Assembly: GCA_003999685.1 (NCBI GenBank)
Contig: CP021222.1
Span: 1,116,001-1,180,000 of the forward strand
Origin: Taiwanofungus camphoratus
Taxonomy: Eukaryota > Basidiomycota > Agaricomycetes > Polyporales > Taiwanofungaceae
DNA: 64,000 nt
Reading direction: 5' to 3'
Part shown: positions 1-64,000 of the stretch, in pieces
How the letters are laid out: each line of letters opens with the position of its first letter
Position numbering within the stretch: position 1 is the stretch's first letter
The notes under the pieces: model-generated
What the model saw: the letters and a program-made list of their open reading frames with translations, nothing else
Database searches by the model: none
What the model was told of the DNA's origin: nothing
Program-made: the position numbers and the translations under genes

Positions 1-2717
1 AAGACTGTTTGGAGACCCCCGCTTTAGCAGTAGAACAGGTGACGTTCCAGTCCTCTCAGTCACGCTCGGCGTCGCGATCGAGCAAGAGCCTCAAGTACAA
101 GTCTCTCGCGTTCCCTCGCATGATATTTCGTGCGACTTCGTTGACGGTTGGGCGTTCGGCGACGCCCTTGGCTTCGGCATTCGCAGTGTTTCTGATCAAT
201 GGTGGACTGTGAAGGACGTGGTCCTTGCGGATTCTCCGTCTAAGGTAGAGCATTTGAAACCTTCATGTCGTGAGCTGTTTGAAATACAGCACGAGCTCCC
301 AGAATGCATCGATTGCGCTCAGCCTGGTTAACGAAACACGCCTCGCCCCCACACAAACACGCATCGTGGCCATCAGGATCATCCAGAACGGGCCATTCCA
401 CAAGGATGAGATCGTCTTCGACGTGCATCTCATGTCTGGCAACTCGTCAATTACCCTTCACGTCAGTTTGCCTATCAAGCAGCACGGCCAATGGCCTACT
501 AGCATTAAGGCGTCGTACTTTTTTGCTACATCTATGCCGACCTCATTCCTCGTCGTCCCACCCGAGGAACAGAACTCCGGCGAGCCCCGCCCGCCTATCT
601 TGGCTTTACGTTGGTGTCCCTGAGACAACTGCCTCACGATTCTCGGTAGATTGATCATTATATTCCGCAGATGGGGCTGGCGTGGACATCTTTGAGGCTC
701 CCTTCTGGATAGAAGCTCTTCCGCGCCAGAAGCGAAGCTGGTTGATCGCACCCACTGGCCGGACTGCCTGGGTAAGTGTATGTTGTCCTTCAGGCAACTA
801 CCCATGTGACAAAAGCTCTTGTTAGGGTCTCGACTGGCATGGCCCGAGCACCCAGGACGCATGGGGAAGTGTTGATGCGCTCTACATGATCTTGAAAAGT
901 CAGGAGAGCTGGCATCCATGGATGCTTGTCGAAAATACTCGGGTATTAGTCCTAGGGCATTCCAATGGTGGACAGGGGGTTTGGTATATTGCTTCAAGAT
1001 ACCCTGACAGGGTGGTGGCGGGTTCGTGCTACCAAAATTTTCTCGTTGCTATTGGCATTTGTTCATTTTTGTTTCTCTTCTGTGTTGTACAGCTATCCCC
1101 GCGGCTGGATATATTAAGTCTCAGTCTTACGTCCCTTTGACGCAATCTAGGTATGCATTTTACTCAATTAAGCTCTGCCAATTGTGTGAGCAGTCCACGT
1201 ATAGATCAGCGCATTATCTTGACCCGTCTCTCCGAGCAATCTTGGAATCCTCGCTTACGGCGGATGACAATGATCTCTTCCTATCAAACTTGGTCGACAC
1301 ACCTATTTTGGCAATTCACGGGTGCGTCTTGCTGGAGTCAATTACACACCGGCATCTTTCCCATGATTTCCCGTGCGCCTAGAGGAGATGATGAGAACGT
1401 TCCCGTGTGGCATACTCGTGAGGCAGTCAGTGTTCTCAAGACGTGGGATCCACAAGCAAATGTGACGTACGCGAGACTGCTGTCCTCTGTTGAATGTGTG
1501 GTCAACTGTACCCGACAGGTATCTTGAAGATTCGGGGGAACCACATTGGTACCCGTCTGTTTTCTTGAACGACCATGTTCAGGGATTTATACGCGACACC
1601 ATCGACCGTGAGTCTGGGCTGCAACCGGCACAGATTGGATCTGGATTTTTCACACTGACTGTGTCAATCCCGTCGGAAAGTGGCTCGTTGCACGGCTGGC
1701 AAATTCACAGCTTACTGGTACCTGGCAGGTGAGTAAGAGATTACCGTACATGTAAGGACTAGCTTAATTGGGTTGGAACATGAACGAACTGACTAGGTTG
1801 GCACGCTTGACTGTGCATATCAACGACGGATCAATAGTTGTCCGAACAGTGAATGTCGAAATCTTCTCTGTCAGACACTCATTTCTACGCCAGTGCGAAA
1901 AGCTCGTTATTGACAGTAGTGCATTGTCTCTGCATCACAATAACCGTAATGACTTTGCTAGCTTCCACTTTTCTCATCACAAGGGATACTGGAAAGTAAG
2001 TATATGAAGTAATCTCTCTCATTCGAAGTCCATGACAGATAGTTCGCAGCTGCTTTCCAGCGATAGAGAATTCTGCCATCAACCTTCAGGCCGAATGTCC
2101 CGAATTCTAGCGTCCACCGGTCCACTTGTGATTGTTATTGCTGATAAACGACCTTCACCAGCATTCTCTGCTGCGCTCCGGATTGCTCACAATCTTAATG
2201 CATATCACAAACTCGATGTGGACATTATCGATGATCTAGAAGCCGTAGGACGACTCACGAACAAGATGCTTGGGGTTGGGAATATTGTTGTGCTTGGTAG
2301 TGCAGACAGTGCTTTTTCTCAAAGAATTCTCCGTGACAAAAAGACGGCATTTACGCTTGAGAATCATTCAATCTACTTGAATGGCCAGGCAATTCGTACA
2401 CCTTCTACTGCTACTTTGTTTCTTCATCCACACCCCCACAGCTCGACCGCCCTAATGCTGTTTATTCATTCTCTTAATGATCAAGTCCTCGAGAGAGCGA
2501 TCAGACTATTTCCTATTCGCACTGGAGTCCCATCTCCAGATTGGATAATGGTAGATGCTCACGCAGATATTGTGGGATCAGGGGCAGTTGAAGGCGCAGG
2601 GTGAGTTTTTACTGCAACAGGTCTCCCACCTTTACCCTGACATAGTTGTACCTCAGAGTCTGGGGTAACAACTGGAACTGGAGCACAGCCATGTCCTCCT
2701 TCTATATTATAATGTAG
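1..2717 (+). CDS. Alpha/beta hydrolase of prolyl-oligopeptidase (S9-like) type, 3' part
   Basis: The 5' end lies outside the window, and the sequence enters in an open frame from base 2. The catalytic domain is spread over several exons. After an intron at 609-670 the oxyanion-side motif LHGAG is formed across the splice. A second intron is at 772-825. The nucleophile elbow GHSNGG has its serine at 961-963. The acidic residue lies in HGGDDENVPVWH, spliced around 1322-1381, and the histidine in EPHWYPSV near 1540. The last exon (2657-2717) completes a split glycine codon and ends in a tryptophan-rich tail, VWGNNWNWSTAMS. Fungal relatives are large S9-like hydrolases, often secreted; the N-terminus needed to judge export is missing here. 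The substrate is unknown. The fold and triad are well supported; peptidase activity is an inference. Confidence 0.82.
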
Positions 2718-3010
2718 TATGTATAGATGATACATCGACTTGAATATACAGAACACATTTATAGTAAGTAAGCAGTAGCAGCGTGGATCCGCAGAACCCG
2801 ACCGTAAGCAAAGTTCGAGTCGTCACGTATGCTTTTTGTAACACTAAGATGAGAATGAATCTTGTTACAATACAGTGTGCAATGAGAACAAAACCCAAAG
2901 AGAAGACAGGAGGGGAGGGCACTAATATATATCACAGATAGCGAGGGCGACAGCGAAAGAGAGAATCTACGACTGGAAGATTGATCGCGCGACCTAACGC
3001 AAATCGGACG

Positions 3011-6000
3011 TTATTTCACCACCCGCACATACGAATAGTAGGAGCGTACGGTTTCAAGAAGGAGAGTTACTTCCGGGGCAATACGTATGAAGTCTTGGCT
3101 CCAGAAATCATACTTCGTATTGCGGAGAAGCTCAATGAATGTCACCAAGGCGCCCCATGGATGCGGGCGGTGTACAAGGAATCGCTCCAATAGAACTTTT
3201 GTCATCACCTCTCTGATCTGGTCGTTGTTGACTTCCAAGAAGAGATAAAGCATCAAGGAACTGAACCAATGTGTATGAGCATTCGGGTAGCGCAGGTGCA
3301 AGACCATAGCGCTGAGAAGGTGGTGCTGGCCTGTGGAACGGAACCGTTATTCGGGCTGTGCTGGGAGCATCGCTTTTTGACTCACCTTCGATGTCCAGGT
3401 TAGTTGCCAGATACTGCAATGCCACCACACCTGGGTCACTTGATGCAAACAGCGAACTTCCACTTCTGGCCTTTGCCTGGGCAACGGATGACACTCCGAT
3501 GTACATAACTAGGGAGTTCATCAGGGTCAAGTTATAGCTTTCAGGAGAACCCTCTGGAACTCCGGTGAGCCGGAGACGATCCTTCAACGAAGGCAAGAAA
3601 GACGACGATCCGCGATTCAACAGGTATTGATCCAAGTAAACTCGAAGATCACCAGTTTTAAGGCTGGATGCAAAATCTGACAGAATTGGTGGGATGGGCC
3701 CCATCTCGGGAATGGACTCGAAGTCGATGTTGCGGAGATGAGGGTCGGGAAGGGTGATTGTAGGCGGGAAAGCGCTTAGTATGATGTTGCGTAACTGAAT
3801 ACATTGAGGAGGTATGACATCACAGAGGGTGAAATAGTATTCGCTGAGGAATTCCGGGAAATCGTGCAGTAAAACGAGGAGGAGACGGAGGGAACCGCGG
3901 TACAGGTCTCGAGATGCTGGTTGTAGATCTGCTGCCTTCAAGAAGGGCGATAGGAATTTGAATAACGACAGCAAGAGCTTGTAGAATGCGGACCATCCCT
4001 GCGGTGTCCGGAAGATTAGACAGCTCTCGGTCGTCCATGGAAAAATGTCTCACCTCACGATTCTCAGAAAGCAATAGCTTCGGCATGAACAGACGATGGG
4101 AAATGAGGCTCATCCAGGAGAAAGCGAATCCAGGGAAATAGGTGGGCTGAAGGGAACTGAAAGTGTCACTGATAGTTCCTTCAGTTTGTGATCAGACGTT
4201 CCAGAAGGATGAAAACATACCCAATAGCTAGAAGTAATTGGAAGTAGGCTGTTCCCAGGCTGGCTTCAATGGTGTGCAGATCGTTGAGCAGACTGCAGAA
4301 GAAGCGGAAGAACGGCTTCTGTTGAAAAAGCGGTCCTTGCTCTTCATGCATATTGGCCAAAACGAGCACGAAAATGGAAAGAATTTTCGTCAGGTAATGC
4401 ACCTTGGCTTGATCATTGTTGATGCCAGACGCGTCACCATGGTATTTGATGATGTACACGATCAACCTGGACATTGCATCCAATGCTTGGAATGCAAAGC
4501 CATATTCACCAGCATTCACGCATTTGACGTAGCTGTTGACACTAGATTCTGCGCAAACTCGGAAAAAGAATGAGGACACGTCTTCCACTTTGAGAATTCC
4601 TTGCTTCGTTAACTGTGTTATAAAAGGCACAAAAGATTTCTCCGGTGAATGAGATCGCTGGAAGATTGTGACCCATTGCTGGAACCAGATGAATAATTTT
4701 TCCCTTAGCTGTTCCGTCTCGGGCTTGACAGAAACCTGCCGCACAACTTGGCTATCAGGAGTAACCAGCGTAGAAGGTCGCCGAACGCCACGAAGATCAT
4801 CCAATAGCCTGTGAACCCTGAACGTCAAAGCGCATCAGTGAAGGTCAAAATCAGATGTCAACTTAAACTGACTCATCATTAACCTTGCCTGCTTGCGTCA
4901 ATTGATTAAGAATTTCGAGCGTGTACGCGAACTGGCTCTGGGTAGCAATTTGGGGATCACTGGACAGACATTCTCGAATAAGCTCTGCAGCGAAGATCAG
5001 TAGGCTCGGTCGGGGGTCTGTGTACAAGAACTTCGCCAATTGCTGATCCTCTTGCAGGACGCTGACAAGACCACTGCGTAACAAGGTGACGGTGACGGGA
5101 ACATTGAACTTTCGCTGACAACAAAGGGTCAATGAGAGGGATGGCGTGATATAATCTTTCAGTACACACCTCATCCTCAGCATAAATCAGCCAAGTGATT
5201 GCTTCTTTGGCGACATCCTCGAACGAGTGACACAATTGATCCAACAGAGCGACATATATCTCGCGTCCCAATTGGGAAGGCGTCTTGTACAGCAACTGGA
5301 CTATCTTTTGCGACATCAGCAGGGGTGTGCGGTGACGGTCGATTGAATTATTCGCAAGAAAAAGAATCTGGCGGACGAGTTGACGGATTTCATGACTGGA
5401 TGGGAGCGCAGCCAGTGATTGAATAGGAAGTTGAAGTAATACTGCCTCAAGGTCTTTGACAATGAGCTGGGAACAAGATCAATCTCAACTTGAAGTAATG
5501 ATAACAATACACATACACTGAAGCGATCCATAGCATCTTGATGGCGCAGGAAGGACTGGTCAGCAGCAGCTTGTTCTGGTAGTGGTGAGGGTGTATAAAA
5601 AGATGCAGATAACTGATCATTGCGAGGGTACGAGACCGTCGAGCTTGGTCTGCTCGAGAAAACTCGGCGTTTGGAGTCCAGACCTACTGCTTAATGAGAA
5701 AACATAAAATAGCTCAACTCGGCAACGTTACCAAAGTCCTCGTAAACAGCAGCTTGAATGGGCTGGATACCATTAGGCTTGATGCGTAGAGGTTCAGGGA
5801 GTGTGCCCACGAAATTAGATTGGGGTGCAGAAGGATCCCAGAATGGCTGCCCAGGACGTTGCTGCAAATAAAGGTCAGACAACGATATATGTGTCATGAC
5901 CATTTCTCCTCACCTCACGATGACGGCGGCGAATCTCATAAGCGGAAGCGAAACCTTCATCAACGTCTATGGCAGCACGATCCATGGCAGCCTTTTCTAT

Positions 6001-9000
6001 AGCTTGACATGCCAAGTCGAGGTTGTCTTGAACTATCAAGAATATCACTTGTTCGGGAACCATTTGCTAAAGGGGGAAAAGGTGAGAGAAGACATGTTTT
6101 CTTAGGAAGTAACGCTTGCCTCATTGAAGCCGAATTCGATGAGAAAATGTCGAATGTGGCCCCCAAGGTTGCTCTTCAGCGGTTCTTTGCAGGTCACTAA
6201 CGCAAGGCTTCCAGCAAGCTTTTGCGCCATAAGATGACCGGCCTTGCGCAGCTTGTCCTCGTTAGATTCAGTTACGAAGTCTTTCGCGACCAGTTCGCGC
6301 GTGGAAATTCCGGCAATCGTGACCGACCTCTCAACAACTGGAAGAATGATCTATGCATGACTCTCAGAGACATAGATTTGTTAATACAACTGTTCGTACT
6401 TACCTCCCGCACAGCTCTGTCAATTGCCATCTGAACAGCGCGTTTGAACGATTGATTTGTGTGCAAGGGCGCAAGTTGAGGATTGATAGTGACAAGCGGA
6501 AGAACATTCGAGAGGATGTTTTCGATGTGGGCACCGAGCACTCTCTGCGTGTCAGACGGACTAGTCGGTCCCAGTGGTAACACCTGCGAGTCTACATGTG
6601 CTTGAGCAGTAGGATCATAGTCTCCCATTGGCAACGACGCAATATCACCGACGTAGTCAGGAAGGGGTGGACCAGTCAAGGTGTCAGTTAAGGGGCGGTT
6701 CCGTAAGATTGTGGTAGGCTGCACTGAATCAAGGTCAACATCTAGTGCCTTACAGAGCAATTCAATTTCGAACTTGAGTATCGACTTAAGTTCAGCAAAA
6801 TGATACAATTCTGCGAGGAGACTGATGACGGCCATCAACCAAGGGTTGGGAGGCTTGAAAACTTTCGACTTTGCGCAAGGTTCTAGGGTCTTGCAGACAA
6901 AGGGTATCGCTACTAGGAGTCTACCATTGTCGTAGCCTTCGACGAGTAGGTCTTTGAAGGATAGGTTCCTGTGTTTGATGGGGCGATCCCGAGCCAAAGT
7001 AATCTTGCCTAACCATGATGCAATGTTTTTCAAGGTAGTGCGCTCCGAACTTGACTGCAGTGTCTTCTCCGAATTCAGCAACGCTGCAGATTTCATGAAG
7101 GTCTCCTGGAGAACCAAGAGGAACAATGACTGAACATCCAAAGAATCCAGAAAGCGCAAGTATAACTGGTGATTGTTGGGCTCTGTACTGACACGTTGGT
7201 CGACAAGATAGTTGGCGAACCACCTAGAATACTGTTCCTGGAATTGCTCGCGCATGTCAGCCAGCTTCGAATCGAAATTGGAAGGCGCCAGATTATTGAC
7301 GATGAATAAAATCTTGTCTGAGACTTCTTCGGGAGGGGACTCAAGTTCGCCTTCGATCCGGTCGGGTTGAATGGCAGTGAATACAGGCAGAGATTCGGGT
7401 AAGGGAACGGCTGCCAAAGTGCGGAGGTCTGCAGTGCTACCAACGTCGTCACCCGCATTGGCAATAGCACGCTGTATGCTAGCTGCAAGATCTGGTCTGG
7501 CCTCCAACAAATGAGGTATTCTGAGCAGCGCCTGGCACAATGGCTGCCATTCGGACAGGCGAGATTCAAATCGCGACAGAGCCTGAATTCCAAACTTGAA
7601 CAGGTTTGTTTCTGGAGGACAATTCAATGCATCGAGGACGTAGCGAATCGCGATTCCAAGGGGTATATAATCGACCAATTGGTACTGGATGAGAGAACCA
7701 AACAAGTAACCAGTCATGGCTAATTCGCGAGGAGGATAGAACGACTGGAAGAACTTGTACTCGTCAAAGAGGAAGTGTAGCATGCATGAGAAGATCTCAT
7801 GATCCCGAGAGTTAGACGAATTTTTGTTGCGTTGAAGCAGCGCGATGACGTCGTCGATGGTGATCTGCTCGTCGTACATCTGCTTGTATATGCCGTCGAC
7901 CTCAGCTTCGATCTCAGCAGAATAGCTGACTACAGTGAATCCCGGCTCAGCGTCGGAACCTGGTGCAAGATGCATGAGACGAGGATGAATTTGTAGGCAG
8001 GCGTTCCGAACTTCCAGGCAATAGTCGACATCACTCTCATGCATGATACTGGAGCTATTGAGCAAAAAATGAGACAGATCCTGATGGAAAAAGTGGAATG
8101 ATTCTACCTGTTACGGAGGACACGAAGGAAAATTGTGATTGTTTGGGGGTTGAGGGGCATTGTACGATGTTCAACCACTGGGTCTGAAATCCTTGTCGCT
8201 TTCTCGCTGTCCATTTTCAAGTCCAGGAAAGCGATGACGGAGTGAAGGAAATCCGCCCCATGTGCAGTGACATTGTCTGCTAGCCATTTATCCAGGTTCA
8301 GATACTCACGGCGGGAAGCCAGAGCTGCAACGTCAAGCGCAAACGTGAATGGTCGAACCTCGAGAAGAGAATCAAGAATCTGAGGATATTATGAGCTAAA
8401 GTCCGTGTGATAGTGAATATCAAAGATGATACATACCTTAAGATCCTGCGCCACATCCAGAATCCTGGTGATATTCAACGGGCTCTCTTCATAGAAGTCA
8501 CGAAAAGCGGTTGTAAGATATGTCGGCTGAATCTGCCAGATTCGCATGAAGACGAGTTGGTGATTTGGATGGCCTGCCAGAAACATGGCCAGGAGCCTCT
8601 GGGTATACTCCAGGCGAATCTCGCACCAGGTCGGTTGCTAGCACAACGTCAGAAAGAATTTGTCCGTCTGATACAAATCAACTTACTGGTACTTGAAGGA
8701 GGCCCATATGAACAAGCTCGGCACTGATTTTCACAGCTTTATCAAGCATCTCCCGAACAAAATTTCGTACTTCCCCGGACTCTGAGTCTGCCAAGCGGAC
8801 AAGCACTTCAAACAGGTCCAGAGAGTTCCAGGTGTGACCTTGGACATTCGCTGCAAGAGACTTGATCGTCGGGCTAGCCCCCGCAACGTCGTCAACGGTC
8901 ACAATCCTGTGTCCGGGTAGAGATACAAAATTGAACGTGTCTGCGGGAAGGGAGAGAAGCGCGTCCAATAACCGAAGCTGATATAGAGAATTTGACCACG

Positions 9001-10258
9001 TCTGCCAGAAGCCTGTGACCGCATGGGTCTCAGCCTCCGGTGGGCAATTCAGCAGTATGGCAATAAGCAACTTCAGCGTGGCCGTGTCGACGCCCTGGCG
9101 GTCTTGCATATCAAACGCCTTGATTACACTTGCCCAATTGATATTCATATTCTGGAGCAATGTCAACAAGCGAAATTCGCTAGTGCACTGACGCCTACTT
9201 ACGAGACTGCTCAATGCTCTGACTATAGACCCGACGTCGGGTAATTGCGCCCCCTCAGAAGCAAGGCGGGCGAGAGTCGACACTATTTCCACAACTTGAG
9301 CATCATGGGGAGGATTGGCTTCTGTGAGACCAAACCGCGACAGAAGAGCGCGGACAACATCAGGATCGTTGGTAATGTCCGGGCCGAACTGGACTAATGT
9401 CTGCACAACCGATGTGCCCGGTTGGAGACTGAGCGTGTGACACATATTCAGTACTTCCCGATGCTCAAAAGGTTTGCTACATACCTCAGGCCTGGCAGAA
9501 TGCGTTGTAAAATCGGTGAGACAATCTCGGCGCCATATTTTGCCAGAGCCGCTGCCATCAGGGCCGGGCGTTGGTTAGCATCAAGGACTGGAACGTCCGC
9601 CGGAGGTTCAGAGAGCAGGTTCGACAGTAATTTTGCGACTTGGTTCGGCGACAGATCCGCGTGGTCAAAGGAGGGGTGCTGGCAAAGCGCTAGCACGGCA
9701 TTCTCGAAGTCCATACGAATGATATTTGCAGCCTGAGATGCCAGCTCTTTTCGAGTAGGTGCCGCTAGGATGGACGACGCAAGCACCAGCCGCTCCAGCG
9801 GTCGGAGGCCCACGCGGTCTGCAAACCTCAACAAGTCGAAATGACGGAATATGTCCCCTTCACCCTTATCGATACCATCACGAAAACGGTCTGCGAGGAA
9901 GGGGTCTCGTGCAAGACGCTGCGTCTCTTGCACCAGAAGGCGGAACGTCAAAGAGGTCGAGGCGTCGTATGCAGACGGGGTAGCCGTCGATGAGAGCCTA
10001 CTCTGGGAGTGGACGATGAGTCGCCGAATGAAGTGCAGGTATGTGTCAATTCCATGCTGCTCAGACAGCTGACGAACGCAAATACAGGGTCAGTGCTCAA
10101 TTACGACCCAACGAACTGCACCAGCTATATAAATAACCACCCACAGAACGTATCTCTATCTGATTTCTCTCAAAGTTCTCCTCCGTGAGAGTCGACAGCA
10201 GGAACACGATCTGAGCTTTGACGATGGTGTGTATATTTGGATTCGCAGGGTTGTCCAT
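3011..10258 (-). CDS. NOT1: CCR4-NOT complex scaffold subunit NOT1
   Basis: NOT1 is the large scaffold on which the Caf1/Ccr4 deadenylases, Caf40 and Not2/3/5 assemble to shorten mRNA tails. The N-terminal exons read IHTIVKAQIVFLLSTLTEE and then LSEQHGIDTYLHFIRRLI, which is typical of fungal Not1. The long exon at 6272-8065 holds the middle HEAT-like and MIF4G (Caf1-binding) part, with WLGKITLARDRPIKHRNL and NPWLMAVISLLAELYHF. The DUF3819/Caf40-binding part follows. The C-terminal NOT1 superfamily domain is at about 3011-3974, with YYFTLCDVIPPQCIQLRN. A 60-70-base intron near 3320-3383 restores DIEGQHHLLSAMVLHLRYPN. The start at 10258 is the first ATG in the conserved frame; upstream in-frame extension would need a GTG. 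The coding length (over 2,000 residues) fits the family. There are many short introns, and some inner joins were not worked out. Confidence 0.93.
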
Positions 10259-10673
10259 AGCGGGAGTCCGGACGCGAGTCGAAGCCTCGGTCGTGCGACG
10301 ACCGACGCCGCCACCACCAGAAGCCGTTTTTGAAGATGAAGGGAAGCAAAGAGAAGAGAATCCAGGTGCTGAGCGCACCTAAACCGCCTTGAACGGTGAG
10401 CACGGCTCGTCTCGCCCAGAGCAGAGGATGTGCGCACCAAAATCAAGCTCCGCTCTAAAATGTGGCGAATATTTGTCGACTCACATCTTCGCTCAGTCGT
10501 ACACCACATAGATTGCCTGGAGTCGGAAACAACGGTTTGTACCAAGACTCATGCACAATGCACGATACATATTGTAACTACCGTATAATTGGCACAAAAT
10601 ATCCATAACCCTTTCAGCTCGGATTGAGCGCGTCGAAGATACAATTAAACTACCACTGGCATCGTTCTCACAG
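10259..10673. other. Intergenic, NOT1 promoter and amylase 3' side
   Basis: Between the NOT1 start and the amylase stop, both on the minus strand. The ORFs here are overlapping frames of the same GC-rich stretch with no recognisable product. I see no RNA gene or repeat. Confidence 0.5.
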
Positions 10674-13030
10674 TTACATCGCAAGAAGGGTACTGAGACA
10701 TACGACGAACAAAAGTACAATCGCAGATATCGAAGATGTCGGGCTTCTTGAGCCCAAATATGCGCCAGACTCCACGGAGACTTGGGTGCCCTGAGCGGCA
10801 GACTGGTTAACGTATCCGCAGAGTCCGGAATTCTTGAGCAGGTAACTGGGGACGAGCACAGTCGGGACACCTCCTTTGGTGTACGACACCTCAAGCGTAC
10901 CGTTGCTGCCAACGACGTACTGCTCACATGTAAGGATACTTGAAAGAAACAAAATTAGCGAGACACCGCACACACTGCCCACGCGAGATACTTACTCGGT
11001 GGTAGCAAGAAGACGAGGGAGAGGCGTATAGACCGCGATACTGACATTCTGCGGCTAGTAAACGGTTCAATTTAGTTGACGTGAACCCACACATACGATG
11101 GGTCTACTCACTGGTGAACCAATGTTGGTCAGGATCGTGACTACTTCGCCCTTCATGATGCCTATGCCGTAAGGGCTCGTCGAAAGGACTTCAGCTGAGG
11201 AGTTGAGCCAGCCAGACTTTCCATTGACTAGAAAGTTCCGCAGCTGTGATAAGTGCATGAGTTCTCCGACGAAGACTGTCAACACTTAGGAGACAGACTT
11301 TGTTAAGGGTAGTCATTAGCTGATAAGTGGTAGTATTTTTGTATCCCGAGGGCCATAGAGGTTCACGGTTCCACTGTTGTGAAACCCCTTTTGAGCATAG
11401 AATGCGCAATCATGAGTAATGTACACACCGGATCTCCACCACCAGAAAAGCCTTGCTCCTGGCCATAATACACAATGGGAATACTAGTGTGACACAGTTG
11501 TCAAGAGACTTCCTACAATGCACAGCTCATGACTGACCCATCAGACATGAAGTTGAAGACCATGGCATTGTACAAGGTTTGCGGGTCTACCGAGAAATTG
11601 GCCCAACGTGCGAGGTCCTGGTCTTCAAGGAAATTGCCTAGGAGACCGGGGTCCTGCGGTCAAACATGAACATGTGTACGTATGAAGCAACGGGAGACGT
11701 CCAGAACCTTGAATTTAGTCTTGGACAGCGCTATCGCGTCCGCGACTGCACTGGTGTTCTTCTGACCGGGAATGGCGAAAGTATTGACCAGTGCGCCGTA
11801 CATGGGATAATTCAGGATGGAATCCAGTGCATCAGGTCCCTGGTACTGTGCAGCTTCACTGGTGATCATACATGAATGGAGTCCATGGTGGCATTATGGT
11901 GACTTACTCGATGTCATCATCGAATACCTCGCCGATGCAGAAGACTCCGGCCGCGCCACAAAACACTGGCCAGAAGTTGATGTTGACGTGTCTAGCGTAA
12001 TTCAACACTTGAGAGTTTAGACAACTAAGCAGTGTCATGTGGAAATTACACCATACTTTGCGGCTGAATAGCCATGACTCGTCAGTGAACGGGCCGAGCA
12101 GTCTAGAAGAGAGTAACATACCATCGATGCGTAAACCGTCGATGTTGAACTCGCTGACAAGCGAGCTGATCCACGTGCTATAGGCAGACACGACAGCGGA
12201 ATCTTGCGTGTTGACGTCAGGAAGAGTAACGTTGAGATCACCCAGCCAACAGTCTTGTTCACTGGTCGTGTTGCCCCACTGTATGGGACAATACGGATGG
12301 TATTGCGACTGAATCACGAGAACTCAGTCTCACATCCACATGAAGAAGCGCGGTGACAAACCTGCTCCTTGAACATGTAGGGGGACAGATCAGGTGTTGT
12401 GGAGGTCGCCATGACGTTGTTAACAACGACGTCGACCATAAGGTACCTACGGGAGCCCGAACGGTCAACACCGTGCTAAAATCGCATGAAATGCACGACG
12501 TACATGCCCCGCCGGTGCAACTCGTCAGAAAGTGCTTTCAGATCGTCAGCGGTACCAAAGCGGTCATTTAGCTTTGTTGCATCAGCGATCCAGTATCCGT
12601 GGTAGGCATCCCCATACACGGTGCGAGGGCCTTCGTAGTTCTGCGAAACAGGACTAATCCAGACTATTAAGGGGTTAATGATTAATGGATTTCTAATGCA
12701 AGGATACAGCCCGATGACTTCATCGAGGATGATCCAAACCTACTCGCGGTGAATCCTGCATTCTGAATGTAGTCCAAGTTTTCCCTGGTCGTATTCCAAG
12801 TTCCGCCACACCATGTCTGTTGACCAGGATCACAAAGATTTGTATTTGCTCCTGCAGGAAGGGCATAGCGGTCCGTAATAATTCTGCAGACACAGTTTAT
12901 GTATGAGGGTTGGCGGCGTCATCGCGGACACGTACTGGTATATAGAGCGACCTCTCCATTGTTCCGCCGTTGCAGCGAAGGCCAGCCGAAAGAGAGCGAA
13001 TAAAGAGAGAAGGGGGACGAGTGAGTACAT
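10674..13030 (-). CDS. Secreted alpha-amylase (GH13), probably GPI-anchored
   Basis: This enzyme hydrolyses alpha-1,4-glucosidic bonds in starch or glycogen-like polymers outside the plasma membrane. The protein starts with a signal peptide (MYSLVPLLSLFALFRLAFA), followed by EQWRGRSIYQ and, after a short intron, IITDRYALP, the usual TAKA-amylase-type opening. GH13 motifs occur in order: DVVVNNV (region I), FNIDGLRID (region II, nucleophile Asp, near 12120-12150), and CIGEVFDDD (region III, acid/base Glu, near 11925-11950). Region IV reads FLEDQD (11615-11632) in place of the common FxENHD. MVFNFMSDG follows. The C-terminus ends in a small-residue stretch and a hydrophobic tail (ISAIVLLFVVCLSTLLAM), the layout of a GPI-attachment signal. 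About a dozen short introns interrupt the gene. The family is certain; the anchoring is inferred. Confidence 0.93.
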
Positions 13031-13277
13031 TCGAAATTAGACTCGTCGAGGCTATTATGAAACAGTGGAGGCGGTGACGACCGCAGGAGCCCGAAAAAGA
13101 ATGAGTAGGAACTGAAAAGGAGAGTGTGGTCTGGTAGAATCCCTGGGAAGCCCTGATGCTGTGAAGCTGCAGCTTGCTAGGATACTTGTTGGGGAGTTAA
13201 CTTTGAAGTTGCAGTGGAGATGAACGAGCGAAGGGTACCAAGGGGAGAGAGGCTGGCATCAAGCTACTCATGCAGTC

Positions 13278-13740
13278 TTAAAATGCAACCAGATCTAAGT
13301 TTCGACCGCCTGCGTGCCCGATCATTTCCTGTCATAGAAGCCACGACCATGTCAGTGATGTAAACAGTAAGTACTTTTACTTGTTCACGGGTGCCCCTCT
13401 TCTCAACACGTCCGAGCTTGCGGATGGCATCAGGAGTTCCTTAGGGCAACAGAATTGGGCACTCTGCCAACGACATCCGTCCAAGGTTGCGAGGCACTGG
13501 GCCTGCAACGTCTAGAAACTTATAAACGGCAATAGCAAACTCTGAACCTACCGATTGAATGTACCAATCTTTGTGGCATCTATCAGAAGAAATTCCGAGA
13601 TTCCACGAAAAGAAGGCCAAGTATTTAGTCCATGCGGCCGATTGATCGTCTGACATGCTAGGATCAGCAAACGAATTGACTGTCATGATACTCATTCATT
13701 CGCAAAGAATTCTTACGGGTACGGACAGCTTGGAAGTCAT
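13278..13740 (-). CDS. Possible small gene of unknown function, structure unresolved
   Basis: I do not recognise this gene. An ATG at 13740 opens a short exon (MTSKLSVP) with a good GTAAGA donor, and a CATGACAG acceptor follows. Beyond it, more than one frame stays open. One reads SFADPSMSDDQSAAWTKYL and FFSWNLGISSDRCHKDW. Further downstream, GTPDAIRKLGRVEKRG can be spliced to a short last exon ending in GGRNLDLVAF and a stop at 13278. No single set of splice sites I tried joins all parts in one frame, so the borders are tentative. It lies head to head with TMA7, 234 bases away, as real genes in this window often do. It may instead be a long 5' leader or a decayed gene. Confidence 0.25.
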
Positions 13741-13974
13741 TTTACTGTTGCAAACGCATTAGATATCTGCATAGTTGCGATTTTGTTGGCTAGGAGGTTG
13801 TTGTCTCCACGGAATTCAGTACTCACGATCAAAAACGACTTGGACGCGTCGGGATCTGGACGCGCGAGAGTGGGAAATCCCGGGTCACGAGGTCGTGCTG
13901 CCACGCGGTTTGTCGATCGGGCGTGGAAAGGCGTCTTAGCATTTTACTCGACTCGTGCACCGTTCCCTGTAGAC

Positions 13975-14392
13975 ATGTCTGGTAGACAAGGTGGTAAGGC
14001 CAAGCCTTTGAAGGTGAGCATGATTTACCGTTCAACATCGTACTTATCACCGAAACTCTCCTCCATGACGACGATATCAGGCTCCCAAGAAGGACAAGAA
14101 AGAGGTCACTGAGGACGAAGCCGCCTTCAAAGAGAAGAAGAAACAGGAAGAGGCTGCTCTGAAAGCTGCACGGGATAAGGGTACGTCTTCGTGTTTTATA
14201 GCAGGTATGCATCTGATGGATGTTCTGTTCAGCTGCGAAGGGTGAGATTCGATACTGTGGATGCTGACAATTGACCAGGCTGATCCTGCGATACAGGAGG
14301 TGCTCCCGGGGGAGGTATCAAGAAGTTTGTTTTTCAGCTTTGCGCTTAGTATCGATTCACTAACATGACCCGATAGATCGGGCAAGAAGTAG
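13975..14392 (+). CDS. TMA7: Translation machinery-associated protein TMA7
   Basis: A 63-residue, lysine-rich, ribosome-associated protein. TMA7 is known in yeast to co-purify with ribosomes, and its loss mildly affects translation. The spliced product begins MSGRQGGKAKPLK and ends GGAPGGGIKKSGKK, the two hallmarks of the family, and the family's usual length is about 64. Five exons fit exactly: 13975-14013, 14081-14180, a 9-base micro-exon 14233-14241, 14297-14324 and 14377-14392. Together they give 192 coding bases including the stop. All four introns are 52-67 bases long and GT-AG. The central part (KKDKKEVTEDEAAF, EKKKQEEAALKAARDK) is highly charged and helical. Confidence 0.93.
14233..14241 (+). 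other. TMA7: 9-base micro-exon of TMA7
   Basis: The bases CTGCGAAGG sit between a TTCAG acceptor and a GTGAG donor. They are needed to keep the frame and to supply the AAKG that links the helical part to the conserved glycine-rich tail. Without this exon the flanking exons also stay in frame, so a shorter form lacking three residues is possible. Confidence 0.8.
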
Positions 14393-14839
14393 TCGGTGAA
14401 TAAGTGACTGCGATCAGACACACATCACCAGCCAGACCGTTACTCCTGATCACTCGCATTCTTGGTTTGCGCACCCTGTCTCTTACGCTCTACGCCAATG
14501 ATTTGTTGAGTCCCAGTAGACTGGTAGAAACCTGCTGTGTATGATATGATGTGAGTAGGTCAATTTGTACTCATCATGAAGGGCACCTCGCAGTTGTAGA
14601 TTGTCATCGAGTATACAATCACCATTTCAGTTGAAGAGCCAAGTGCACGCCGGCTGCTCAAGAAGGCTTTGCGAGACACTGCATCAACGAGATTTCCAAA
14701 ACAACGCTGCTTTCGAATATAATTAACTATAACAAAAAGAGCACGAGACGATCAACGCAAGCACTCCCAACTTAAACCCGAGTTCCAGCAAGCCATGACC
14801 GTCAGAAACCTTCGAGCAGGCACAACGACCCTGCTCAAA
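14393..14839. other. Intergenic, convergent 3' regions
   Basis: This lies between the stops of TMA7 (+) and the proline-rich orphan (-). It presumably holds both 3' untranslated regions. I see no ORF, RNA gene or repeat that I can support. Confidence 0.5.
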
Positions 14840-15337
14840 TCAGACCCTCCTTCCGCACGTCACAGGCGCAGGGTTGATTGCAACCGGCCTTGGGGGCGCC
14901 AATATCGCCTCGAGGTCCAAGTCCAGTGAGAACCCCCGTGCATGGCGGTCCCACGGCGCGCGGATGGGCGCCACACTCGGGGGGGACGGCGAGCGCGACC
15001 GCCCTCCATCCGTACGCACGCTATTGCCGCTCGCGCGTGATCTCTGCCCCTCGCTGGAACCCGACCCGGCGGACGTGGGCGAACTCGCCACGATCTCGTA
15101 TCCTTCCTCGGCGGGAATGGCGAGTGGTGGCAGTTGCGCGTGGGACATGTGTGGATGGGGCTCTTCGGGCTCGAGTATGACTAGGGCGCGCTTGCGGGGG
15201 GCGGGGCCGCGCACGATGTGTACTGGAGGGTGATATGCAGGGCGCGGACAGGAGGGCAGCGTGTGCTTGGGCTGGCCGCGCGATGGGAGTGGGCCCTCGA
15301 TCAGGCGCAGGGGAGTGGGCGCAGGACGACGCGGCAT
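14840..15337 (-). CDS. Proline-rich protein of unknown function (165 aa)
   Basis: I do not recognise this protein. It is a single open exon, clearly more GC-rich than its flanks, starting MPRRPAPTPLRLIEGPLPSR. I chose the ATG at 15337 because the upstream part of the same open frame is low-complexity and looks like leader. The product is rich in Pro, Ser and Arg. It has a basic, proline-rich first third (PAYHPPVHIVRGPAPRKRA), a serine-rich middle with SRSPSPPS, and a small acidic-hydrophobic patch near the end (FSLDLDLEAILAPP). I see no signal peptide or membrane segment. It is probably disordered. The opposite strand is also open, as often happens in GC-rich sequence, so some doubt remains. 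Confidence 0.55.
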   Translation of the reverse strand: MPRRPAPTPLRLIEGPLPSRGQPKHTLPSCPRPAYHPPVHIVRGPAPRKRALVILEPEEPHPHMSHAQLPPLAIPAEEGYEIVASSPTSAGSGSSEGQRSRASGNSVRTDGGRSRSPSPPSVAPIRAPWDRHARGFSLDLDLEAILAPPRPVAINPAPVTCGRRV

Positions 15338-16105
15338 GATAACAGCAACAAAGTGAATGAGAGCGAAATGCGAACAAAGGCGGGTGCGAGAGTCGTGAAT
15401 GAAGCTGGATGGTTTCAACGATAAGCATTGAGTGTGAGAGGTGCAGGAGCAGCATGGACGGCACCGCGCACTCACATGAAGCAACACTATCAGTTGTGAA
15501 CCTGCGAAGGAACGAACAGTTTGACCGGTGGCTTACAGGCACCCAAGTCGGGATGAAAGACAAAATTCGGACCAGCCGACCTGCAAAAAAAGAAATAAAG
15601 TACAACGAAAGCAGCGAGGGGACGAGGTAGAGATCAACCTGGTCAAGGCTACGTCGACCACCCAGCGCCGTCAGATCACTATTCTGTTACGTAAGCTCGG
15701 TGAGAGCACAGCTTCGACACAAATACAACGCCAGGAGACCTCGGGCCTCAGTGGTGATGAAAGGGGAATTTACTTGTCAAAGGTGGTCTGTATCGCGAAA
15801 TCCGTTCCAGAGGCGCGATCACTTATCGGACGAATCTCGTCTTTGTTGGCATGGGACAGCGCGAGAAGCTCGACTTGCAGGAGAGAAGGGCTCACTGACC
15901 AATGGCCTTGGCCTCCTCGATCAAGTCACCATTGCCAAGTGACAAAAAAAGACACGCAGGAAGAACGCTACTTATGTCCAGGCTTGTACCATATACGGCG
16001 TTGCGAAATCCATTAATGCACAGTCCCAGCAAGACCATTGACATGCACTACAGACAACTGAGTAGCGAGACAGACAGACGATACACTCAGAGCACATATC
16101 CAATG
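15338..16105. other. Intergenic region, no gene seen
   Basis: This holds the upstream region of the proline-rich orphan and the 3' side of the UBE2C gene. Plus-strand ORFs here and into the next gene run antisense to UBE2C exons and show no family motif. I see no RNA gene or repeat. Confidence 0.5.
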
Positions 16106-17071
16106 CTATGCAGACCCTTCGTCGGCCACTGGACGGTAGTGCCTCATCAGCTGTTCCCTGAAATCTACGACACAAACGATATGAGAACTGGCAATGAAGG
16201 GATGAGAACAAGGAAAGAAGGTGTCCAGCACGTGCCTTCCGGTGAATCCCAAAGGTTCGCGGCATCAGGATTGAGAGGAGAAGCGTTGTTTGGTTCTAAT
16301 GCGATCGTAAAGGCAAGATCAAAGCCTGAATTGCTAACGTCGGAAAGGCAGTGACATACCACCAAGAAGAGATTGAAGAGAAAGCAGAATTGTTTGTACG
16401 CTGTACACGGCTGACCACTTGTCCTGAATGCGAAAGACAGTATGACGGAGTGGGTAACATCTTTAGAATAGAGGAACTAACCTGCAAGATGTCCAAACAG
16501 ATGGCACCGCCTACGATGTCAACGTTCGGATGATAACAAGGAGAGTCAAACTTGATTGTGGGCGCAGCATATGGATAATTTGGTGGGAACGAGATGGAGA
16601 TCTTGAACGTAAGGCCAGAGTAGATCTAAGATGTCCATCGGGTGAGCGCTTTACGCTCCGACAAACTTCAAAAGAAAAATGTACGGTTCCTGCAGGCCCT
16701 TCAATTGTGCCAGCCCATTCAAAGAGATTGGCGTCAGATTTTGGGAAAGCGGACTGCATGTGGCACTGTCAATAAAGAATGCATGAACAAATGTATAAAT
16801 AATATACGAACGATTCCAGGTGAGGAAGACATCTGCAAGCGCACGTCAGACGGACCGTCACTGCGAACGTCATGTTGCTCACCATCAAGGTCATAAGCTC
16901 GCTACTTAATCTATTTGGACCCAGCATCACCGTAAAGCCTATATTCACTAGACAAAACAGCCAGGAAATTTACCGTTTCGTGACACTACCTGCACTCTCG
17001 CCAGATGATCCTGCGGTGGCAGATTTTTGGGCGCTACGCGAGGGCATGAGGGAAGCAGCGACTTGGTCCAT
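16106..17071 (-). CDS. Ubiquitin-conjugating enzyme E2 C (UBE2C/Ubc11 type)
   Basis: This E2 class works with the anaphase-promoting complex to ubiquitinate mitotic cyclins and securin. The gene has many exons. The first (from ATG 17071) encodes [13 protein letters not shown] and a Ser/Gly-rich N-terminal extension. It is joined to [16 protein letters not shown], and [19 protein letters not shown]. Then come [19 protein letters not shown] and [13 protein letters not shown], and the active-site segment AICLDIL. The rest is [36 protein letters not shown] and a tail, [18 protein letters not shown]. The N-terminal extension, SAFP and the tail match UBE2C rather than other E2s. Two oddities: the last intron (16165-16235) begins with GC, and the HPN-to-Cys spacing is one residue longer than usual. 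It is divergent from EDE1 across 368 bases. Confidence 0.93.
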
Positions 17072-17439
17072 TTCAGATTCCAAGGAGATTAGGAGCTATT
17101 CAAAGAGTGCGGGAAGGAGGCGAACTGCGAGAGGTGGATACGGATCGTCCTTGACAGGGAAGGCCTCTCGTGAGTGATGTTGGTTTGAGACTGTCCGTTT
17201 TGGGCGCGTGCACTTTTGAACGCGTCGCGGGCCTCAGTCACGTGAGGAAGAGCGGCGCTTGAATTGTGCAGCTGGGCCACCTGACTTTCCAAAGCGAGGT
17301 TAAGCATGACATAAGCAGAGTCGACGCACGGCCCCGCCCCTTGGCATAACCTGGGCTCATCACACCGCAGACGCGCATTCCCGGACACAATTCACTTCGA
17401 CCAAGACACTTCCAGTTTTCCACGCTGGCGTCGTAGGCC
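17072..17439. promoter_or_regulatory. Divergent promoter of UBE2C and EDE1, with E-box
   Basis: These 368 bases separate two start codons on opposite strands. They contain the perfect palindrome TCACGTGA at 17238-17245, a consensus site for bHLH factors of Cbf1 or SREBP-like type. Which factor binds is unknown. Confidence 0.5.
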
Positions 17440-20400
17440 ATGTCCAAGTTCACCCCTTCTCCTGCGGAGGTCGCCCTCGTCAACCAGATTTTTGCGCAAG
17501 CCGACACTCAAAAGCTTGGTGTCATCACCGGCGAAGCCGCAGTCAAGATATTCAGCGGGTCCAAGCTCTCGCCAGCGGTGCTCGCAGAAATATGGAACCT
17601 TGCGGACGATGAAAACAATGGCGTGTTGACCCGCAAGGGTGTTGCTGTTGCCGTCCGTTTACTCGGACATGCACAGAGAGGCGAAAATGTCACAGAGGCG
17701 CTGGTGAATAAGCGTGAGTGCTCTACCAAATGCGCACGTCTTACTCGTCTAAATCGCATTTCGAAGCGGGCCCGATACCCACCATTGAAGGCCTCACACC
17801 CCCACTTCTCCAACAAACTACTGGCGCTCCTTCCACAAAGTCTCCACCTCCTGGCTTTCCCCCACTCACACCTCAAGACAAGGCTAAGTTTACGAAGTTG
17901 TTTATAGGATGCGGTCCGATTAACGGAATACTCAATGGTAGGTGGATTGGTGTGTGCATTTGAGATGCAAATTTTGAGCCTACCCGCCTTAGGCGAGAAG
18001 GCACGAGATGTCTTCGTCAAGTCCAAATTGCCAGTGGAGAAGCTGTCGCAGATATGGTATACGTCATTATTATGGCTGTTGTATTGATGTGCTCAGTTAT
18101 TGGATGTAACAGGAATCTCGCTGATACCAAAAACCGCGGGGCTCTAGACGCGGCGGATTTCACGATCGCCATGTACTTAATTCAAGCGTCAATGTCCGGA
18201 CAGCTCAGGACGCTCCCGTTGACCCTCCCTCCGGGGCTGTACGAACAAGCAGGTGGAAGGTCGCCCTTCGATGCTGTCGTCTCTCACGCAACTGGCGGGA
18301 GCGGTTCGTTCAGCCCGTCAATGTCCGGTTCGTTCTCTGGGCGCCCTATGAGCACACTTGAGCCACAGTTCACTGGCGCAAGCTCGGTGTTCCATCCGCA
18401 GATGACTGGACAGCTGAGATCGGCGCCGAGTGCTCCACCTTTACCTGCTCGCTCGGTTCTGGCCAATCCGTCATCAACTTTCCCATTCGCGCAGCCACAA
18501 ACAACGCAACAGTGGGATGTCACGCCTTCTGAGAAAGCGAATGCAGATCGCATTTTCGATGAGCTTGACAAGCAGAAGCGAGGTTTCATCGAGGGCGACG
18601 TTGCTGTCCCGTTTATGCTCAAGTCCCAGTTACCAGAAGATGTCCTTGCTCAGGTTTGGTACGCCTATATTCGACATTCCACAACTATGAACGGTTGGGA
18701 ATTGAACCTTGATATCTCGCTAGGGATCTGTCCGATTTGAATAACGATGGTCGCCTCACTCGCGATGGTTTTGCAGTCGCCATGCACCTTATCCAGGCTA
18801 AGCTTGGTGGGAAGGACATCCCAACGTCGCTTCCACCAACACTGGTACCTCTCTCAATGCGTACGCCGACGGCTGTCCCGGCTGTATTTACTCAGCCTTC
18901 CGTCCCAGATTCGATCCGGGATTTGATATGGGACGACACTCCTCCAGCTTCTGCCACAGTTTCGCAGCCAGTCTTGCAGCCTCAGGCTACTGGAACATTG
19001 TCGCCGAGGCAGACTCCTATGGCTTCACCACCTCCTCAGCGGTCTCAGACAATGCCTCCGCTCCCGCAGGATCCTTTTGGCAGCTCTCCCTTCAGTGTTC
19101 CTGCTGGTTAGTGATTTAGTTTCAACATGTCCACATTTCGCATAGACATCTGATGTGACTTTGGTCTTCGCAGCTCCTGTGCATAAGGATTTGCTTGGAG
19201 ATGACGATGAGCCGGTGGCGACATCTTCGCCTCCTCTCCAAGACCAATCTGCTGAGATTGGCAATGTGAAGATCCAGCTTAACTCAACCAATCAGTCGCT
19301 GGAGACTACCAAGAACGACCGCGCAAATGTCGAACGCGCTTTGTCAGAACAGGCGGCACAGCTCTCGGCGCTGCAGACCCAACTGTCTTCTGCAAAGGCT
19401 GCTTACGAGACCGAGACGCGGCTGTTGAACACCCTCCGCGAGCGATACGCCTCGCAGACTGCTGAGCTCCAGAAGGCACGTGAAGAACTCATCCGTGGCG
19501 AGAGCGATCTGAGCGCCGTCCGCGTCGAAAAGGCCGAGATTGAGGGTTCGGTCTTGCGCGATAAGGAAGACGTGCGCGAATTGCAACGTAAGATGCGGGA
19601 GGTTGGTGCACAGGTAGAGATGCTTAAGGCAGAGGTAGAGAAGGCCAAGAAGGATGCCAAACAGCAAAAAGGCCTGCTCGCGATCTCACGGAAGCAATTG
19701 GCTACGCGCGAGGCAGAACGCGCAAAGGTTGAGAAGGAGCTCGAGGAGGCAAGGACGGAAGCTGAACAAGCTGCCAGAGAGCGCGAGGCGGCCGAGGCTG
19801 AGCTCGCCAAAGAGACCCCTGTTTCATTGGGAAACGGGCACGATCTGACTGGTGCCTCCTCACCCGAGATCCTGGCTGCAGCTATCGCACAACCCCTACC
19901 ATCTACTCCGGACCTTTCCAGTCCGACTGGATCTATTATGAGTCTCACGAAGAGCACAAACCCGTTCGAGAGAGTGGCTATGGGCTCCGGACCCGGCTCT
20001 CGTGCCCAATCTCCTTTCCTGCCCTTCGCGAATTCAGCGGTCCTTCCCACTCCCACCACTTCCGCCGAAGCGCCTGTAGAACGTCGTGCAGCTACTCCGG
20101 CAGCCGCCAATCCTTTCCGTTTCTCTCAGGTATTCAATACAGATGAAACTCCTATTGTCCCCGAGACACCTACGGAGGCCGCAAATCCAGCTCCTCCTGA
20201 AACGGCCGCGACAGAGCAACCTGTTGCTGCACCTTCGCAACTTGCTAACGGTGACGCGGATTTCATGCCCCCAACCGACACGGAGTTCTTCCACACGCCT
20301 ATGAGCTCAGCGACTCCTGCTCCCGCGCAGAGCTCTGCACCACAAGCGTCTCTTGATCCAACTTTCTCACATTCTGCCGTGGATGCTGCAGTCGTTGAAC

Positions 20401-21866
20401 CGCCCATACAGGTACCGTCGCACCAGCAGGAACAAGGTCGTAGTGAGCAGCAGACAGATCTCGGCCATCAACTCAAGGAACTCGAAGAAGGCGAGTCTGA
20501 CACAGACACGGAATCCGAGGACGATGAACCTCTCGCTACAGTCAAGGCCAAACTCAGTCATGAATTCACGGATACCAACACTAATGGCACAGCATCGACG
20601 GCGACTGCGGTGCCAGCCATGTCAGCTTTCGATGATTCATTTCGTGTCACTTCAACACCGGAACCTGTTTCAGCTACCTTCTCGGTCTCGGAGACTTCGG
20701 CTTCTAGGCCGGATGAATCCGTTATAGTAAGCTCTCAGCCTCTAGCGAATGAGGTATTCGGTGCTCCTTTCGTACCCCCGAGTGCGTCACAAGAACCTTC
20801 CACATCTGCTTCTACCGCCGCTGTAGATGTGACACCGAGAGCGAGCGGCAACGTGGAAGAAGCTGGTGTCAATGATTTCGATGAAGCCATGGGTAAGATA
20901 TCTGCGAGCGCTAGCCCCAGCAATGGCCCTTCATCACAGTTTTCCCAATTTACTTTCGATTCTGCCTTTGACGACAACTTCGATTTCGCTGCGGCGAGTG
21001 CGGCATCAAATTCGCCCCCTGTGTCTAATGGAGTCCCACATACGGTTACAACTTCTGTCGCAGCTGCGTCTCCAAAGGATGACTTTGATAGCATTTTCAT
21101 GACTCAGCCTGGTAGTAGTGCAGCCGTGACTGTACCTGCACCTGTACCTTCGGCACCATCGGGTTCTTTTGAACAGCCCCCGCTTCAACAAGCGAAGCCC
21201 TTCTCATTCGATGATGCTTTTGGCTCTGGTACTAGTGAGAACCATCTCTCTTCGAGCCAATCTGGCCCACGGAATGGTGTTCACGGGATCTCATTCGACG
21301 ACGCGTTTGGGGGACATGCCTCTGATACTCTCGCGTTGGACTCCTCTTTTATATCCGTATCTCGGCCTTCAGCTGGTGTTACTCCTGCGCAAACCAAGGG
21401 TGTGGCACCATTCCCTCCGTTGTCTCCCACTAGAAGTGAGTCTCCTCAGCTGACTGCGCGACGGTCCACTTCACCTGCGCGCCAAATATTCCCGCCTCCG
21501 CGTCATTCCTCACCGAAACCGCGACCTTCTACAAGTTCGTCGGACAAAGAGAAGGCGCCTACTACTAGGCATTCTAAATTGAGCGTAAGTGATGATGTTG
21601 TAATTCTGACCGGGCGTTAGAAATGCGATGTTGGTTATTAGATCCGCTTGCCCTTCGGAAGGAAGAAGAAAACACATGACGCTCCGCCCATGCCTCCCCC
21701 CTTGGCCACACAACAGCTGTTAGAAGAGCCCACACCTGCTGTCGACGACGATATTGAGGCGGTCAAGCAACTTTGTGGTATGGGCTTTAGCAGAACTCAG
21801 GCAGTCACTGCCCTTGAAATGCACGGATATGACTTCCAAAGGGCACTTAATAGTTTACTCGGTTAG
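17440..21866 (+). CDS. EDE1: EDE1/Eps15-like endocytic scaffold (3 EH domains, coiled coil, UBA)
   Basis: Ede1/Eps15 proteins start clathrin-mediated endocytosis at the plasma membrane, binding NPF-motif adaptors through EH domains and ubiquitin through a C-terminal UBA. EH1 starts at [20 protein letters not shown]2 follows [17 protein letters not shown] and includes [15 protein letters not shown] and [15 protein letters not shown]3 has [17 protein letters not shown] and [17 protein letters not shown]. The largest exon (19155-21620) encodes a long coiled coil rich in Glu, Lys and Ala, then a low-complexity Ser/Thr/Pro/Ala region with repeated FDDAFG- and FDSAFD-like motifs. The last exon encodes FGRKKK and a UBA domain ([20 protein letters not shown]). 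Domain order and length match Ede1. A diverged relative lies about 6 kb downstream in inverse orientation. Confidence 0.94.
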
Positions 21867-22559
21867 CGTACCTCTCCCGTATACCTCAAAGGGATGCTAA
21901 TGCCAGATATATTCAGGTTCGGCGTAATGTTGAATGATGTTTAATACTACAAGAGCGTCCTCTTACTATTACTTTTTACCCTTACACCTCTCCGTGATAA
22001 CCCTCCTTTGGATACTTATGTGAACACTCCTTACCTCATTTTCCTCGCTGTCCTAATTCTACGTCGACTGAATTCCAAAAGGAAATATCATCCTGATCTA
22101 TACTACATTACAGCGTCCTACTGGCATGTGCCTTGCACGCGACACAGCAGGCGCTGCCATTAATACAGAACAGCACAGCTTGAGTGTCTAAAACTATTCG
22201 AAACATGCAACATTGGTATGCAAGTTGGTGATTGCTGTGATTAGTCGGCTACCACTTAGTCGTGCGCTTGCTCGAGTTGACATACTAATGGGACACCTAT
22301 ACAACTAACTACCTGTGCCCGACTGATGCACTCGGTTGACTGTGAAGTCTCTTAGGTCCTTCTTGCACTTCGCAATTTGTGAAACCCAGGAGAGCCCGCG
22401 TTCTTCTGTTATTTCATACCGTGAACCAAAGCAGAACAGTCGTCACGGGCGACATTTTCAAGATTGTTCAGTAGCCGGGTTCGGTAGACCGTAGCTTTAC
22501 GCGGCACGCTAGAAACCTGTATGTCTGAAGCGACCAAGTGCCCCTCAGGTCTACGCCCT
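21867..22559. other. Intergenic region, no gene seen
   Basis: This holds the 3' side of EDE1 and the upstream region of the cAMP phosphodiesterase. Many stops occur in all frames. I see no RNA gene or repeat. Confidence 0.5.
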
Positions 22560-23958
22560 ATGGCGACTTTCGATATGGTTGTCCTGGGCTGTGGTGAGTG
22601 TCTATGACTATCGGATAGAACGTGCCTGAGACTCAGCACAGGAGGGGGACCCAATGAACATAATTTATCTTGGTACGATTCTTCCCCATCTATGATAATG
22701 TTGTACATACAGGCCAATATTTTCGACAGCTATCTATTCAAGCTTCGCAATGCATCCTGGAATGACGGGATCTTCGCTCTTGAGGCAGGCATGGAAATTC
22801 AATTGTATTCTGACTTTGTACGATCCATTCTCACGAAGTAGACAGGGTCTGGTATTGGCGCACTCAGCCGCCTTCTACATCGTCAGCCTGATCTCTTTGG
22901 TCATCGTCCTGTTGATGACGACAGAAATCCACAATGTTCAGCGGTCGAAATATATTCATGGATCCGGTATGTCTCGGCTCCTGTCAAGTGTTTGGCTTTC
23001 TTCGTCTGATCCAATACATTGCACTGTGCAGATGCTTTCTGATCACTCATTCCCACTTGGACCATGTCAACAGTTTGGTACTATCAGCAGGTTCTTTGAG
23101 TGGTTCGAGTCGGCATGTATTTGGGGCCTCTCGTACTCTGAAAGACCTGGAGGGTATCTTTTCTGATCGCATATGGCCGAAGCTTGCATCGTGGAATGAA
23201 GATGACTCTCTTCCTCTAATTTTCAGCCCGTAAGTCATGCATGAAATCGCATCACGATAATGTTTATAATATCTACTACCAGACTATCTCCGGATCGGCA
23301 ATACAAGTCGATATCTCGTGGTGTATCCGTTCGCATGATGCCTATCAATCACGGCCAGAACGATACCATTGGTCTCTACGAGTCCTCAGCCTTTTTCATC
23401 AGGCACGACCTCACCGCATGTGAATTTCTATTTTTCGGCGACGTTGAACCAGACAGCATCGCAGCAAAGCCGTTAAACCTCAATGTCTGGCGCGTAGCAG
23501 CGCCCAAGATTCCGCAGAATCTCTCGACAATCTTCATCGAATGTTCGTTTCCATCCGGAAGGAAAGATGACATGCTGTTTGGTCATCTCAGCCCTGAGCA
23601 CTTGGCAGTGGAGCTCACCGCTCTGGCAGCTGAAGTTGTAGACTACAAAAGGCATGCGGCGGATGCAGAATCACAGGGAAGGGATGGTTCCACTCGTGCC
23701 CGGAAGAAGCAAAGGCGAGATCAAGTGTCGTCTTTTCGGGGGGCACTTAATGGCGTCCGTGTTTATATCATTCATTGCAAAGATGACATTCACGGCCATT
23801 ACGACCGTCCGATCAATCACGTCATTGCTGACGAAGTAAGAGCGCTGGTGGATGCACAGGAACTTGGAGTACAGATCATTGCCGTTGACCAAGGGATGCA
23901 AATAGGTGCGCAAGTTATGATCATCAGTTCAACTATGATTTCTGATCAAGGTCTGTAG
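22560..23958 (+). CDS. PDE1: Class II (low-affinity) 3',5'-cyclic-nucleotide phosphodiesterase
   Basis: The enzyme hydrolyses cAMP to AMP and so damps PKA signalling. The start at 22560 gives MATFDMVVLGCGGGP, the usual opening strand and glycine turn, across a short intron. Spliced exons follow with ANIFDSYLFKLRNASW and GSGIGALSRLLHR. The metal-binding signature of the metallo-beta-lactamase-like fold is THSHLDHVN, near 23040-23070, followed by SLVLSAGSL, which is typical of class II PDEs. Later parts include FFGDVEPDS and FIECSFPSGRKDDMLFGHLS, both conserved in the family, and a Lys-rich insertion. The C-terminus could end at 23958 directly, or a last mini-intron could change the final residues. 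The class is certain; the exact end is not. Confidence 0.9.
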
Positions 23959-24263
23959 CCATATAATTAACGTTTGGCCACCATACTGTCTTGCCTGCAC
24001 AATTGTATACTTAGCCACTATTGTAGCACTAGCGTTTCTCACACTACTAACTCATAGACGTCCTCGAAATTGAGTCTCAACGTGCTGTCCACTGTCATAA
24101 CGTTATTACTTGCTGGTCATAACAATCGTGACGAGGTATAGTGAAGAATGAAAAGCAGCAAGAAAGTAACTTCCTGAGCGCGCAGTCTAGGTTGAAGTAT
24201 GAATCGACGTCGACTCGCAACGAATGCCAAATGAACGATGGAACTGTGCGAAAGAAATTGCGA

Positions 24264-27216
24264 TTATGACGAAGCATACAATTTAACGACGCCGTCGGCG
24301 CCTGCACTGGCCATGATTGGTAACGTAGGGTGGAACTCAACATCGAGCACACCCTCGCGAGCCTTTTCTCGATGGCTGGTGATCTCCTGGACACATGCCC
24401 TCGAGCCAAGGATGTCCCAGAACCGCACGGAGCAGTCATGGCTACCAGACACAAGCGCGAACCCTGCTGCATCCACTGAGAGCGACGTCACACCATCAAG
24501 GTGCGCTAGCATTGAATGTGTGCATTGCCCTGCAGATGGGTGAATTAATACATGCACTGACGCCGCTGATTTTCCGTGTACTCACCTGTCACAATATCGA
24601 AAATGCGGATGTGTTTGTCCTCGTGTGCTGTTATAAGGAGCGGCATGGTCGGGTGTGACACGATGCTATTTGCCTGCGATGGCGGCACATCGTCTGCATT
24701 ACCCATGATTAGAAAATGCTGCATACTCCCTAATTCCATACATACCCTCGCCGGGTGAGCTCTGCAGTTGCGCCAACTCCTTTCCATTTTCAATGTCGAA
24801 AATCTTGATCACAGCATTCTGATACGCCACAGCGACCTTTCTGAGATCGGTCTTGATAGCTTCCACAGCTGTGGCGCCCGGAACGTCGCCCTCGACGTGC
24901 AAATCGGCTGGGGCATCCAAGCCGTCATACGACCAGGTCAACTTCAGTGAGCCTCCACCGGAAGGACCACTAACGTCCCATACTTTGACGGCACCCTCTG
25001 CCCCGCAACTGATCAATGTGCTCTCATCACGAGCAAGAGCTAGATCCCATACGGCATCAGTATGGCCAATGAGCTCCCCCCTTGCGCGTGTGGCATCATA
25101 CGGCGCATAGGTCGTGTGCGAGGAAGGGGGTAGTGCCCATATCCGGATAGAGGAGTCCAGCGAGGCGGAATATAACAGCTGCTTTGACGGTGCGTGAACA
25201 AGTCGTGTGATCGCAGCGGAATGCCCACGAAGTGTCAGTTGTGGTTCGACTTCCGTGGTCGGGCGTGAGCTGTGGGCAACACTGGATCAGCGTCCGACGA
25301 TCGCGTTTCCTTATAGGTTACGCACGCAGAGGAGGCAAGGCCGGTGACATCAACCCGCCAGATCTTTACGGTAGTGTCATCTCCCCCGGTCGCCAGGCAT
25401 AGCTCCGTGGGATGGAACGCAAGAGCTCGTACAGCGTCGAGATGACTGAAGTGGATGTCAGCTTTGTGTCCATACCAGGCCGTCCGGAAGCGAAACTAAT
25501 CAAAAACTAACTTCCGTAGTGTTCTCTTTGCTTTCCAGACCTTCGCACCGTCTCCTTCCCCGATCACGCTTGAATCCTCATCTTCAACTTCGGCATCCTC
25601 CTCCTTGCCGTCCTCGTCATCCTCCCGGTTGCGCCGCTCCCATGACGCGGCACCGCTGATAGAAGGACCTGACTGGCCCGTCGCTTCATGTCCTACCCTC
25701 TCCAGGAATTCATGAGACATTCGCATCTTGTCCTGCATGTTCGCGTCCTCCGGTCGGAAGATCGCGGTGAGCTGATGCGGCTCCGTCTCACCCTCTTTCT
25801 CCTTGTTTTCCGCTTGTTGTGAAGCGGGTTGCAGCTGTTGCGCCTGCTGCTGTTGTTGCATTTGCTGGCTTTGCGGACCGGAAGGACCCTGTGAGTGCTG
25901 CTGTGAGGGCAGCGACACAGAACCGGTGAAATTGCCACGATCTAGCGGGTTGACCTGTGGGCCAGTCGCTGCAGGGGCGGATGATGGACTAGTCATCATT
26001 CCTATGCCGTTCAGCATCGAGAGATCCTTTCCGACCTCGGGCATGACCTTTCGAGGGCGACCGTTGAAGGCCATCTGGTCGAACGCGGGCACGTTGGGAA
26101 GATTTGGAAGTTGAAGGGGTAAGGTCGTGTTATTTAACAGCGGGCGATTGGGAAGGGGATTCATGGCTTGGGCAGAAGTCAAGTACGAAACTTCCTGGAG
26201 ACATCTGATGGGACGGTCGCAACGCGAGCAAGATGTATGTTGAATGTGTAGTTACGCACTGTTTCAGGTAGTCCCTACTTCGCGCTCTGCTCTTTGGGTC
26301 GCGACCAGGAGGAGGTTTCCCAAGTGGGCCCATTGTACCTGCAGACGGTCCGTTCGGTATGGACCATGTCACGCTCGCACTACCCCACGTTTGGGGTTTT
26401 GGTGCATTACCCAGCAAAACACCATTGGTTGAGCCCGTGGACATACGATCAGGAGGTAGGGGGGAATCTGATAAGAAGCCCTTATGAAAAAGATATAAAT
26501 TTGTTCAAAACAGAAGATGCACCTTCACTGCGCGGCGAACTGCCGCTACTTCCATCGTCCTTCTGAGATGACTGACCCATCTGGGACTGCAACGTCGCAA
26601 GTTTCGCAGGTGGTACTGGCTGCGGGGCAGACTGCGCCAGTTGCTTTGACCTGCAGAAAGACACGTCAAAGGTCGAGTGCAAGCGAAAGACGATCCACAT
26701 ACCGCTCTACACGGAGCGCGTATTCCAGCATCTTGATACGCCGCATAAGGTCGAGCTTGACATTGTCAAATGACCGGCGCTCGCCCTCGAGCAGAGCTAT
26801 TCGTGCCTTGTGAAATGAACATAGTTGAGAGACACGTACGATTTACGGAATACATTGCTCCTCACCCGCATTTCAGCACGCTCGATCTCCCATTCATTAC
26901 GGTCGCGTTCGTATCTGCGCCATTCTGTCTGGAGGAAGTGTAAGACGTTGGAAAGGGTGAAGTCCTGGCCGCTCTGTGGTGGAATGGGAATTTCGGACTG
27001 CTGGGGCCCTTGTTGTTGTTGCGGTGCTTGAGGCGGCTGCTGCGGCTGCTGCTGCTGCTGTTGCTGCTGCTGTTGCTGTTGCTGCTGGTTTTGTATGGGT
27101 TTGTTCGGATTGGGAGGCACTCCCAGCGGGCCTAACATGGGGAGCTGGATGATAGACTGGAGGTGCTGGTTTTGTGGAGAAGGCTTCGAGGTGATTCTTG
27201 AAGCCGCGTTGATCAT
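24264..27216 (-). CDS. PRO11: Striatin homologue (Pro11/Far8 type), STRIPAK scaffold
   Basis: Striatin is the regulatory B''' scaffold of the STRIPAK phosphatase-kinase complex, which in fungi controls hyphal fusion and fruiting-body formation. Near the N-terminus, after a Pro/Gln-rich stretch, come [18 protein letters not shown] and [17 protein letters not shown], then [19 protein letters not shown] and [15 protein letters not shown]. Together these are the striatin coiled coil. A disordered middle follows with [13 protein letters not shown], acidic runs and Ser/Pro-rich parts. The C-terminal half is a WD40 propeller, with repeats containing [30 protein letters not shown] and VVKLYAS at the end. 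The start ATG at 27216 gives [16 protein letters not shown]; a second in-frame ATG-like codon lies seven codons upstream. Many short introns interrupt the gene. Confidence 0.92.
27033..27088 (-). repeat. CAG/CAA polyglutamine tract in the striatin gene
   Basis: A run of CAG and CAA codons with rare CCG interruptions encodes about 15 glutamines, followed by Pro/Gln-rich sequence. The mixed codons make it less prone to slippage than pure CAG. It sits just before the striatin coiled coil. Confidence 0.85.
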
Positions 27217-27764
27217 CCTATAACCTGTTTGGTACAAACAACCTGCTGTTCTCGTTCCCTCACTTGCTCTCAGCTGCCAGCCTGCTCGTTGTCGCTGTCG
27301 TTGACCGTAGCAGGATATTGGAGAGTGCGACGGTCAAGTTGCTGCAGAATACTGACTGCAATAGAAATTACTCTTCTCGCTAACTTCCACTGCCTCGTTT
27401 TCCCAAATCTCGATTTACGTAACCTAGCCCCGCCCATGAAAGGGGCCTTGAACATATCGCTACGACCTCAGCGCATGAAACTAATTTCCGGTCCAGGTGC
27501 TAGTACAGGTAAGTATTAGCCCAGGATCGTCGCCAGCTCAGCAGGGGATGCTCACTCGCAGCGACTTCAACAAGTTGATGGTCGAAGTACATTCGCATGC
27601 GTGTCTCCACTATTACGGTTTACTCCGTTACTTGTGGTTCATTGGCTTCAATCGCAGCTAGCTATGTTACAGAATTCTGAAACGCCATACAGAATATGTA
27701 TCCAATACAAGCAGAGCTTGAAAAGTCCGCCATCGACAAGATGCCTTCTTCCCCTGGAGTGATG
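27217..27764. other. Intergenic region, no gene seen
   Basis: Between the striatin start and the stop of the second EH gene, both on the minus strand. A 96-codon plus-strand frame here has no motif and no typical start context. No repeat or RNA gene is visible. Confidence 0.45.
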
Positions 27765-29598
27765 TCAGGATCTCTCGCCAGATATACTTTCATAAGGAGG
27801 CGGTGGTGTATCCGCCCGTGGTACAGTCTCCACCATCTCTGTAAAGCTCGGCGGAGGGGTCGAATCAACTGTGAATCTAGCGTTACCTTCAATCGCTGTG
27901 TTTGGTCGGGCAGGGGACGTGTTTATCGACTGTGCGATCATTCCTGGTGGTAGCGAACTCGGCAGCTCCTTCCCTCGCAGTTTCTCTCTGACCAGGTGCA
28001 TAGCCACTGCGAACTCGTGGCGCGCAAGCCGACCATCATGGTTCATGTCGGCGACGTCCCTGTTTTAAGTAGCATAGAGCGTTCAGTGGAGTTTTTAGTC
28101 AAAGATGTAGAAAGCTAGTAAAGGAGCAAGCTTTAATGGTGCATCATTATACGCACCAAATCGCCGCCATTACCCCGTCGGGCAGCCTCGACTTCGCGAG
28201 GAAGGTTATCGCGACGTCGCCTTCAATGTACCCTGTCTTCCGCGGATCTAGCGTATCAAATAAAGCATCGGACTGGGTTTTCTCCACAGGGTCGATGTCC
28301 CACGATGGCGTCGCGGCAGGCACCCCTTGTCCCCGCTGTATAGTAAAGGACTCTGACACTAGCGGAGAGGCGGGTGGAGTCTGGAAAGGGGAAATGTCAT
28401 GCGAAGGCCCTGCCAATGGTTGGCGCGATGACTTGGTGTTGAGAGTCATGAATGAATTCTGGCTGCTAGAGGGTTCGCCCACCGGACTTGTACCCCCTGG
28501 CCTGGGAGGAATCGCGGGAGTAGATGACATTTCAACAGGTTCATCAAGGTCAATGAGCTGGGTTTGAAGATGTTGGGAAAGAGGAGGGAACACATAGGAT
28601 ATGTGGCAACATACCGATCCTTCTGAAGTTAGATTAATTGGGTGCTCTCGCGTAGATGGAACTGGAGATGCGGGTAGTGATACTGGCAGTTCTTTCCCGG
28701 TGTTCTTCATATCTATGAGATTCATAGCCGCCGCAAACTCCTCGCGCGTCAGATAGCCCTTCTGACCCGTGTCCACAAGAGCCCTGTGAGATAGGATTAA
28801 GAACAGTGTAGCTCCGGTATGCAAACGGTCTCATTACGTATTCCCAAAGTGATGCGCACCAAATTCGTGTTAGAACGTCCACAGGCATCCCAAGCTGAAG
28901 CATGAACGGAGCTACGACTTCTCCTAGAGCGCGACCAGTTCCCTGTGGGTCAAGAATATCGAATGCGCGATCTGCACCACCAATTGCGTCCGGAAGGCTG
29001 TGCGGAGCTACTAATCCCGCACCAAGGTGTGATGACGACCGAGGGACTGAAGAACCTGAGGGGCGCATACCGATGATTGGTGCCGAAAGGCCGGGAGCAA
29101 GTGCGACTCCAGCTTGCTCGTAGAGTAAGGGTGGAAGAGAAGGTGGTACAGTGGTAAGTTGTCCAGACATACAAGATTGAACAAGATACATGGCAATGGT
29201 AAACTCTGCTACGTCAAGAACACCACGACGTTGCATATCCGACAAGTCCCTGAAAAGCACCGATAAGTCAGTCACGTTCATGGGTATTGTCGATATAGAC
29301 AGATGTACCATATTTGGGAGAGCGTTCCTGGTGGTAGCTTCGACTTGAGCAGTAAGTCTCGGGCTTGCAGTCCTGGCCACCGAAGTATCAGAAGACGCCG
29401 GCATCAGACATCGCCCCAGGACCCACCACTGAGAACGTCATTCTGAGGAGAAGATGAAAAGAAGATCTTCGCGAACTTGGCTTTATCCTGGGAGGTAAGT
29501 GGAGGAAATCCTCTCAGGCTTTGCTCAGACACTGCTCTGGACGAACCGCCCTCGTTCGGTACTACAACACTCGCTATGTTCGAATGTTTAAATATCAT
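27765..29598 (-). CDS. EH-domain protein, diverged relative of EDE1 (possibly 3' half of a larger gene)
   Basis: Three EH domains and little else. The first EH is preceded by RGFPPLTSQDKAKFAKIFF, almost the same as the linker in the EDE1 homologue. It continues in GLQARDLLLKSKLPPGTLS and DVAEFTIAMYLVQSCMSGQL. The second has DPQGTGRALGEVVAPFMLQ and KGYLTREEFAAAMNLIDM. The third has TGYIEGDVAITFLAKSRLP and NHDGRLARHEFAVAMHLV. An intron interrupts the SQIW motif at the same place as in EDE1. The protein then stops after PPPPYESIS. It lacks EDE1's EH1, coiled coil and UBA. The start at 29598 (MIFKHSN) is weak. Splice sites just upstream could instead join this gene to the GAT-repeat gene. An endocytic role is likely. 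Confidence 0.82.
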
Positions 29599-29710
29599 CG
29601 GATCACGGAGCACAACAAAGATACCCACGACATTGCTCAGTCAAGTCTCCCCGAGTTGACTTGTCCTGCACAGATCAAATCGCTCTATAAGCAACTTTTC
29701 GGCCTAGGTA

Positions 29711-31336
29711 TCAAACCTCACGCACTGTGTTTTGAGCCTGAATTCTCTTGCGCTCAAGTACATCAGTTCCAGCCCGTCCAAGCTCATGATACATCTTCAG
29801 AGCTTCCACCAGCTCCTCGTTCGCTCCGAGGAGCGACTCGACCAGTCTTTCCTCCGTGGTCAACGCGGGCGTACGGGCAGCACGGCGGGACCTTTCAGCT
29901 TCTGCAGTTGCCCACGGAATCTTGGCCAAAATCTCTTCTTGCGATGCGCGACAGCTCGAGCAAAATTCCTAAACATAACGTTACAATCTGGACAATAATA
30001 CGACGTTTCAGTGTATGCACACCTGGACGAGCTCTCCTTGGAGATCCTCCGGCTTCGCATTCATTAGCGCCTCATGCAACAATTCGGCATTCCCCCAAGC
30101 TGTCTGACAGATGGAAAACAAACGTTGTACATCGCCATCCTGACCTGGTGAGGAATCGGTAGATTGACGCGATCCATTGGGTGGTGGGCTACCGGCCAAT
30201 GCCTGAATCTATGTACACATAAATCCAGTATTTAAAATCAAAGACTTCACAGAATACGTATCACCGCACCGTGCGCTCGTTCTTGATGAGCTGTTGCGCT
30301 TGTGTATCATATCTGGCACGCTCCAGGTCGTCGTACATTTTCAAGACATCCGTGAGTGCATCGTCAGTCGTCAAGAGATCTCTAAGCAACTGCTCCTCCT
30401 TAGTCGGAGCTGTGCTCTGAGAGAGACGGCGGGATTTGGCGGCTTCGATATCTGCCCATGCAATGTGATCTGAAATCTCCTCCTGCGTTTCTCGACAACG
30501 GGAGCGGAACTCCTGCATACATCGGACATTGCGGCACCATGCGACTCAGAGTAGTAGCAGAAGGCAAGTGCTCAAGGCATACCTGTATCAGTGCCCCCTG
30601 GAGTTCCTCAGGTTCTGCGTGAATAAGTGCTTCATATAGCAATTCAGCATTACCCCGTCCAGTCTTAGAGACCTGGAGCAATCGCCGAACTTCATCATCA
30701 TTAGGGGGTGCATCGCTAGGGGGTGTTGAACTTGGCGGATGCCGATCGCCCAGAGACAGAGCACCAAAGACGAAACCTGAGGCCAACGATCGAATCTATA
30801 CGAGCGTGGTCGTGGAATCGGTCCCGTTCACAAGATCCAACATTTACGCACTGTATGCTGATTCTTGATGCGCTCCTGTGCGTGTGCATCAGGCCCGGCC
30901 CGTATCAAATCATCGTACAACCGCAGAACTGCCGTCAACTCTTGATTAGCTCTCGATAGCTCTTGCAGCAATTGCTCAGCTTCGGTCGGTGCAGGGTTAC
31001 GAACACCACGTCGTGATCTTCTTGCCTCGGCAGATGCCCCTGGAAGCTGCGACGTGATGTGTTCTTGCGACCTGCGACACTTCAAGAGAAATTCCTTGCA
31101 CCGATATCCAGTATGACGGATCAAAGTCACTGCGCGATACTCTCAAAGTAACTCACCTGTATCAACTCCCCTGTGAGGTCCCTCGGCTCTGCATTAAGGA
31201 GCGCATCGTGAAGAAGAGTCGCATTGCCTCGTGCGGTCCTGCCCAAGTTAGACAAACGCTGCCTCCCGCCCGATGGAGTCGTGGGATTCGGAAAGCCCGT
31301 CATCTGGCTGGGGGTAGGCCTCCTCGAATGGCGCAT
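29711..31336 (-). CDS. Protein of three tandem GAT-like modules
   Basis: GAT domains are three-helix bundles found in GGA, TOM1 and Lsb5 adaptors, where they bind Arf, ubiquitin or other sorting partners. Here the module is repeated three times and no VHS domain precedes it. Each copy begins with a gly-asn-ala motif (ARGNATLLHDALLNAEP; GRGNAELLYEALIHAEP; AWGNAELLHEALMNAKP). An intron follows after LIQ, LIQ or LVQ. The second exon holds EFxxxCRxxQExI, a Ser/Arg-rich linker and helix-forming sequence such as LRLYDDLIRAG or LKMYDDLERAR. The exons join in frame: QHT to IRSLASG and ERT to IQALAG. The start at 31336 gives MRHSRRPTPSQ. If the last possible splice is ignored, the frame stops at 29711 after NTVREV. 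If it is used, the frame continues into the EH gene. Confidence 0.78.
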
Positions 31337-32384
31337 GGCGGGTGAAGCGAATAATATGGAACAAAGAAGTACTCGAGACTGACAATCAGGCGTAAACCGG
31401 ACACCTCATTTGTTCAGAATACGAGATCTGCTCCCAATAAGTGAAACAGAAGCTGTCCTGGGTGGAGAGGCTGCGCACAAAGTGGACCATTGTGGCAAGA
31501 CACAGCATCTCGCGGCACCACACGCCCCGCAGTACTCGAGTCGGTTCACGATTGAGTCGTGCCGAAAAATGATTTACTATCTTCGTCGACTTGACCGATG
31601 CCGGAACTCAGTACGAGTGGCCCGCCTCGAAAAGTAGGACTAGGTATCGTGCAACTACAATATTTAAATAATCTTACCTAGGTACAATGCGAGACGCAGA
31701 CCAAGTCCACTGAGAATTTCACTCTGTTCTCTGCTCACGCACATCAGGTCATCAAGTTCTGGGAGTAGAACTTTCACGCTCGGACCATTGCAAGGCCCTT
31801 GATACGGCCGTCAGTACAGCTTCGGAATGATGATCATGATCTTTCCGAGCATCCTACAATTTGTTTGCACGACATGAACGACAAGCAGCACATTCATTCG
31901 ATGACTCGGAAACGTGCCAGCACGTTGATATCGAGTGGGAGCTGTCGTATAAACAGATTGTACCATCTATTTTCGGCCGACAAAAGGAATGCCTTGAAAG
32001 GATTTGTCGCTTGGTTGCAGCAACAGCTTCCTAAGGTCTTGGATGTGAGAAACGGTGATGATCTATTCAAACGACGACAAAATGATTGTCGAGTGAATGG
32101 CCGGGCTATCCACGAGAACACTTCAGGAGAGGGAGCAGGTACCTCGTGCCATAGCTAGCTCGTACGCCGTGGGATCGGAGTTGTTGGAAGTTGATCGCAA
32201 GTAGAGGCGTCCGCGACTTATACTTTTTCCATTGATCAACGTCCATCTTCCCTTTTGCTTGCATTGCATTGTCGTTTGCTCACCTTATCCTCTACCGTCC
32301 ACCATTATTTCAATCTAACGAGTGCTTTTCACGATCGGCTATTGTATCTGTTACGGCGTCACTCTTCCAGCACTGCCAGGCATC
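31337..32384. other. Long divergent intergenic region, no gene seen
   Basis: About 1 kb between the start codons of the GAT-repeat gene (-) and the Pin4-like gene (+). ORFs of 60-119 codons occur on both strands but show no motif. The last 150 bases before 32385 are pyrimidine-rich, as expected for a transcribed leader. Confidence 0.45.
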
Positions 32385-34182
32385 ATGACCAGCTCTTCTT
32401 CCACTCCGGATATTTCCACCTTGTCGCTCACTTCCCAGCCCTCTCAGCAACGTCTTCATGATACTTACGATTACGAAGGCAACGGAGGCGGCAACGGTAG
32501 AAGTCCATACCACTATTCTACGTCTCCTCCTATCCCCGCTCAGTCACAGTATAATCCGCTTGGTATGAATCAGTCACCCCTCAAGAATAAGGCGGTACGC
32601 GGAGGACTCCCTACTGTGCGGTTTCATGCGTGGTTTTTTTTTGTATTTAATATGAATACTAACATGGTCCGCTGGTTGCCAGCAATGGCTTGATAATACA
32701 GCTAACATGGCGGATAACCGTTCTCTTTCTCCGCCTAATAACTCGGATTTGTCCTCGTCGGGAGGCTCTCCACCGCCCATAGGCCACATGCATGCTCCTC
32801 CCATCACACCCAGCACACCCAACCAAGGCATTGATGACGAGATCATACCCACAGCCATCGTCATCAAGAACATTCCATTCAACGTAAAACGCGAGACACT
32901 TCTAGATATCATTGTACGTGGCTAACAGTTCTTCTGATCTTTATTGAGTATATAATTTTGAACTCGATCTAGGCATCGCTGTCGATCCCCACGCCGTACG
33001 CATTTAACTATCACCTGGACCAATCCGGCCAATTCCGTGGCCTGGCGTTTGCCAACTTCCGCCAGGCCGTTGATGCGGACGCTGTCGTTGCAGCTCTCAA
33101 TGGATTTGATGTTCAAGGCCGCAAGCTGCGCGTCGAGTACAAGAAAGTTTTACAAGCTGGTGAAAAGGAGCGTATTGAAAGGGAAAAAGCCATCAGGCGC
33201 ATGAGGTCCATGCAGCTTGAAAAAGAGCATGCCGCCATGGCCCACCAACAGCAGACTCCGTACGACGAATTCGGGCCCATCGTCTCCCCTCCGTTCTCTC
33301 CTCAGCGTTCTTTCTCAGGATCTAGCGTGTACCAGCAGCCGTTCTCACCCTCGCAGTTACCGCCGATGCCGACTCCACAGCCATATACCGTTACGACACC
33401 TCCCTTGCCGTCAGTGACACCGAGCGTCCTGAAGTCGCCATCGAATGAGCTCGATCTCAATGATCCGTCTACGCTCGAGATCTACTCCCGAATACTGCTG
33501 TTCAAGGATGATCATATGCGAGATGAGCTCGCTTTCTCTAGGACTCTTACGCCGAAGCAGAGAAGAGTCGTACATCTTGTCGCCCAGAAGTTGGGAGTAT
33601 TTCACTACTCTGTTGGCGAAGGAGATGAACGATATGCTGTTGTTACGCGTATTGATCCTAATGCAGTATGTTTCTCTCGTGCAAGTGCGCAAGGTAGTGC
33701 TGATTGATTTTCGTCAGCAACAGGGTCCGGGACCGCGGCAGACATTGACGCGCGCTCCTTCGTCCTACTTATTGCCAACGTCGCCGCAAGCACCCAACTC
33801 CTTGCGTGTGAAGAAGTCTATGCCAGACATGAAGACCCTGCAAGCGCAGACTCCTCGTCTGACTACCCGCGCCTCAAACGGCAATATACGCGAAGGCTAC
33901 GCTACGATTGCGTCTCCTTCCCGCCGTTCTCCTGGCGGCTTCGCATCGCTGTTCGGTAACGGCGGTGCATTCGGCAACGGCATACCCCCTGTGCCCAGTC
34001 TCCCGTCCAGCGTCACTGGAATTGTCAATGGCGGAGGCGGAGGCGGGATGGACAGCTCCAACGGGGTTGTAAGGCAGCCTCGCGGACCCGGCGCTGGCGG
34101 CTTTGAATCTAGAAGGGAAAGACGCGAGAGCCAGTCCCGAAGTGGTTTCGAGGCTCGTTCTCACGAGCCGTTGGAGATCTAA
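32385..34182 (+). CDS. PIN4: RRM and R3H domain RNA-binding protein, Pin4/Cip1 type
   Basis: Relatives (budding yeast Pin4/Mdt1, fission yeast Cip1 and Cip2) bind mRNA and act in stress and DNA-damage responses. Exon 1 encodes a Ser/Thr/Gln-rich start (MTSSSSTPDISTLSL). It splices to QWLDNTANMADNRSLSP. The RRM has IVIKNIPFNVKRETLLDII (RNP2 side) and GQFRGLAFANFR (RNP1 side), interrupted by an intron at the DII/ASLS junction. A charged helix follows (EKERIEREKAIRRMRSMQ). The R3H domain is at DPSTLEIYSRILLF to GEGDERYAVVTR. The C-terminal third is Ser/Gly/Arg-rich and disordered, ending EPLEI. The ATG at 32385 is the only one giving the Ser/Thr-rich start without a hydrophobic leader. Confidence 0.9.
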
Positions 34183-34810
34183 AGTGGTGATGTATACATG
34201 CTGTGCACGAGTTCCCCTCTGTAAGGCCAAGCTGGACGGATTGTGACGCTTTCACTCATAGTTCCTGTTCGCGATACACTCGACACTCTCGTTTCTGACT
34301 AATCTGCTTTCTCGATCCTTTCCTTCCACTCTTATATTTTGATCTCTTCCAGTGACCAGACAAATAATTCACTTCTCAAACGTCTTCTTTAATCGAGCCA
34401 GCCGCTTGTTTTTTGCAGCGCATGCAAGCTATTCCTTACTATGATAGTATCGCCCTCCGCATTTCTTCCTAGCAATCCAGCTATTTGCACCTCCACGTCA
34501 CGGTCTCTGCTCATCCATATGCTTGCGTCTCGTCTTCCGATTTTGCACTACGGTACTTTTGGTTGTATGATCACAGAATTAGAGTAAGATGAAAATCTGT
34601 ATATATCCACGGTGGCGGTCACTAGCGACAGAGGTGAATGGACTTCGCGAGTTTTGGGGCTCGAATAGATTGTGATTCAGAATTTCAACGGACGGGCACG
34701 CGTTTGGCATCACGAGATCCACGCGTCTCGGTAGGGCGTGTTGCATTTTCCGCAATTCTATTCACTGTGGTCGGCTGCAGGTGCCTGCACACTCACAAGT
34801 ACTCTTCAGG
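34183..34810. other. Intergenic region, no gene seen
   Basis: This holds the 3' side of the Pin4-like gene, with pyrimidine-rich sequence, and the promoter of the nuclease gene. I see no RNA gene or repeat. Confidence 0.5.
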
Positions 34811-36343
34811 ATGCCCGGTGCGACTGTAATGCACGCTGCCATGTTTGCTATGGGTGCCCTCGTCGGTGGTGGTGTTGCTACCGCGGTCGGTGCGAGAAGA
34901 CGGCAAATTGGACTACCTCCAGGGCCTGCGCCGGCGATGACGACCACGCCAGTGCAGACGCCTCAAGCGCCGATTGTTGATGTGCGGCCAGGCGGGGTCA
35001 CGCAGATAACTAGTCCTGCGTCGGTTGTCACCTCGCTCGAGCCACCAGTGCTGAAGTATGGAAATCCTGGTGCGTGTTTTCTCCGGATCGGCTTTGAGTG
35101 ACGAGAAAGAGTACAAGCTTCCGTTGGCTCCTTGGATTGTACGAACGGATGAATCATTGATAGTCGTTCTTTCCTCACAGGTCCAATTTCCGATAGACTG
35201 ATTCGTATAGCATATGTTGCTGGTTATGACCGGCGACTGCGTCATCCTGCTTGGGTATCTACTTTTGAGCTTCAAGCCTACAGTTATACTGAGGATGAAT
35301 ATCGCTAGACCGCCGAGCATCTTACTCTCGCGTCCCTTGGAAAATCCGCTTTGGAACAACCTCCCTCGAATAGTGAGACTGGGGACCGGTCCCAATCCAC
35401 CTTTACTGAGGACGAGTCTGTCCCTGCGCTGTTCCGCGCAAAACTTCAAGATTATTTTAAAAGTGGATATGATCGTGGTCATATGTGGGCTTCATGTTCC
35501 GTACTCCTTGTCGTTGATTGATCGAGTATGTGAGAACAGGGTCCCTGCTGCCGACGCCAAATCTTCTCAGGTAGGTTTCATCGACCGATGAAGCACTTTA
35601 TTACTTTACAATCTAGAACTACAGGCTGCAATGGATGAAACCTTCTTTCTGACAAATATTGCTCCGCAAGTTGGAGTCGGTTTTAACAGACATTGTATGT
35701 TCTATAGTCTCTCCCTCACTGCGACATCCGTGATTCATGTCCACGCTTTAGATTGGGCATACCTGGAAGACTGGTGTCGTCGATTGACATCTTCCTTCGC
35801 GGACGTATATGTCTTCACAATCCCTCTGTACCTACCCAAACTTGATTCAGATGGTAAATGGCGAGTGGTCAGTGGTTTCTCATTATATAGCTGATTTTGA
35901 TCGCTGATTCGGTCGCCTTGTTTGTGCTTGTCCGTAGCATCATGAAGTCATCGGTTCGCCACCGAATGTTGCTGTCCCGACACATTTTGCAAAGGTAGTG
36001 CTGACATCGAAGCCATCCTCGCCGTCAACGCCGGACATACCGGAGATTTCAACCGGAGCGTTCGTGCTGCCTAATGCACCGATACCAGATGAGGCAAGGC
36101 TCGAAAACTTTATCATGCCCGGTATGTATCCGTGAGGTGCTGCAAACTGCAAAAGATTCTGAGACATATTGCCTTGCAGTTGAAGCTGTAGAACGTGCTG
36201 CAGGTCTAACACTGTTCTCTGACACTGTTAAAGCGTCCTCAAAACATATCTGTAAGACGACAAAGTGCGAAGTCATAGTGAGGAGGTTTGATGATGCACA
36301 GAAGCGACCAGAAATGCGGAGGGCAGTGTCCGCCCCCCGCTAG
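34811..36343 (+). CDS. NUC1: Mitochondrial endonuclease G (NUC1), DNA/RNA non-specific nuclease
   Basis: A non-specific nuclease of the mitochondrial inner membrane or intermembrane space, involved in DNA degradation and apoptosis-like death. The start gives MPGATVMHAAMFAMGALVGG, a hydrophobic segment followed by GARRRQ, fitting a membrane anchor. After a linker come KYGNPG and ISDRLIRIAYVAGYDRRLR. Introns then join HPAW to TAEHLTLASLG and GYDRGHM to VPAADAKSS. The DRGHM motif holds the catalytic histidine and is split by the intron. TFFLTNIAPQVG and NRHYWAYLEDWCRRLT hold the metal-binding asparagine region. The tail includes VVLTSKPSSP, IPEISTGAFVLPNAP and VEAVERAAGLTLF, all family features. 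Reconstructed through about eight short introns; all key residues are present. Confidence 0.92.
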
Positions 36344-36488
36344 TGCTTTCGTGTAACTTACACATCGCACTTATTTCGTGGGAGATGATCATGGATGCCT
36401 GAATTTCCTGACGATGACAGGCTCTGGTGAATGTTTGATAGTTAAGATTTGTCACTCCATGAACACGGTTGAATAATGCAATGATCAA

Positions 36489-37566
36489 TTAGAAGTCAGA
36501 TAACATATCCTTGACTCCAGACCAATACTCCTTGTCTACCCGAGGTTCGATTTCCTCTTTTGTGAGCCATGCAAAATCCAAAATGTTCTTTGCATCTGGT
36601 TGCACTTGACCTGCCAGAATATGGGCCTTGTAGAAGAATATGTAGCTCTATCGGATGGGAAAGAGTACCGTCATGCCAAATATATTATGATACTGAGAGG
36701 AAGACTCACTTTGGCTAGGGACAACTCGTCCGCACCTGTTGGTCGAGAGGGCTCATAGACGCCTATCGGATTCCGGCTCACTACCCAGGTATCCATCAGT
36801 TTACCACATTCTGCATGGAGATCTCTCTCTGCAGCCTGAATGCCCGACGCGTGAGGTGAGGTACATGGTAAGAGTACAATAGCACCAACACATACTTCAT
36901 GCAGCAGTTCACCCTCCTGAATACCTCCTTGCGGAAACCTCCACGCCGAATTACCTGCAGGATCTCTACCCTGTAGTAGGAGGTATATATTGCGCTCTCC
37001 TTGTCGGTCCAAGCTTCTCACGTCTCCCTTGATGTCCGCTTCATGTACCCTTGGCATTGGTTCTTCCGTTTTGGCTTCGCCAATGACCTCGGCAGACCCA
37101 GCTGCACCAGCGTCCGCATCTGTTGTGGTCCCCTTGCGTCTCACGAAAGTTGGACCTCCAAAAGTCAAGCGCTCGCGCTCCTGTTCTTCCTCAACAAACT
37201 TGCCCTCGAGAAGCGAGCCAGCTTTGAAGTAAAATTCGCTGGGAAACGGGTTGAACAGCGCACGTTGTATTCGTGCATGGTAAGAATAGTAGGAGCGTTC
37301 GAACAGACTGGGTGTGCGTGTAATGATCGGAGAGCGGTTGAGAATTACGGCAGCATTAATGGTAGGCTTTGATGGATTTTGACTTGAGTTTGGAGGTCGT
37401 TTTGGAGATGACGAGGAAGGTCCTGCAATATCACTAACAGTCGCTAAGGAACGATGCGAACATAGTACTATCAAGCATGGAGTCAGAAATGCTGCCAGAG
37501 GACACAATACCGATAACTACCTTTTGTGTGTGTCCTACATGTAGACAACGCATTCCGGGATAACAT
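36489..37566 (-). CDS. MRPL17: Mitochondrial large-subunit ribosomal protein mL46 (Nudix-like)
   Basis: A subunit of the mitochondrial 54S ribosome that carries a degenerate Nudix fold. The first exon (ATG 37566) encodes MLSRNALSTCRTHK and splices to LCSHRSLATVSDIAG, a typical matrix-targeting leader rich in Arg, Ser and Leu. The conserved N-terminal domain contains AAVILNRSPIITRTPS and FERSYYSYHARI. The Nudix-like half has GERNIYLLLQGRD, WRFPQGGIQEGELLHE, AAERDLHAECG and MDTWVVSRNPIGVYE. The end is DFAWLTKEEIEPRVD, followed by EYWSGVKDMLSDF. Length and order match yeast Mrpl17. It shares a 176-base promoter with V-ATPase subunit H. Confidence 0.93.
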
Positions 37567-37742
37567 TCCAGCAGGACGGCAGTCTGTCCTCGTTATTGAG
37601 TAAGTGCCAGAGAATCGAAAACCTATAAAAGTCACGTGCCTGAAGATCCCCAAACGTGTGCTTGAGGGAGCCGCGCGCTGACGCCCATTGACCGGGTTCA
37701 GCTACAATTCTCCAAACCTCAGTGACCTTCCTTTCTTCCGCA
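37567..37742. promoter_or_regulatory. Divergent promoter of mL46 and V-ATPase subunit H
   Basis: The region holds TATAAAA at 37624-37630, directly followed by an E-box in GTCACGTGCC at 37631-37640. Such compact bidirectional promoters recur in this window. Confidence 0.5.
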
Positions 37743-39705
37743 ATGTCAATTCCCCTCGTTTCAAACGCCTACCTTGACGAGAGTTCTGCGAAGATCCGAT
37801 CCAAACCCGTTCCATGGGAGGTGCAGTCATTGGGTCTCGTGTCTTGGGATGCATACTGACCTTGTTTGGACTGATAGGGCTACCAACGCGCCGGTCTTAT
37901 TACTGTGGAGGAACTGGCACTCATCAAGAAAGTAGACCGCCAACCAAAAACGAAGATAGACTCTATTCTTCTGTCTGACGGTCAATCTTATGCTCTACTA
38001 TATCTCCGCCTCCTCAAGAAGCTGCAGAGAGTGGACACCCAACAATGCATCCTCATTCTCATTACGGATGCTATAACAGGCACGTTTTCCGTTTAGTTTG
38101 CGTGCAATTGTGGATATAACGACTAAGTAACCCGATGCAGATCGCGAGGAGCGCATACCCTTGTTCACAAGAAGCAAAGAGACTGATCCGGACCTTCCCT
38201 ACGGTCCTCTATTACGGTGTGTTCTTTTCGGTTTTGACATGCTCCGTTGAGCTACTCATTTTATTTCCCAGAATACTAGACTCGCAAGATGATTTTGTTC
38301 AACTTAAAGCGACTCAGATCTTGACAATTCTTTTCAGGTTGTTGATTTTCTGTTAATCTTCCCTTACGATATCACTGATCGTTTTCATCTTGCGCAGTTC
38401 TGAATCTCTTCCGCTTCACCCACAACAATTACAACTTTTTCTCAATGCCTTCACGTCTTTCATTGCGAGCGATCCTCACAAATGTGACGTTGCCGTACAA
38501 TGTCTGGAAGCTGTTCTTCCCCGTCCTGAGTGCCGCAGAGCCGTTTGGGCAAAGCCATCCCTTATTGCGGGGTACGTCAAATGCAAGAATACCAATGAAC
38601 CAGCAATTAACATATCTCCCTCCCGCCAGTCTAGTAGATATCTTGAAACGTAACCCTGGTCCACAAATGAGCTACCAAGTTGGATTCTGTTTATGGCTTC
38701 TCACATTCGAACAGGAGATAGCGGAACAGATCAATAAGTATGTTGTCCTCGAATTAGTGTAAACCATAACCTTACACGAACAATCTGCGATGTAGGAAGT
38801 TCGACATTATACCCACTCTCATTGAAGTTGCGCAAGCTGCCGCGAAGGAGAAAGTCATCCGTGTTATTGTTGCCACATTCCGAGTTGCGTATCAAGTGTC
38901 TCTTACTAGCAGAAGAACTGGACTCCAAATGATTATAAATGACTTCTCGATGATATCCCCGATCTTCATTCTGACATATCATCAAATCTATAGAACTTGG
39001 TCTCAAAAGCGCCTTCGGCTAATCTTCCGGCGATGCTTGTTGCAAACCTTCTGCCATTCGCTAAGAATCTATGTGCGCGAAAGTGGTCTGACGAAGACAT
39101 TATCGAGGATGTACAGTATCTCCGGGACGAACTCAATGCGAGATTTGAGAGCATGACGTACGTAACATTTTGATCATTCTTGTTTAGTATCCTCCAATTC
39201 ATGCCTATCTTCACTCTGAACAGAACGTATGATGAATACACCTCTGAATTGACTTCGGGTCATCTGTCATGGACACCTGTGCATGATTCTGACCTCTTTT
39301 GGAAAGAGAATGCCACCAAGTTGAATGATAGAGATTATGCCCAGCTCAAGTACATCATTTTCAATGTGTATTGGACTTACTTCTAATGTTATCACTTGCA
39401 GGACTTTGATTGAACTGCTGCAAGAATCAAATGACGCAACCGTTCTTGCAGTCGCGGCTCACGACATAGGGCAGTACGTCAAACATTACGAACGAGGCAA
39501 AAAGTCGGTCTCGTGTTCTAGATGCCCTTTAATCAATGTCTGATCTCTTCTCGATTTTGCTTTGCTGCATAATGCTAGGGTCCTGACGGAACTAGGTGGG
39601 AAAACACGCGTGATGGAGCTCATGTCTCACGAGAATCCAGATGTACGATACCAGGCGTTAATTTCGGTACAACGCCTCGTCAGTCATCCATGGGCGGCTG
39701 TTTAG
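37743..39705 (+). CDS. VMA13: V-type proton ATPase subunit H
   Basis: A regulatory subunit of the peripheral V1 sector, needed to activate the vacuolar proton pump and to silence free V1. The start gives [18 protein letters not shown], as in fungal Vma13. Armadillo/HEAT-like helices follow across about ten exons: [33 protein letters not shown] and [16 protein letters not shown]. Later parts are [39 protein letters not shown] and [18 protein letters not shown]. The C-terminal domain includes [37 protein letters not shown] and [14 protein letters not shown]. The protein ends with [18 protein letters not shown] and a stop at 39705. The full conserved length is present. Confidence 0.94.
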
Positions 39706-40072
39706 CATGCTGCTTCGCACATGCAGTCTGAAACAGCTTGAATTGAGCCGTTTATTCAGCACATTGTACCATCGTCTTTTTTTTGCTATTCCTCAGATGA
39801 TTTATACTTCGATGTCAGAAGTCACTATATCGTTCACCGCATGTACATTGCTCCATAAGCAAGTAACACAAACACAAACGTACGCGGATAACCACATTAT
39901 ATGGTAAAGAGACATAAGTTATTTGTCAGAGCCATGAAGACGACCCTTCACAGCGCTCAATGAAGAACTCTAAATTCGTCTATTCGTACAGTACACTGCT
40001 GCAACTAGGACAATCCAAATTAGTCAAGGGCCTATCCTAATCTTATGTCCTATTGACTGACATCTCGGGTTT
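39706..40072. other. Intergenic, convergent 3' regions
   Basis: Between the stops of VMA13 (+) and DUR3 (-). Nothing beyond likely 3' untranslated sequence is visible. Confidence 0.5.
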
Positions 40073-42583
40073 TCATGCAACAGGCATTACTGCGTCTTTC
40101 TTTTTGCGTGGATCGCTGCGAAATGTGTCCCTGATTAAACCTTTACAAATTTCCAGCATGGCCCTGCGACTTTCCCAGACAGGCAGAATGGAAGTGATAA
40201 AAGCCGCAATGAAGAGCCATACCACACATATGATCACCCAGCCCCTGAAAAAGTGCAGAGAAAAGACGTAGTGCGAAAGGAACATTGGGATCGGAATGAG
40301 CTGTGTCCAGTTCAGTTACTGCCAGCACAATGGAAGAAGGCATGAATCTTACGAAGACAATGATGAAGCTCATGATCAGGGATAACCATGTCGCCACTTT
40401 CAGTGACTTCTCGAGCTCTTGATAATTCTCGGGCTGTTCTTCAAAGGATGCCTCTTTGAGAGACGAGGTCCGGTTGACTGCCTCAGCTTTTCCGCTACCC
40501 TTCTCAGAATCGACGGCACTCAAGGGTACATCAATGACCTGAGAGGTGGTCTGCATCTGATCAGCACGGTCCTGATCGAGTGCACGTCCACGCGGGTTGA
40601 TCTTCTTAGTTTCTGACCAATCGAATTTGTTGTCTGGCTTGATCAGAGTGATCATGATCGAGATGAGGGCGCCCGAGCAACACGAGCCCATATTTCCCGC
40701 CAGATTGGGATATATATATCCTGCACACCAAGGAGGTCAGAAAATGGCGGTCAAGTCTCCAATATACCTCACCCGTTGTTTCGACGGTGACCGATCCATA
40801 GTGAACCTTAGCGACGACAAGCCAGCAGATGAGACCAATGCAGGTACCACTGAGAGCACCGCTAATGGCTGCAACGCCTGTCTGTTTACGCCATAACACG
40901 CTAAATACGATGGGCCCGACAGCGGCCGTGTATATAGTTCCTGAGAAAAGGAATAGCCAGTTGAGTGATATTCCAATGCCATTCCAAAGGCACGCGATGC
41001 AGGACATGATGACGGCCCAGACCGCAACCATGATGTGCGAGACACGAATGAGGACATCAGGCGATGCCTACCAACTTAGTAAGCGGGGATGTCTGCAGTA
41101 TGATACCTAGCGAGACGTACATCTGGCTTGAAGTGGATCTGGTAAAGGTCGAAGGTAAGAATTGATGACGTCGCAATCATTTCAGAGGAGGCTGCGGACG
41201 TCACAGCCATGAAAAGTAAGATCAACTAGAGTCATGCTCAACACACGTCCTGAAGGAATTATGGAATTGTTCTAACCATCGCAGCAGCACCTCCTTTACC
41301 TAGGATAGCGACAACACCGGCCGGGGACGCAAGACCAGCATCGATTTGGGCCGGTGATAAACCACCAGGGAACGGAAAGGTGGGATCTGCAGCGGAAATA
41401 TTTGGATCATCGATCAAAAATACAGAGACGCCTAGGCTCGACTGACTGTTGGATAACGCAACTGCTGCAAGACCCATGACGGTTGAAAATGTCAGAGGGA
41501 CAGCGAACCACGCTATGCCACCCATCAAGTAAGCGTGGACCGCGGTCTTCGCTTTCGATGCGATCGCTCGTTGCCAATAACCCTATAAGTCAAAAAGATA
41601 AGCTATTGTGTCATTAGAGTAAAATTACCAGTGCTATACTTGCCTGGTCGAGCATAACAGTGCCAAGCCCACCAAAAATCTGGATCACCATGAAGACAAG
41701 TCCATCTTTTTGACGTTTATGGAGTCAATCTATTACAGACGGCGAAGGAGCGTGGACATTTACAATTTGATTTGAGTGTCATGTATGAACCATCTGCGTT
41801 GCCAGACACAGGGCGTTCCACAGCTGCGCGCTGCAGTAGGCGGTACATGCCATCAATACCGCCAATCAGGTCCGTCTCCGCATAGGTGTAGAAGAAGAAA
41901 TAGAGAATGATGATCATGAGGATGAGCGTGTGAGAATAGTCACCTGTAATAGTCTCGAGTCAAACTGCTCAGCACAAAGTAGCAAGTATAATAGACCTAC
42001 ATAGGAAAGTAGCCCGAAGACCGCCGAGAATAACGTATATAACGACACCGACTGGTATTAAGAAGTTGGCGGCATAGACGTTCATTCCAGTAAAGGCATT
42101 AACAACTGCACTACCGCCGAGCAGGAGCATACTCGACACGATCAGATTGGTCACAAGAGCATAAGTTGCGAAAACGAAGTGAGCCGCATTCCCGTATCGG
42201 GCATGTACAATCTCAAGGTAGGTATGGCAGTATGGTGCAATCATTTTGACACGAACTGCGAGTACCGCCATGAAGAATATTTGGAGGGTTGCGCCTGCCG
42301 CATAGTAGTATCCTCCGCAAAGGCCATATTCGTATGTGACGGTCGAGCTCTGCAGGAGAGTCGCCGCCCACGTCCACGCAGAGACGATGCCAGATGCGAT
42401 CAGGCCAGGCTTCACAGAACGCGATGCGGTGTTGAACTCTTCGGAAGTGGCGGTCTTGAAGCTCGTGTACCGATTCTGAAGGGTGGAAAGACCCATCATG
42501 ATCACTGCGAAAACGAAGCCAATCCCCAGAACAACGCCATAGCCGGTACCCTGCGTGAGTACTTGGGCCCCTTCGGTGGACAT
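40073..42583 (-). CDS. DUR3: Urea/polyamine transporter of the sodium:solute symporter family, Dur3 type
   Basis: A plasma-membrane, proton-coupled high-affinity urea importer, supplying nitrogen when better sources are scarce. The start at 42583 gives MSTEGAQVLTQGTGYGVVLG. Transmembrane helices follow: FVFAVIMMGLSTLQNRYT, GLIASGIVSAWTWAATLL, QSSTVTYEYGLCGGYYYAAG, FFMAVLAVRVKMIAPYCHTY and VIYVILGGLRATFL. This is the signature order of fungal Dur3. Later helices include GGIAWFAVPLTFSTVMGLAA, VFSVLWRKQTGVAAISGALS and a C-terminal GWVIICVVWLFIAAFITSIL. The hydrophilic C-terminal part has a Glu/Lys-rich loop before the last helices and ends DPRKKKDAVMPVA. An upstream in-frame Met exists, but the conserved start fits the family better. 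GATA motifs lie upstream. Confidence 0.93.
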
Positions 42584-43593
42584 GGCAGCGATCGTGGAAG
42601 AGTATAGACAGTGACCGAGCACAAACGCATGAACATCGAACAAGCGAAGATATAGCCACCGTCATGCATACGTTCAGTAAGCAAAGGAGTTGCTTATCGA
42701 CGTCGTTGTCTCGATAAGGACTAGAGACAACGGGCACCGGTGAGAAGCTGTCAGATTGGAGTGTTCTGCTATCATTTGAGGAGATACGGTTAAGTCAGCC
42801 TGATACTACGCGAAAGCTTCAAGCGATAAGCCAGGGTCAATGCATAAATAAGTGGACCCTCACATCTTCCTGAGAGCGCTGAAATGTGGAACACAACTTC
42901 CGTCTCGCTCACGTTCAATGGAATGCCAAGCGCAGGAGACCAGGTCTATTATAAGAGACATCAAGCTTTGACTGTATTGCCTATGTCAGAAGACTGTTCT
43001 GTCTGGAGAAACTTCTGATCGTACCGAGCTCTGTTCTCCGGTCCAAAGTTGAGGTCGAGACATTCCGGACATGTGTACTACTTGTGCTTCTTGAGACTTC
43101 GTGGAGCTATCAGCTGAGGGTATATAATAAGGAAGGAGGTCGATAGGGCCTGAGACTCGTCCACCCAGTAGATAACAACATGTGGTGAATCTGCAAGTGG
43201 AAAATTTCCCCACGGGCGGTAAAAATGTCTCGTAGACCCTAAAGAAGCGCTAATGAGAACAAAACTGTCCGGGAAAATGCCACCTCTGAGCCACCTATGG
43301 CTTTGAAGCGAGTTGGGGATGATCCGGGAGTAGCGCTTAGGATCTACGGCATTCGTGTATCTTCGCCTCTTCAAAGACACACCGAGTGAGCGAAGGCCAA
43401 GTTTGATATGTTCATCTCATGTTCGGTGAGCATGCATCATAAGTAAAACATTGAATCGAGCAAGGTATAAACGCGTTAGTTTAGATAAGATAAGATTAGA
43501 TGACTCTTAGCGTCATTGATCTCGCAGCGCCAACCAACGACACCTTAGGCTGCAAGCTCGGAAAGGCGTCGGAGCGGCTGCTGTCTTTTCTCA
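42584..43593. promoter_or_regulatory. Divergent region of DUR3 and YME2 with GATA motifs
   Basis: Upstream of DUR3 are CTTATC at 42693-42698 and GATAAG at 42713-42718 and 42825-42830. A doubled GATAAGATAAG lies at 43484-43494, nearer YME2. GATA zinc-finger factors of AreA/Gln3 type use such sites to induce urea-uptake genes under nitrogen limitation. A minus-strand frame at 43078-43380 has no ATG start and no recognised motif. Confidence 0.5.
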
Positions 43594-46500
43594 ATGTCAT
43601 CTCCTGCAACTGCGTCCCGGATTTCACATTTATTTTTTCGCAGTGCGGCGCCTTGCATACTTTCTACACACCCTAGTTTAAATTGCAGACGGTATTCTGA
43701 CGATGTTACAGTAGCCAACCCGCAGAAGACGAGGGACGAGGGAAACGACGTGCGTATTATACTCCCCGTAAGCTGGCTATAATTTGTATTCATCTATTGC
43801 AGACAAGAGAGGGCTGGTTGTTTATCGACTCTGTTTTTCCTGTTCGCCTGGGTACCTGGGAGTGCGTTGACTGCTTGACGCTCCTTCGGGCAATCATTGA
43901 TGCAACTCTTAGCTTTCGTCACTATATAGGATATTTCCGGGAAGAGACTCTTCTTACCAGACTTCACTCGCTGTTGTCCAACGTTAAGACAAGCGAATTC
44001 AACGTTCTGTCACTTGAGCCACACCTAAAGGATGGCGGGGTTTTCATTCGGTTCCAATATAGCGCGGGCGAGTCAGAGAACGCTCTGCAAGCCATTTTGA
44101 AGGATGTGAGGGTGGAGGTAGCGCAACATGGCGGTGTGCCTTCCTGGTCTGGGCTGTCCAGGGGGGATGCATGGCTGGTGAAGGGAAAGCCTTGGCGCGA
44201 GGTATACCAAAATCAACATTCCTCTCGCGCCCGCGCTGACAACATTTCAGGACATGAACCGATTCGCATCTCCCATACTCAAAGTTGCTTTCGATGGGCC
44301 TGATGTCCAAGAGGAGTCCCTCTACAGCCTCCTTCGCGTATGTCTCCTGCACTGTCCCCTCGCTGTTCTCCTCACTCCACGCTTGCACATTGGCAGCCAT
44401 ACGGACACATTCAAAATCTGACACAGCCGAGTCCCGCGCCCTCCGCCGGTGCACTACGCTTCTCCACCGTCACCTTCAACCGCCTGCGTGCCGCGGTCGT
44501 CGCGCGCAACGCGATTCACGGGGCGCACGTTCCGCCTTGCACGTCGTCGCCGACTGCTACAACGCTCCGCACCAGCTACGACGCTCCCATGCAAGCACAC
44601 GTAATACGAGACTATGTCACGAGCCATCCACGGATATTCCTGCCGGTGCTGTTTTTCTTGGTGGGGACGTTGACATATACCGTGAGTCATTGAAGATTCG
44701 GCGCCCCAATTTACTTTGACGTGAGGGACAGATTTTCGATCCGATACGTGTACTCTCAGTGGAAGGGAAGATGGAGGGCTGGTTCGACATTCGGCGTGCG
44801 TCCGCTTTTCATTCTACATGATCTAAGTATTGAGGGTGCTGTAGAATTTAAGTTCTACCAGTGGCTTAGGACGAATACTCTCGAGAGGTTCTCACTCATG
44901 ACCACTTCCGATACGGAGGATCGCACGTCTTCACCTGGAGAGGGAGTGTGGAAGGAGCGGAAAGACGCACAGGGTGCACTGGAGAGGTATCTAACAGACA
45001 TGCCCAGTGGGTGTTCCGTTGCAAGCGGAGACGATTTACTTTATGCCGATCCCATCTGTAGATACCGTCGCGTTCGTGCACGGGCCGCAAGGTAGTGGCA
45101 GGTCCCGCATGATCTCCATTGCACTCGAGGAGGCCGGACGGCACGTTCCCTGACTCTTCTTACTTTTTCTGTAATGCTGACTTTAGGCGCGCTCGTCCAT
45201 AGGAAAGCGCTTATCATTGATGTCAGTGAACTCTCAAAGGCGAGCTCCGATACCGCGCTTGTGACCGCGCTCGCGCAGCAGACGGGTTACTGGCCAGTTT
45301 TCTCTATCTTCAATTCGCTCAACAATCTCATCGATCTTGCGAGTGTCGGATTGATCGGGCAGAAGGGTGCGCACTTTCGATACCATGATCCATCTATGAT
45401 GTTCTGCTAAGTCAATGTGACATGCTGATGCATTACCTCAGCGGGGCTGAGCTCATCACTCACAGACCAGCTGAAGCAGGTCCTCGAGGTGGTCGGCACG
45501 GGCCTCGCGCGTGTGAACACCTTGCACCGGCGAGCTAGCGACCATGCTGTCAAGGCAGCGCATGTTGCGAGCCAGCGCCGCGAAGAGGAGGCGCGGCTCC
45601 GGACACGGATCCGCGAGGGGCGCTGGCACGACGGACGACTGGACTGTGTCGCCGGGAATGGTGTCATGTGCGAGCTCGGTATCGGGGATGAAGAATTCGG
45701 GGATTCAGAGGCGGGGGTGAGCGGGAGCTCGGACAAGAAGGACGAGCAAGAAGGCGGAGAGAAGCACAAGGATACGAGAGAGACAGAGAGGAGGCAACCG
45801 AGCGTAGAGCATATGCAGGCGGTCGAGTCGATGCCTGTTGTGATCATTCGCGGCTTTGAGTCGAAGGGGGGTGGATCTCGCAGAGAGGAACTTCTGAACG
45901 TGTTAGCGCACTGGGCTGCCACATTAGAGGAGAATCAGGTGCATGTCATTCATCTTCCTATACTCCTATGTCTGATAGTTCGCTTCCATTCGCAAGATTG
46001 CACATGTGGTGGTTGTGAGCGACAATCGCGAGAATGCAAAGAAACTTGCCAAAGGTAGATATCCTATTATTTTGTCAGAATCTGCATTGATCTCTGTTGC
46101 CAGCACTTCCATCGCAGCCGCTCAACCTCATAGCTCTGTCCGATGCGGATAACCATAGTGCCTTATCCTTTATCAAGCAGAAACTTCATGATGACGGTAC
46201 CGCCGTTGAGTTCACTAGCGTGCAAAAATCATATGTTCAACGCCTTGGGGGGCGAGCTAGTGATCTTGAGAGTGTACGTATAGCCAGTTCATTGTTCTAT
46301 ATATTCTGGATTCCTCATGGTGCGTATGTTGCATCAGCTAATCCACAAGATCCGAAATGGCCAATCTATTGAGGAGGCCATTGAGGATATAATTGTTCGC
46401 GGTGTCAGCGAGATTCGTAAAAACGCCTTCGGCGACGACAGTGAGGATGCGAAGAACCTTCCGTGGACACGGGAGCAGGCCTGGACCTTAATGAAGAGGC

Positions 46501-47129
46501 TAGCAAAGCAGCCAGAGGTGATGATCATCTTGGAATGATTTGCTAAGTGTCTCTTCGTGCTCATTTCTCTCAACTTAGATTTCATATCATGAGGTTCTGA
46601 TGGATTTCCCCTTCAAAAATGATGAAGCACCTTTACGACACATGGAACACGCCGAGCTCATCGCTATAGGTACTGAAAATGGTGAGACTTACGAGAGCAT
46701 TACTGTCCTTCACTTACCTTGAACTACCCTCTGCAGGCCGTCCATCCACTATAAGACCTGGAAAACCAGTATATAAATATGTGTTCGAGCGGTTGGTTCA
46801 AGGTCTGTCAAGCCTTATCTACATAGACATTATCTTGACATCAGTGTTGTCGGTCTTCATTAGACTCCGTTTTTCGTGCTATGCAAGACCTTGCAATGAA
46901 TGAGAAAGTGATAGCAGCAGCAGAGAGCACTGTCAAGGCTTGCGAGCAAGAGCTTATTACCTTAAAAGATGTTGACGCTGGGACAGCTGACTGGTTAGGC
47001 TCTAGAAGGGCCGTAAAAGAGCGCAGTTATTTCCTTCTTAAAAAGATGCAGGATGCAGAAGAGAAGATTGAGGCACTGGAGAAGCAGAATTTACAGTTGA
47101 AGAGATCACTTTCTACAAGAGGGTTATAG
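43594..47129 (+). CDS. YME2: Mitochondrial escape protein 2 (Yme2/Rna12), RRM and AAA-like domains
   Basis: An inner-membrane protein that helps maintain mitochondrial DNA nucleoids and limits DNA escape from the organelle. The start gives MSSPATASRISHLFFRSA, then CILSTHPSLNCRRYSDD, a matrix-targeting leader. TREGWLFIDSVFPVRLGTW and RHYIGYFREETLLTRLHSLL are family-specific. An RRM spans ILKVAFDGPDVQEESLYSLL to ALRFSTVTFNRLRAA. A single membrane helix follows (IFLPVLFFLVGTLTYT). The C-terminal Rna12 domain has a P-loop-like FVHGPQGSGRSR, ALIIDVSELSKASSD, VVIIRGFESKG and HVVVVSDNRENAKKLAKALP. The end is a coiled coil (DAEEKIEALEKQNLQLK) stopping at 47129. An acidic/Lys-rich insertion near 45700-45790 is poorly conserved sequence. 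About a dozen introns. Confidence 0.92.
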
Positions 47130-47953
47130 ATCTGTGATATCTGAATGCAACATTTTATTATCATATTGCCCACTTTACTATGTGCTGCTCATACATTTTT
47201 GTTCTCAGAACCACTTATATAACATATATTGATTAGATTCATGACCACAGGTGAGTCTTTATTTTCAGTGCAGTCAGAAAATAAGCCATGTCACTTAGAT
47301 CAGATACCTATATGTATGAATTGGGATCCACTGTTCAAATGATGCTGTTTGATCTTACAGAAACTGCACTGTTTGACTCACAAAGACACAATATCTCAAG
47401 ATGCCCCAAAATTATATTTGAATGTGGTTGTGTGAGGGACCTTGTATCCCTCAAGGCTGTAATGACAGACTGAGCCTTAGACATCAGGAAAAGTGCAAAT
47501 TATTGATCACCTGTCTGACCAAGATGTATCCTTTGGATGAGCAATCTCAATGGTGCAACTGTAAAAATGTGTTTTATATGCTATTGAAACATTGAGTACC
47601 AGTTCTATATTATATGTGCCCAGGGAGATGCACAGTGCAAGATTGAAAGTTCAGGCTCTGAGCAATGGAAACCCCCCAAAATCTGAAGTTCTGACAGCTG
47701 ATCAACTAAGCACTTCTAACAGCTACTGATGACTTCTGAGGCCTCTGAAATTACTGACATTGGTGTGTCAGTAGATTTTTAGTTTTCCTGATGGACTAAG
47801 CTTTCAAAGTATTTCCTAAGCCATTTTCTTTTGCTCTTATTTCTTCTTATGAAGTCTTGATTTCACTTGGTATCTCTTCAAAACACTTCAAATTGCTCTC
47901 TTATATACAGGTACTATACATTGTGATATGGGCACCAGGCCAAAGAACATGCA
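47024..47953. repeat. CpG-free AT-rich block, probable old methylated repeat
   Basis: I read no CG dinucleotide from about 47024 to 47953, although flanking sequence has CpG at normal frequency. TG and CA are plentiful. Only the first hundred bases overlap the end of YME2; the rest is non-coding and AT-rich. Such loss is the known result of cytosine methylation and deamination in repeats. I could not place the block in a transposon family. An 8-base direct repeat, TGTGATAT, occurs at 47133-47140 and 47922-47929 and may mark the edges of an insertion of about 780 bases, or may be chance. No coding remnant is recognisable. Confidence 0.6.
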
Positions 47954-48015
47954 CGAGCGTCGAGGGCATGATACAAGTACAGAGCTATGACACAGCTGGG
48001 CAAGCTACGAGGTAC

Positions 48016-49346
48016 CTACACTTCGATTAAGCCATCCTCATCCTCATCTCCATCCTCCTCCTCCTCTGAAGGTTGGGGCACCCAAGACACATCAGTAAAT
48101 ATCTCAACGTTCCCGATGTTGAGGGTGGCTGCAATGCCGAGGCGGACAGGCTCCCGGCCAGTGATCTTGCGCTCCGCCTCCCGAAGTGCTCGAAGCTGCG
48201 ATTTGAGGATCATCAGACGAGCTTCAACGAGCTCACGCTCATACCACAGCGCCTCGACCCTCACGCGCTGGGCATGCGTGAGGTTAAGGGAGTCAAGAAA
48301 ACTCTGCCTGGCCGAAATCGTGGCCTGGTGCGAGGCGGAGGGCTCTGGCTTGGACTTCTTTACGTCCCGCGCCCGTTTCGGGGAGACCTGGGGTGTATTG
48401 ACAGCTACAAACAGACACAAATAATCAGCCAAGTCCTGGTGAATGTTTCGAAAAGCTGAAACGAAAGACTTGCGACGTTTAGCCCCCGTCGATCCTCGAA
48501 CCTTTCCATCGAGCGACACGCTGCCCCAGTAGCAGCCATGCAGATCCCGAATGCACTTCATGCATTTGACCCCCCCATCCGGCACAACACACTCAGGAGG
48601 ATTCTTGAACTGGGCGCACCGATCGCACTACAATGCACGAAGTCAGCTACGAAATACTTCGAAGGGCATCTCGTGCTTACCCGCACGTTTGAGGACTGAT
48701 GTTTGGCCGCCTTTCTCTTGTTCCTTTCAACTTTGGAATCCTGCACAGGCACCGCTTGCACCTTATCCTTCTGGGAGCGAGAGGGCACCCGAGACATCGC
48801 ACTACTAGCCATCGAAGGGGCCGGCTCACCTTCCGCACCCCTCAAACCAGCCGCTGAAGCAGCCGCCGAAGCCGTACGTCCTGCGACTGACCTCCTCATC
48901 TTCCCCGCCTCCTTACGACGACGCTCAATCTCCTCATGCGCCTTGTTCTCCTGCTCGAGCCGCGCCGCTGCCTTCACCAGCTTGCGTTCCTTCTCCGCCG
49001 CCGCGGCGCGCCACTCGATCAAGACCGCCAAGTCGGGGAACTCTCCTCGGGCCCATGACAGCCACGAGATCTCGGCATGGGGCGCGATCGCCTCGAGCCC
49101 CTCTGCGATTGCTTCATTCACCTCCGTGTCTTCAGAAGTGGAAATAATGTTCCACATGCTCTACGAAAAGTCAGAACACCTTAATCGAACGGCGAAGGGA
49201 AAACGGCGTACCACGCGCTGTCCCAAAGTCTGCGCCCACTGTCGATAATCCTTGGGCTCGGCGACGCTCTTGGGCCTAGTGTCGAGATGGGCGAGCAGGT
49301 CATGGCGGCACAGGGCCATCGCATTGTTGCGGGCAGCGCTCGACAT
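48016..49346 (-). CDS. Zinc-cluster-like orphan protein
   Basis: Not recognised beyond a family type I associate with Agaricomycete genomes. The start gives MSSAARNNAMALCRHDLLAH and, across an intron, SMWNIISTSEDTEVNEA. Helical, tryptophan-containing sequence (ISWLSWARGEFPDLAVLIEW) leads into a long Glu/Lys/Arg coiled coil and an Ala/Ser-rich linker. Two exons later a cysteine cluster reads CDRC, Cys, then CMKC and GCYW, spaced C-x2-C-x8-C-x8-C-x2-C-x6-C. That is close to the fungal Zn2Cys6 cluster but with a longer first loop and in mid-protein. A helical segment follows (SFLDSLNLTHAQRVRVEALW) and an acidic C-terminal tail. Nucleic-acid binding is possible but not shown. Its stop lies 63 bases from the CpG-free block. 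Confidence 0.72.
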
Positions 49347-49881
49347 GGTAATAAGTGGTAGAGAACTGGTCGTTCCACGGTTCGAAGTGAATATGTATAT
49401 GCTCTACAACAGACACTTTCATGAAGCCGGTCAACATGTGTCACTGCGTCACACACTAACTATATCACGTAGCTACTCCACAACGTACTGATTCAACGAA
49501 AAGGTACTAAACCGTTCTTTATCGTAAACAGGACAGTCTATGCATGCTGCTGCCCCCCCCCTCCACAGTCAGTATCGACAAAGTGACGGTGCTCAGACCT
49601 CGGTATGTGCCTTCGGCCCCAACAGACTATAAACCTTCTACCTATCGGTGCTATGTGATGAATGGCCTTGAGCCTCGACGATTAGAGATATCCCACGATG
49701 CGAGCAGAAAACGAAATGTAAACAATGCCAGAATGTCATACTAGGAACAGATGCGGTGTTGTGATATTGTATATCTGGGTAACTCGATGAGAAGCTCCAT
49801 GGGAGTGAGAATGAACGATAGAGAACAACAGACAAGCAGATCGACGAGCTGACGGGAAGACAACATATGGACAAGACAAGA
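49347..49881. other. Intergenic region, no gene seen
   Basis: Upstream region of the zinc-cluster-like orphan and 3' side of the nucleoporin gene. It contains a run of about nine C at 49553-49561. No ORF, RNA gene or repeat can be supported. Confidence 0.45.
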
Positions 49882-52800
49882 TCAACGTTTTAAGCCCCTT
49901 CGGTTAGGCAACTTCTTTGTTGGCCTGCCGCCGGGACCTGTTGTCGGGGAAGGAGCTGAAGCGGAACCGATGGTGAAAAGTGCACCTCCAGAAGGTGGCT
50001 GAGATGGGGCTGAGCCGAACGTTGATGCAGGTGACTGTGCAGTCGCAGGGCTCGATTGACCGAATGTGAACAGAGTATTCGAGGGACCTGACGCAGTCGG
50101 AAGTCCTGCATTCGCGCTAGCTGGAGATGCTGGTTGGCTGCCAAATCCGAATGGATTCGACGGCGCCGTTGCAGAAGTGGGCGTGGTTCCGAACGAGAAC
50201 GGCGCCGGTGCATTGAATGTCGATGGACTTACCGGAGTGGACCCTGAGCTGCCCGCCGTCTGGGCAAATGGACCTCCAGGCGCCGCCGAGGGACCAAATG
50301 AGAAAGCCGGTGAGGATGGCGTTGCAGTCTGCGTAAATGGTGCGGAAGAGCCGAAAATTCCCGGTGACGCAGGCGGCTGAGCAGTCTCCGAAGCCTTCTG
50401 GCCGAATGCGAAACTCGTCGAGATCGACTGGTAAGTTCCCTGATTAGATTCAGGCTTTGCTTCCGTTTTCGATCCAAAAGGGTTTGAAGATCCTGCATTC
50501 AAAAACGAAAATGGTGCTGGGCCATTCTGATTATTCTGACCAAATGGCGAGACTCCAGCACTCGCGCTGGGTGTGCCGAATGAGAAACCAGTGGAAACTT
50601 TCAACGTCTCTTGCTTTCCATTTCCATTCACATCCATGCCATTGTTTCGGGTCGGACTCTCATCCATGCGCACCTCCTGGTCATGGCGGGGAGGTGTGAT
50701 CGATCTTGTATGCTCTACAGAAGAGCCAAATATGAAGGGCTTGCTTGGCACGTCTGCACCATTGCCGGTTGAACCATTAGACAATATGGAATCTGAACTG
50801 GAAGGGGCAGCAAGTGCAGATGAAGGCCCAAAACTAAATGTAGGCTTCTCTGTAGACGTGACAGGTGGTGTTGCAGGAGTAGCATTGAAAGTAAAGGGTG
50901 ATTTCGCTGGGGCCGGCATCTCGGAGGGTTCACTGCTCGTGGGTTGTCCGAACGTAAAACTACCAGAGGTTCCAGTGTTGAATACAGGCTTTGGAGCCTC
51001 CACAGTTGCCGTCACATTAGTAGAAGTAGCTGCGGGCTGACCAAATGAGAAGACACTTTTTGGCGCCCCTGTGCCGCTCGTGGACGACACACCAAATTCG
51101 CCAAATGAAGGTGCGCTGACAAACAATGACGATTTAGGTGCCTCACTTGAAGTTATTGCTTTCACCTCCGATTTCGGTTCTGCTGGCTTGTCGAAGGTGA
51201 ACGGCGGCGCTAAGGTTGTCGGTGGCTCAACAGGCTTCGTGGTTCCTCTGAAATTGAACAGCTGCGATGCGGAAGTCGGTACTTCAGCTGGTTTTGCGGG
51301 TGCGCCAAAGCCGAAGGATTGTGAGACGGGTGTGGAGGACTCCGAAGATTTGGCAGGAGTACCGGGACTGAACGGTTGGTTGCTGGGCTGCTCAGCAAGC
51401 TCCGGCGAAGCCAGAGTAGGAGTGGTCGCTTGGACTGCAACAGTCGCTGGAGTACCGCCGAGAGGAGAGGGTGCAGGCTCCGTGGAGGTCGTGCCAAATA
51501 CCGACTTTGACCCCTCGGTCGCTATGCTTGCCCCATAAACCGAAACTGGTTGGCCAGTAACGTCAACTGAAGCTGAAGCGGGCCTCGCCACATGTCCAAA
51601 TGGCGACGCCGTCCTTTCAACATTTGTAGTGCTCTTCGTCGGACCATCGCCAAGGATAGATATTGAAGGGACTTGAAGAGGAACGGCACCGGCGCCCTCT
51701 TTCGGCTTTTCCCCAGCGAAAGTAGACATTACAGCGGCGGTGACGGGTGTAGTTGCGGCGGGAGGGGCGACATTCACGCCAGATTTTGTGAAGATCGATG
51801 AGTTTGCGAAGAAGTTCGGTATTGATGCCGTCGCAGCGGGGGGCGCAGACACAGATGCGGATGACAGAGCGGTTCGCGTGGCGGAATCGGACGACACCAA
51901 GCTCATGGAGGCTCCAGGCGGGCGCGGCGTGGGCGGAGTCAAAGCAATCGTGGGCATCGCTTCAAAATGGGAAATCGGCGGAGCGCTAGCCGAGGTACCG
52001 GGAGCGGAACCTGCGGTGACTGTCGGTACGGTGACTGTTGGTGGCTGTGCTAACTTTACAAAGACCGAGGTCGGCGACTTAGCGGGCTCTTCAATTGGCT
52101 TCGCAGTTGCAGATGAAGATATATCCGAGACGCTCGGAATACTTGGTTTACTGAGAGAGAATGGCAACGATGCGATGGGCGGTTCCTTTGCGTTGCTAGT
52201 ATCTAGCTTCAAAGGCGCAACCTAAAGGTTTATTGAGTTCTGGTACATAATTATGTCACTTGAACACCTTACATCTTTAGCAAAGCTGAAATCAGCGGGA
52301 GGTGCGAACATGGAAGGCTTGCTCTGAGGTTCCTCTGTCGACGTCTCTTCAGAAGTAAGCATCTGTTCTTCCGATTCATCCTCATCAAACACGGCAGAAA
52401 ACTTATTTTTGGGCCGCGTAATGGGTGAGGGATGATTGCGAGATGCCTTGCTCCGGCCTACGCGCAATGAGGACTCCCGTCTTGTTGCGGGGATCGACGA
52501 GAGGTCCGGGACTGCAAGACGCGACAATGCTGGGGCCTGCGTGCGGCGTTGCATCTCAGGCGACTTAGGCTCTGCTCGGCGTGCCTCCTCTCGTTCAGTC
52601 TCGGCCTGTTCTTCCTCCCTGCTGTCATCCTGGATAGCCGCCTGCCGCTCCCGCTCGTGTTCCTCCTCCTCCTCCATCCTCCTCCTTGCCAACAGCTTCT
52701 TCATGCCGCTCTGCCCTGCATACGGCTTCCCGCTCCCATCCTCCTTGCCCTTATCTTTACTCATGCCCAATCGCGGCTTGTCGCCCCGATCTCTACGCAT

Positions 52801-54021
52801 CGGTACCGGCGTGCTCAGCCGCTTCTGCTTGAACATATCCGGAATAGTAGTCGAACCACGCAGCCGTGACGGCAGCAGTGGTGTCTTGTACACGTCCAGG
52901 TCATGTAGAGCTTTCTCTGCCGCGTTAATCGGTCGGAAGTAACCTGCCAAGAAACCTGCCATCAGTCAAAGGAATGAGAGAGGACTGACTGACTCACCGC
53001 TTGAACTAGGAACGTCCGACATCGAACCCGAGCGGCTAATTAGCAGCGCACTATGCTGTCTGAGAGGCGAGCGGCTCTGCAGCGAGGTCAGCATACAAGG
53101 ACACGGTGAAACATGAATGCGACACACCCTCTCCTGCGACTCTACCAGGGACCCGAGCGTCATCGTGGGCTGCTGAGCGAGCGCCTGCGTCTGCATTGAC
53201 GCCTGCTTGGGTGGCGGCTTCACAAATACCGGATTCGACATTAGAGCGACCAGTGGCGGCGGCTCTGACGGGTCGCGCGACCGCCGATGGGGCTGGGGCC
53301 CGAACGCCTGCCCAGACGGCTGCGGCGTCAGCGACTCACGCGCCCGCAGGTGGAACGGCGTGCGCGATGGCGACATCGTCACGTCGCGCGCGCCCGCGCG
53401 CCCTACCGACTCCATCGATACATCACGAGACAATGGAAAGGGACCGAACGCCGCATCGCGCGACGGGGGGTCCATCGACTGCATACGCGCCAGACCCGCC
53501 GGCTGGGAAAACGACAGTGCGAGGGGAGAATGCGAGTGTCGGTCGTGGCGCACATCGTGCACGCCGCGCACTTGTTGCCTCGAAGATGATGGCACGATGG
53601 CAGACGCTGAGCGGCCATGCCAGATGGGCTGCCGAACGCGCGGCGGAGCAGTTGGCGGGGGGATCAGCTGTTCAGGAACATCTAGATAGCCAGAGGTCGG
53701 TGGGACTTGTCGTTGCTGCCGCTGCTGTTGCTGTTGGACTTCCACCAGCAGTTCAGGGCTGTGCACGCGCTTCCTCTTCGCTCTCGACTCTCCCTCGTCG
53801 TACTCACGATCGTCGCGCTCAGCAACCTGCGGGTTGCGGCGGCGCTTTCCTGGAGTATCTTCGAAATCACCAGACGACTGCAGCCAGGAAAGCGGGGCAG
53901 AGAAAATTGTTTTCAAAGAACCAAGCCAGGAAGACGAACGACTGAGGGTCTGCTTGCCCATACGACGACGAGCATCATGGCGGGAACCTCTTGTGGGCAA
54001 CATGGAAGAGAAATCGGACAA
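49882..54021 (-). CDS. FG-repeat nucleoporin of Nup1/Nup153/Nup124 type
   Basis: A nuclear-basket nucleoporin that binds transport receptors through FG repeats. The start at 54021 gives MSDFSSMLPTRGSRHDARRR, then an amphipathic helix SSWLGSLKTIFSAPLSWLQ, the membrane-binding feature of Nup1/Nup60-like proteins. Basic, disordered sequence follows. An intron near 52932-52985 joins SGSMSDVPSSS to GYFRPINAAEKALHDLDVY, with KTPLLPSRLRG, a conserved basket-Nup motif. A Glu/Arg-rich coiled coil comes next, then a 760-residue exon full of FxFG and FG repeats (VFSFGQP, SFTFGQP, AFSFGPS, PFSFGTTP, LFTFGQSS, NPFGFGSQ). The C-terminus is basic: PTKKLPNRRGLKR. The opposite strand is open for long stretches because of Ser/Ala/Pro codon bias; it is not coding. 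Confidence 0.92.
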
Positions 54022-54261
54022 AAGCAGAGAGAATGAGGAGTGTTATAGCTCACTCCATGTAAATAAGCTGATGTCAAAAGCCTGGACGGGGACCAAGCTG
54101 TGACCGCCTTGTTACGTAATCTTTCAATATGGCTGTCACGTAGATTCTTTTGGGAACCGACGCGTCCACGGTCATTGTTCTCTCTTTTGTTTGATACCTT
54201 GATGTTGGTTGTATTCCCATTTTTCGCGTAAGTAAAGGCGTCAACCTACACTTACATCCAG
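54022..54261. promoter_or_regulatory. Divergent promoter of the nucleoporin and gamma-tubulin genes
   Basis: 240 bases between two opposite start codons. A pyrimidine-rich stretch lies close to the gamma-tubulin ATG. No clear TATA box. Confidence 0.45.
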
Positions 54262-56147
54262 ATGCCTCGAGAAATTGTGACAGTTCAACTAGGCCAATGC
54301 GGCAACCAAAGTGCGATTCTGTCAATGCAATCGCCGCTCCAGCGTGAATCTGACCGAGGTGCTTCAAGTGGGCTCTGTGTATTGGCAAAGATTGTGCGCC
54401 GAACATGGCATTAACAAAGAGGGCATCCTCGAGGAGTGGGCGACCGAAGGTGGCGATCGTAAAGATGTGTTTTTCTATCAGGCGGACGACGAACATTATA
54501 TTCCACGCGCCATTTTAGTGGATCTTGAACCCCGAGTGTGTTGCGGCGCGCCGTGTGTCCTTGCCCTCATGTATAACTGATGAACTAGCCATCAAGGTTA
54601 TCCATGGGATTTTGACGTCGCCATATGCGAACTTGTACAATCCAGAGAACATTTTTGTCTCACAGGATGGAGGCGGCGCCGGTAATAATTGGGCACAAGG
54701 TTATGCTGCTGGGGAACGAATATACGAAGAGGTCATGGAGATGATAGACCGAGAAGCAGAAGGGAGTGATTCACTAGAGGTATTCTCCCATATTGCGCTC
54801 TGGTGACTCAAGCTCATTCGCATCCAGGGCTTTATGCTTATGCACTCAATAGCAGGCGGGACCGGATCCGGCTTGGGATCGTTCTTGCTCGAACGGTTGA
54901 ACGATAAGTTTCCAAAGAAGCTCATCCAGACGTACTCGGTATTTCCTAACGCCCAAGAAGGAGACGTCGTAGTACAACCGTACAATGCATTGCTCACGTT
55001 GAAGCGGCTCACGAACCATGCAGACTCGGTGGTTGTCCTCGACAACGGCGCACTCGCCCGCATCTCGGCTGACAGGCTACATGTACAGACGCCTACCTTT
55101 GATCAAACAAACCAGCTCGTAAGTAGAAGATGTACCCTTGTCGCCGGCTGGCACATTGACGGATCGTATGCTCAGGTGTCCACTGTCATGGCTGCAAGTA
55201 CGCAAACCTTACGATACCCGGGATACATGAACAATGACCTCGTTGGCATCATCGCATCACTCATTCCGACACCACGGTGTCACTTCCTCATGACTTCCTA
55301 TACGCCCTTCACCAGCGATCAGATCGACAAGGTACGTTGCAGCAGATGCACTGCCGTCATATGTTGTTAAGCTGGAACCATGGCTAGGCGAAGCCTATTA
55401 GACGTACAACGGTATTAGATGTAATGCGCCGCTTACTGCAGCCCAAGAATCGCATGGTCTCGACGACGCCCAGTAAAACCGCATGCTATATTTCCATTCT
55501 GAACATCATTCAAGGGGATGTGGATCCGACTGATGTACGAAATCTCCCCGCCCTAATATAGCACCCGTACTAAACCATGGGTCACCAGGTTCACCAATCC
55601 CTACTCCGTATCCGTGAGCGGCAGCTCGCGAACTTCATCCCTTGGGGGCCGGCATCCATTCAGGTCGCGCTCACACGGAAATCGCCGTACATCGCAACGA
55701 ACCACCGCGTCAGCGGGCTCATGCTCGCAAACCATACCAGCATTGCTTCTGTATGTCCTATCTTCACAAAGAACTTAATCATGTTTTGGCGTCAGCGTTG
55801 ACTCACTATGGACTGCGCAGCTTTTCAAACGGATGATTGACCAATTTGATCGGCTGAGGAAGCGTAATGCCTTCGTGGAACAGTACAAAAAGGAGAAGAT
55901 GTTCGAGAATGGGCTTGAAGAATTCGACGACGCCCGGTAAGTACAACTTTGGTCAACTAATCATTTCCATTCCTCTTAAGGGTGTCATATCTCAGAGCGA
56001 CAGCGGAGGAGCTTCTCAAGGAGTATAAAGCTTGTGAGAGTCCTGACTACATTACCTATGTGCGTGTAATATTTCGGTGCTCCAAGTTGCTTACGGGACA
56101 CTAAAACTGCTCTTTAGGGATCTGGCGAAGCAGAGCAAGCTGCTTGA
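54262..56147 (+). CDS. Gamma-tubulin
   Basis: Nucleates microtubules at the spindle pole body within the gamma-tubulin complex. The start gives [16 protein letters not shown], the family N-terminus. Exons follow with [40 protein letters not shown] and [19 protein letters not shown]. The GTP-binding tubulin signature is [15 protein letters not shown] (near 54855-54900). Then come [40 protein letters not shown] and [19 protein letters not shown]. The C-terminal part has [20 protein letters not shown] and [18 protein letters not shown], and the protein ends [31 protein letters not shown] and NFIPWGPA separate it from alpha- and beta-tubulin. About ten introns; no broken exon seen. Confidence 0.95.
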
Positions 56148-56408
56148 TGTGTAATCACGCCTCTTTTACCTCATGTCTACCTTACCACTGTATCTTACTT
56201 CTTATGTGCTTGTGCTGTTGCTGCCTTCACTTAGCTTTCTTACTCTGCATGTACGATACCAAACTAATAACTGTGTTTAAGACTGGTATTATTGGATTCA
56301 TGATAGAGAGCGAGGAAGCGTGGCGAGAGCTCTACTTAAACATTGGTGCGAACGATGACGATTATAGGTAAGAGAACAGCAGGCAACGGTTTTTCTGGGG
56401 GTGTCAAT

Positions 56409-57142
56409 CTACGGTCCTTTCGGCGCCCCCAGCTTCTTTCCAATATCCGCACCTACACGAAATGGTAAGCCAAAAACAGAGTTGTGCATGCTGACAGAAA
56501 CGTACCGCGCAGCTTGACACCGAGGGCCCGCTCGAGCTTAGCAAGAATCTGCGGGTTCGGGATGGCTTTACCCGCTTCGTAGTCCTGGATAACCGACGGC
56601 TTCTCGTTGACCTTCTGCGCCAGATCCTTCTGAGCCATCTGCTTCTCCATACGTGCTGTTTGTATCGTCTGCAAACCATAAGTATGCGTGATCAACTGTG
56701 GGGGCAATAAGGCGTACCTTGCCGACAGAAGGCGGGATCTTCGGTGGTGGCGCGACTTCGTTTTCACGGTCGAGCTTGGCTATCCGCTGGTGGTCAGTAC
56801 CTAATGGCGGTGTATCAGCATACGACGAGCACAGTGATAGCAGCAAGACGTACTTTGGTGGGCCTTATTCGTTCCAGCGGTCACTTTCTTGTCTGTCGCA
56901 ACAACAGCGCCTGTTCTCCGAGCCTACAGTTTTCCAGTCAGTCCAGCTCTCTCCCCAACGCACAAGGACAAAGAGACGTACGGCTGCATAACAGAGACGA
57001 TGGCTCGGTCAGCATCCAAACAGGATTGATCCGTCTAAATGTGCTTTGGCTTACCATTCAGATCAGAAGTGTTTCTAGTAACTTTGGGTGCCTTGGCCTT
57101 GTAGCCGATGACGGTCTTGCTGTCCCAATCCATGTTGCTCAT
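56409..57142 (-). CDS. MBF1: Multiprotein-bridging factor 1
   Basis: A small coactivator bridging bZIP activators and TBP that also limits frameshifting on stalled, collided ribosomes. The start at 57142 gives [20 protein letters not shown], then VTRNTSDLN, typical of fungal Mbf1. Middle exons encode the MBF1 N-terminal domain ([20 protein letters not shown]) and [20 protein letters not shown]. The helix-turn-helix Cro/C1 domain follows: [19 protein letters not shown] and [15 protein letters not shown]. The last exon, after a GTACGT donor and GTGTAG acceptor, gives [13 protein letters not shown] and a stop at 56409. Length is about 150 residues, as usual. Confidence 0.94.
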
Positions 57143-57522
57143 ATTGTCTATGTTCTAGCGATGCAATTTGCCTTGGGAATAAGAGTAAAGATAAAGGGGG
57201 ACAAGCAGAGTGCGACGAGTGTATATGTGTGGAAGCTGTATGCGTGGCGTTCAGGTTTATATATCCCATGTGCTCGCCGCCTGTCACGCCTGAGTCATCC
57301 TCGGCCTACTTCTGCGCCTGCAGCCTCAGGCTGCATTGCCTTACGATTCCTTGAAGGGCTCGGAAGGTGTAGAACTGATTAAAAGAGTGGATGCAAGGTT
57401 TGCTATGTGTGATATATGATACAAATGTAACGTCTAAAGGGTCTAGATGACATGTGCTTCAATGTTCCAGAGTGATAAGGAGTGACTTGAGAACCCTCGA
57501 ATAGCGCTCCGGCAATTGTCCG
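57143..57522. other. Intergenic region, no gene seen
   Basis: Upstream region of MBF1 and 3' side of MET8. No ORF or RNA gene can be supported. Confidence 0.5.
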
Positions 57523-58356
57523 TCATGAACGTCGAGTCAAAAATACCAAAGCAGTGCAGGCAATACCAGCGACGAATGCGACGGCGGAAGGAAGCAATTG
57601 ACTTGGCGACCGAGAGACCGCAGCACTCGAAGGACGTCTGCGCTTACCCCCAACGTCTCGCAACTTGGGCACTTGGTTCTTCTCCCAGCCGTCGTCCAAA
57701 AGTTTGGCCATCATGTCGTCGTCCAACATAGCCAGATCCTCCATCTCCCAGGACGTGCACACATCTACCATCCAACGCATTCTCCTCTTCCCAAGCTCTC
57801 CGCCAACGCCTGGAGCCCGCTCCCTGAGCTTACTCCTCAGCGACCCGACCTTCTCGATTGCCTCTCCAACGTGCTCGGGTAGGCTGTTCTCGATTCGCTT
57901 CCGAATGATGTTGGCCAGCTTGGGACTCTGCCCGTTGGTCGAGATCATGATCTGCAGAGACCCGTTACGGATCTGCGACCCAAAGTAGAAGTCGCAGGAT
58001 GGCGGGATATCCGCGACGTTGACGGGGATCTTGAGTGCCCGACACATATTACAAATCTGGCGGGACTTTTCGACGTCGTCTATGGCTGTCAAAACCATGT
58101 CGACATTGTCAAGGTCGCCAGGTGCAAAGACTCGGTCATGATACGTGATCCGGTCTGAAGTCTCGATGAACCGTTGTGTGAGAGGGTGTAATCCGTCGCG
58201 CGGCGCAATGAGAGTGATATGCGCGTCTGCAACAAGAACGGACTCGATGCGACCCGAAGCTACGTCTCCCCCGCCGACAATGAGGACAGTTTTATCTTTG
58301 AGCTGCCATGCGAGTAGAAGGGAACCACCGGAAAGCGATGCTGTGTCTGGCGCCAT
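57523..58356 (-). CDS. MET8: Siroheme synthase Met8 (precorrin-2 dehydrogenase / sirohydrochlorin ferrochelatase)
   Basis: Makes siroheme, the cofactor of sulfite and nitrite reductase, by NAD-dependent oxidation of precorrin-2 and iron insertion. It is a single exon of 277 residues (yeast Met8 has 274). The ATG at 58356 gives MAPDTASLSGGSLLLAWQL; the longer open frame would start with GTG. The Rossmann motif KTVLIVGGGDVASGRIESVL is near the N-terminus. VDMVLTAIDDVEKSRQICNM holds the active-site aspartate region. VNVADIPPSCDFYFGSQIRN and IMISTNGQSPKLANIIRKRI are family landmarks. The C-terminus is unusual: after RPSSAAVSRSPSQ comes a hydrophobic segment (PSAVAFVAGIACTALVFL) and TRRS, a tail-anchor pattern. 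Being intronless also sets it apart from its neighbours. Confidence 0.93.
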   Translation of the reverse strand: MAPDTASLSGGSLLLAWQLKDKTVLIVGGGDVASGRIESVLVADAHITLIAPRDGLHPLTQRFIETSDRITYHDRVFAPGDLDNVDMVLTAIDDVEKSRQICNMCRALKIPVNVADIPPSCDFYFGSQIRNGSLQIMISTNGQSPKLANIIRKRIENSLPEHVGEAIEKVGSLRSKLRERAPGVGGELGKRRMRWMVDVCTSWEMEDLAMLDDDMMAKLLDDGWEKNQVPKLRDVGGKRRRPSSAAVSRSPSQLLPSAVAFVAGIACTALVFLTRRS

Positions 58357-59160
58357 AGCGTATGGCTCTGCTGTCACCACTTTTTCGCAGAAGGCTACCA
58401 CGGTGAAAGTCACGTGAAGGACGACTTGAGGCAGCTATCGGCCGTGGCAGTGTTGAACCGTATCAGCTACGTACTTACTTATAGCATTAGCGTCGGCTCA
58501 GAGTGATGGGTGATGACGGCGAGAAGGCCTATCGCCCGTATCGCGACAACGCAGGCATCGAGGTCGCTCGCGCACCCGTGCAGCTCATTGTACATGTGCT
58601 ATGTATGTACCCGTTACGCGTTGCATTGTCCATGAAAGAGCATTGTCCGAGTCCAGTGGGCTCTGGAATGTTGAGAAGCAGCCATTGCGGCGGCCTGGAA
58701 GGTTTTCAGTGGCCATGGCGACGGATGAAGGCGCTGCGTATCTATCATTTATTCAATCGTGTGTTTGACGCGCATCAGCCATCCGTCAGTCAGTTTGCGA
58801 GTATAACCTCCCGGTGCGCCTGCCCGTCATCTCTCTTCGTTTCTTTCCCCTTTTACCTTTTCCCCCTTCTTCTTCGTCTGACCCTTTTCGTCTCCTTACA
58901 GGCGTTGAACGTCTTTTTATTCAAGTTCAACTTCTTTCCACTGCCGTGACAGTGTGTTGCCTGGTGCTACAGCCTCCTCTGTCGCGTCCATTCTCTCTGG
59001 AAGAGCTCTTCAACCAAGCCGTACGTTCATTCTCCAAAGCGAATTGACTCGATACACCTCTGCACCAAACACCAAGTACGCGGTAGTGGCGTCTTCTACT
59101 CACCTTCTGATATTCAGCCATGTCTCAAGCCTTTAGATCGCCACCATCTCGCATAACAAG
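58357..59160. other. Divergent region of MET8 and the tetraspanin gene
   Basis: About 800 bases. Besides the E-box near MET8 it holds a strong pyrimidine tract at about 58830-58930 ending in TTACAG, which looks like a core promoter or a 5' leader intron of the tetraspanin gene. A 148-codon plus-strand frame here has no family motif and was not called. Confidence 0.45.
58410..58417. promoter_or_regulatory. Palindromic E-box TCACGTGA upstream of MET8
   Basis: Lies 54-61 bases upstream of the MET8 start codon. The same octamer is the core of the Cbf1 (CDEI) site that, in yeast, controls sulfur-assimilation genes. Function here is inferred from position and match only. Confidence 0.5.
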
Positions 59161-60167
59161 ATGTCTAAGCAAACCAAGATCCTTTTGGGTGCCTGGGGGT
59201 TCTTGGATATCTGTCTTTTAGTTGACGCAATTGTTGCCATCGTCTTCTCCATTATATGGCGGGAACCGAACCTCTTACTCAACTTGGAATTGAGCACTGC
59301 ACACTTAAATGGTGAGCCATATGCTTGGGGTTAAGCCCTGCCACTAATTCTCCGTGGTCTAGCTGGTCTTATCCTGGGCGTCATACTGATGTTGTCATGG
59401 ATTGTTTCAATTGCTGCCATCATTCAAAGAAACAGCTCAATCAAGGGTTTTGTGGTTCTGAACTGGGCTCTTGCCGTTGACGCTATTGCTGTCCTTATCG
59501 TTGGTACCATTATCTGGTTCTACACGCTGCAGGAACGCAACAACTACTTCGCCGTTTGGAATGCGCAGTCGCCAGAGACTCGGTTGGCAATTCAGAACAT
59601 GGTGCGTCCCTTGTTACGTTATTTGGATAGCTTCCTGTCTTGCTAGGCTCGCTGGAGCTAAGCGTCTCTTTTAGTTCCAATGCTGCGGATACTTCACTCC
59701 GAACGATACCGTGGAATTTGGCGGTTTCTGCGCCAACGCGACGTTCGTCAACTCTCTCGTGAATCCGAACAGCACAGACATGTTCCGTTGCGTCTCGCCC
59801 ATCACCAAGCATGCAGATGTGACTTTGAACAAAATCTTCACGTGCGTGGCCTAACTACGGTGCCGTGCATAAGATGCTAATAGCCTGATGGCTGTTCCTA
59901 CAGATCCGTGAGAAATCTTCTATCAGGGTTGGTATGCATGGCGACCTCATACTCATGTGATTCTGTTCCAGGTATACGGCTTTATGGCAGTTGTTATATG
60001 CCTATTTCTGGCGTCATTGTGTGTGATCAAAACGGTGTGTTGTTATTGCTAGCTATAAATTATGTTAGTCGGCGGCCTTTGACCGGCTTCGTTTTCATTA
60101 ATAGAGAAAGGAAGCGGAACGCTTCGCCAAGATAGACGTTAAGCGTGGCGGTGGCGGGTTCGTTTGA
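59161..60167 (+). CDS. Tetraspanin
   Basis: A four-span membrane organiser. The start at 59161 gives MSKQTKILLGAWGFLDICLL, the first membrane helix. After an intron, AGLILGVILMLSWIVSIAAI and GFVVLNWALAVDAIAVLIVG are the second and third helices. A large extracellular loop follows (ERNNYFAVWNAQSPETRL). Across another intron it carries the diagnostic FQCCGYFTPND, with further cysteines in GGFCANATF and MFRCVSP for disulfides. The fourth helix is VYGFMAVVICLFLASLCVI, followed by a short basic tail (RKEAERFAKIDVKRGGGG). The CCG motif and loop layout define the family. Which fungal subgroup (Pls1, Tsp2 or Tsp3) cannot be settled by eye. Confidence 0.88.
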
Positions 60168-61411
60168 ACAATACCCGTTCATGGCACGAGCTTGTCAAGC
60201 TCGTCTCACAGTTCACATTCTCGTTTTCTCCGTGGGACTCTTTAGAACTAAGCTAGTACCGTCTCCCCTTTTTGTGTCTGCGCAACCTGCCTTCCTGTCT
60301 ATTCATTCGACGCCCTCCAGACTGCGGTTTCGTTCTATCTGTTGTGTTTTACTACTATCGAGCAACTCGTGTACTTTTTCATTCAATGCCATCTTCAATT
60401 ATGGGTCAGCGAAGAACCCAAGGGGACATAATATTGGATTGTAGCGTTTGAAGACCGTTTTGCATCTACCGGCGAATCGACGTTATGGTAATTATGGTAA
60501 GTGCAGTGTTTAGTTTTCGCTTGTCCAGAGGTGAAATGATCCGTCTGATCCCAGTCATGCGACTATGCAAGAAATACGTTTGCGTGAATGACTGCCTCGC
60601 ACTGAGCTGATCAGCTGACAGTAATCGGGCGTTTCTGCTCATTTCGATCGATTCCTCTCAGACGCTGCATGACATACTTAACGCCCGCGGGCAGGATGGT
60701 CGACGTATGTATCGTAGTGTCATCGCGAGTCTGCATGACGGTGGTTCCATTTTATTCCACTTTGCAATTCTCACCTATTCAGTTGCTCGGAGATTTGTTA
60801 GACCCTGTATACTATCAGCTCAACTCACATGGACATGATAACGCCCGACCTACAGTCACTGCAGATTAACGCTCGCACCATCCCCGTCAGGGTAAGTATA
60901 TGTCTGCAATGATGGATCATATCTCAGCTGGGACCCTTGAACCTTACGCGCAGCGGCACAGGAACTAAGAAAGGAGCAGAACAGTCTACGACCCTGCTCA
61001 CAGGACCCATATTGGACCTACAACCTCCATTATCGTAGGAGTCTTTGTCTTATCCCCGTTTCAGTCTGACTAGCTGCTGGTATACGCTTTGCCGATTAGT
61101 GCGCCCCCTCCACAGCCATGTTCGCCTGTAACAGTGCTTTTGACTTGGAACTTACCATCTCGGCATATGCGGGCCTGATCTCACAACATCATCTGTTTCT
61201 CCCGATGTAAGTGGAACTATCATAGTGAGCTATTCTATGTGTTTACGACTTATCTGGATTGCTATCTCATGCTAGGTATTTTCGGAGCCCCTTGGCTCGA
61301 GAGCCGTCAAGAGGGTTTGGGGCAATTTACCGACGTGCCACCGCCCATGTATATAAGATGAGATTGTGAATAGCTGGCGATTCGTTCAGAGTCTCAGTCA
61401 TTCGATAGATA
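60168..61411. other. Long intergenic region, no gene seen
   Basis: About 1.2 kb between the tetraspanin stop and the P450 start. Short frames only, none with a motif. CpG frequency is ordinary. No RNA gene or repeat recognised. Confidence 0.5.
61350..61357 (+). promoter_or_regulatory. TATA box of the P450 gene
   Basis: TATATAAG lies 55-62 bases upstream of the P450 ATG, a usual distance in fungi with short leaders. Most other genes in the window lack so clear a box, which suggests regulated expression. Confidence 0.6.
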
Positions 61412-63666
61412 ATGAACCTATACATTATTGTCAATGCAGCGCTTGTCCTTGTTTTCGTGTTCTGGCGATCGGTGAAGAAGCAACGGGGAGTTCCCCTCCC
61501 ACCTAGTCCTCCTGCTGATCCGATAATTGGTCATTTTCGTATCATACCGCGTTCACATCAGAGCGAAGTATATTACGAATGGTCCAAGAAATACGGCGAG
61601 TCTGTTCCACGTGTTCAAAGTTCTTCTTGATGATCGCAAGCTACAGGGAATATCTTTTATTTGCACGTATTCGGACGTCCTATGGTCATCTTGAACAGCC
61701 TCCAAGCTGCCAACGACCTCTTGGATAAGCGGGGCGCCAATTACAGCGACAGGCCACGGTTTCCTTTGTTTGAAATGTTCACACACCTCTATTTGTATAA
61801 GTTAATACGGTGACTAATATGGTGGAACAGACTAGGATGGGAAGGCACGGTAACCTTCCTTCGATACGGAGAACAGTTCTTCAAGCAGCGGAGGTTACTG
61901 CAACAATACTTCAGCAAACAAAATTGTGTGCAATTTCGGCACATCCATACCGAGGAGGCCCGTCGACTTCTGAGGAATCTTCTCCAAAGACCTCAGGATT
62001 TTGACTGGTTAGTGCGAAGGTAGGTCATCAGTGATGAGCATGCCCACTTTCACTAGACTCAGTCATCAACCCAAGATTCGGATCCGCTATAGTCATGAAG
62101 ATCACATATGGTCATCAGATTGAGTCTGATGACGATGAGTATATCAAGATGACTGAAAACATATCCGATGCACATGCTGAAGCTGGAGATCCAGGCTCAA
62201 CACCGGTCGACATTTTCCCAATCCGTAAGGCTATAATGAGCTGCAGGGCTCCTGTAATTGACGCTTAACAATATTCCATCCTCATCCTACAGTCAAATAC
62301 CTTCCGCCGTGGTTCCCAGGAGCCTGGTTCATGCGTGTTGCATATGGTTGTTATACTTGCCTTATCATATGTGTTTGAATATTGGCGCCTGAACTTACTA
62401 CTAATCTTGCAGAATGGCAGTGGGCTATCAAACGATTCCATGACTTCCCGTTTGAGGAAGTCCAGAGTCAAATGGTCAATATTTACTTTGCTTACAACAG
62501 CACTCTCATCTAACGTCTCCGCTAGGCTGCGGGAACGGCAGAGCCGTCTTTCCTGTCAACTCACATTGAAGCTACCACACGGGAAGGATATGAAGGTGAA
62601 CACACTATGCATGATTTGAAGTATGCTGCAGGAGCGATTTATGCAGGTAAGGTTTGAATGTTGGACTATTTGGGTATATCTATACGGATTCTCATCACAG
62701 GAGGCGCCGAAACGGTTGGTGTAAGCCTTGTCACCACCAACATGGACTTATTCCTCTGTTCAGTCATGGTCGACGATCATCCTATTCATATTTGCCATGG
62801 TCTTGCACCCTGAGGTTCTGAAGAAGGCACAGAAGGAGATAGATGTCGTCGTTGGACAGGATCGCCTCCCTGAGTTTGACGACCGTGATAAACTCCCATA
62901 TGTTGAATGTGTCATGCAAGAGACAATGAGGTACGCCGAATTCGGATCTAGATCTGAGCACTTGTTGGGCAGCTTAAACCACAAATTTCGTCTTCAGATG
63001 GTACCCCGTTGTTCCCCTTGGTTAGTGCCAGACAGTGTTATCATAGGCGTTAATCACTATGATTTCCCACAGGCGTTCCTCATCGTACATTGGAAGACGA
63101 TATATATAATGGCATGTTTATACCGAAGGGCACTCTGGTCTTTGCCAATGCTCGGTGAGTGTCAAGCTACCAGATATATAAAATGTATTCATCATACATA
63201 ATAAATATCCTGACACGGAAACAGGAGCATGGCACTCGACACGAACACCTACAAGGATCCTCATAGTTACTGCCCCGAACGGTATCTTCCACCACCGACT
63301 GGTAGAGGCGAGCCGTTTCCAAGTGCCTCATTTGGGTTCGGCCGTCGGTAAGATGAATGTTTCTACCTCTTCCGAGCAATGCTTTAACAATGATCACAGT
63401 ATATGTCCTGGAAGATTCCTCGCAGATGGCAGTGTCTGGATGGCCATTGTATCCATATTAGCTACTCTGAACATCAGCAAGGCAATCGATGAAGATGGAA
63501 GGGAAATTACACCAGAAGTCAACTTCACTTCTGGCCTGTCGAGGTAAGTCCAGTGACATGTTTATTGGGCGTTCAATGCTCACACAAGAAATCAAGCCAC
63601 CCGAAGCCGTTCCGATGTGACATCCGCCCTCGGTCTGAGGCGGCGCGCGCTCTAATTATGAATTAA
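61412..63666 (+). CDS. Cytochrome P450 monooxygenase
   Basis: A heme-thiolate monooxygenase anchored in the ER. The start gives a membrane anchor (MNLYIIVNAALVLVFVFW) and a basic/proline-rich hinge (KKQRGVPLPPSPPADPIIGH). About twelve exons follow. They include YLHVFGRPMVILNS, AANDLLDKRGANYSDRPRFP, FFKQRRLLQQYFSKQN and EWQWAIKRFHDFPFEE. The I-helix motif is AGAIYAGGAET. The K-helix ETMR supplies ExxR. PERYLPPP is the PERF-like region, and SFGFGRR joined to ICPGRFLAD forms the heme-binding loop with its cysteine. The last exon reads HPKPFRCDIRPRSEAARALI, with a stop at 63666. The frame closes through all exons, so the gene looks whole. Substrate and CYP family cannot be told from sequence alone. 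Confidence 0.92.
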
Positions 63667-64000
63667 TGACTTCAAGCACTGCGCTGAGATACAGCAGGAA
63701 ATGGACGGAGACCACTAAATCCAAGAGTTTGTCCGATTATTTCTCTTGTTCTCGGGGACAAGTTGTAAATTCATAGCGTTCTGAATGTATGCGGGTCTGC
63801 ACTTCACTCATAAGTACATCTACTTGCTTTGGCCGGCGGCCAGACCACTCCATCGACCACCTTCGAATATTCTCTAGTAGCGGATAGTAGTTCATGTAAA
63901 ATCAGAAAATGCTTTTGCTGCACAGCTCTTTGTCGATCAGTTTCACTCTAACCAAAATGCCTGTGCTTGATCAATTCCTTGATCACCGAAAAGGCAACCG
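63667..64000. other. Sequence after the P450 gene, no gene seen
   Basis: The last 334 bases hold the likely 3' untranslated region of the P450 gene. No frame or RNA gene supported. Confidence 0.5.

Follow-up and report, generated by a model that had tools for sequence, protein, structure and literature searches.

In known adaptor proteins of the GAT type, one GAT domain is placed behind a VHS domain. An earlier reading of the window, the 64,000-nucleotide stretch of DNA analyzed here (C3:1116001-1180000, judged by its genes to be fungal), had proposed that three strongly diverged GAT-like modules, built by triplication of an exon pair, stand in a row on one strand without any VHS domain. The locus raises the question of whether such an array is a protein in its own right or part of a larger one, and from which genes its parts were derived. 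Our analysis suggests that the array probably opens a single chimeric gene on the minus strand (31336-27765), with the coding potential for a spliced endocytic or endosomal adaptor in which three GAT domains are followed by three EH domains.

Gene model

The genome searched comprises 33.2 Mb in 15 contigs. Gene models were drawn by eye from the sequence and its relatives, and the GT-AG borders were also chosen by eye and provide no independent evidence. The model of the GAT-EH gene contains 13 exons (Table 1), which can be read without a stop codon into 936 amino acids and are separated by introns of 54-97 nt. The order of the encoded features is three GAT domains, three EH domains, and a PPxY motif, and all of the GAT and EH domains pass their Pfam cut-offs. 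The 57-nt intron before exon 12 (intron 11, 28614-28558) can also be read in frame, which extends the model to 955 amino acids.

Table 1. Features of the GAT-EH gene model and its probable source genes (window positions except for the VHS-GAT gene)
Feature	Position	Strand	Description
Exon 1	31157-31336	-	Start codon, then first half of GAT module 1, 180 nt; Pfam GAT 35.5 bits
Exon 2	30852-31094	-	Second half of GAT module 1, 243 nt
Exon 3	30583-30795	-	First half of GAT module 2, 213 nt; Pfam GAT 41.9 bits
Exon 4	30270-30512	-	Second half of GAT module 2, 243 nt
Exon 5	30023-30208	-	First half of GAT module 3, 186 nt; Pfam GAT 44.7 bits
Exon 6	29726-29968	-	Second half of GAT module 3, 243 nt; downstream donor GTGCGT
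Exon 7	29629-29665	-	Putative 37-nt exon bridging the two parts, entered in phase 0 and left in phase 1
Intron 7	29574-29628	-	Weak link of the model; stop and next ATG inside if retained
Exon 8	29573-29427	-	With exon 9, linker and first part of EH a
Exon 9	29372-29309	-	With exon 8, linker and first part of EH a (EH2-like)
Exon 10	28860-29249	-	Remainder of EH a, linker, beginning of EH b
Exon 11	28615-28783	-	Remainder of EH b
Exon 12	28157-28557	-	Linker, then beginning of EH c
Exon 13	27765-28059	-	Remainder of EH c, brief C-terminal tail including PPPY (residue 925), and stop codon
Ede1-type gene	17440-21866	+	1357-aa model, 7 exons; probable source of the EH part
VHS-GAT gene	L020 5766-2666, contig C12	-	784-aa model, 11 exons

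Three GAT modules with a shared exon structure

The three tandem modules were confirmed as members of the GAT family, since each of them on its own exceeds the 31-bit cut-off of the Pfam GAT model (PF03127), and the joined three-module protein contains three separate Pfam GAT stretches. The repeated unit also has the structure that had been read from the sequence, with two exons separated by an intron after LIQ or LVQ. The introns within and between the modules are all in phase 0 (exons 31336 to 29726), and the second exons (exons 2, 4, and 6) are identical in length. The pairwise identities between the modules are 45-52%, and for every pair none of 500 shuffled sequences scored as well. These values bear out the strong divergence of the copies.

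A profile based on four GAT domains, the three modules and the GAT of a VHS-GAT gene on contig C12 that is described below, was searched against solved structures, with ten sequences reported up to an E-value of 1. It matched the GAT domain of TOM1 (1wrd, E 1.1e-4) and that of GGA1 (1naf, E 8.4e-4), the latter with a long gap in the alignment. Module 3 as a single-sequence query reached TOM1 weakly (E 0.004-0.03). Judged by the almost equal profile matches, the modules may be as close to TOM1 as to GGA.

The start codon of module 1 (31336-31325, minus strand) aligns with the beginning of the first exon in each of modules 2 and 3, where M-R in the first module corresponds to I-R and I-Q in the other two. 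It looks as if the start of module 1 has arisen at an old acceptor site.

Origin of the GAT exon pair

To learn more about the origin of the modules, we searched the genome with the three-module protein. Nine matches were obtained among the ten candidates scored; five represented the gene itself, three were located in one gene on contig C12, and one was a weak match on C8 (E 0.997). The C12 gene, which encodes a VHS domain (56.2 bits) and a GAT domain (35.6 bits, with the best stretch covering profile positions 2-40 of 77), is the only other clear GAT match in the genome among these candidates. We refrain from calling it TOM1 because the fungal GAT proteins treated in PMC3473312 are grouped there with GGA.

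The GAT domain encoded by the C12 gene is interrupted by an intron at the equivalent site, at an IIR/EF junction that corresponds to LIQ/EF and LVQ/EF in the modules. This internal intron is in phase 0, as are the introns on both flanks of the exon pair, and such a symmetric pair could be copied and inserted elsewhere without breaking the reading frame. Module 3 is most similar to the C12 GAT (65/108 identical residues), followed by module 2 (61/129) and module 1 (53/119). The second exon of the C12 GAT is 339 nt long, and most of its extra length is explained by a 28-residue insertion that is absent from all three modules. Since the intron site and the phase-0 flanks are common to the C12 GAT and the modules, we suggest that a symmetric exon pair like that of the C12 gene was probably copied and triplicated, leaving out the VHS domain, and that the C12 gene is the likely source. 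The proposed triplication of an exon pair is thus supported by the phase-0 flanks, the equal second exons, and the intron shared with the C12 GAT. A tree of the GAT domains inferred for the order of the duplications gave support values of only 0.11-0.30.

No VHS domain was detected in the 936-aa model at an E-value of 0.1. A tblastn search of the window with the VHS domain of the C12 gene gave no hit with an E-value under 0.5, and the region that precedes the GAT-EH gene yielded just 13 amino acids at E 1.2, so the array lacks a VHS domain in the model and upstream of it, as had been claimed. Other VHS matches in the genome are located at four places (C9, C5, and two on C1). The four-GAT profile was also run against the open reading frames of seven loci (L009, L013, L020, L021, L022, L024, and L025; except for L020, about 1.5 kb on each side of the match), among which the C12 gene alone gave a match above the inclusion threshold; the next best hit, in L025, scored 7.7 bits (E 0.13). 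A distant GAT domain of the GGA type near the other VHS genes could escape such a scan. The Pfam GAT model gave no match in the whole genome, probably because the domain is split by an intron and was searched exon by exon; the control genomes gave no match either.

EH domains related to a neighboring Ede1-type gene

The end of the array is where the sequence-only reading needs revision. While the three GAT modules stand, the end placed at 29711 falls within an apparent donor site, and the same strand continues past the third GAT into three EH domains, to which Pfam EH (PF12763) aligns in three stretches (187 bits in total against a cut-off of 22). Matches to these domains were found at three places in the genome among ten candidates scored, namely the GAT-EH gene itself, C3:274454, and an Ede1-type gene on the plus strand at a distance of about 6 kb. 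The protein model of the latter contains three EH domains within residues 1-479, a UBA domain within its last 74 residues, and an NPF motif at each of positions 742 and 792; it lacks a PPxY motif.

EH a is most similar to EH2 of the Ede1-type protein (61/96 identical residues), while EH b and EH c both correspond to EH3 (41/86 and 51/93, respectively). The intron phases inside the domains are also equal, being 1 and 2 in EH a and EH2, and 2 in EH b, EH c, and EH3, and one internal EH exon is 64 nt long in both genes. By sequence and intron phase, the three EH domains are diverged relatives of EH2 and EH3 in the neighboring gene, which is the probable source of this part; with respect to that gene, they are inverted partial relatives. 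The translation contains the pocket Tryptophan in all three domains, as QIW in EH a, RIW in EH b, and AIW in EH c. In EH domains, this residue serves the binding of NPF motifs.

The junction between the GAT and EH parts

Whether the two parts are translated as one protein depends on the junction between them. Splice profiles were trained on 21 introns outside the gene that were set by eye (6 from the Ede1-type gene, 10 from the C12 gene, and 5 from a neighboring WD-repeat-type gene), and scores were ranked against all GT and AG sites on the minus strand of 27000-32000. The third GAT ends with ACA followed by the donor given in Table 1; the end of module 1 has the same GTGCGT, and that of module 2 has GTGCGG. 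The donor of intron 6 scores 7.7 and its acceptor, 60 nt further on, 7.0, both at the 99th percentile, and transcripts would therefore be expected to extend beyond the third GAT and to reach the vicinity of the EH reading frame. Exon 7 combines an acceptor of 7.0 (99th percentile) with a donor of 5.3 (92nd percentile).

The fusion model is weakest at intron 7, the acceptor of which has a poor score of 0.7 that corresponds to the 47th percentile of the regional AG sites, as compared to 2.3 for the lowest acceptor in the training set. Other in-frame starts of the next exon are located at 29561, 29534, and 29531, the best of which is 29531 (2.6), so that four in-frame splice routes, with total scores of 20.7 to 22.6, lead from the GAT to the EH part. 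When the gap was shuffled, retaining its first six bases and dinucleotide content and allowing donors from 5.0, acceptors from 0.5, and introns of 45-140 nt, an in-frame bridge of any kind was obtained in 105 of 400 cases. Under the stricter limit, a total of 20.0 or more, the number was 37 of 400, and for this reason the bridge is just modest evidence of a fusion.

If intron 7 is retained, the GAT frame ends at a TGA codon (29605-29603) and an ATG codon at 29598 opens the EH frame, only 4 nt away. The parts could then be translated as two proteins from one RNA, either bicistronic or with a retained intron. The location of both the stop and the new start inside the intron, as well as the weak acceptor, fit such an arrangement, and a widespread occurrence of polycistronic RNAs has been described for mushroom-forming fungi (PMC4503453, PMC11590231). 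However, the mean distances between the open reading frames of bicistronic RNAs given for these fungi are 364 nt (PMC4503453) and 434 bp (PMC11590231). Against these averages a spacing of 4 nt is extreme, which argues for the fusion, and the two parts can moreover be joined by the four in-frame splice routes. We consider two proteins from one RNA to be rather unlikely.

A more radical separation, into two independent tandem genes that have promoters and terminators of their own, is consistent with the possible ATG codon of the EH frame and with the separate relatives of the GAT and EH parts. Yet the space from the end of exon 6 to the EH start codon is only 127 nt and includes the strong intron 6, whereas the next gene on the same strand begins about 550 nt past the EH stop codon (ATG at ~27216, by eye). 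Two independent genes are accordingly very unlikely. We favor the single chimeric gene, and a single splice junction, that of intron 7, decides between one protein and two.

Two candidate homologies at the junction were rejected. Exon 7 resembles exon 1 of the Ede1-type gene no more than expected for a chance match, with 198 of 2000 protein shuffles and 1428 of 2000 DNA shuffles scoring as well. Likewise, the similarity between the start of exon 8 and the start of Ede1 exon 2 was not significant, given that equally good scores came from 3280 of 20000 anchored shuffles, 781 of 3000 global shuffles, and 1345 of 3000 DNA shuffles, and also from 268 of 569 sampled AG sites.

Selection and age of the copies

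Comparison of the three GAT copies with each other gave a pN of 0.31-0.33 and a pS of 0.65-0.82; for the modules against the C12 GAT, the values were 0.25-0.35 and 0.78-0.89. The EH domains show the same pattern in comparison to the Ede1-type gene, with a pN of 0.23 and a pS of 0.90 for EH a and EH2, and 0.27 and 0.74 for EH c and EH3. Since the synonymous sites are near saturation, the copies are old, and the proteins were maintained under selection for much of that time. As estimated from these substitutions, the GAT copies inside the gene show protein-level constraint. A recent loss of function would also be compatible with the pN and pS values.

A decaying relic of an ancient duplication could account for the low scores of the acceptors of introns 7, 11, and 1 (0.7, 1.3, and 2.0), all of which are below the 2.3 of the lowest among the 21 training acceptors, and for EH b being the least constrained part (pN 0.37, pS 0.78 against Ede1 EH3). 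However, the 13 exons of the model contain neither stop codons nor frameshifts, and pN is well below pS between the copies within the gene. That the gene is a pseudogene is thus highly improbable.

Putative ubiquitin binding and a model for the proposed hybrid protein

GAT domains are ubiquitin binders, and in the GGA proteins Arf is bound by the N-terminal part of the GAT domain. The first ubiquitin site in the GAT of GGA3 is described as L227, M231, E246, L247, and E250 (PMC7721868). In a register inferred from the residue spacing, modules 1, 2, and 3 retain 4/5, 3/5, and 4/5 of these residues; the M231 position is occupied by Alanine in every module as well as in the C12 GAT, and E246 is replaced by Alanine in module 2. 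In the C12 GAT, E250 is the only one of the five residues that is identical in this register. The count therefore lends weak support to ubiquitin binding, given the changes at M231 and E246 and the fact that the C12 domain keeps E250 alone. Because most residues of the site are kept in the inferred register, ubiquitin is the more plausible of the two partners, ubiquitin and Arf, that the earlier reading had suggested for the array.

In the proposed protein, ubiquitin on cargo or on the adaptors of cargo would be bound by the three GAT bundles, whose weak tandem sites would together provide avidity. The EH domains would hold coat proteins with NPF motifs, and the C-terminal PPPY motif could dock a ligase of the Rsp5/Nedd4 type. 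All three binding activities are predictions. The triple GAT would replace the C-terminal UBA domain of Ede1, and a GAT-EH protein without the central region of Ede1 would enter Ede1 assemblies instead of nucleating them. It would connect cargo that carries ubiquitin with partners of the EH domains, among which might be Ede1 itself. The complete scenario would be an exon-shuffled hybrid in which a tripled GAT has taken the place of the Ede1 UBA and intron 7 acts as a switch, so that splicing gives one protein that couples ubiquitin to NPF-bearing coats, and retention gives two, by which cargo is uncoupled from the coat. This full scenario is speculative, and we regard it as improbable in its entirety.

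Comparison with known adaptors

The predicted GAT-EH protein can be compared to two types of known systems. TOM1 and the plant TOL proteins have a VHS-GAT architecture (PMC13386808). With the VHS-GAT adaptors (TOM1, GGA, Lsb5, and the C12 gene), the GAT-EH gene shares the Pfam GAT domain and, as regards the C12 gene, the phase-0 GAT intron and the similarity of module 3 to the C12 GAT, but it differs in having three GATs rather than one, no VHS domain, and EH domains behind the array; unlike the C12 gene, it also lacks the insertion in the second GAT exon.

Yeast Ede1 is described as having three N-terminal EH domains that bind NPF motifs of adaptors, a central PQ-rich and coiled-coil region that condenses, and a C-terminal ubiquitin-binding domain, the UBA (PMC9064294). 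The similarity to Ede1/Eps15 consists in EH domains that, among those compared, are nearest to Ede1 EH2 and EH3 and have equal intron phases, and in the predicted pairing of EH with a ubiquitin-binding type of domain. In contrast to Ede1/Eps15, the model lacks EH1, has EH3 in duplicate, and carries the three GATs in front, with the EH domains in the C-terminal half; it ends 60-odd residues past EH c, with neither a long central region nor a UBA domain. By its domains, the protein is a member of both the GAT family and the EH family, while its predicted architecture fits neither the VHS-GAT adaptors nor Ede1. No tandem GATs or GAT-EH proteins were recognized among the matches listed in a limited search of the open-licence literature.

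If the model is correct, the combination of a tripled GAT with EH domains of the Ede1 type would represent a natural test of how valency determines ubiquitin recognition. It would also provide a clear case of symmetric phase-0 exon shuffling between trafficking genes in a fungus.

Neighboring genes

A gene for a class-II cAMP phosphodiesterase is located beside the Ede1-type gene (~22560-23940, plus strand), as identified from a 208-aa piece that matches Pfam PDEase_II with 104 bits. A striatin-like gene (~27216-24500, minus strand), named by reading alone, has a Q-rich N-terminus and a C-terminus that resembles WD repeats. On the other side, a divergently oriented gene begins at ~32377 on the plus strand, at a distance of about 1 kb from the start codon of module 1, and contains RRM and R3H domains (32973-33707).
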